A stretch of 30,839 nt of DNA, taken from a virus. The position numbers were made by a program, and so were the translations under genes. The stretch covers positions 1 through 30,839 of IMG/VR virus record IMGVR_UViG_3300045918_000031. One strand, given 5' to 3'. The notes beneath the pieces are model-generated. The model did not search any database. It was not told the origin of the DNA and was given only the letters and a program-made list of their open reading frames with translations. Below, piece by piece: positions 1 through 30,839 of the stretch; position 1 is the stretch's first letter; each line of letters opens with the position of its first letter.

Positions 1-1
1 T

Positions 2-97
2 TTAAAATCTGGATGTTTTCTAGTTGTAGGTAAAGATGGTATTAAAGCTGATACTTTTTATACATACTGTGATGGAGTGGTAGTTGAAGTTAAATAA
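2..97 (+). CDS. C-terminal end of an unidentified phage protein (5' truncated)
   Basis: An open frame enters from the left edge and ends at TAA (95-97). The 31 visible residues end in VVVEVK. I do not recognise the family. It is immediately followed by a promoter, so it is probably the last gene of the preceding transcription unit. Confidence 0.5.
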   Translation, partial: LKSGCFLVVGKDGIKADTFYTYCDGVVVEVK

Positions 98-100
98 TTG

Positions 101-128
101 TTGACTTATTTGTATGTTCATGTAGAAT
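101..128 (+). promoter_or_regulatory. sigma70-like promoter
   Basis: TTGACT (101-106), a 16-bp spacer and TAGAAT (123-128). Downstream is GCACACATTGA, a leader element shared with several other promoters in this window. It drives the gene at 161. Confidence 0.7.
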
Positions 129-160
129 GCACACATTGATTCAACATTTAGGAGAATAAA

Positions 161-415
161 ATGGCAAGAACAAATTTTAAAGATACAGAAGTTTCAATTT
201 GTGGTCTAACATTCTTATGTACTGGTTATGTTTATGCTGGACGACCAGCAACACATTGGGAACAAAAAGAAGATGTGGAGGTTGGAATGCTTGATATTAA
301 GGTAAAAGGCCAATCAGATGCAGATGCAGATTCTATCTTGTCCCATCTGTTAGTAAAAAACTACGATGGCTATGAGTTACTTGAGCAAGCATTTATTGAA
401 AATTGGAGTGATTAG
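161..415 (+). CDS. hypothetical phage protein, 84 aa
   Basis: A soluble-looking acidic protein with an aromatic/Gly segment (TGYVYAGRPATHWEQ) near residues 21-35 and a helical C-terminus. No transmembrane segment or catalytic motif is visible and I do not recognise the family. The start is fixed by AGGAG about 7 nt upstream of ATG, and the promoter at 101-128 lies just ahead. It is the first gene of a run of small accessory genes reaching to about 2090. Confidence 0.75.
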   Translation: MARTNFKDTEVSICGLTFLCTGYVYAGRPATHWEQKEDVEVGMLDIKVKGQSDADADSILSHLLVKNYDGYELLEQAFIENWSD

Positions 416-425
416 GGAGAATATC

Positions 426-572
426 ATGATTAATTTTGAAACTTGCTATAATAGGTCGCTTCGCTTGTGGGTTTGTATCGTGTTTATAGATAGCTGGATA
501 CATGGACATGCTGGATATGACGTTACAAAAGAAGGAGCAATCGTTGACTGCAAGTATCAAAATAATTTGTGA
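426..572 (+). CDS. small hypothetical protein, 48 aa
   Basis: The frame opens further upstream, but the ATG at 426 has a good SD (TAGGGAGA, overlapping the previous stop), so I place the start there. The product begins MINFETCYNRSL and has a short hydrophobic stretch (LWVCIVFI) that may be a weak membrane segment. Its last 29 bases overlap the next gene in another frame. Function unknown. Confidence 0.5.
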   Translation: MINFETCYNRSLRLWVCIVFIDSWIHGHAGYDVTKEGAIVDCKYQNNL

Positions 573-774
573 GACTTTAGCTGTATTAGGTGCTATAATA
601 GGTTCTAGCATAATTGCACTTAATCTTGGACATAATCAGTACGGATACGTTTCATTTATGATATCAGGAGCAGCACAGTTTTATTTGCTGAAAGATACAA
701 ATGTTAGTAAAACCATCTTGTTAATTAATGGATTTTACTTTACAATTAACATCGTTGGACTTTACAATTATTAG
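544..774 (+). CDS. small multi-pass membrane protein, TTG start
   Basis: The product (76 aa) has about three hydrophobic segments: around residues 8-24 (LAVLGAIIGSSIIALNL), 29-42, and 50-70 (TILLINGFYFTINIVGLY). The layout resembles small three-helix membrane proteins of the CBU_0592/PnuC-like type, but homology is only suspected. In-frame ATGs exist at 502, 508 and 517 without a convincing SD. TTG at 544 is preceded by a perfect AAGGAG (532-537) with 6-nt spacing, so I choose TTG. It overlaps the 3' end of the preceding small gene. Confidence 0.6.
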   Translation: MTASIKIICETLAVLGAIIGSSIIALNLGHNQYGYVSFMISGAAQFYLLKDTNVSKTILLINGFYFTINIVGLYNY

Positions 775-783
775 GAGATTATT

Positions 784-1167
784 ATGGGATTAGATATGTA
801 TGTTAACAGCATCTATAAAGATGCGTATGAAGGTGACGTTGACTTTCAAGTTGACAACAAATATAAGAACACAGAAGTTAAATATTGGAGAAAGCACAAT
901 GCACTCCACGGTTGGATGGAACAGTTGTATGTTAGCAGAGGTGGAAAAGAAGAATTTAACTGTGTTAATCTTAATTTGACACGAGAAGATATTTTTTCAC
1001 TAGAAAAGGCTGTATCTCTTCGACTACTACCAAAAACAGAAGGATTCTTTTTCGGACAAGATTCATCAATGGACGATGACACTCGTGATTATGATCTTAA
1101 ATTCATCGAAGAAGCATTTCAAGAATTAGCTGAAGGTAAAAAACTTTATTATTTTGCTTGGTACTAA
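784..1167 (+). CDS. conserved phage protein of the MGLDMY family
   Basis: A 127-aa protein starting MGLDMYVNSIY, with the later signatures VKYWRKHNALHGWME (residues 32-46) and LLPKTEGFFFGQD (80-92). These blocks, in this order, mark a hypothetical protein widespread in tailed phages. Its biochemical role is not known to me. AGGAG sits 8 nt before the ATG. It ends FAWY and is followed after 3 nt by the next gene. Confidence 0.8.
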   Translation: MGLDMYVNSIYKDAYEGDVDFQVDNKYKNTEVKYWRKHNALHGWMEQLYVSRGGKEEFNCVNLNLTREDIFSLEKAVSLRLLPKTEGFFFGQDSSMDDDTRDYDLKFIEEAFQELAEGKKLYYFAWY

Positions 1168-1170
1168 CTT

Positions 1171-1449
1171 ATGACCTTGCCAATTCATATTGTTACTTCA
1201 ACTGGACTAGAACATTATTCTATCTTATATAAACAAAAAGAAGCGTTTGAAAAGATGGGTGAACTTGATGCATTTATCGACAGATGTAAATCTGATTTTT
1301 ATATTCAGAATCGCTATCTTGAATATTTTATGGATGACATTCAACTTGGTGTAAAATATAAGTTAGATGAAGATGACGTTGAAGGTTTTGAAATATTTAA
1401 AATACAATCTGATATATGTTCTTGCTTAAAATACTTTGGTAGAGTATAA
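1171..1449 (+). CDS. hypothetical protein, 92 aa
   Basis: Acidic, probably mixed alpha/beta, with no recognisable motif. No SD precedes the ATG at 1171, but it lies only 3 nt after the preceding stop, so translational coupling is likely. An internal ATG at about 1255 is an alternative start. Confidence 0.5.
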   Translation: MTLPIHIVTSTGLEHYSILYKQKEAFEKMGELDAFIDRCKSDFYIQNRYLEYFMDDIQLGVKYKLDEDDVEGFEIFKIQSDICSCLKYFGRV

Positions 1450-1502
1450 TGTTGATCTGGGAAACAGATTTTAAATAAAATGTTAATATAAACGAGGTTG
1501 AT

Positions 1503-1934
1503 ATGATTGAAATTGGATTACTATTTGAAGAAGAAACGTTGTCATTGATTCCATTTCATCATGATGGACTGCCACCATTACCAAATCAAATATTTGTATA
1601 TGGATCTAATTTATCTGGTATACATGGTGCTGGTGCAGCAAGGGCAGCATTTGATTTTTATGGAGCTAAGTGGGGATATGGACTTTCTGGAGTAATTGGT
1701 AATTCATATGCTATACCTACAAAAGATGAACTTATTCAATCATTAACACTTAGTAAAATACGAGTGTATGTTGATGAATTTAAGAAATTTGCAAAAGATA
1801 ATCCAGATATTGAATTCTTTGTTACTAGAATTGGATGTGGATATGCTGGATATAAAGATGAAGATATTGCACCAATGTTTAAAGGTATTAGTGTTAATTG
1901 TGATATGCCACTCGACTGGAAACGATACTTATAG
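1503..1934 (+). CDS. macro-domain-like phage protein (A1S_2505 family)
   Basis: The 143-aa product contains QIFVYGSNLSGIHGAGAARA (about residues 29-48), GNSYAIPTKDE (66-76) and FFVTRIGCGYAGYKDEDIAP (105-124). These are the hallmarks of the phage-associated A1S_2505 family, which has a macro-like fold. The Gly-rich loops are where macro domains bind ADP-ribose-type ligands. Whether this member binds or hydrolyses such a ligand is not shown. GAGG precedes the start by 6-7 nt. Confidence 0.75.
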   Translation: MIEIGLLFEEETLSLIPFHHDGLPPLPNQIFVYGSNLSGIHGAGAARAAFDFYGAKWGYGLSGVIGNSYAIPTKDELIQSLTLSKIRVYVDEFKKFAKDNPDIEFFVTRIGCGYAGYKDEDIAPMFKGISVNCDMPLDWKRYL

Positions 1935-1942
1935 GAGACAGT

Positions 1943-2092
1943 ATGAAAGAGTTTGAAGAAAAGTATGCGAATAAATTAGCAGCAGCTATCGAATTTTTAG
2001 GGGATAAATGGGTACTTCATCCAGATTATAAGTTTGATCCTAAACATTCGCATCATGAACATATTCGTCAAGTAGTAAAAATTAAACTTTAA
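1943..2092 (+). CDS. small hypothetical protein, 49 aa
   Basis: Start ATG at 1943 with SD TAGGAG; stop TAA at 2090-2092. The N-terminal half is a Lys/Glu/Ala helix, and the C-terminal half is His- and Lys-rich (HSHHEHIRQ). It sits 8 nt after the macro-like gene and 12 nt before dsbA. Family not recognised. Confidence 0.65.
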   Translation: MKEFEEKYANKLAAAIEFLGDKWVLHPDYKFDPKHSHHEHIRQVVKIKL

Positions 2093-2104
2093 TAGGAGAA
2101 ATAA

Positions 2105-2371
2105 ATGTCAAAGCAAATCATTATCCCAACAAATCCAGCAGATGTTAAAACTATATTTGATGCTATCAAAGAAGGTGACAATTCAATGATTCGTATTGCA
2201 GCCGAAAAGGATCAAATAAAAGCTATTATTGATGATCTAGCTGAAAAGTTTCCAGATATCGGTAAGAAACACATACGAAAAATGATTAGCGTTTATCACA
2301 AACAAAATTTTCCTGTTATTACGACCGATTCTGAGGACTTTGCTGAGTTGTACGAAAGTGTTGTAAAATAA
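2105..2371 (+). CDS. dsbA: double-stranded DNA-binding protein, DsbA-like (T4 type)
   Basis: The 88-aa length matches T4 DsbA (89 aa). The second half shows the same pattern as T4: ...KKHIRKMISVYHKQNF... then DFAELYESVVK at the end (T4: NRLLALYHKDN... and VVELYDTVF). T4 DsbA binds dsDNA near late promoters and assists late transcription. In T4 it also lies next to rnh, as here (two genes away). SD TAGGAG precedes the ATG. The assignment rests on remembered sequence similarity plus position. Confidence 0.75.
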   Translation: MSKQIIIPTNPADVKTIFDAIKEGDNSMIRIAAEKDQIKAIIDDLAEKFPDIGKKHIRKMISVYHKQNFPVITTDSEDFAELYESVVK

Positions 2372-2388
2372 TCTTATTGTGTTATACT
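2361..2388 (+). promoter_or_regulatory. possible sigma70-like promoter inside the end of dsbA
   Basis: TTGTAA (2361-2366), 16-bp spacer, TATACT (2383-2388). The -35 overlaps the last codons of dsbA. It would drive the gene at 2417. It is weaker than the other promoters but has the same spacer. Confidence 0.5.
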
Positions 2389-2416
2389 AACAATATCAAT
2401 TCAACAGGAGATAATC

Positions 2417-3487
2417 GTGCAATCAACAAATCGTGAGACTAAATTAAATTCATACCCGGAGTTTTCTTTGATGGATTATCGTGGTTCGCTCCTGAAGAAT
2501 TTGATCCACTATAATATCGAAGTGGAGAATAAACAAAAAAAAGATTGGGCACTTTCATATTGGAAAGCAGAAGGTAAACCAACATCTTATTTTGGTTTTA
2601 TTAATGAGTCTCAGTTCTCAACGTTAGGTGCTGTTGTTCATATGATTAAGCATCGCAATATTGATCTTGATACTCCAGAACTGTCATATATTGATAAGAA
2701 GTATGCTGAATTTAGTAACATCGCAAAATCATATAAACCAGAGGTATCTGATGATACTCCGATTGAAAAGACTAAGGAAGAGCGTATTGCAGATGAGTTG
2801 TCTGTTCATATTGCAGAGTTTGAAGCTGGCATTGATATGTTTTTCTCAGGTAAAGTATTTGATGCAAAAGCATATCTGATTAAGAATATCGTAAAATCAT
2901 CAATTGCTAATAAAGTAGCAGATCATGTTAGAATATTTTTGAAGAAACTAAAATTAGACGCAATAAGTAAAGATGAACAAGTGATAGAAGGATATTCGCA
3001 TCTTACTAAGCGTCAAATGATGAAGTTAATTGAATATGTTACTGCTCTGATGAATTCATGTGAAGTTGCTAATGCAATAGTAAAATCTTCTAAGAAGCCA
3101 AAGACTCGTAAAGAGAAAGCACCATCAGAATTAGTTAAGTCTGTTAAATATTTGATAACAGACCAAATATCAAATATGAAGTCTGAGCATCCATCTAAAT
3201 TGATTAACATGGATGAGGTATGGCTTTACAACGCAAAGAATCGCAGAATATTTAAGATCATTGCATTGCCAGGAACAAGATTAACTGTTAAAGGTTCAAC
3301 TATAATTAATATCGACCAAGAAAAATCTGGTGGCAAGATTATTCGTAATCCAGAAGTTCAACTGAAAGGTATTCAAAGCATGACTTCTCAACCAATTAAT
3401 CGTATCTTCAAGGAAATAAAAGGAACACAAAGCAGAGCAACTGGACGCATGAGTGAAGAATTTCTTATCATCAAATGTTTTAACTGA
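2417..3487 (+). CDS. large conserved-looking phage protein of unknown function
   Basis: 356 aa, starting at GTG (2417) with AGGAG at 2406-2410 and a 6-nt spacer. The N-terminal part (about 15-85) is rich in aromatic and charged residues (SLMDYRGSLLKNLIHYN). Residues 110-215 look helical and Lys/Glu-rich. A very basic linker (SSKKPKTRKEK) lies near residue 225. The C-terminal third looks like beta strands with a basic surface (NRRIFKIIALPGTRLTVKG). It lies between dsbA and rnh, where T4 carries other replication or late-transcription factors, and the basic character suggests nucleic-acid binding. That is inference only; I do not recognise a named domain. Confidence 0.75.
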   Translation: MQSTNRETKLNSYPEFSLMDYRGSLLKNLIHYNIEVENKQKKDWALSYWKAEGKPTSYFGFINESQFSTLGAVVHMIKHRNIDLDTPELSYIDKKYAEFSNIAKSYKPEVSDDTPIEKTKEERIADELSVHIAEFEAGIDMFFSGKVFDAKAYLIKNIVKSSIANKVADHVRIFLKKLKLDAISKDEQVIEGYSHLTKRQMMKLIEYVTALMNSCEVANAIVKSSKKPKTRKEKAPSELVKSVKYLITDQISNMKSEHPSKLINMDEVWLYNAKNRRIFKIIALPGTRLTVKGSTIINIDQEKSGGKIIRNPEVQLKGIQSMTSQPINRIFKEIKGTQSRATGRMSEEFLIIKCFN

Positions 3488-3496
3488 GGAGGTAAT

Positions 3497-3781
3497 ATGG
3501 CAGCAACACAAAAACAAATTGATAGTTTAGCTAAAGCACGAGCAGCACGAAAATTTAATAAGGAGAATGTAGTGTCTACCTTGACTGAAACATATGATAC
3601 TCCTCAAATAAAATTTCCTCTTAATCAACTTAAGCAACCATTGATTCCAGCAGATGAGATTTGGCTTGATGCTCTGTTAGTTGTTATTCGCAATCGTGAA
3701 GTTAAAACTGTTCCAGAGGTTAAGCAATGTATCGCAGTCGCGGATGAAGTTCTTCGTTTACATCGTGAAAAATTCCAATGA
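3497..3781 (+). CDS. small helical hypothetical protein, 94 aa
   Basis: A basic N-terminal helix (SLAKARAARKFNKENV) is followed by a C-terminal helical domain (DEIWLDALLVVIRNREVKTV... ADEVLRLHREKF). The SD is strong (GAGGAGGT). Its TGA overlaps the ATG of rnh by 4 nt, so the two are translationally coupled. I considered the late co-activator gp33 because of the neighbourhood but see no convincing match. Confidence 0.7.
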   Translation: MAATQKQIDSLAKARAARKFNKENVVSTLTETYDTPQIKFPLNQLKQPLIPADEIWLDALLVVIRNREVKTVPEVKQCIAVADEVLRLHREKFQ

Positions 3782-4680
3782 GTACAGTCCTAGTTGATTT
3801 TAGTCAATTGGTCATTTCATCAGTTGTTGCTAACTCTAAAGATATGAGAGGCGATGATCCAGATGATATGAATAATTTCATAAAACATATCGCATTAACG
3901 AGTCTATTAAAATTGAAGTCTAAATTTAATGGTAAGCTAATCATATGTTGTGATTCTAAACATTATTGGAGAAAAGAAGTATTTCCATCATATAAAGGAC
4001 ATCGCAAACATCGCAGACAAGATAGTGATATCGACTTTAATGCCGTGTATAAATGTCTTGATGAAATGAAACAAGAATTACGAGATAATTTTCCATATAT
4101 GGTGCTAGAAGTTATTGGTGCTGAGGCTGATGATATCATAGGAACACTGGTCAAATATTATTCTGAAAACGAGTTTGATACTGTTGGATTAGTAGAAGAG
4201 CCAAAAGATATTGTGATTGGATCATCGGACGGAGACTTCAAACAGTTACATAAATATCTACATGTGACACAGTGGAATAATGCGAGACAAGAATTTGTTA
4301 CTTGTGATGATCCTAAAAAATATTTAATTGAGCATATTTGTTGTGGTGATACAAATGATAATATTCCATCAATTGTAAATGATTCAAGTTGGTCTGAGGC
4401 TAGAGCAAATAATATTTCAGTAAGAGCAAAACCATTTAAGCAATCCAGATTATTAGATTTTTATGGTCGCGGTATTGATGCTTGTCTAGATGAAAATGAA
4501 CAGATCAATTATCGTAGAAATGAACAATTGGTTGATCTGGATATGATTCCACAAAAGGTTACATCTAAGATTTTGTCTGCATATTTGAACTATGAATTCA
4601 CTGGTAGCAAGGCCAAGGTATTTAATTATCTTATGTCAAAACGCATGAAGCTTTTATTAGCTAGTGCAAATAACTTTTAA
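3778..4680 (+). CDS. rnh: RNase H / 5'-3' exonuclease, T4 Rnh-like (FEN-1 superfamily)
   Basis: Acidic metal-binding positions of the family are visible: VLVDFSQL (Asp7), CCDSKHYWRKEVFPSYKG (Asp59 and the basic YWRK region), GAEADDIIG (Glu116, Asp118, Asp119), GSSDGDFKQL (Asp151, Asp153) and GDTNDNIPS (Asp191, Asp194). Length 300 aa against about 305 in T4. The enzyme removes RNA primers and adjacent DNA from the 5' end of lagging-strand fragments and works with the ligase at 9313. Start ATG overlaps the preceding stop; no SD of its own is evident. Confidence 0.9.
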   Translation: MSTVLVDFSQLVISSVVANSKDMRGDDPDDMNNFIKHIALTSLLKLKSKFNGKLIICCDSKHYWRKEVFPSYKGHRKHRRQDSDIDFNAVYKCLDEMKQELRDNFPYMVLEVIGAEADDIIGTLVKYYSENEFDTVGLVEEPKDIVIGSSDGDFKQLHKYLHVTQWNNARQEFVTCDDPKKYLIEHICCGDTNDNIPSIVNDSSWSEARANNISVRAKPFKQSRLLDFYGRGIDACLDENEQINYRRNEQLVDLDMIPQKVTSKILSAYLNYEFTGSKAKVFNYLMSKRMKLLLASANNF

Positions 4681-4689
4681 GGAATTATC

Positions 4690-5136
4690 ATGAGTAAAGT
4701 AACACGGAAGATTCATTGCTTTGAACAGTTGGATGAGATTGCAGCAGAAAAGAACGTATTCAAACAGCAAGCATTGTTAAAAGAATATGGATCAAAACAT
4801 CCATTAGCTGCTATTCTGAGTTTGAATTTTAACTCAACTATTAAACTTGATCTACCAGAAGGTATGCCACCCATGGATCTAAAAGATATGGACGCACAAA
4901 CTCATCCAGATCTGATGGGTCTACTAGCTAGTGGTATTCATAGGTTACCACATTGCACGACTGCTAGTAATTTAACAAAGAATAAAAAAGAGACAATGTT
5001 TTATGAGATTCTAATTAACTGTCCACTCAAAGATGCTGAAATTCTTTGTTCAGCAAAAGATAAATCGTTAGCCGAATTGTATCCATCAATTACATCAGAA
5101 TTGGTTGCTAGTGTGTTTCCTCAGTATGTAAAATAA
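4690..5136 (+). CDS. DUF6433-like T4-type phage protein
   Basis: 148 aa. It contains EIAAEKNVFKQQALLKEYGSKHP-type N-terminal helices, then LSLNFNSTIKLDLPEGMPP (about residues 43-61) and a C-terminal segment AEILCSAKDKSLAELYPSIT. This matches the pattern I know from a conserved T4-type cyanophage/marine phage protein annotated DUF6433. The DNA ligase at 9313 begins with similar helices (LDELAATSSTNEKVAILQREKDNIVLKEVFSAAYNP, broken here between residues 20 and 21 as ...NEKV and AILQ...), so the two may share an N-terminal domain. Role unknown. Confidence 0.7.
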   Translation: MSKVTRKIHCFEQLDEIAAEKNVFKQQALLKEYGSKHPLAAILSLNFNSTIKLDLPEGMPPMDLKDMDAQTHPDLMGLLASGIHRLPHCTTASNLTKNKKETMFYEILINCPLKDAEILCSAKDKSLAELYPSITSELVASVFPQYVK

Positions 5137-5138
5137 GT

Positions 5139-5283
5139 ATGATTACTTTAGATGTGGTGTTATCTGATTTTATTGGATTTAGTTCATTTGTTGGTAATAA
5201 ATTGTTAAAAAAAACATTTAAAGTTTCATGGGTGGTCTTATAATCACACTGATGGAATTGAACATCACTTTAGTAAAGATTAA
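5139..5283 (+). pseudogene. 3' remnant of a decayed paralogue (first copy of a tandem array)
   Basis: Read with one shift at the run of eight A's near 5209-5216, this stretch matches the C-terminal third of the intact gene at 5789. It gives FVGNKLLKK, then after the shift HLKFHGWSYNHTDGIEHHFSKD, against FVHNKLLQKHMKNNGWVYSHSDNDEHHFTKD (intact copy, split here into FVHNKLLQKHMKNNGWVYSH and SDNDEHHFTKD). Its TAA (5281-5283) is separated from the next copy by a single T, exactly as at the second junction. The 5' two-thirds is missing. Confidence 0.7.
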
Positions 5284-5310
5284 TATGGGATTAGTTATCT
5301 TAAATGATGA
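5278..5310 (+). repeat. junction direct repeat of the tandem array (partner at 5782-5814)
   Basis: The 33-nt segments at 5278-5310 and 5782-5814 are nearly identical. Each spans the stop of one copy, the spacer T and the start of the next (core GATTAATATG, then GTTATCTTAAATGATGA). This shows the copies arose by unequal duplication in register. Confidence 0.85.
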
Positions 5311-5787
5311 GCGTGTTTTTATGACTTTTGGTTATTTTCTGTGACCATGAAGATTCAATTGAACCAAAAGTAACAGAGTATGGAACCGATGGTAAAAACA
5401 AATAATGGTTTACCATTGGTAAAGATTACTACACATTTATAACCCCATACACATGACCACCACGCAATCGTTAGATTAGGTCACGAAGATCATTCTTTAA
5501 CATTCGCTATACACAGAGGCGAGTTCACTAATGATATCTCTAAATATGATGTTAAAACTCAACGTAGTGGTGATGCTTTTACTGTGTTAGGTAAAGTATT
5601 ATACGTTGGGTTGCGCGGTGCATTTATATATGAAAAGAAGCATCTAATGATTAGAGGACAAATGCCAGAGTTAGAAACAGCATTCAAGTTATTTATACAA
5701 AATAAAAAGTTACAGTCACACATGAAAAATAACGGTTGGTCTTATACACATTCGACAAATAAAAGACATCGTTTCATTAAGGATTAA
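5285..5787 (+). pseudogene. decayed full-length paralogue of the gene at 5789
   Basis: Begins MGLVILNDERV like the intact neighbour (MSLVILNDERI). It then suffers a frameshift near 5340, an in-frame TAA just after YGTDGKNK (about 5401), and another frameshift at a run of four C's near 5443. From there to 5787 the frame is open and strongly similar to the intact copy (LTFAIHRGEF, SKYDVKTQRSGDAFTVLGKV, HLMIRGQMPEL, HMKNNGWSYTHS). The lesions are multiple, so a single sequencing error does not explain it. The C-terminal 67-aa frame could still be translated but has no SD. Confidence 0.85.
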
Positions 5788-5788
5788 T

Positions 5789-6292
5789 ATGAGTTTGGTT
5801 ATCTTAAATGATGAACGTATCATGTGTGGGTTCGCTACATTTTGTAAATTAGATGAGTCGATCAAACCAAGAGAAACAGACTATGGAACAGATGGTAAAA
5901 ATAAAGACTGGTCTAATTCAGCAGCAGGTTGGCATCATACTTTTATTAATCACAGACCAGATCATCATGTAGTTGTTGCATTAAACAAAAAAGAACATGA
6001 GTTAGCTTTCGCTGTTCATAGAGGAGAATTTACTCCAGATGCTTCTAAATATGATGTTAAAACTCAACGTAGTGGCGATGCTTTTACTGTTTTAGGTAAA
6101 GTTCTTCATGTTGGATTAGCTGGTGCTGATACACATAATATGAAACATCTAATGATTAGAGGACAAACTCCAGAGTTAAAAGAAGCGTATAAAACATTTG
6201 TCCATAATAAACTATTACAAAAGCATATGAAAAATAATGGCTGGGTATATTCTCATTCTGATAATGACGAGCATCATTTTACAAAGGATTAA
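5789..6292 (+). CDS. phage paralogue-family protein (ETxYGTDG family), intact copy
   Basis: 167 aa with blocks KPRETDYGTDGKN (about residues 26-38), DHHVVVALNKKEHELAFAVHRGEF, SKYDVKTQRSGD, HLMIRGQTPELKEAY and a His-rich C-terminus. No known catalytic motif is recognised. The start has AAGGA 5 nt upstream. It is the only intact member of a three-copy tandem array; a fourth member lies at 17855 between uvsX and the helicase gene. The CKLDES segment at residues 19-24 holds an L-x-E site of the kind T4 prohead protease cuts, but this is weak evidence for a virion protein. Confidence 0.75.
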   Translation: MSLVILNDERIMCGFATFCKLDESIKPRETDYGTDGKNKDWSNSAAGWHHTFINHRPDHHVVVALNKKEHELAFAVHRGEFTPDASKYDVKTQRSGDAFTVLGKVLHVGLAGADTHNMKHLMIRGQTPELKEAYKTFVHNKLLQKHMKNNGWVYSHSDNDEHHFTKD

Positions 6293-6296
6293 AATC

Positions 6297-6362
6297 ATGA
6301 CAACAGCAGCAGAAAGTCCACATTGGGTATTAGGTGCAATTTACAAGGCAGAAAGTAAATGA
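6297..6362 (+). CDS. possible 21-aa leader peptide upstream of dCMP deaminase
   Basis: A short frame starting MTTAAESPHWVLGAIYK whose TGA overlaps the deaminase ATG in the ATGA arrangement. AAGGA lies about 8 nt upstream. It could serve mainly to deliver ribosomes to the deaminase start, which has only a weak SD. No homologue is known to me. Confidence 0.4.
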   Translation: MTTAAESPHWVLGAIYKAESK

Positions 6363-6868
6363 AACAAAAGTGGTATAAGATGTATCTTGATATGGCAGAT
6401 ATAGCAGCAGAAGAATCTCATGCTATTAGATTGAAAGTTGGTGCTGTATTTGTTTCGCCAGAAGGTGTTATGAGTATTGGTATAAATGGTATGCCAGCAG
6501 GCGGTGATAATTTATGTGAAAATATTATCTACGCACATGGTGAGTGTGATTATCTTCCATATGACGGAATTAGTTCAGCATATCCATATCAGAATGCCAC
6601 CACCGGAGAAGTATATCGACTAGAAACTAAACCAGAAGTTAGTCATGCAGAAGAAAACTTATTTGGTAAAATGTTAAGACAAGGATTATCTTCAAAGAAT
6701 GGAATACTTTTTCTTACGCATCAACCATGTATCAATTGTGCCAAATTAATACGCAATGCCGGAATAATTGAAGTGATATATCGTAGAGAATATCGTGATA
6801 GATTGGGAGTAGATTATCTATTTAACAATGACGTAATATGCTTAAAGGAATATGATGCCACTATATGA
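6359..6868 (+). CDS. cd: dCMP deaminase
   Basis: 169 aa with the zinc site of the cytidine/deoxycytidylate deaminase fold: HAEEN (His96, catalytic Glu98) and PCINC (Cys124, Cys127). An insert of about 40 residues with Cys and His (CENIIYAHGECDYLPYDG) lies between strand 2 and the HAE helix, as in T4-type and ComEB-type dCMP deaminases, where it can hold a second zinc. It converts dCMP to dUMP for dTMP synthesis, skewing the nucleotide pool toward an AT-rich phage genome. Confidence 0.9.
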   Translation: MKQKWYKMYLDMADIAAEESHAIRLKVGAVFVSPEGVMSIGINGMPAGGDNLCENIIYAHGECDYLPYDGISSAYPYQNATTGEVYRLETKPEVSHAEENLFGKMLRQGLSSKNGILFLTHQPCINCAKLIRNAGIIEVIYRREYRDRLGVDYLFNNDVICLKEYDATI

Positions 6869-7142
6869 TTATTTTTGTTCTTCATGTAATTCAACATGGG
6901 ATGAATTTCATTCGATAGCGAACCGAAAGACTCCAGAAATACTTCCATGTCCTAAATGTAATCTTATAGGTACTAAACAAACAATTGTCCATACTGCATT
7001 GCCAATATCCCACGTATCAGAAAATTCAAATGCTCTAAAGAAATTAAACAACAGTAAATTCGCAGAGAAGATGAATATGATTCATCAAAATACTCCAGGA
7101 TCTCAAATGAATAAATCATCCACTGTGGTAAATGTAAAATGA
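6855..7142 (+). CDS. FmdB-type zinc-ribbon protein
   Basis: The N-terminus MPLYDYFCSSCNSTWDEFHS, followed by PCPKCNLIGTK, forms a CxxC...CxxC zinc ribbon typical of the FmdB family (consensus MPxYdYxCxxC). ATGs exist at 6852 and 6855; AGGA at 6846-6849 gives proper 5-nt spacing only to 6855, which also matches the family N-terminus. The C-terminal half is low complexity, Asn/Lys/Met-rich. It overlaps both neighbours (ATGA with the gene at 7139). Function in phages is unknown. Confidence 0.8.
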   Translation: MPLYDYFCSSCNSTWDEFHSIANRKTPEILPCPKCNLIGTKQTIVHTALPISHVSENSNALKKLNNSKFAEKMNMIHQNTPGSQMNKSSTVVNVK

Positions 7143-7693
7143 CAAAAAAATCAGATGAAGAAATTCAACATGACGTTGGAAGCATCGCATTCTTATTTGA
7201 TGAAGTAACACAAGAATCCGCTGAACACATTTGTTCGTGGATTCTTAATTGTAATTTTGCTAAAGAAAGACCTAGCATATTAAATCTTGTTATCAATAGT
7301 CCAGGAGGCGATCTAAATGCTGCATTTGCTATAATTGATATCATGCGAAGTTCATCTATTCCTATCAGAACAATTGGAGTTGGTCAAATCCAATCAGCAG
7401 GACTTATGATCTTCATTGCTGGCACAAAGGGTGAAAGAGTATTAACTCCATCAACGTGTATAATGTCACATAATTTTTCATGGGGTACAGGTGGAAAACA
7501 TAATGAATTAGTTGCAGCACAAAAAGAAGTACATCAAACTCATATACGACAACTTGACCATTACAAATTATTTACTGGATTATCTAAAAAAGATATTCTT
7601 AAATATCTACTTCCAGCAGAGGACGTATATCTTTCAGCAGAAGAAGCATTGCAATATAAATTATGTGATAGGATATCCTTAATTAACACTTGA
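7139..7693 (+). CDS. ClpP-like serine protease
   Basis: 184 aa. The ClpP/crotonase fold signatures are LVINSPGGDLNAAFAIIDIM (residues 50-69), GQIQSAGLMIFIAGTKGER with nucleophile Ser86, and IMSHNF with His111. The C-terminus DVYLSAEEALQYKLCD matches the ClpP end (RFLSAxEAxxYGLxD). The position of the third triad residue, four before the RF/VY pair in ClpP, appears to be Leu rather than Asp; Asp162 is nearby. So activity is uncertain. Such proteases occur in T4-type marine phages. The TGA stop (7691-7693) is inside the next promoter's -35 box. Confidence 0.85.
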   Translation: MTKKSDEEIQHDVGSIAFLFDEVTQESAEHICSWILNCNFAKERPSILNLVINSPGGDLNAAFAIIDIMRSSSIPIRTIGVGQIQSAGLMIFIAGTKGERVLTPSTCIMSHNFSWGTGGKHNELVAAQKEVHQTHIRQLDHYKLFTGLSKKDILKYLLPAEDVYLSAEEALQYKLCDRISLINT

Positions 7694-7717
7694 CATTAAA
7701 CGTGGTATCTGTATAAT
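7690..7717 (+). promoter_or_regulatory. sigma70-like promoter
   Basis: TTGACA (7690-7695), 16-bp spacer, TATAAT (7712-7717): consensus hexamers. The -35 contains the stop codon of the ClpP-like gene. It drives the nucleotidyltransferase gene. Confidence 0.85.
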
Positions 7718-7747
7718 ATCAAGTATTAAATGTGAGGAGTTAATATT

Positions 7748-8767
7748 ATGGGTGGTAACGTATTTAAAGAATATCAAACAGGCAGATTATCAGCAGATGC
7801 ATATTTCAAACTCACAAATGATTTCGCATCTAGATTTCATCTGTGTTTTGGATTTTATCCAGTTCTAATCAAAGCATATCACAATAAAGAATCTTTCGGT
7901 GATGCTGACTTCATAATCGACTCAAGTAAATTACCATCTAACTGGACAGATCATCTTAAAAAGACATTCTTTCTCTCAGATAAACAATACTCAAAGAATA
8001 GTAATATAGTGTCGATCGGATATGAAAACTTTCAGTTTGACCTGATTGTCACTCCAGCAGATGAAATTGATTCTGCTATATTTTATTTTGCATTAAACGA
8101 CTTCGGTAATTTGATCGGAAGAATCGGTCACAAGCTAGGTATTAAGATTGGTCATCGTGGGATATCAATTGTTGTTCGTCACAAAGACGCATCAGATCAT
8201 ATACTTGATGAGATATTCTTAACAAAGAATGCAAAAGAGTCACTTGATATACTTGGATTAGATGCTGCTAGATATGACATAGGGTTTGATTCATTAGAAG
8301 ATATATTCGAGTATATTGCATCTAGTAAATATTTTGATCCAGACATTTATTCATTAGAACATAGATCAGGAGCGTCAAGAGTAAGAGACAAAAAGCGTGA
8401 AACATATTCTAAATTTTTGAAATGGGTAGCTGATACTAGTCCTAAAACTAATCATAATTTTGGTAATAAGTCTGAAGTAGGTGGATACTCTTTGCGTATG
8501 CCATATTATGAGACAGAGGTTCTTACCAGATATCCAGAAGTATCGTTGAAGGTTAAAACGTTGATCGAACAATATGAATTTAATAAAGAATTCAAAAAAG
8601 TTTATAATGGTGAGATAGTGTCTGAATTAACTGGATTGTCTGGTAAAGAGTTGGGTGCTTTCATGCAGATGATTAAACCAACTGAACATCAGAAGATTGA
8701 ATTTGTTAAAAATCCTTATTTACCAATTGCTTACATAAAATTTAAAAATATTTCATTAAATGGTTGA
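7748..8767 (+). CDS. nucleotidyltransferase, Pol-beta superfamily
   Basis: 339 aa starting MGGNVFKEYQTGRLSADAYF, an N-terminus I associate with phage nucleotidyltransferases. SFGDADFII (Asp52, Asp54) and FQFDLIVTP (Asp98) supply the three metal-binding carboxylates of the Pol-beta fold. The C-terminal GLSGKELGAFMQMIKP resembles the helical tail of tRNA nucleotidyltransferases. Substrate unknown; RNA 3'-end repair would fit the RNA repair genes at 27782 and 29501, but that is inference. GAGGAG lies about 9 nt before the ATG. Confidence 0.75.
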   Translation: MGGNVFKEYQTGRLSADAYFKLTNDFASRFHLCFGFYPVLIKAYHNKESFGDADFIIDSSKLPSNWTDHLKKTFFLSDKQYSKNSNIVSIGYENFQFDLIVTPADEIDSAIFYFALNDFGNLIGRIGHKLGIKIGHRGISIVVRHKDASDHILDEIFLTKNAKESLDILGLDAARYDIGFDSLEDIFEYIASSKYFDPDIYSLEHRSGASRVRDKKRETYSKFLKWVADTSPKTNHNFGNKSEVGGYSLRMPYYETEVLTRYPEVSLKVKTLIEQYEFNKEFKKVYNGEIVSELTGLSGKELGAFMQMIKPTEHQKIEFVKNPYLPIAYIKFKNISLNG

Positions 8768-8791
8768 CTTCTGAAAACGATGTTGTATAAT
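8764..8791 (+). promoter_or_regulatory. sigma70-like promoter
   Basis: TTGACT (8764-8769), 16-bp spacer, TATAAT (8786-8791), then TACAAACATTGA. The nucleotidyltransferase stop TGA (8765-8767) is embedded in the -35 box. Confidence 0.85.
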
Positions 8792-8819
8792 TACAAACAT
8801 TGAGGCCAAGGAGATTATG

Positions 8820-9023
8820 ATGACAAGAGCAGAAGCAAGTCGTGGTGTGGTAGAACGTAAATTTCGTGATGGTGAGTTAGACAATCAGTACAATGAGTAC
8901 ATTATGAAGAATGCAGACCCAGAAGAGTATTGTATCTGTAACGGCGATACTTTGTTGAGAGCAGCCGAGAACATGTATTTGTATGAAGAGTTCATCCATT
9001 TTATGGTAGCTAAAAGAGGATAA
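8820..9023 (+). CDS. hypothetical protein, 67 aa
   Basis: Two adjacent ATGs (8817, 8820) follow AAGGAG at 8808-8813; the 6-nt spacing favours 8820. The sequence is charged and helical (MTRAEASRGVVERKFRD... AENMYLYEEFIHFMV). No family recognised. Confidence 0.65.
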   Translation: MTRAEASRGVVERKFRDGELDNQYNEYIMKNADPEEYCICNGDTLLRAAENMYLYEEFIHFMVAKRG

Positions 9024-9024
9024 T

Positions 9025-9084
9025 ATGATTATTATGCTAGGTGTTGCTATTTTATGTGTTGTTTTATTTCTTATGACTGCTTGA
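9025..9084 (+). CDS. possible 19-aa hydrophobic micropeptide
   Basis: AGAGGA (9015-9020) precedes ATG by 4 nt. The product (begins MIIMLGVAILCVV) is almost entirely a single membrane helix. Its TGA (9082-9084) is inside the -35 box of the next promoter, the same stop/-35 overlap seen at four other genes, which supports it being real. Confidence 0.45.
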   Translation: MIIMLGVAILCVVLFLMTA

Positions 9085-9108
9085 CATAAGTTATAACTTC
9101 TGTATAAT
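9081..9108 (+). promoter_or_regulatory. sigma70-like promoter
   Basis: TTGACA (9081-9086), 16-bp spacer ending ACTTCTG, TATAAT (9103-9108). The leader has CCTC-AACT-GAGG (9115-9126), a short hairpin whose 3' arm is part of the SD for the gene at 9135. It drives that gene and the DNA ligase. Confidence 0.85.
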
Positions 9109-9134
9109 GAGAAACCTCAACTGAGGAGAATAAT

Positions 9135-9311
9135 ATGAACGCCGATAATTGGATTCCTGCTTGTGGTGGCACAGAAAACCCATTTACCACCAGAGCAGGT
9201 ATGTTAGTACAATATTTGTGGAATACTTCAACAGGTGAACATGCGTATATAAATTGTCGCACTGATATCATCCTTACAACAGAAGAAGCGATATTAGCAT
9301 TGGGAGTATAG
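9135..9311 (+). CDS. conserved small phage protein, 58 aa
   Basis: Starts MNADNWIPACGGTENPFTTR and ends LTTEEAILALGV, a pattern I recognise from a small protein common in tailed phages (WIPxCGGTExPFxTRxG ... DIILxxEEA). Function unknown. GAGGAG lies 6 nt before the ATG. One base separates its TAG from the ligase ATG. Confidence 0.75.
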   Translation: MNADNWIPACGGTENPFTTRAGMLVQYLWNTSTGEHAYINCRTDIILTTEEAILALGV

Positions 9312-9312
9312 A

Positions 9313-10578
9313 ATGAGTATATTAAACATCTTAGACGAATTAGCTGCAACATCTTCAACAAATGAAAAAGTTGCTATTCTTCAACGTGAAAAAGATAATA
9401 TTGTTTTGAAGGAAGTATTCTCTGCTGCATATAATCCTATGATTACATACGGCATAAAAAGCATTCCACAGGTTTTACATACAACGTCAATGAATGTTGA
9501 TCTTCAATCTGCAATTAAAGCATTGAAAAAGTTGATAACCAGAGAAAAGACAGGCAATGATGCTATTCAATATTTAACTAACATAATGTCTAGCGTTAGA
9601 ATAGATGATGGAACTGTAATTGCTCGTATCATTCAGAGGGATCTTCGCTGCGGATGTTCTGATACATTAGCATCTAAGGTTTGGCCTAATATCGTACCAA
9701 CATTTGATGTCATGTTGTGTGGTAAAGACATTAGTAAGATATCATTTCCTGCATACTCACAAGAAAAATTTGATGGCAGTCGAGTGCATCTAATTTGGGA
9801 TGGATCACATGCAACAGCATTTTCCAGATCAGGAAAAGAATTCAAATTATTTGACATATTTGATGAAGATTTTAAAAAGATGAACGCTCCAGCTAATACG
9901 ACATTAGATGGTGAGTTGATTGTTATGGATGATGATGTTGTTTTAGATAGAAAGTCTGGTAATGGAATTTTAAATCAGGCTAATAAAGGAACTATTTCGC
10001 TAGAAGATGCTGAGAGAATTCGCATATGTGCATGGGATATAGTTGATGTATCATCTACTGTACCATATAAGGATCGTCTTGCAATATTAGAGCAATCACA
10101 AAATATTGGATTAAATCGTATTGTCATTGCAAAAACAAAGATAGTAAATTCAGAAGAAGAAGCGATGGAAGATTATGCGATTAAGCGTAAAGCAGGTAAA
10201 GAAGGAACAATTGTAAAGAACATTAATCATATGTGGGTTCCTAAAAGGTCGAATGAACTTTGTAAGTTGAAAGCAATTGAAACAGCCGATCTTATGGTTG
10301 TTGATGTCATCGAGGGAACAGGTAAATATGTCGGTATGGTTGGTGCATTAAAATGTAAAACAGAAGATGGATTACTTGAAGTTAATGTTGGCTCTGGTTT
10401 CTCTGATGCTGAACGCAAAGAATTTTTTAGATTTGGAATGATTAACTCTGTGATAGAAGTTCTGTATAATGAGGTCATTAAATCAAAAGGTAAAGATAAA
10501 GCATCATTATTTTTGCCAAGGTTTGAATGTGTGCGATTTGATAAAACTGTTGCTAATACATTAGGAGAACTTAAATGA
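9313..10578 (+). CDS. 30: ATP-dependent DNA ligase (T4 gp30-like)
   Basis: 421 aa. Nucleotidyltransferase motifs in order: I KFDGSR (Lys152 adenylated), III DGELIV (199-204), IV EGTIVK (297-302), V ELCKLK (315-320). An OB-fold domain follows (VGMVGALKCKTEDGLLEVNVGSG). The N-terminal 130 residues form the helical DNA-binding domain. The C-terminus is somewhat shorter than T4 gp30 (487 aa). It seals nicks left after Rnh removes primers. GGGAG lies 6 nt before the ATG. Confidence 0.9.
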   Translation: MSILNILDELAATSSTNEKVAILQREKDNIVLKEVFSAAYNPMITYGIKSIPQVLHTTSMNVDLQSAIKALKKLITREKTGNDAIQYLTNIMSSVRIDDGTVIARIIQRDLRCGCSDTLASKVWPNIVPTFDVMLCGKDISKISFPAYSQEKFDGSRVHLIWDGSHATAFSRSGKEFKLFDIFDEDFKKMNAPANTTLDGELIVMDDDVVLDRKSGNGILNQANKGTISLEDAERIRICAWDIVDVSSTVPYKDRLAILEQSQNIGLNRIVIAKTKIVNSEEEAMEDYAIKRKAGKEGTIVKNINHMWVPKRSNELCKLKAIETADLMVVDVIEGTGKYVGMVGALKCKTEDGLLEVNVGSGFSDAERKEFFRFGMINSVIEVLYNEVIKSKGKDKASLFLPRFECVRFDKTVANTLGELK

Positions 10579-10745
10579 TCGTTGGTAATTATTTTCATTA
10601 TCCATATCCTACTCATTATTCAGAATTTAATTTTGATATTCCGTATACTCAAGTACAACCAGCTAGTACATATACGACAGTTGAGTATATCAATAAAAAG
10701 AGATTTTATTATTGTTCACGTCCAGCAAAGAGATGGAAGAAATGA
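10575..10745 (+). CDS. small Tyr-rich hypothetical protein, 56 aa
   Basis: ATG overlaps the ligase TGA (ATGA) and has a strong SD (TTAGGAGAA) inside the ligase gene. The product begins MIVGNYFHYPYPTHYSEF, is very rich in Tyr/Phe in the first half, and ends basic (RPAKRWKK). No homologue recognised. Confidence 0.6.
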   Translation: MIVGNYFHYPYPTHYSEFNFDIPYTQVQPASTYTTVEYINKKRFYYCSRPAKRWKK

Positions 10746-10807
10746 ATACATTAAATTATATTAGAAACTTCTTTACTAAGAGATACATCATTACGAGGAA
10801 GATGTAA
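10742..10807 (+). CDS. possible 21-aa basic micropeptide
   Basis: Overlaps the previous stop in the ATGA arrangement and ends directly against the next ATG (TAAATG). It begins MNTLNYIRNFFTKRYI and is basic and amphipathic. It may be only a coupling peptide. Confidence 0.35.
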   Translation: MNTLNYIRNFFTKRYIITRKM

Positions 10808-11083
10808 ATGAAATATCGTAAACTGCCAGTAGAGGTTGATGCTATTAAGTTTGAATACACTCGTGGTGGTATTAAACTACTTAAAAGTTTTTGTGGAGTG
10901 TTTCTTGACAATGTTAGTAAAGCAAGATGTCCCAATGCTATTGGAGAAGCAGAGATAAAAACCATCGAAGCTGGTATTAATCACATTGCAATCGAAGGTG
11001 ATTACATCATAAAAGCATCAAATGGAGAATTTTATGTTTGTAAGCCAGATATTTTTGAGTTGACATATAGAGAGGTATTATAA
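10808..11083 (+). CDS. conserved phage protein of the 'GDYIIK...KPDIFE' type, 91 aa
   Basis: Starts MKYRKLPVEVDAIKFE and contains EGDYIIKASNGEFYVCKPDIFELTY near the C-terminus (here split as EGDYIIKASNG and EFYVCKPDIFELTY). This is a widespread small phage protein family (MKYRKKPV...GDYIIKG...KPDIFE.TYE). Role unknown. SD GAGGAAG. Its TAA overlaps the next start (TAATG). Confidence 0.8.
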   Translation: MKYRKLPVEVDAIKFEYTRGGIKLLKSFCGVFLDNVSKARCPNAIGEAEIKTIEAGINHIAIEGDYIIKASNGEFYVCKPDIFELTYREVL

Positions 11084-11259
11084 TGATTAGAGGAATAGTA
11101 ATATTTTTAATTGTTTGGGTATTTGTTACCGTAGGACTTGAAATATTTAATCATTTGTCTCTGAAGGAGAAGATGAGTTTATTTAAGACACTTAGTTATG
11201 GATTTTTGACAGCGGCAGTTTCTGTTGTTATACTAGTAGGTATAGTAACAGTATTTTAA
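11083..11259 (+). CDS. small two-helix membrane protein, 58 aa
   Basis: Hydrophobic segments at about residues 4-19 (GIVIFLIVWVFVTVGL) and 40-58 (GFLTAAVSVVILVGIVTVF) flank a charged loop (NHLSLKEKMSLFKTLSY). Known phage proteins share the layout MIRG...KEK.SL.KTL.YG. It is coupled to the preceding gene by TAATG. Probably located in the host inner membrane. Confidence 0.7.
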   Translation: MIRGIVIFLIVWVFVTVGLEIFNHLSLKEKMSLFKTLSYGFLTAAVSVVILVGIVTVF

Positions 11260-11276
11260 TTATGAGGAATTATAAA

Positions 11277-12071
11277 ATGAAGAAAACAATTATTGCACTA
11301 TGTTTAGTATCAATTTTCGCAATCGGATGTACTCGTATAGAAACAGGAGAGGTGGGATTGCGTCGAGGATTTGATAAGCAGATTAGCAAACAAGAATTGC
11401 TTCCTGGATCATTTAATCAACATCTGATTGGCGATGTTATGCTATTTCCTATTAAGCAGATTGGCCTCCAATTAAATGATATTAAACCACAGACACTAGA
11501 TAATTCAACTCTAGCAGATGTGGATTTGACTGTCGTTTATAACATCAATCCTAGTTCAGTTGGTGAAATTTATACGACAGAATCTCAATCATTTCATGCT
11601 ACAAATGAGCATGGTGAAACATATCTGATGTATAACTATCTTACTACGGTTGCAAATTCAGCAGTATTTAAGGCAGTTAATAAGTATCCTGCTATTGGTA
11701 TTGCATCTAATCGTGGTGCAATCGAAACTGATATTGCAAAGTTTATGACGGAGGCATTGACTACAAAGAATCTTAATATGCATATCACAATTGCTCAGGT
11801 TCAAGTGAAGAATATTCTTCCTGATCCAAGTATCATCGCATCTGCTAATGCTGTTATCACCCAACAGAATGCTTTGAAGTCTAAGGCTATTGAAGTTGAG
11901 ATTGCACAAAAAGAAAGTCAACGATTAACTATGTTGTCATCTAATCATCAAAATATTGAATATTTGAATGCTACTTCATTAGCATTGATTGCTCAAGGTG
12001 TTCACGATGGAAAGGTACAGAGTATCGTGATTCCATATAATTTCAACGGATTGCTAAATCTTAACAAATAA
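11277..12071 (+). CDS. SPFH/band-7 (prohibitin-like) lipoprotein
   Basis: 264 aa from the ATG at 11277, with GAGGA 8 nt upstream; an in-frame ATG at 11262 lies within that SD region. A signal peptide MKKTIIALCLVSIFAIGC ends in a lipobox with Cys18. The following TGEVGLRRGFDK and the beta-rich then helical body (DVDLTVVYNINP... ALTTKNLNMHITIAQVQVKNILPDP) fit the SPFH domain, and the coiled region KSKAIEVEIAQKESQRL is the typical tail. It is probably anchored to a host membrane facing the periplasm. A role in membrane remodelling, lysis timing or exclusion is possible but not shown. Confidence 0.8.
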   Translation: MKKTIIALCLVSIFAIGCTRIETGEVGLRRGFDKQISKQELLPGSFNQHLIGDVMLFPIKQIGLQLNDIKPQTLDNSTLADVDLTVVYNINPSSVGEIYTTESQSFHATNEHGETYLMYNYLTTVANSAVFKAVNKYPAIGIASNRGAIETDIAKFMTEALTTKNLNMHITIAQVQVKNILPDPSIIASANAVITQQNALKSKAIEVEIAQKESQRLTMLSSNHQNIEYLNATSLALIAQGVHDGKVQSIVIPYNFNGLLNLNK

Positions 12072-12090
12072 TTTAGAAAGACAACGAAAT

Positions 12091-12543
12091 ATGTCAACAG
12101 CAAATCAAGAGCTATATGATTCAACAGATTTAGTTTGTGGAACCAAAGCATCTACTTTCTTAGCAGGTATATACGATTTTAAAGAAAATCAAGAAAAGTT
12201 AGACTCTGTTCATAATGAGTTAAATAAATTATCAGGATTTAAACTTAGATCAGACCCAACTAAAGCAGCAGGTGTAAAATACGATTCTGATAAAAGAGAT
12301 TGGTCACTTCTGCCATTGAATGGAGTAGAACAAGTAATTGATGTTCTTATGTTTGGTGCTAAGAAGTACGCACCTGATAATTGGAAGCATGTAGATAATG
12401 CTAACATTAGATATTACAATGCTGCTATGCGACATATAGTTGCATGGAAGCAAGGTCAACATAACGACATCGAAACTGGTATCAGTCATCTTGCACATGC
12501 TACTTGCTGTCTGCTGTTTATATTATCAATGGAGACAAAATGA
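12091..12543 (+). CDS. DUF5664-type (dATP/dGTP diphosphohydrolase-like) protein
   Basis: 150 aa. The C-terminal 90 residues show the family blocks KYDSDKRDWSLLPLNGVEQV, FGAKKYAPDNWK, YYNAAMRHIVAW and DIETGISHLAHATCCLLFIL. Members are annotated as dATP/dGTP diphosphohydrolases of the MazG-like helical type, with the E/H residues binding metal. A role in purine dNTP pool control is likely but inferred. The N-terminal 60 residues are an unidentified extension. The SD is weak. Confidence 0.75.
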   Translation: MSTANQELYDSTDLVCGTKASTFLAGIYDFKENQEKLDSVHNELNKLSGFKLRSDPTKAAGVKYDSDKRDWSLLPLNGVEQVIDVLMFGAKKYAPDNWKHVDNANIRYYNAAMRHIVAWKQGQHNDIETGISHLAHATCCLLFILSMETK

Positions 12544-12755
12544 ACGAGTCGTTAAAAGGAGTGACAATTAGGTCAAATATTTTACATTTCGATTTCGCAG
12601 ATGATACTACAATGAGTTTGAAAATGAATAAAACAAAAAATAATTCATACGTCGTTGAGATTTCTTGTGAGACTATGGCAGATATTGTTAGAATTATTAA
12701 TATGAAAACTAATATGTTTGTACAGCATATTGAGAAAGATGTCCGTGAAAATTAG
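12540..12755 (+). CDS. hypothetical protein, 71 aa
   Basis: ATG overlaps the preceding TGA (ATGA); TGGAGA is a usable SD, better than the upstream in-frame ATG at 12504. The product (MNESLKGVTIRSNILHFDF...) looks like an alternating beta-strand domain with a C-terminal helix. No family recognised. Confidence 0.6.
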   Translation: MNESLKGVTIRSNILHFDFADDTTMSLKMNKTKNNSYVVEISCETMADIVRIINMKTNMFVQHIEKDVREN

Positions 12756-12772
12756 AGATTATTACGGACATC
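12738..12772 (+). promoter_or_regulatory. hairpin with a competing partner at the next start codon
   Basis: Bases 12738-12748 pair with 12762-12772 (11 bp with one G-U; core GATGTCCGT/ACGGACATC) around a 13-nt loop that contains the TAG of the upstream gene. The same ATGTCCGT recurs at 12860-12867, covering the start codon of the next large gene. No T-run follows, so it is not a simple terminator. Confidence 0.4.
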
Positions 12773-12870
12773 CGATAGAGATTATTAAAGGTAAACCTTT
12801 TACAAATTTTATCAGGCTATTATTGTACATGCATATTATTCAAACATGGAGGAATAGACATGTCCGTTAA
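12739..12870 (+). CDS. possible 43-aa basic protein overlapping both neighbours
   Basis: Starts MSVKIRDYYGHPIEIIKGKP, with only GAGAAAG as SD, and has a hydrophobic middle (FIRLLLYMHII) and a basic end. It overlaps the upstream gene by 17 bp and the downstream gene by 11 bp, and fills a gap of about 100 bp. Its start lies in the hairpin described above. Reality uncertain. Confidence 0.35.
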   Translation: MSVKIRDYYGHPIEIIKGKPFTNFIRLLLYMHIIQTWRNRHVR

Positions 12871-13201
12871 TGACATAACAGGTGATATTCTTAAAACTAA
12901 ATCTTCTACCCCTAGCTATATCTCAGGGTGGGATTTGATTTGGGGTAAAGATAAAGGATCGACTTGCAATCCAATTGAGTCAGTTAAGAATGCTATTGAT
13001 GCTAAAATTAAATGGTGTGAAGAACAACCTTCATCTGGAACTTTGACTAATCCAGAAGTGGCAAATAGAGCGTTTGAGGGTGTATTTTCTGACATATTAT
13101 CGCTTCCTCATGAGGATAGAATGGCCGCTTTATTAGCTGAGGACGATTTAGAAGAGTGTGAATGTGATGGATTATGTACTGGAGACTGCAACGAAAATTA
13201 A
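12860..13201 (+). CDS. hypothetical protein with Cys-rich C-terminus, 113 aa
   Basis: The N-terminal part reads MSVNDITGDILKTKSSTPSY and the C-terminus carries ECECDGLCTGDC (four Cys in 11 residues), which could hold a metal. GGAGGA precedes the ATG by 6 nt. I recall similarly built phage proteins (TGD.L.TK...) but no function. It is the last gene before the polymerase promoter. Confidence 0.65.
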   Translation: MSVNDITGDILKTKSSTPSYISGWDLIWGKDKGSTCNPIESVKNAIDAKIKWCEEQPSSGTLTNPEVANRAFEGVFSDILSLPHEDRMAALLAEDDLEECECDGLCTGDCNEN

Positions 13202-13211
13202 TACCTAAATT

Positions 13212-13240
13212 TTGACTATGTACTAATCGTAGTGCATAAT
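13212..13240 (+). promoter_or_regulatory. sigma70-like promoter ahead of the DNA polymerase
   Basis: TTGACT (13212-13217), 17-bp spacer, CATAAT (13235-13240). The -10 differs from consensus at one position and the spacer is one base longer than in the other promoters here. Confidence 0.6.
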
Positions 13241-13264
13241 GTTTAATATAATTTAGGAGATATT

Positions 13265-15298
13265 ATGAGTAAGTTTTATACATACAGTAAGGCAGTTGGA
13301 AATAATGTCATAGCAAGATATTATGAAGGTGGTGAACAGTTCACTGAAAAGGTTCCATTTAAGCCTACATTATTCCTACCTAGCAAACTAAAAGAAACAG
13401 AGTGGAAAGATTTTTATAATGGCTCGCCCTTAGACGTTCATGAGTTTGATAGTATCAAAGCTGCTAAAGAATTTATAGAAACTTATAAAGAGGTTCAAGG
13501 TATATCCGTTCATGGATTTCAAAAGTTTGAATATCAGTATATCAATAAAGAATTTCCGGGTGAAATTGATTACGATCCAACCATGATTCGCACACTAATA
13601 CTTGACATTGAAACAGTATCAGAAGATGAAGATTCTTTTCCAGATATTCAATTAGCAGATGTTCCAATCGTTCTTATATCACTATACAATTCAGTAGATG
13701 GTAAATTGTCCGTCCTTGGATTAAAACCATATGACGACTCCAATGATGACTTTGAGTATAAATTGTTTTCATCTGAACAAGAGTTGCTGAAGTATTTTAT
13801 CGCGTTTAATCAGATACACAACTTTGATGTGTGGAGTGGATGGAACACTGAAGGTTTCGACATACCATATATCGTTAACAGAATATCTAATCTATTCGAT
13901 CTAGCAATGGTAAAGAAACTTTCTCCATTCAATTATGTTCGTGAAAAAAAGATCGAGATCCGTGGTAAGTTTGTCCAGACATATGAGATATATGGCATCG
14001 TATCATTGGACTATCTTGAGTTTTATAAAAAGTTCATGGTATCAAGTAAGGTATCTTATGCGTTAGGTGCAATTGCTCAAGAAGAATTGGGTGAGACTAA
14101 GCATGAGTTGCCAGGCATATCATTTCGAGATAATTATCAAAATCATTTTAAGGAGTTCGTATTTTATTCAGCAAAAGACTCATTGCTCGTTAAGAAAATT
14201 GATGATAAATTAAAAATAATTGATCTAGCATTCACTATTGCATATCTTTATAAATGTAATATTCAAGACGTGTTGAGAACAGTAGCGCCGTGGGAAATTT
14301 TCATTTTTAACAGTTTAGCTGATAAGAAGATTGCATATCCTCCACGTAGAAATAATCCAGTTGCTCCACTAGAGGGTGCATGGGTTAAAGAACCTATTCC
14401 AGGCATGTATGGTTGGTCAATGTCTTTCGACTTCTCTGCTCTATATGCCACTATTATTAGACAATGGAACATTTCACCAGAAACTTTTATACCAGCTAAA
14501 ACATCATTAGTTGTAAGTGATTTTATGCAATATTCCGATGCTGCTAAAGCTGCACTTGAATACGCAAAAGAACAAAATTGTTCACTAGCATGTAATGGTA
14601 CGATGTACGATAATTCTGTTATGGGTATCATTCCAGAATTAGTCTCAATGTCTACTATTAAACGTAATATTGCCAAGAAGTCAATGTTGGAATTAGAAAA
14701 AATATATCAAACAAATCATGATGATAGTCTCATACCAAAAATAATTAGTTTAAATAATAAACAGTTATCCTTTAAGTTGGTGGGCAATGGCGTTTATGGA
14801 GCCATGAATAATTCTGCATTCCACTTCTATGATTATCGTATGGGTGAAGCAATTACATTATCTGGTCAATTATCTGATATGCACTTAGCAGATAAGTTTA
14901 ATATCAATTTTAATAAGATTCTTAAATCTGTAGATAAGGATTATGTTGTATATGGAGATAGCGTTTCTGGTGATTCTATCATTGATGTAAATGGAGAAAA
15001 ATTGAAAATACAGACGTTTTTTGATTCCCATTTGCACACGGATTGTGATGACAAGGAATATGTGCTTCCTTGTATAGAATCAACCACATTGACATTAGAC
15101 GAAAGTAGATTAAGTCGAAATAAGATATTGCATGTGATGCGACACAAGATTAAAAAAGAAATGTTTAGAATAACAGTTCTTGATAAGTCGGTAGATGTTA
15201 CAGAAGATCATTCTATAATAGTTAGACGAAATGAAGTTCTAATTGAGGTAAAACCCCGTCAAATTCTATCAACAGATTTTATAATAACAATAAAATAA
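13265..15298 (+). CDS. 43: family B DNA polymerase, N-terminal part fused to a split-intein N-half
   Basis: 677 aa. Proofreading exonuclease: Exo I LILDIET (Asp114, Glu116), Exo II NTEGFD (194-199), Exo III YSAKD (301-305). Polymerase: motif A SFDFSALYATIIRQ (Asp389), motif B KLVGNGVYGAMNN, and the first half of motif C, YGD (563-565). Residue 566 starts an intein N-half: SVSGDSII (block A, Ser1), HVMRHKIKKEMFRI, and VDVTEDHSIIV (block B, His649). It then runs VKPRQILSTDFIIT to a stop at 15296-15298, where cis inteins carry the endonuclease. Close resemblance to archaeal Pol-c inteins (SVSGES..., ...VTEDHS). Trans-splicing with the product at 15384 would restore YGDTDS. SD TAGGAG. Motif A departs from the usual SLYPSI. 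Confidence 0.92.
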   Translation: MSKFYTYSKAVGNNVIARYYEGGEQFTEKVPFKPTLFLPSKLKETEWKDFYNGSPLDVHEFDSIKAAKEFIETYKEVQGISVHGFQKFEYQYINKEFPGEIDYDPTMIRTLILDIETVSEDEDSFPDIQLADVPIVLISLYNSVDGKLSVLGLKPYDDSNDDFEYKLFSSEQELLKYFIAFNQIHNFDVWSGWNTEGFDIPYIVNRISNLFDLAMVKKLSPFNYVREKKIEIRGKFVQTYEIYGIVSLDYLEFYKKFMVSSKVSYALGAIAQEELGETKHELPGISFRDNYQNHFKEFVFYSAKDSLLVKKIDDKLKIIDLAFTIAYLYKCNIQDVLRTVAPWEIFIFNSLADKKIAYPPRRNNPVAPLEGAWVKEPIPGMYGWSMSFDFSALYATIIRQWNISPETFIPAKTSLVVSDFMQYSDAAKAALEYAKEQNCSLACNGTMYDNSVMGIIPELVSMSTIKRNIAKKSMLELEKIYQTNHDDSLIPKIISLNNKQLSFKLVGNGVYGAMNNSAFHFYDYRMGEAITLSGQLSDMHLADKFNINFNKILKSVDKDYVVYGDSVSGDSIIDVNGEKLKIQTFFDSHLHTDCDDKEYVLPCIESTTLTLDESRLSRNKILHVMRHKIKKEMFRITVLDKSVDVTEDHSIIVRRNEVLIEVKPRQILSTDFIITIK

Positions 15299-15423
15299 AA
15301 TTACTTGAATCTTTTGGATTTGACAGCATTACAGTATGGAAAAAAGATTATAACGAAAATAAAGTTGCAACATTGGAGAGAATATGCAAGTTGATTACAC
15401 AAAAGCAAGCGGCTGTACGATAG
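15247..15423 (+). pseudogene. probable remnant of a homing endonuclease between the intein halves
   Basis: In the third reading frame (neither that of the N-half nor of the C-half gene) an open stretch contains KLLESFGFDSITVWKKDY (about 15298-15351), followed by NENKVATLERICKLITQ to a TAG at 15421. The pattern 'LExxGFxxITVWxxDY' resembles the C-terminal strand-helix of Vsr/EDxHD-type homing endonucleases and related nucleases. No start codon and no N-terminal catalytic region remain. It overlaps the ends of both half genes. Recognition is by pattern only. Confidence 0.45.
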
Positions 15424-16322
15424 AATCACTTGGAATATGTGAGATGTATGTATATGATTTAGAAGTCGAAACCGTACATAATTTTTTCGCAAACTCCATC
15501 CTAGTACATAACACCGATTCGGTTTATTTGAATGTTCAATCAGTAGTAGACAAGTTTTGTAAAGGAAAGACTCAGAAAGAGATAGTTGACTTTTTAGATA
15601 AGTTTGGAGATAAAGTTTGTCAGCCGATAATCAATGAGTCTGTTCAAGAGGTTTTCGATAAGATGAACTGTTATAAGAAGTTGATGTCATCTAAGCGTGA
15701 AGCGATTGCATCTAAGATTCTGTTCAGAGCAAAAAAGAATTATGCTTGTTATGTGCATAACTCTGAGGGAGTAGCATATGATCCACCAAAGTTAAAATGT
15801 ACTGGAATTGAAATTGTCAGATCATCTACTCCTAAGTGGTGCAGAGATAAATTAACAACAAGTTTGAGGATGATATTTGAAAGTGATGAACTATCATTTA
15901 GACAATATTTTGCTCAACTTGAAAAAGATTTTATGAAATTGACTCCAGATGAGATAGCATTCCCAAAAGGGGTTTCTGATATTGATAAATGGATTGAATA
16001 TGGTAAGACTAAAAAAGGAATACCATTTCATGTAAGAGCCGCTAACAATTATAATGTTAATACTAAAAAGTATAATACTCTTCAACAAATACAGAATGGA
16101 GATAAGACAAAGATTGTGTATTTGAAGATGCCTAATACTATACAACAAAATGCTATAAGCTTTCCATCTAATATGAAATTACCGAAGGAGTTAAATTTAG
16201 ATCAATATGTTGATTATCAAACACAATTTTTTAAAGCATTTGAGCATCCACTAAAGACATTAACAGATTGTGCTAAGTGGAGTCTAAGAGAAGAAGCATC
16301 ACTAGAGGATTTTTTCTCATAA
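15384..16322 (+). CDS. 43: split-intein C-half fused to the C-terminal part of DNA polymerase B
   Basis: 312 aa. Residues 1-43 are an intein C-half: MYVYDLEVETVHNFFANS (block F) and ILVHN (block G, terminal Asn43). Residue 44 (Thr, codon 15513-15515) is the +1 nucleophile, and TDSVYLNV resumes polymerase motif C. The rest is the palm/thumb (KKLMSSKREAIASKILFRAKKNY, LKCTGIEIVRSSTP) ending SLEDFFS, which resembles a clamp-binding tail. It has its own SD (GGAGAG, 15374-15379). The frame differs from the N gene, with an in-frame TAA about 24 nt upstream. The spliced polymerase would be 565 + 269 = 834 aa, close to T4-type polymerases. Confidence 0.92.
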   Translation: MQVDYTKASGCTIESLGICEMYVYDLEVETVHNFFANSILVHNTDSVYLNVQSVVDKFCKGKTQKEIVDFLDKFGDKVCQPIINESVQEVFDKMNCYKKLMSSKREAIASKILFRAKKNYACYVHNSEGVAYDPPKLKCTGIEIVRSSTPKWCRDKLTTSLRMIFESDELSFRQYFAQLEKDFMKLTPDEIAFPKGVSDIDKWIEYGKTKKGIPFHVRAANNYNVNTKKYNTLQQIQNGDKTKIVYLKMPNTIQQNAISFPSNMKLPKELNLDQYVDYQTQFFKAFEHPLKTLTDCAKWSLREEASLEDFFS

Positions 16323-16385
16323 ATAAAATTAGATGGATCGCCACCATTGATATAAATCAAATGGCTTAACTTAAAGGAGCATCAC

Positions 16386-16817
16386 ATGGCAAAGAAGAAA
16401 GAATTAACTATTCCAAATTGGACATACTTTGGTGCATCACATATTGGTATCGAACTTTATACAGATATTGATGATGAAGGTGAACCATATTACTATTCTG
16501 CACTCGTCATATTTTTAGATGATGGAACAGAGCGTGAAGAACCACTCGTTATTACTATTCAAACAGAATTAAACTCAGAATGTGTAGATTGTTTATTGGA
16601 TGCTACCTTAGATAGAGTATCTTCATTATTTCCAGATTCAATTTCAGCAACCGCACTTGTAATGGATGAAGATGGTGAAGTGGAATATGAGTACGACTTA
16701 AATGTATGGTCACATGATACTCATATCTTAGAACGTGGTGGTGAAGTTGTCGCTGATAAAGTTGAAAAAACAGATGATGATAAAATAATCTTACCTTCAA
16801 CTAACACATTACAATAA
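16386..16817 (+). CDS. acidic hypothetical protein, 143 aa
   Basis: Strongly acidic, beta-rich sequence (ELYTDIDDEGEPYYYSALVI, MDEDGEVEYEYDLNVW) with a basic first six residues and a charged tail. No motif recognised. AAAGGAG precedes the ATG. It lies between polymerase and uvsX, where T4 has imm, 42 and beta-gt, but does not resemble them. Confidence 0.7.
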   Translation: MAKKKELTIPNWTYFGASHIGIELYTDIDDEGEPYYYSALVIFLDDGTEREEPLVITIQTELNSECVDCLLDATLDRVSSLFPDSISATALVMDEDGEVEYEYDLNVWSHDTHILERGGEVVADKVEKTDDDKIILPSTNTLQ

Positions 16818-16826
16818 GAGGATAGT

Positions 16827-17858
16827 ATGAGTCTATTAGAAAAGTTAAAAGCAGCAGGAAGTATCAAAGCCGAGACAGTTTCAGAATCAGCATTTTTTGA
16901 GCCAAAAGATATTTGTCCAACATCCGTTCCTATTATCAATGTAGCATTAACTGGTGCATTAGATGGTGGAGTTCATTCTGGTTTAATTTCAGTATGTGGT
17001 CCCAGTCGTCATTACAAAAGTAATTTATCACTTATCATGATTAAAGCTTATATGTCAAAGTATAAAGATGCTGTTTGTTTATTTTATGACTCAGAGTTTG
17101 GAACATCTATTGACTATCTAAAGTCACATGGAATTGATACAGATCGTATGATTCATCTACCAATTATTCACATAGAAAATTTGAAGTTCGACTTGGTTAA
17201 GAAACTTGAAGAAATTAAAAAGTCTGATAAGGTAATCATATTTGTAGATTCTGTTGGAAATTTAGCTAGTAAAAAAGAAGTTGATGACGCTGAGAAAGAA
17301 AGTTCATCACAAGATATGACAAGAGCTAAAAGTTTAAAATCGTTTTACCGCATCATTACACCACATCTTACGATAAAAGATATTCCATGCATCGTAGTCC
17401 AACACTCATATGACACCCAAGAAATGTATTCTAAGCAGGTTATGAGTGGAGGTACTGGTGGAATGTTGTCATCTAATGTTGTTCTTATGTTAGGTCGATC
17501 ACAAGAAAAAGATGGTACTGAACTAGTAGGGTATAATTTTACTATCAATATCGAAAAGTCCAGATATGTAAGAGAAAAATCAAAGATGACATTTACAGTT
17601 AAATTTAATGGTGGTATCTCAACATATTCTGGACTATTAGATTTAGCATTAGAATCCGGACATGTTAAGAAGCCATCTAATGGATGGTATAGCAAAGTAG
17701 ATGTGACAACAGGTGAAATTGAAGATAAAAAATATCGTGAAGCTGATACTAACAACAAAGAATTCTGGACATCAATATTATCAGATAAAACATATCATGA
17801 ATTCGTCAAGCGTAAATACCAATTAGCTAAACCAGAATACGAAGAAGAATCTGAATGA
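16827..17858 (+). CDS. uvsX: UvsX-type recombinase (RecA family)
   Basis: 343 aa. Walker A GPSRHYKSN (58-66) has the T4 UvsX-type form (GPSKSFKSN) rather than the RecA form; Walker B is KVIIFVDSVGNL (135-146). GMLSSNVVLMLGR and a disordered acidic C-terminus (KPEYEEESE) also fit UvsX. It forms filaments on single-stranded DNA for recombination-dependent replication. SD GAGGA. Its TGA overlaps the next ATG. Confidence 0.92.
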   Translation: MSLLEKLKAAGSIKAETVSESAFFEPKDICPTSVPIINVALTGALDGGVHSGLISVCGPSRHYKSNLSLIMIKAYMSKYKDAVCLFYDSEFGTSIDYLKSHGIDTDRMIHLPIIHIENLKFDLVKKLEEIKKSDKVIIFVDSVGNLASKKEVDDAEKESSSQDMTRAKSLKSFYRIITPHLTIKDIPCIVVQHSYDTQEMYSKQVMSGGTGGMLSSNVVLMLGRSQEKDGTELVGYNFTINIEKSRYVREKSKMTFTVKFNGGISTYSGLLDLALESGHVKKPSNGWYSKVDVTTGEIEDKKYREADTNNKEFWTSILSDKTYHEFVKRKYQLAKPEYEEESE

Positions 17859-18379
17859 GTTCATACTTTTGTTTCAACGAAGGAGAATTTTCAAAGATGA
17901 TGTATTCATTTTCTGAATTTATATCCTTAAAGGAATCTGTTGAACCAAAAGAAACAGAATATGGTACTGATGGACATGATGGTAACTGGAATACAAAAGA
18001 TAATTTTGCATATACATTTTTCTCTCATTCTCCATCACACCATGTTTGTGTTAGCATACATAAGCATTATGGAACTTTAGGGTTTGGAGTAAAGAAAGGA
18101 CAGTTCTCAACTGATGCATCTGAATATGATGAAGGTCGAACTGGATTAAAAGATTCGCTGAGAGTATTTAATAAGGTAGCTAATGTGGCAGTTAAAGGTG
18201 CTATTGCTCATAAGATTCCAGTTCTAAGATTTCATGGAGCAGATGCTAAATTAAATCATACATACGACATGATTACTAAAAATAAACACTTTAATAATGC
18301 TATGAGTAAACATGGATTTGAATATGCTGGACAACATAAGTCTAATTTCATGTTTAAAAATAAAAATGAGGGCATGTGA
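17855..18379 (+). CDS. fourth paralogue of the ETxYGTDG family
   Basis: 174 aa if started at 17855 (ATGA overlap with uvsX). AAGGAG at 17880-17885 instead points to ATG 17897 or 17900, giving an N-terminus MYSFSEFISLKESVEPKE. Shared blocks with the gene at 5789: ESVEPKETEYGTDG, HHVCVSIHKHYGTLGFGV, GQFSTDASEYDE, LRVFNKVANVAVKG and a Lys/Asn-rich end. No catalytic motif. The shorter N-terminus resembles T4 capsid-targeting sequences (MKTYQEFIAEA) followed by an L-x-E protease site; this is suggestive only. Confidence 0.75.
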   Translation: MSSYFCFNEGEFSKMMYSFSEFISLKESVEPKETEYGTDGHDGNWNTKDNFAYTFFSHSPSHHVCVSIHKHYGTLGFGVKKGQFSTDASEYDEGRTGLKDSLRVFNKVANVAVKGAIAHKIPVLRFHGADAKLNHTYDMITKNKHFNNAMSKHGFEYAGQHKSNFMFKNKNEGM

Positions 18380-18681
18380 TGTATACTAAATTAGATAAAG
18401 ACATTAATGGATTCCAAGTATTCAAAATATCAGATGGACAATTTAAAGATATTGAATTTACATTTGGTTCTGTAAATGTAGAAGAGTCCACCGACAAGGA
18501 AGAGTGCAAAATATTCTTTACATATAATATCGTATCTGGTGAGATATTAGATAAAAAAGATTTTGAAAAATTGCTTTCAACTATTCTCAATAGTATAATG
18601 TTTGAACAGTTGAATGAAGGCACTTTAATATACGGAGGTGGTACAGATGGAGATTCAATACAAGACTGTTCATGGGCTTGA
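18379..18681 (+). CDS. hypothetical protein between uvsX and helicase, 100 aa
   Basis: GAGGG (18368-18372) with 6-nt spacing supports ATG 18379 (TGATG overlap with the preceding stop). The mixed strand/helix product contains ILNSIMFEQLNEGTLIYGGG near the end. A similar small protein sits near uvsX in cyanophage-type T4 relatives, as far as I recall. Function unknown. Confidence 0.65.
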   Translation: MYTKLDKDINGFQVFKISDGQFKDIEFTFGSVNVEESTDKEECKIFFTYNIVSGEILDKKDFEKLLSTILNSIMFEQLNEGTLIYGGGTDGDSIQDCSWA

Positions 18682-18853
18682 TGCTGTAGTATTTTTTGAT
18701 AGAGCATCTAATGATTATCCTCTACTTGGTATGTACTATAATGAAAAAGTTGAAGAATGGATGCCTACAAGATGGGATATTAATGGTAAAGTAAATTCTA
18801 CATTAAATTCTGGGCTAGATTTGATTCTGCCTGTAACAGCGGAGGCTGCATAA
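18647..18853 (+). CDS. hypothetical protein, 68 aa
   Basis: GGAGGT (18634-18639) lies 7 nt before ATG 18647; a GTG at 18638 is inside the SD and unlikely. The product (MEIQYKTVHGLDAVVFFDR...MPTRWDINGKV) looks like a small beta domain. It overlaps the previous gene by 35 bp in another frame and ends directly at the TTG of the helicase gene. Confidence 0.65.
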   Translation: MEIQYKTVHGLDAVVFFDRASNDYPLLGMYYNEKVEEWMPTRWDINGKVNSTLNSGLDLILPVTAEAA

Positions 18854-20239
18854 TTGGATGATACAAAAATTGAGAATATTATCCTTGAAAATCTGATTAA
18901 CAATGATGAATATTTTAGAGCAGCTATTCCACATCTTAAAGAAGCATATTTTGAAACTAGAGAGGAACAAACTTTACTAAAATTTATTCAACTATTCTCA
19001 GATAAACATAATAAACCACCTAATCAAAAAATATTATCTCTGATGGTTAGAGAACATAAAGGATTCTCTCAGGATGAATTTGATAGTGCATCTGAACTGG
19101 TAAAAGAATTATCTGGTAAGGAAGAAAATAAAGATTGGTTGCTTGAAAGAACAGAACAGTTTTGCAGAGATAAAGCTGTTTATAATGCCATCATGGACTC
19201 GATCAACATTATTGATGGTAAAGATAAATCATTAGATCAAGGAGCTATTCCAAGTATCTTACAAGATGCTCTGTCGATATCATTTGATAAAAGTGTTGGT
19301 CATAACTTCTTTGATGATGCTGGATCAAGATTTGATTTTTATCATGCTAAAGAAGAACGTGTTCCATTTCATCTTTCATACTTCAATAAGATAACTAAAG
19401 GTGGATTGCCTAAAAAATCATTATCTGTTATTTTAGCCGGAACTGGAGTTGGCAAAAGTTTATTTATGTGCGACCATGCAGCTAATGCTATTAAGTCTGG
19501 ATATAATTGTTTGTATGTTACTCTTGAAATGGCAGAAGAAAGAATTGCCGAACGCATTGACTGTAACGTATTAGATATTACTCTTGATGGTCTTTCAACG
19601 ATGAAGAAAGAGGATTTTATATCAGGTATAAAAGGAGTAGAATCTAAATCACATGGCAAATTAGTTATTAAAGAGTATCCTACTGGGTCTGCTAGTGCTG
19701 CACATATCAGATCATTGCTAGAAGAATTAAAATTGAAACAAAATTTTATACCAGATATGATTTATATCGACTACCTGAATATTTGCTCAAGTTCACGATT
19801 TAAGTCTGGTGGAAATCATAACTCTTATACGATTGTTAAATCAATAACAGAGGAAATGAGAGGGTTAGCAGTTGAATATAATGTTCCGATATTATCAGCT
19901 ACTCAAACAACTCGTGGAGGAAATGGAGCATCTGACATTGAAATATCAGACACATCTGAAAGTATAGGATTGCCTCAATCTGTTGACATGTTATTCGCTA
20001 TTATCCGAACAGAAGAACTTGATAAGATGGGTCAAGTTATGGTTAAACAATTAAAGTCAAGATTTGGCGACATATCGTATTATCGTAAATTTTTGATTGG
20101 GATTGATTTGTCAAAATTTAAATTTTATGACGTTGAGGATTCTTCACAATGTCAGTTATCTGATTCTGGTAAGATTGATTCTTCTGTATCATCTGTTGGC
20201 ATGAGGCAACATGATTTTTCTGATATAGATTTTAGTTGA
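18854..20239 (+). CDS. 41: replicative DNA helicase, gp41/DnaB-like
   Basis: 461 aa (T4 gp41 475). Walker A AGTGVGKS (195-202), the VTLEMAEERIAERID motif after it, and Walker B DMIYIDYLN (301-309) identify the RecA-like DnaB-family C-terminal domain. The helical N-terminal domain occupies residues 1-140. It unwinds the fork for the polymerase and interacts with primase. The start is TTG (18854) with GGAGG at 18841-18845; no ATG occurs in frame near it. It ends in an acidic tail (HDFSDIDFS). The TGA lies inside the next -35 box. Confidence 0.9.
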   Translation: MDDTKIENIILENLINNDEYFRAAIPHLKEAYFETREEQTLLKFIQLFSDKHNKPPNQKILSLMVREHKGFSQDEFDSASELVKELSGKEENKDWLLERTEQFCRDKAVYNAIMDSINIIDGKDKSLDQGAIPSILQDALSISFDKSVGHNFFDDAGSRFDFYHAKEERVPFHLSYFNKITKGGLPKKSLSVILAGTGVGKSLFMCDHAANAIKSGYNCLYVTLEMAEERIAERIDCNVLDITLDGLSTMKKEDFISGIKGVESKSHGKLVIKEYPTGSASAAHIRSLLEELKLKQNFIPDMIYIDYLNICSSSRFKSGGNHNSYTIVKSITEEMRGLAVEYNVPILSATQTTRGGNGASDIEISDTSESIGLPQSVDMLFAIIRTEELDKMGQVMVKQLKSRFGDISYYRKFLIGIDLSKFKFYDVEDSSQCQLSDSGKIDSSVSSVGMRQHDFSDIDFS

Positions 20240-20263
20240 CATATTAATTTGTTCATGTATAAT
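20236..20263 (+). promoter_or_regulatory. sigma70-like promoter
   Basis: TTGACA (20236-20241), 16-bp spacer, TATAAT (20258-20263), followed by GCACACATT as at 129. The helicase stop TGA is embedded in the -35. It drives the small atypical cassette starting at 20299. Confidence 0.88.
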
Positions 20264-20298
20264 GCACACATTCGCTGAACATTTAGAGTGAGGAATAT

Positions 20299-20493
20299 AT
20301 GAAAACGAACCCAGCCAAGAAGAACTTGCTTAAAGCCTACCCGCTACTCGACGTGTCCAACAACCTTGAATTCAAGCAAAGGCTTGCGTGGTTAAGTGAA
20401 GGCATGCTCCGAAATCACATGGAAAGTGTCATCAATTACAAGAAAGATCCGCAAGAAATAGAAGCATACTTAACTTATAGAAGCTTTTCATGA
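20299..20493 (+). CDS. small hypothetical protein of atypical base composition, 64 aa
   Basis: Starts MKTNPAKKNLLKAYPLLDVS, with GAGGA 5 nt upstream. Codons are visibly richer in C and G (GCC, AAG, CTC, GAC, GTG) than in neighbouring genes. The sequence is helical and basic. Family not recognised; the composition suggests recent acquisition. Confidence 0.65.
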   Translation: MKTNPAKKNLLKAYPLLDVSNNLEFKQRLAWLSEGMLRNHMESVINYKKDPQEIEAYLTYRSFS

Positions 20494-20606
20494 CTACTGA
20501 AATGTGGATCATAACGGATTTGAGAGGAAGATTCGTGGCGCTCGCCACATGGAACGAAGCACGCTTGCGTTACGGCAGCGTGCAATATGGATGGAGGAAA
20601 TTATGA
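20490..20606 (+). CDS. small hypothetical protein, 38 aa, possibly the 5' part of a frameshifted gene
   Basis: ATG overlaps the preceding TGA (ATGA). It starts MTTEMWIITDLRGRFVALAT and ends YGWRKL. Same GC-rich codon style as the gene before. The next frame (20587-20739) reads on convincingly, so this and the next entry may once have been one gene. Confidence 0.5.
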   Translation: MTTEMWIITDLRGRFVALATWNEARLRYGSVQYGWRKL

Positions 20607-20739
20607 GGGAGACACATACAATAGAGCCGACTTTGACCCAGCAAAACATGTTGATTATATCGACATGCGCGGTAACAAGTTTGGAATAGGAAAGCCATAC
20701 GAGAATGAACGGACGCTTTTTCTAGGTAATTCGGAGTGA
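20587..20739 (+). CDS. small hypothetical protein, 50 aa
   Basis: Begins MDGGNYEGDTYNRADFDPAK and continues VDYIDMRGNKFGIGKPYE, a well-balanced, natural-looking sequence, more so than the competing frame over the same bases. The ATG at 20587 has no good SD. It overlaps the previous frame by 20 bp. Either translationally coupled or the 3' part of a broken gene. Confidence 0.45.
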   Translation: MDGGNYEGDTYNRADFDPAKHVDYIDMRGNKFGIGKPYENERTLFLGNSE

Positions 20740-20743
20740 AGGA

Positions 20744-20830
20744 ATGATTTACAATCATTTGAATAGTGTTATTTGTTACACTCAAAACCAAAGTGAAGTT
20801 TCTTTGTATATAAGTTATAAAGGAAGATAA
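20744..20830 (+). CDS. possible 28-aa micropeptide
   Basis: GGAG lies 7 nt before ATG. The product begins MIYNHLNSVICYTQNQSEV. Codon use returns to the AT-rich style of the phage. It fills the gap before the gene at 20835. Confidence 0.35.
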   Translation: MIYNHLNSVICYTQNQSEVSLYISYKGR

Positions 20831-20834
20831 TATT

Positions 20835-21074
20835 ATGAAAAAAGATGTCACCGTTACAATTGAAGTACCTGTTTATATCGTTAGAGATTCTAATGATATG
20901 CCTGTGCAAACGTGTGCCGAAGATTTTACACAAAACAAAGTTTGTCGATTTTTTTCATCCTCTCATTTTGGAACAATAGACATTTGTTCAGCTACTAATA
21001 CAGAAGTTTTTAGAATGAATGGTAATGGTTGGATCGAACCAGCTTATAATTGTATTTGTAAATATAAGATGTAA
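20835..21074 (+). CDS. hypothetical protein, 79 aa
   Basis: AAGGAAG precedes ATG. A beta-strand-rich start (DVTVTIEVPVYIVRD) is followed by five Cys residues (TCAED, KVCRF, DICSA, CICKY), perhaps metal-binding. No family recognised. It ends 2 nt before the phosphoesterase gene. Confidence 0.65.
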   Translation: MKKDVTVTIEVPVYIVRDSNDMPVQTCAEDFTQNKVCRFFSSSHFGTIDICSATNTEVFRMNGNGWIEPAYNCICKYKM

Positions 21075-21076
21075 TC

Positions 21077-21940
21077 ATGAAGATAAGAGTTTTTTCGGAT
21101 CTCCACCTAGACTCCAACAACAAATTACATGAGACTAGGTTATATGATGCAAATGAATGCAGACATCCATACTGCTGGATGCCAAAAGAATTACCAGATG
21201 ATAAAGATACTATTCTGATACTTGCTGGTGATATATGGATAGGTACAAAATTTATCGAGTATGCTGGATTCTCATGGATATCTGTGATATCATCAAGATT
21301 TAAACAAGTATTAATAGTCCTCGGAAACCATGATTACTGGCCTTGTAATGGAGCATTGTCCATAAAAGACGGAGCAGATAAATGTAATTCCATGCTTCAA
21401 GATGTGGGAATATTTAATGCTCATGTTCTAGATATGAGTACAGTTAAGATAGATAATTATCTTTTTATCGGTGCTACCTTATGGACTGATATGTATAAGA
21501 TGAATCCTCTAGCTATGCACAATATGTCAAACTATATGAGGTATGATGGTAAAATTGCATATTATACTGGACAAAATGGTGCATGGGAAAGATTTACAAG
21601 TCAACGTTGGGTACAGTTACATTATAAGCATCGTGAGTATATCAGATTAGTTGCTAGTCAAAATCCAAGTATGAAAATAATTGTAATTACACATCATTTA
21701 CCTTTACATCAATTAGGTGATCCAAATTTTGCAAATGACTCTGGAACAGCGTATTATGTAAGTGATCTTTCAGATTTAATATTGGATAATCCTAACATCA
21801 AATTATGGGCTTGTGGACATTCTCACGTTCATAATGATAAAATATTTGGTGAAACTCGTATGTATATGAATCCAGTAGGATATTCTAGTGAACAGTTTGA
21901 AAAAAGAGAGTTAATTAAACATGAAACATTGGAGGTATAA
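21077..21940 (+). CDS. calcineurin-like metallophosphoesterase
   Basis: 287 aa with all five metallophosphoesterase blocks: SDLHLD (Asp8, His10), AGDIW (Asp52), GNHDY (Asn84, His85), ITHHLP (about 204-209) and CGHSHVH (about 244-250). These bind two metals and hydrolyse phosphoester bonds. Substrate unknown; it is a single-domain enzyme, not an SbcD-type exonuclease. It is coupled to the next gene by TAATG. Confidence 0.88.
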   Translation: MKIRVFSDLHLDSNNKLHETRLYDANECRHPYCWMPKELPDDKDTILILAGDIWIGTKFIEYAGFSWISVISSRFKQVLIVLGNHDYWPCNGALSIKDGADKCNSMLQDVGIFNAHVLDMSTVKIDNYLFIGATLWTDMYKMNPLAMHNMSNYMRYDGKIAYYTGQNGAWERFTSQRWVQLHYKHREYIRLVASQNPSMKIIVITHHLPLHQLGDPNFANDSGTAYYVSDLSDLILDNPNIKLWACGHSHVHNDKIFGETRMYMNPVGYSSEQFEKRELIKHETLEV

Positions 21941-22353
21941 TGGCAGCGATTGATAAGATTTATGGCACATTCAACGAGTATTTTATTTTTAAGAATTGGA
22001 TGCATATTAATGCACCAGAAAATTTGAGATACTTTTATGATATTCCAACCAATACAAAAGACTTAGTTGCTATATCTAATTTTCCTACACGAGTAGATGA
22101 ATGGCTATGGGATAATTGTCCATTGAAATTTGTTCAGACTGTATTACGAGAACAATACGATGTTAAACCTAGTTGGATCAAAATTGAATTGGATATCACT
22201 CGTAATGAAATTCAACATCTGTATGATTATGTTGATGAGTTACAGAATATGTGTGAACATCGAGATTCTGAGCGTTTATCTGAAATGATAGATAGTCGAG
22301 TTGATGCCTGTATTTGTAACGTATGTGGTAAACATTGGAAAGAGGTTAATTAA
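21940..22353 (+). CDS. conserved phage protein, 137 aa
   Basis: Contains IYGTFNEYFIFKNWMHINAP, ISNFPTRVDEWLWDNCPLKF and VQTVLREQYD, blocks I know from a common phage hypothetical protein (ISNFPxxVDxWLWxxCPxxFVQxRLxxQY). The C-terminus has CICNVCGKHW, a likely zinc site. SD GGAGG. Function unknown. Confidence 0.75.
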   Translation: MAAIDKIYGTFNEYFIFKNWMHINAPENLRYFYDIPTNTKDLVAISNFPTRVDEWLWDNCPLKFVQTVLREQYDVKPSWIKIELDITRNEIQHLYDYVDELQNMCEHRDSERLSEMIDSRVDACICNVCGKHWKEVN

Positions 22354-22355
22354 TT

Positions 22356-22499
22356 ATGGGAAAGCTTTTGTTTTATGTTGGATGGGTTATGGGATTTGTT
22401 TTTGCTAAAGGATTTTGGTCAACGTTCTTTTGTATAATTCCTCTGTGGGCGTATTACATTGTCATAGAACATTTTGTTATTAAATATAATTTGCTGTGA
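22356..22499 (+). CDS. small membrane protein, 47 aa
   Basis: ATG lies 2 nt after the preceding stop. Two hydrophobic segments (LLFYVGWVMGFVFAKGF and TFFCIIPLWAYYIVIEHF) cover almost the whole protein. The layout resembles a small phage membrane protein ending WYxxIEH. The SD (GAGG) is rather distant, so coupling is likely. Confidence 0.65.
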   Translation: MGKLLFYVGWVMGFVFAKGFWSTFFCIIPLWAYYIVIEHFVIKYNLL

Positions 22500-22507
22500 G
22501 GTGTTAA

Positions 22508-23056
22508 ATGAGTGATTTAGCTATACTAGGTAGAAATCATGTGATGATAGACTTAGAAACAATGTCAACTAGGGCTAATGCTGCAATCGTATCTCTTGGA
22601 GCATGTAAGTTCACATTTGAAACTGGTATTACGGATGAGTTTTTAGTAAATATTGATTTAAAATCTTGTCATGATGTCGGATTACATATCAGTAAAGACA
22701 CAGTTGAATGGTGGAAGAAACAACCAAAAGAAGCAATGAATGCATGGAAAATTGATCCACAACCAATACAATTGGCATTGACAGAATTAAATAATTTTAT
22801 TGGTAATGATTCTAAGCAATTTTGTTGGTGTCAGGGTGCGAGTTTTGACTTTCCTATATTGCATTCTGCATACACAGCATGTAATATTCAATGGGGAACA
22901 AAATATTGGAATGAAATGTGTTCAAGAACAGTATTTAACCTACTAGGTATAAGAAACGATAAAATACGAAAGAATCAAACAGGAAATCATACTGCATTAG
23001 CAGATGCTTTGTCACAAACACAAACATTGATTGATGCATTCATGAAGGAAATTTAA
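22508..23056 (+). CDS. dexA: DEDDh 3'-5' exonuclease, DexA-like
   Basis: 182 aa. Exo I MIDLETM (Asp15, Glu17), DTVEWWKKQPKEA (compare T4 DexA STIEWWKNQSPEA), Exo II GASFDFPIL and Exo III HTALADAL match the DEDDh superfamily, with residues shared specifically with T4 DexA. It is shorter than T4 DexA (227 aa). Likely removes nucleotides from 3' ends; some close families act on RNA, so the substrate is open. GAGG precedes ATG by 7 nt. Confidence 0.8.
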   Translation: MSDLAILGRNHVMIDLETMSTRANAAIVSLGACKFTFETGITDEFLVNIDLKSCHDVGLHISKDTVEWWKKQPKEAMNAWKIDPQPIQLALTELNNFIGNDSKQFCWCQGASFDFPILHSAYTACNIQWGTKYWNEMCSRTVFNLLGIRNDKIRKNQTGNHTALADALSQTQTLIDAFMKEI

Positions 23057-23848
23057 ATGTCAGTGTTTGATAACATAGGAAGTAAAAAGATAATTGAATT
23101 TAGTGAAAAACTAAAAACACTTAATCATGTTGTTCCAGTTGAATGTATACATCAACATCTAAGATATGCTAAAGGTAACATAGAGTGTACTCCTTTACAA
23201 TATCTAACCGATCGCTGGTATAACTCATTATCAACAAATGTTCCAGCTTATGATGTATATGCCGATCAATTATATCTTGCCGAAGTATTTGTATGTTGGC
23301 AATTATATTCAAGAGATTATATTTTAAGACTTAAAAAATCAAATATATTCACATTAGCTTCCATACAAGTTGTGGTCGATCTAGGATGTGGAATAGGATA
23401 TTCTACAGCAGCATTAAAAGAAATATTTCCAGATGCTACTGTGATAGGAACAAATTTATGTGACACCATACAATATAAATTTGCGAAGTCTATATCAAAA
23501 GAATATGATTTTAAGTTAACGTCAAACTTGAGCACAATATCAAATGTTGATATAATCTTTGCATCTGAATACTTTGAACATTTTGAATGTCCAATAGATC
23601 ATTTGAAAGATGTTTTAAAATTGAATCCAAAATATTTAATCATTGCAAATGCGTTCGGACCAAAAGCGATTGGTCACTTCGATTTTTATAAAATAAATGG
23701 TATCTCAGTAGATGCTAAAACTACTGGAAAGATGTTCAATCGGTATCTTAAAGATGTAGGATACTCTAAGATGAAAACCGGATTTTGGAATAATAGACCA
23801 GCAATATACGAAAGAGTAGAGAATAAATTAGGAGAGTTTGAATGTTAA
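23057..23848 (+). CDS. class I SAM-dependent methyltransferase
   Basis: 263 aa. VVVDLGCGIGYS (105-116) is the SAM-binding motif I, followed by ATVIGTNL and NVDIIFASEYFEHFECP (acceptor-proximal region). No target-recognition domain or DNA-MTase catalytic motif (DPPY, PC) is seen. The N-terminal 100 residues are helical. It directly abuts a glycosyltransferase cassette, so DNA-base modification is possible, but protein, sugar or small-molecule targets cannot be excluded. Confidence 0.8.
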   Translation: MSVFDNIGSKKIIEFSEKLKTLNHVVPVECIHQHLRYAKGNIECTPLQYLTDRWYNSLSTNVPAYDVYADQLYLAEVFVCWQLYSRDYILRLKKSNIFTLASIQVVVDLGCGIGYSTAALKEIFPDATVIGTNLCDTIQYKFAKSISKEYDFKLTSNLSTISNVDIIFASEYFEHFECPIDHLKDVLKLNPKYLIIANAFGPKAIGHFDFYKINGISVDAKTTGKMFNRYLKDVGYSKMKTGFWNNRPAIYERVENKLGEFEC

Positions 23849-24126
23849 AAGGATATCACAAAGAAAAATCAGCAACACTAGATGATTTTTTTGAAAATGG
23901 AATAACAATAGTAGATGCAAATGAATGTTCTACTCAATGGATTGGTATGCCAGAATTTGTTAACGAAGAAGTTAATCCTTATGCTAGAATTGTAGTGAGA
24001 TTTGATAATGCTGATTCTCTTGCTGAATTTGCTAAATTGATTAATCAACATCTAACACACAAAACACTTAGCATATGGTATCCAATGATTCCTAGAGGAT
24101 TGAATTCTGATTTGAGGTATGAATGA
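23842..24126 (+). CDS. conserved 94-aa phage protein (WIGMPEF family)
   Basis: Contains WIGMPEFVNEEVNP, IVVRFDNADSLAEFAKLI, NQHLTHKTLSIWYP. The signature WxGMPEF...FAxLxxQxxTxxTxSxWYP is familiar from phage genomes, where such proteins often accompany DNA-modification genes. AGGAG precedes ATG. It overlaps the methyltransferase by 7 bp and the glycosyltransferase by 4 bp, implying coordinated production. Confidence 0.75.
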   Translation: MLKGYHKEKSATLDDFFENGITIVDANECSTQWIGMPEFVNEEVNPYARIVVRFDNADSLAEFAKLINQHLTHKTLSIWYPMIPRGLNSDLRYE

Positions 24127-25019
24127 TGAACCCAAAGTATCCAATCTATATTATCAGTAAAGGTAGGTGGACATCAGATTGTAGGTTGACAGCAAAATCT
24201 CTTGAAGATATAAAAGTTCCATACTTCATAACAGTAGAAGAACAAGAGTATGAAAACTATCTTAATGCAACAAATCCAGAATTTGGAACAGTTCTAATCT
24301 TAGATAAAAAATTTCAAGATGAGTATGATACATGCGATGACTTAGGATCAACTAAATCAAAGGGACCAGGAGCAGCTAGAAACTTTTGTTGGGATCATGC
24401 AATAAAAAATGGACATAAACGACACTGGGTTATGGACGATAACATGGTAGGATTTTTCAGATTAAATCACAATATTAGAGTTAAAGTGTCTACTGGTAAA
24501 ATGTTTAGAGCAGCAGAAGATTTTGTTGATCGGTTTACTAATGTTCCTATATCTGGATTAAATTATAGATTTCTTGCTACTCCAACAGAGTATAGACCTC
24601 CATTTGTGAAAAATACTAGAATATATTCTTGTCTTTTAATCGAAAATGATATACCATATCGGTGGAGAGGTAGATACAACGAAGATACTGATCTTTCTCT
24701 TAGAGTATTAAAAGATGGATTATGCACCATCCAATTTAACGCATTTTTATGTGGTAAGGTTGGTACACAACAAGTTAAAGGAGGTAACACTGAAGCATTT
24801 TATGCACATGAAGGAACAATGGCAAAGTCTCAAATGCAAGTTTATTTACATCCAGATGTTTCAAAATTATTATTCCGCTTTAATAGGTGGCATCACTATG
24901 TAGATTACAGTTCTTTCAAAAATAATATGTTAATTAGACGACCAGATTTAATATTGTCAACTGAAATAAACAACTACGATATGAAACTCATCACAAAGGA
25001 AAAAAATGCCACATTATAA
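24123..25019 (+). CDS. TET-associated-type glycosyltransferase (TAGT family)
   Basis: 298 aa. YPIYIISKGRWTSDCRLTAK at the N-terminus, GPGAARNFCWDHAI, HWVMDDNMVGFFRLN (a DxD-like acidic site), NTRIYSCLLI, YRWRGRYNEDTDLSLRVLKD and FNRWHHYVDY are the blocks of the TAGT family. These enzymes glycosylate hydroxymethylated pyrimidines in phages with TET/JBP oxygenases. No oxygenase is seen in this window. Here it sits in an operon with a methyltransferase, the WIGMPEF protein and a deaminase. SD GAGG. Confidence 0.8.
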   Translation: MMNPKYPIYIISKGRWTSDCRLTAKSLEDIKVPYFITVEEQEYENYLNATNPEFGTVLILDKKFQDEYDTCDDLGSTKSKGPGAARNFCWDHAIKNGHKRHWVMDDNMVGFFRLNHNIRVKVSTGKMFRAAEDFVDRFTNVPISGLNYRFLATPTEYRPPFVKNTRIYSCLLIENDIPYRWRGRYNEDTDLSLRVLKDGLCTIQFNAFLCGKVGTQQVKGGNTEAFYAHEGTMAKSQMQVYLHPDVSKLLFRFNRWHHYVDYSSFKNNMLIRRPDLILSTEINNYDMKLITKEKNATL

Positions 25020-25215
25020 AACACGAGAAGTTCATCCAAAAAAACATATCAATCGTATAGATGTTCTTTTAGACCAACGGACATCATATCATACAGACCT
25101 AGAAGGATTTAATAGAGCGACCAATGAAAAGAAACGTGGAGCATTTACAGCAGAACTAGAATCTGTCAGTTCATCCGATGAAGAACAAATTATATCAACA
25201 GCATATTCTGAGTAA
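25006..25215 (+). CDS. small hypothetical protein, 69 aa
   Basis: AAGGA precedes ATG; it overlaps the glycosyltransferase by 14 bp. The charged product starts MPHYKTREVHPKKHINRIDV and has a Ser/Glu-rich C-terminus (ESVSSSDEEQ). Coupled to the next gene by TAATG. Family not recognised. Confidence 0.65.
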   Translation: MPHYKTREVHPKKHINRIDVLLDQRTSYHTDLEGFNRATNEKKRGAFTAELESVSSSDEEQIISTAYSE

Positions 25216-25523
25216 TGTCAGCTAAACAAAAAATAACTGCTACAATATACGATAGAAAAGGTAATACTCTTTCTATCGGTAAAAACTCGTATGTCAAAAC
25301 TCATCCCATGCAGAAATTCTTTGCTGATAAATGTGGAGAAGAACATAAACAGTTCCTTCACGCTGAAATATCAGCAATAGTTAATCTGCGTGGAGGTGTG
25401 CCTCATAAGATCAAAATTGAACGATTTAACAAACATGGAGATCCTATGTTAGCTAAACCGTGTCAAATATGTGAACTTGCCATTAAAAAATCTGGTATCA
25501 AATATATCGAATATACATGTTGA
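25215..25523 (+). CDS. cytidine-deaminase-fold protein, small phage family
   Basis: 102 aa. ITATIYDRKGNTLSIGKNSY opens the fold, FLHAEISAIV gives His49 and catalytic Glu51, and KPCQICELAI gives the zinc Cys83 and Cys86. It is a compact phage deaminase, distinct from the dCMP deaminase at 6359. The substrate may be a free (modified) nucleotide or a base in nucleic acid. Its TGA is inside the next -35 box. Confidence 0.82.
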   Translation: MSAKQKITATIYDRKGNTLSIGKNSYVKTHPMQKFFADKCGEEHKQFLHAEISAIVNLRGGVPHKIKIERFNKHGDPMLAKPCQICELAIKKSGIKYIEYTC

Positions 25524-25547
25524 CTTTTAGTTTGGTATCAGTATAAT
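25520..25547 (+). promoter_or_regulatory. sigma70-like promoter
   Basis: TTGACT (25520-25525), 16-bp spacer, TATAAT (25542-25547), then AGCAAACATTGA. It overlaps the upstream TGA stop. It drives the SprT-like gene. Confidence 0.87.
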
Positions 25548-25583
25548 AGCAAACATTGAATTTACATTTATATCGAGGTCAAC

Positions 25584-26102
25584 ATGAACTACTTAGAATT
25601 AGTATTAGCTACGACTGAAGAAGTTCAAAACAAATTAGCTAAATTTGGATATCCTAAGTTTCAAATTAATAATATTCAAGTGATGAAACTTGCTGCTGGA
25701 GTATCTGGTACGGCTTATCAGAATGCAATGTCTTTTAAGATTTCTGTTGATTATATCAAAGAACATCAAGATCAAATCTTAGCTCGTACAGTTCCTCATG
25801 AAATATGTCACTTATATCAAGCTAAGTATTATCCTCGTGCTAAACAGTTTCATGGTAAAGAATTTAGACATTTGATGACATTACTTGGAAGTGATTGTTC
25901 AACAAGACATAATATGTACTTGTCAACTAATGTTGATCATAAGACCCGTGTACGTGCCCGTCATGTTTATGTTACAAATATCACAAATGAACAATGTTTT
26001 CTTACAAAACAACAACATAATAAAATGATATTACGTCCAACTGCATTTATGCATAAAAATGGAGAATCTTTAAAATATACCGGTAAAGTAGTTGTAATTT
26101 AA
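25584..26102 (+). CDS. SprT-like zinc metallopeptidase
   Basis: 172 aa. PHEICHLYQA holds HExxH (His72, Glu73, His76), followed by KQFHGKEFRHLM with the third ligand, the SprT/Spartan pattern. The C-terminal zinc ribbon of bacterial SprT is not intact: only single Cys residues remain (SDCSTRHN, EQCFLTKQQHNKM). Family members degrade DNA-protein crosslinks, a plausible role in phage replication but not shown. SD GAGG. Confidence 0.82.
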   Translation: MNYLELVLATTEEVQNKLAKFGYPKFQINNIQVMKLAAGVSGTAYQNAMSFKISVDYIKEHQDQILARTVPHEICHLYQAKYYPRAKQFHGKEFRHLMTLLGSDCSTRHNMYLSTNVDHKTRVRARHVYVTNITNEQCFLTKQQHNKMILRPTAFMHKNGESLKYTGKVVVI

Positions 26103-26119
26103 TTCAATTCATGTATAAT
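26092..26119 (+). promoter_or_regulatory. sigma70-like promoter
   Basis: TTGTAA (26092-26097), 16-bp spacer, TATAAT (26114-26119), then GCACAGATCGA and a leader ending CATCTAGGAG, very like that at 129-160. The -35 lies in the last codons of the SprT-like gene. Confidence 0.75.
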
Positions 26120-26151
26120 GCACAGATCGAAACAACATCTAGGAGAATAAA

Positions 26152-26337
26152 ATGACGTTATCTTATACAGCAAATCAAGTTTACTTGGACACAGTTGATG
26201 AATTATCTGGTTTTGATATCATGAAGTTGTATAATGTTGCAGAATCAGAATTCTTGATTGATGGATTGTCTAAGATGTCAACTGATGAAATTATTCATCG
26301 TTGTGCTTTGATTGAATCTAATAACTTCAGCCGCTAA
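26152..26337 (+). CDS. small hypothetical protein, 61 aa
   Basis: AGGAGAATAAA precedes ATG, identical to the leader end of the gene at 161. Product MTLSYTANQVYLDTVDELSG..., helical and acidic. No family recognised. Confidence 0.65.
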   Translation: MTLSYTANQVYLDTVDELSGFDIMKLYNVAESEFLIDGLSKMSTDEIIHRCALIESNNFSR

Positions 26338-26339
26338 GC

Positions 26340-26414
26340 ATGGAAGATTTTAATAAATCAATTGAAGATTTCGCCAACGGATTGAGCGAATTATCGAATA
26401 TTACCGGTTATTGA
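26340..26414 (+). CDS. short 24-aa frame, possibly the 5' part of a frameshifted gene
   Basis: Begins MEDFNKSIEDFANGLSELSN two bases after the previous stop and ends TGA. No SD. The +1 frame continues openly into the next entry, so a frameshift may separate the two. Confidence 0.3.
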   Translation: MEDFNKSIEDFANGLSELSNITGY

Positions 26415-26421
26415 AAAACAA

Positions 26422-26682
26422 TTGCCTCATGTAGATACCAATATAAATGACTTGCTTCATGTGATAGAATTTGTTAAAATGCCAGCTAACAAAATGTCTA
26501 AGCTGATTAATCTATTAAAGTCTAAGTATTCGGTTAGGCGAGAATTAAAAGAGAAGAAAATTATACTATTTAATATCTTGTCTCATCATAAAGATCCAAT
26601 TGATGAATTAAAGAGGTCAGGTATAAGAATCATACGATATAAGCAAGAATCATATTTCTCATATAAAAAGTTAGGATATTAG
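26422..26682 (+). CDS. conserved helical phage protein (start uncertain)
   Basis: The frame is open from 26386; the nearest start-like codon is TTG at 26422 without SD. The body (DLLHVIEFVKMPANKMSKLI, NLLKSKYSVRRELKEKKIIL) matches a phage family with the pattern LHxxEFxxMxAxKxxKLxxxLRxxxxRRRxxK. Homologues normally carry about 20-30 more N-terminal residues, which the 26340 frame would provide if joined. Function unknown. Confidence 0.55.
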   Translation: MPHVDTNINDLLHVIEFVKMPANKMSKLINLLKSKYSVRRELKEKKIILFNILSHHKDPIDELKRSGIRIIRYKQESYFSYKKLGY

Positions 26683-26684
26683 TC

Positions 26685-27542
26685 ATGGAAATATCAACAA
26701 AGGAATTTACTAATGGGTTTGTATCAGTTCTTAAACTATCTGATGGTAGACTCATTGAAACAACATCTACTTGTTTACCTATACAAACAGAGATTCGTAA
26801 TACTAAACGAACAGATAATAAGATTGATCCAAATACCTTTTCTGTTGATAGCTGGAAAGAAAAGTGGACAGTTGGAATATCTACTCAATCTGGGTGTCCA
26901 ATAAAATGTAAATTTTGTGCTGTTAATAATTTAACAGATAAGAATGGATGGCGAAATTTAACAACAGATGAAATGTTACAACAAGTTAAGTACGCAGTAA
27001 ACAAAGCACAAGAATTGAATGGTAATTTAGATCCAAATAAATCTGAAATATTTAGAGTGCTATTCACTCGCATGGGAGAACCTTCTTTAAATATTAATAA
27101 TGTGATTCTTGCTATTAAAGAGATTAAAGAAATATATCCTAATGCCAGAATTCAAATATCCACTATTGGAATTTCAAACTCTAACGAGTTAGTAGATAAA
27201 CTATTAAAACTTGAGTCTGCGTTTGGATATGATTGGTTAGAATTGCAATTTAGTATTCATAGTACAGATAATAACTATCGCAAATGGTTGCAACATTCTG
27301 CTGTATTATCAAATAAAGAAGTTAATAAAATTGCAAGTAAGTGGTATTATGCTACAGCTATTCGTCCTTGGAAAGCAACGTTAAATTTTGCATTATCTAA
27401 GGACACACCTTTCATTATTGGGGATCTTAAACGAGACTTCGATCCAGATGTGGTTTTTATAAAAATTTCTCCAATAAATGAAAACGTTGTTTCTGATGAG
27501 AATTCACTAGAAACATTATTTAAGTATGAAAATTCAATTTAA
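26685..27542 (+). CDS. radical SAM protein, RlmN-like
   Basis: 285 aa. CPIKCKFC (Cys71, Cys75, Cys78) is the CxxxCxxC cluster motif. TRMGEPSLN and QISTIGISN match the SAM-binding segments of the RlmN/Cfr group (GMGEPLLN, STSG). It lacks the N-terminal helical domain and the C-terminal methyl-carrying Cys segment of RlmN (about 380 aa), ending at FKYENSI. So it is probably not a standard 23S rRNA methyltransferase; substrate unknown. The next gene's SD overlaps its stop, so I see no sign of recent 3' truncation. Confidence 0.78.
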   Translation: MEISTKEFTNGFVSVLKLSDGRLIETTSTCLPIQTEIRNTKRTDNKIDPNTFSVDSWKEKWTVGISTQSGCPIKCKFCAVNNLTDKNGWRNLTTDEMLQQVKYAVNKAQELNGNLDPNKSEIFRVLFTRMGEPSLNINNVILAIKEIKEIYPNARIQISTIGISNSNELVDKLLKLESAFGYDWLELQFSIHSTDNNYRKWLQHSAVLSNKEVNKIASKWYYATAIRPWKATLNFALSKDTPFIIGDLKRDFDPDVVFIKISPINENVVSDENSLETLFKYENSI

Positions 27543-27553
27543 GGAGATATAAA

Positions 27554-27688
27554 ATGAAAGAAGTTAATGATCTTATTAGTGCCACTATAATTGCTGGGTT
27601 TGAATGTGCTATTGCAATCGCAACAGATGCAGAAGTACAAGCTGGTGCCGCTTGTGGTCAAATGTGTTTAGTAATTGAAGCGTTGTAG
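27554..27688 (+). CDS. small hydrophobic Ala-rich protein, 44 aa
   Basis: Strong SD AAGGAG 7 nt before ATG. Starts MKEVNDLISATIIAGFECAI and is rich in Ala, Ile and Cys (three Cys). Perhaps a helical hairpin. No family recognised. Confidence 0.6.
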   Translation: MKEVNDLISATIIAGFECAIAIATDAEVQAGAACGQMCLVIEAL

Positions 27689-27701
27689 CATTTAATATTC
27701 A

Positions 27702-27762
27702 AGTTAGATCATAGAATATATTTGTTGACATTAATTTTCACTTCTGTATCGACGATCTAACT
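27702..27762 (+). repeat. inverted repeat bracketing the RNA ligase promoter
   Basis: AGTTAGATC (27702-27710) and GATCTAACT (27754-27762) are perfect 9-bp inverted arms separated by 43 bp that contain the whole candidate promoter. A regulator binding both arms, or a hairpin in read-through RNA, is possible. Confidence 0.45.
27725..27752 (+). promoter_or_regulatory. weak sigma70-like promoter ahead of RNA ligase
   Basis: TTGACA (27725-27730), 16-bp spacer ending CACTTCTG as at 9081 and 29441, then TATCGA in the -10 position. The -10 is poor, so an activator may be needed. Confidence 0.5.
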
Positions 27763-27781
27763 CTAAACAAGGAATTAAATA

Positions 27782-28930
27782 ATGTTTGAAATTCAAAAAT
27801 TATTCCACCTACATTCTATTCCAGAATTCCTTATTCAGGTAGAAGCATTAGGAATTGACATTAAAGATTATCCAGAACATAATTTTTGGCATCTGGATTA
27901 TAATCAGATAAAAGCTATCAAGAATAATCCTATAGTAGAAGAATGTCGTGGACTTATCCTTTCTTATACTGGTGATATTGTTCGTAAATCATTTGATCGT
28001 TTTTATAATTTCGGTGAAGCTGGAACAGATAATTTTGATTTTGAAAATGCTTCAATTCACGAAAAAGTAGATGGAAGTCTATGTCTCGTATATTTCTGCC
28101 ATGCTACTAATCAGTGGGAGATAGGATCTCGTGGAACAGCATTTGCTGAGGGTCCTCATCCAGAGTTTGATACGTTTCGTAAATTCTTTCTTAATTGTAT
28201 GGGATTGACAGAAGAAAAATTTCAACTATCATGTTGTGCAATGGACAAGAATGTTACTCGTGTATATGAAGGGATTGGTCCATCTAATCGCATAGTTACA
28301 CCATATAAGAAAAACGAGTTGGTCGCACTTGCGTATGTTCGTCATAAGAAGTATGCTCAAAATGAATATGCGGCTCCTAAAGATGAAATAATTGCTCCTG
28401 GCGCAGCTTACGAAAAGAATAATGGCTGGAATGTTCGTCAATTAGAAGTATATAATTTTAAGACCAAAGATGAATGTTTGACTGCACTTGCAGAATTGAA
28501 GGATCTACGTGAGGGGTTCGTATGTATTAACAATAATACTGGACAACGAGTTAAGTTAAAGAATTTGACATACTTAGCTGCACATCGTTTACGTGGCAAT
28601 GGATTGAATACTAAGAGTATTTGTGAGTTGGTATTGATGAATGAAACTGAAGAATATTTAGCATCATTTCCAGAAGATGCTCATAGATTTGTTCCAGCAG
28701 AAGAAGCATTGGCTACAATTTTATGTTGGATTGGTATGGATTATGAGCAACACGAAGATATTGAATCTCAGAAGGAATTTGCTTTAGCAATTCAAAATTG
28801 TCCTAATAAGTTTGTATTATTTAAGATGAGGAAATCTAGGCTAGGAGTATTAGATGCTTGGTTATCATTTCCTTTGAATAAAAGAGTTGACACCGTAGTC
28901 GAATATCTCTATAATTCAATCCGTGCATAA
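27782..28930 (+). CDS. rnlA: T4-type RNA ligase 1
   Basis: 382 aa (T4 Rnl1 374). Motif I EKVDGS with Lys95 as the adenylation site, motif IV LREGFVCI (Glu244), motif V VKLKN (258-261). RNDxFP-like elements are replaced by KSFDRFYNFGE as in Rnl1 (T4 RKFPKFFNLGE-type region). It joins RNA 5'-phosphate and 3'-OH ends; in T4 it acts with Pnkp to repair anticodon-loop breaks made by host nucleases. The kinase is at 29501. AAGGA precedes ATG. Confidence 0.9.
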   Translation: MFEIQKLFHLHSIPEFLIQVEALGIDIKDYPEHNFWHLDYNQIKAIKNNPIVEECRGLILSYTGDIVRKSFDRFYNFGEAGTDNFDFENASIHEKVDGSLCLVYFCHATNQWEIGSRGTAFAEGPHPEFDTFRKFFLNCMGLTEEKFQLSCCAMDKNVTRVYEGIGPSNRIVTPYKKNELVALAYVRHKKYAQNEYAAPKDEIIAPGAAYEKNNGWNVRQLEVYNFKTKDECLTALAELKDLREGFVCINNNTGQRVKLKNLTYLAAHRLRGNGLNTKSICELVLMNETEEYLASFPEDAHRFVPAEEALATILCWIGMDYEQHEDIESQKEFALAIQNCPNKFVLFKMRKSRLGVLDAWLSFPLNKRVDTVVEYLYNSIRA

Positions 28931-28946
28931 ACGAAAGGAGAAGAAA

Positions 28947-29165
28947 ATGCAAGTAATTAAACTTGAAGTGGTTATAATTGACATGGACGGAATTGGAGCA
29001 GAAGAGATTAAGTCAATGATCGAAAATCAGAGATACCCGAACCATTGCATTTCGCCGAACGTGTCCAAAATGGAAGTACGCGAAATTGGAGAATGGAGCG
29101 ACGAACATCCGCTAAACAGCCTAGACAAACAGGAAGCTGAATTATGTCGCTTGTTTGGGGCATAA
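28947..29165 (+). CDS. conserved small phage protein, 72 aa, atypical composition
   Basis: AAAGGAG gives ATG 28947 as start rather than the in-frame ATG at 28923. MQVIKLEVVIIDMDGIGAEE, ENQRYPNHCISP, VREIGEWSDEHPLN match a widespread phage family (VVDHDGxGxxxVxxVLENTRYPNxCIxPxV...EWSDxHPLN). The middle and 3' half are visibly more G+C-rich than neighbours (CCGAACGTGTCC), suggesting transfer. Function unknown. Confidence 0.75.
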   Translation: MQVIKLEVVIIDMDGIGAEEIKSMIENQRYPNHCISPNVSKMEVREIGEWSDEHPLNSLDKQEAELCRLFGA

Positions 29166-29237
29166 CAGAAATGTCATCTATGTCCAGTGATAGCTTGAGG
29201 AACCAGACGATATTTACTATGAGGATGTTATTTAATT

Positions 29238-29423
29238 ATGCAACCAGCAAAAGCACCAACAAATAAACAGATGAAAGAATTGAGAGAATCGTTATCAGCA
29301 GAGATAAGAAAACTTGGCAGAGTCATTGTTGAACAAGATGAAATTATCAAAGAAATGACTCATGCACTTAATGTTGGATCGTTAAGAATTAAAGAGTTAG
29401 AAGATAGTGTTAGTTCTAATTGA
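29238..29423 (+). CDS. small coiled-coil protein, 61 aa
   Basis: GAGGATG upstream serves as a rather distant SD. After MQPAKAPTNKQ the sequence is a continuous heptad-like helix (MKELRESLSAEIRKLGRVIV... LRIKELEDSVSSN). Probably oligomeric. No family named. Confidence 0.65.
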   Translation: MQPAKAPTNKQMKELRESLSAEIRKLGRVIVEQDEIIKEMTHALNVGSLRIKELEDSVSSN

Positions 29424-29440
29424 TTTGTTTAATTAATCAG

Positions 29441-29468
29441 TTGACTTTTAATTGAACTTCTGTATAAT
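29441..29468 (+). promoter_or_regulatory. sigma70-like promoter
   Basis: TTGACT (29441-29446), 16-bp spacer ending ACTTCTG, TATAAT (29463-29468). It drives the polynucleotide kinase gene. Confidence 0.87.
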
Positions 29469-29500
29469 AGAATCATTAAGAAATTAATTATGGAATTAAA

Positions 29501-30403
29501 ATGAAAACAGCCATTATTTGTGTTGGTATTAGTGCAAGTGGAAAATCAACATTCGCTAAGTCATGGGTTAATAGCGTAGACCAACTAGCTATTGGAGTAG
29601 ATCGTGTTGAAATTAATCGTGATACTATTCGACAAAATTTTGTTGAACTTGGTGGAAAAGAATGGTGTTGGGATAACTGGTCGTGGAAAAGAGAAAAAGA
29701 AGTTACATTTATCGCTAATAGCCAAATTGATTTTTCAATTGAAAAAGGTTGTGACATTATTTGTTCTGATACAAATCTTAATCCAACATTTCGCAATGAA
29801 ATGATTAAAAAGTTTGAAGATGCTGGATATCTAGTTGAGATTAAACCATTTCCGATATCATATGAAGATGCAATTAAACGCGATAACAAACGTGCCAATG
29901 GAGTAGGATCTTCTGTCATTGCAAAACAATTTAAGCAATGGGAATATTTTATTAGCCGTAAAAAGTATGTCGTCCCAGATGAAAGATATACTAACTGTAT
30001 TCTAGTGGATTTGGACGGCACACTATGCCATATGGACGGTAAACGTGGTGCATTTGAGTGGGATAAGGTTGGTGGTGATTCTTGTGATGAGCATGTAAAA
30101 GATATTATCAATCGTATGCCAGAAACAGAAATTGTTATTCTACTGTCTGGTAGAGATTCATGTTGTCGTAAGATGACAGAACAGTGGCTTGAAGATAATG
30201 AAGTTAATTATGACCATCTGTATATGAGAACAGAAAAAGATATGCGACCAGATTACATTGTCAAGGAGGAACTATTCTGGAAACATATTGCTGACAAGTA
30301 TGTTGTCAAATATGCTATTGATGATCGTCCTATTATTGGCCGGCTCTGGAGATCCCTTGGTATTAAAGTTTTTCAGGTTGGAGATCCTCACATCGAATTT
30401 TAA
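29501..30403 (+). CDS. pseT: polynucleotide kinase/3'-phosphatase, T4 Pnkp type
   Basis: 300 aa (T4 301). N-terminal kinase: P-loop GISASGKST (9-17), INRDTIRQ (38-45) and KRDNKRANGVGSSVI (lid). C-terminal HAD phosphatase: ILVDLDGTLC (Asp170, Asp172), LLSGRDS (motif with Arg) and AIDDRP (metal-binding Asp pair). It heals RNA or DNA ends by removing 3'-phosphate or 2',3'-cyclic phosphate and phosphorylating 5'-OH, preparing them for RNA ligase 1. No strong SD is visible; AATTATGGAATTAAA precedes ATG, with GGA only. Confidence 0.92.
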   Translation: MKTAIICVGISASGKSTFAKSWVNSVDQLAIGVDRVEINRDTIRQNFVELGGKEWCWDNWSWKREKEVTFIANSQIDFSIEKGCDIICSDTNLNPTFRNEMIKKFEDAGYLVEIKPFPISYEDAIKRDNKRANGVGSSVIAKQFKQWEYFISRKKYVVPDERYTNCILVDLDGTLCHMDGKRGAFEWDKVGGDSCDEHVKDIINRMPETEIVILLSGRDSCCRKMTEQWLEDNEVNYDHLYMRTEKDMRPDYIVKEELFWKHIADKYVVKYAIDDRPIIGRLWRSLGIKVFQVGDPHIEF

Positions 30404-30432
30404 ATAAATATTCTCTTTGTTAGTATATTATC

Positions 30433-30687
30433 ATGAAATACTTTCCTTCACATTTAGTAGAATCAATTAAAAAGGATTATCCTAAGATATATGACGCTCT
30501 AGAATTGCAATGGGGCGAACGGGAATTCAATTTGTATATTCACAAACTATTTTTACATGATAGACCTATGAGACAAGGGTTTCCTCTATCTATAATTTCA
30601 GAATTATTTGATCTACAAAAAGAACATGACAAATACTTTCCTTACTACGTCGAAGATGATAAATGGGACAATTCATTTTTAGAATAA
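30433..30687 (+). CDS. conserved small phage protein, 84 aa
   Basis: MKYFPSHLVESIKKDYPKIY, ALELQWGEREFNLYIHKL, RPMRQGFPLSII and LFDLQKEHD match a family common in tailed phages (YPxxLVxxI...LQWGxxEFxxYIxKL...DRxxRQGFP). The start lacks an SD, and a TATTAT-like sequence lies 6 nt ahead, so coupling or a leaderless message is possible. Function unknown. Confidence 0.75.
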   Translation: MKYFPSHLVESIKKDYPKIYDALELQWGEREFNLYIHKLFLHDRPMRQGFPLSIISELFDLQKEHDKYFPYYVEDDKWDNSFLE

Positions 30688-30691
30688 TATA

Positions 30692-30719
30692 TTGACAACT
30701 AATTTATATCATGTATAAT
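30692..30719 (+). promoter_or_regulatory. sigma70-like promoter
   Basis: TTGACA (30692-30697), 16-bp spacer, TATAAT (30714-30719), followed by AGCAAACATTGAGCAAC as at 25548. It drives the truncated gene at 30754. Confidence 0.88.
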
Positions 30720-30753
30720 AGCAAACATTGAGCAACTACTTAGAGGATTATAA

Positions 30754-30839
30754 ATGAAAACTTATAAAGCATTTAACCAAAACCTTACCTGCCGAGGCTT
30801 CCAGTTTGAACTAGGTAAATCTTATAAACACAACGGAAC
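30754..30839 (+). CDS. DUF7666-like protein, 5' part (runs off the window)
   Basis: GAGGA lies 8 nt before ATG. The visible 28 residues begin MKTYKAFNQNLTCRGFQFEL and continue GKSYKHNG, the N-terminal signature of a phage/bacterial family (MKxYKAFxxDLxCRGFQYExGKxY) annotated DUF7666. Function unknown; the rest is outside the window. Confidence 0.7.
   Translation, partial: MKTYKAFNQNLTCRGFQFELGKSYKHNG

What the first reader, a model, noticed from the sequence alone, without database searches (positions are those of the whole stretch)
13265..16322. DNA polymerase B encoded as two genes joined by a split intein at the catalytic YGD|TDS motif
Seen: the N gene ends YGD + SVSGDSII...VTEDHS... + stop. 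A separate downstream gene in another frame, with its own SD and ATG, begins with an intein C-half (VYDLEVETVHNFFANS, ILVHN) and resumes with TDSVYL. Joining at D565 and Thr44 restores YGDTDS exactly and gives an 834-aa polymerase. Known: archaeal Pol-c inteins occupy this site, and Nanoarchaeum equitans has a split polymerase with a split intein there; split inteins in 'fractured' phage replication genes have been described from metagenomes. Inference: the phage must trans-splice to make an active replicase, which could also act as a timing switch.
Basis: partly seen in the sequence, partly recalled or inferred. Interest (0 to 1): 0.92.

Follow-up and report, generated by a model that had tools for sequence, protein, structure and literature searches.

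The report
Split-intein phage polymerase with endonuclease fossil
A T4-like phage encodes its DNA polymerase as two proteins that a self-removing 'split intein' very probably stitches together across the active site; the arrangement is already known from other phages, and the gap between the two genes holds a fossil of the mobile endonuclease gene that once sat between them.

Summary
Gene 13265-15298 ends in a 112-aa intein N-half after YGD565. Gene 15384-16322 starts with a 43-aa C-half, then TDSVYL. Joining them gives an 834-aa gp43-type family-B polymerase. A second contig (L002) is identical across the split. All intein blocks and residues needed for Ser1/Thr+1 trans-splicing are present. 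The closest solved structure is the Aes123 PolB1 split intein, 9HTH (E=4e-26), a phage PolB intein reported to trans-splice.

The arrangement is a known kind. Aeromonas Aes508/Aes516, Campylobacter CP21, Tenacibaculum PTm1, Pseudomonas MIJ3 and dozens of viral contigs have it, mostly with a Vsr-like homing endonuclease gene between the halves.

The endonuclease was lost from its 5' side. About ten intein lineages show the same tail-only pattern, plausibly because the second polymerase gene's start codon lies inside the endonuclease gene (27 of 31 intact loci).

The intein sits at D|TDS, two codons from the DTD|S site used by the nearest intein relatives. Nothing supports a 'timing switch'.

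The parts
13265..15298 (+). gp43 N-gene: polymerase N-extein plus intein N-half, 677 aa
   Evidence: PHROG 262 DNA polymerase E=3e-163
13265..14959 (+). N-extein, 565 aa: exonuclease and most of the polymerase domain, ending in catalytic Asp565 of YGD|TDS
14960..15295 (+). Intein N-half (IntN, 112 aa): Ser1, block A SVSGDSII, NX-motif His (VMRH), block B VTEDHS
15280..15423 (+). Remnant of a Vsr-like homing endonuclease: C-terminal tail NNNKIKLLESFGFDSITVWKKDYNENKVATLERICKLITQKQAAVR*, in a third frame (profile hit 15283-15408, stop 15421-15423)
   Evidence: HMM from 31 relatives' endonuclease C-termini, window not included: E=8e-10 in the window's six frames, next best hit E=0.17; profile positions 282-324 of 325
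15375..15378 (+). Shine-Dalgarno-like GGAG of the C-gene, inside the endonuclease-remnant frame
15384..16322 (+). gp43 C-gene: intein C-half plus polymerase C-extein, 312 aa
   Evidence: PHROG 262 E=1e-88
15384..15512 (+). Intein C-half (IntC, 43 aa): block F VYDLEVETVHNFF, block G ANSILVHN
15513..16319 (+). C-extein, 269 aa, starting at Thr+1 (TDSVYL): second catalytic Asp and the thumb

Best explanation
This is a naturally split class-1, Ser1/Thr+1 (oxyester, cysteine-independent) intein in a T4-type gp43 family-B DNA polymerase. The two genes are translated separately. IntN and IntC associate, splice in trans and leave an 834-aa polymerase whose active-site motif YGDTDS is restored. The split arose as a 'fractured gene' in which a free-standing Vsr-like homing endonuclease gene lay between the intein halves. 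In this phage a deletion removed that gene's 5' part and core. It left only the 3' tail, which overlaps the start codon and ribosome-binding site of the C-gene. Shown: both genes, the junction residues, the intein motifs, the homology to a trans-splicing intein with a solved structure, and the endonuclease tail. Inferred: that splicing occurs, that it is essential, and that the tail is kept as a translation-initiation region.
For: Exact junction and 834-aa product; match to RB69 gp43. The window intein against PDB: 9hth E=4e-26, then other inteins only. Ser1, NX-His62, T81/H84 of block B, YD of block F and the terminal Asn are invariant across seven polymerase inteins. The same split arrangement is annotated in Aes516, Aes508 and PTm1 and published for MIJ3, and occurs in 53 of 62 non-identical pol-c inteins. 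Endonuclease tail E=8e-10. In 31 loci with an intact Vsr-like endonuclease the IntC start lies inside or touches its ORF in 27. Every detectable remnant in a shortened gap is the C-terminal part (profile 211-325 of 325), never the N-terminal part. The isolate pair Aes508/Aes516 differs by this kind of deletion.
Against: No splicing was measured. Contiguous mini-inteins also occur in this family (9 of 62), so the split state is not obligatory. The remnant is short (42 aligned residues), although its E-value is strong. Reads were not available, and L002 may come from the same or a related sample as the window.
Confidence: 0.93

Rival explanations
1. The two products work as a non-covalent two-subunit polymerase without splicing, as reported for a ribonucleotide reductase split by a homing endonuclease; the intein pieces are inert tails.
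For: A split RNR that keeps its function as two peptides is mentioned in PMC10448857. gp43 is split elsewhere in some phages: ACG-2014f gp43A/B lacks the intein at this site.
Against: All residues of both intein halves needed for catalysis are conserved. The split falls between the two catalytic aspartates of one active-site loop, with 112 and 43 extra residues on the broken ends.
Confidence: 0.04
2. The split is an assembly or sequencing artefact, or a dead allele of a contiguous intein gene.
For: The window is one metagenomic contig; contiguous mini-inteins exist at the same site in relatives (CC_R7, SCTP-2, L075).
Against: Contig L002 is identical across the region. The C-gene has its own SD and ATG. 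The gap contains the end of an endonuclease gene, as expected of a fractured gene and not of a frameshift. The same layout recurs in many independent contigs and isolates.
Confidence: 0.02
3. The split intein is kept because it works as a regulatory or timing switch for replication.
For: Only plausibility: the polymerase is inactive until the halves meet.
Against: The genes are adjacent and co-directional, with no extra promoter or terminator above chance. Related Aes-derived split inteins splice within seconds (PMC13014065). The distribution (endonuclease present or lost, contiguous or split, 25 state changes on 62 tips) looks like the life cycle of a mobile element.
Confidence: 0.03

Closest known systems
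Aes123/Aes508/Aes516 PolB1 split intein, Aeromonas phages (PDB 9HTH)
   Same: T4-like gp43; IntN 120 aa and IntC 39 aa split at the endonuclease position; Ser1; Asp at -1. Aes508 has a Vsr-like endonuclease gene between the halves; Aes516 has lost it and keeps its tail.
   Different: Inserted at DTD|S, two codons downstream of the window's D|TDS; +1 residue is Ser, not Thr; only about 42% identical. In Aes516 the tail is fused in frame to IntN; here it lies in a third frame.
Campylobacter phage CP21 PolB1 split intein, and the contiguous homologue in phage CC_R7
   Same: Closest intein by sequence (47-52% identical). CP21 has IntN, an intact Vsr-like endonuclease gene and IntC.
   Different: DTD|S insertion site. 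CC_R7 carries a contiguous mini-intein and CP21 an intact endonuclease gene; the window is split with a residual endonuclease.
Nanoarchaeum equitans split Pol intein and archaeal pol-c inteins (PI-TkoII type)
   Same: Same D|TD insertion point in family-B polymerases (own knowledge for N. equitans and archaeal pol-c); Ser1/Thr+1 chemistry; PI-PkoII (2cw7) is matched by the profile.
   Different: Archaeal hosts. Archaeal maxi-inteins carry LAGLIDADG endonucleases (own knowledge), not Vsr-like ones.
'Fractured genes' with split inteins and a Vsr-like endonuclease (Dassa et al. 2009, not held here; cited in PMC6892783 and PMC10448857)
   Same: Gene halves carrying split-intein halves, with a free-standing Vsr-related endonuclease gene between them.
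   Different: Here the endonuclease is reduced to its C-terminal tail.

Membership tests
Split intein (class 1, Ser1/Thr+1) | Ser/Cys1, block B TxxH, block F, C-terminal (His)Asn, Ser/Thr/Cys +1 | tested here: met
   Ser1, VTEDHS, VYDLE, HN|T all present; invariant columns
Split intein (class 1, Ser1/Thr+1) | NX-motif histidine typical of cysteine-independent inteins (PMC10189870, PMC13014065) | tested here: met
   His62 (VMRH) lines up with invariant His in seven polymerase inteins; corresponds to His68 of Aes123
Split intein (class 1, Ser1/Thr+1) | Halves encoded by separate genes, split at the endonuclease position (IntN about 100-120 aa, IntC about 35-50 aa) | tested here: met
   112 aa and 43 aa in different frames
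Split intein (class 1, Ser1/Thr+1) | Trans-splices | not testable with these tools
   needs expression
pol-c insertion site (D|TDS of PolB motif C) | Insertion between the first catalytic Asp and Thr of YxDTDS | tested here: met
   YGD|intein|TDSVYL; alignment to RB69 YGDTDS
Aes123/CP21-type phage PolB split-intein clade | Groups with these inteins in a tree | tested here: inconclusive
   Placed in the 33-row clade with them (96/89) on a long branch; holding it with the D|T clade instead gives AU p=0.064
Aes123/CP21-type phage PolB split-intein clade | DTD|S insertion site | tested here: not met
   Window is D|TDS
Fractured gene with Vsr-like homing endonuclease | Endonuclease gene between the two halves | tested here: not met
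   Only the C-terminal tail remains, E=8e-10; the nuclease core is absent
T4 gp43-type family-B DNA polymerase | Exonuclease and polymerase domains, motif C, gp43 family profile | tested here: met
   PHROG 262 on both halves, RB69 structure match E=2e-114, Pfam DNA_pol_B and exo1

The most novel reading that the evidence does not exclude
Two linked novelties are not excluded. (1) Endonuclease loss in phage PolB fractured genes always runs from the 5' side and stops before the tail, because the tail carries the start of the second polymerase gene. This would be a ratchet that keeps the intein split after the selfish gene dies. (2) The intein moved by two codons, from DTD|S to D|TDS, which is tolerated because both sites offer Asp at -1 and a hydroxyl residue at +1.
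Probability: 0.4. Interest if true: 0.5.

Novelty: new member of a known kind. Interest (0 to 1): 0.36.

Why it matters
It adds a divergent, probably active, cysteine-independent split intein to a family used as a protein-ligation tool. It also catches a step in the life cycle of a fractured gene: the endonuclease is dead, the split persists, and a fossil marks where it was. The set of relatives assembled here (intact endonuclease, tail only, none, contiguous) makes the question 'why do split inteins stay split after the endonuclease is lost?' testable.

Tried and rejected
Programmed frameshift or a contiguous intein across the gap: rejected, because the frames are closed by stops and the gap encodes another protein's tail. 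Group I intron in the gap: no Rfam match in the window. Relay promoter or terminator between the genes: not above chance. Second family-B polymerase in the window: none found; the 339-aa ORF 7748-8764 hits a PHROG named 'DNA polymerase' but has no Pfam match and no significant PDB match. Intein-placement tree: the window falls inside the DTD|S clade, but the AU test (p=0.064) does not firmly reject grouping it with the D|T clade. A scan of genome contigs for HN|TDSVY gave three matches, all in short open frames with no sign of a polymerase or intein. No structure prediction was run, because the joined intein is not letter-for-letter in the window and a solved relative (9HTH) already covers its full length.

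Full report
What is in the sequence. ORF 13265-15298 is a polymerase N-part ending YGD (Asp565), followed by 112 residues starting SVSGDSII and containing VTEDHS, then a stop. ORF 15384-16322 starts with 43 residues ending ILVHN and continues TDSVYL. Joined at D565 and Thr44 they give 834 aa with YGDTDS restored. The joined protein matches RB69 gp43 (1clq, E=2e-114), and its YGDTDS lines up with RB69 YGDTDS. PHROG 262 (DNA polymerase) is hit by both exteins. By homology to RB69 the intein separates the two catalytic aspartates of motif C. Neighbours are T4-like replication genes: UvsX at 16827 and a DnaB-like helicase at 18854 downstream, RNase H-type 5'-3' exonuclease at 3778 and DNA ligase at 9313 upstream, and polynucleotide kinase and RNA ligase further downstream. 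A second contig, L002, is identical over window 14781-20866, across the split. It may come from a related sample, so it does not replace reads.

Is it an intein? Pfam Intein_splicing hits both halves below its cut-off. The intein alone finds PDB 9hth at 4e-26 over its full length, and after that only other inteins. 9HTH is the Aes123 PolB1 intein. The key residues Ser1, the NX-motif His, block-B Thr and His, block F, and the terminal Asn are conserved with six other polymerase inteins. The +1 residue is Thr. The halves are split at the canonical endonuclease position. Trans-splicing is inferred, not shown.

What the gap is. In the third frame, 15283-15408 encodes NNNKIKLLESFGFDSITVWKKDYNENKVATLERICKLITQKQ. 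Many relatives carry a Vsr-like endonuclease ORF of about 290-395 aa between the intein halves. A profile of the C-termini of 31 of these ORFs, built without the window, hits this stretch at E=8e-10. It is the only significant hit in the window's six frames; the next best is 0.17. It covers the last 43 positions of a 325-position full-length profile. Pfam's Vsr-like model PF18741 points the same way, weakly (0.043, its last 31 positions). The endonuclease gene was therefore deleted from its 5' side.

Comparison. A tblastn of the intein against phage records gave 52 records. They include Aes516 and Aes508 (annotated as intein-containing split polymerase; Aes508 has a VSR-like ORF in between), PTm1 (VSR endonuclease), MIJ3 (HNH endonuclease; [quoted passage not shown] In viral contigs 215 stretches encode relatives of IntN. 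Among 62 non-identical inteins, 53 are split and 9 contiguous. Of the split ones, 32 have an intact endonuclease ORF, 12 a C-terminal tail and 9 none detectable. On the intein tree the 'tail only' state needs 10 changes, 'intact versus lost' 20 and 'split versus contiguous' 8. These counts rest on a partly unresolved tree, and the tail calls of L029 (E=0.013) and L068 (E=0.0013) are weak. Aes508 against Aes516 is the clearest pair: Aes516 lacks the endonuclease core, and its tail VVWDNEYLANKDGTINRIVEEIYDRVY is fused in frame to IntN.

Why the tail survives. In 27 of 31 loci with an intact Vsr-like endonuclease, the IntC start codon lies within or touches the end of the endonuclease ORF, often with an SD-like motif before it. 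In every shortened gap with a detectable remnant the match is to the C-terminal part of the profile (positions 211-325), never to the N-terminal part. In the window the SD of the C-gene (15375-15378) and its ATG lie inside the remnant frame. Retention of the tail as the translation-initiation region of the second polymerase gene is the simplest reading; it is inference. The data do not exclude that deletions reaching further would simply re-fuse the intein into a contiguous one, as in CC_R7 or L075.

Insertion site. The window uses D|TDS, as in the archaeal pol-c site. Most phage split inteins here use DTD|S, and a second group of about two dozen, in a different PolB clade, uses D|T. The window's polymerase and intein are both most similar to DTD|S members, and the tree puts it inside that clade (96/89), but on a long branch. 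The AU test against grouping it with the D|T clade gives p=0.064. A two-codon shift is thus favoured, not proven. Both sites put a catalytic Asp at -1, and Asp-1 is described as important for the Aes-type intein (PMC13014065). A pattern scan for HN|TDSVY(L) in viral contigs found, besides L002, only two contiguous inteins.

Verdict. It is a new member of a known and biochemically studied kind, with an added endonuclease fossil and an unusual insertion point for a T4-type gp43. The 'timing switch' has no support.

Noticed in passing
L008 3966-6831 (and L003-L011): The closest relatives of the window polymerase (56-61% identical) have an uninterrupted AGDTDS site, but gp43 is broken further upstream by a group I intron (Rfam RF00028, 5589-5797, E=3e-23).
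   Followed up: partly
L008 6896-7801 and 7915-8442: In the same relative UvsX appears to be split by a second, Cys1 split intein (IntN after VVSGG, IntC ending VTHN|TGLYYSS), while the window's UvsX (16827-17858) is uninterrupted.
   Followed up: partly
window 14428-14457: Polymerase motif A reads DFSALYATI instead of the near-universal DxxSLYPSI; the metal-binding Asp and the Tyr are kept.
   Followed up: no
L012 3881-6897: Synechococcus phage ACG-2014f gp43 is split into two genes at another position, with small ORFs between and neither an Rfam intron nor an intein detected there.
   Followed up: partly
window 7748-8767: A 339-aa ORF hits PHROG 24943 named 'DNA polymerase' but has no Pfam match and no significant PDB match; identity unclear.
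   Followed up: partly
window 24123-25019 and 6359-6868: A glucosyltransferase of the beta-glucosyl-HMC type (PHROG 842) and a dCMP-deaminase-like protein suggest modified DNA bases.
   Followed up: no
L014 5203-7401: A contiguous intein with a similar N-half (SVSGDSTVTV) interrupts a gene that looks like queuine tRNA-ribosyltransferase in a viral contig.
   Followed up: no
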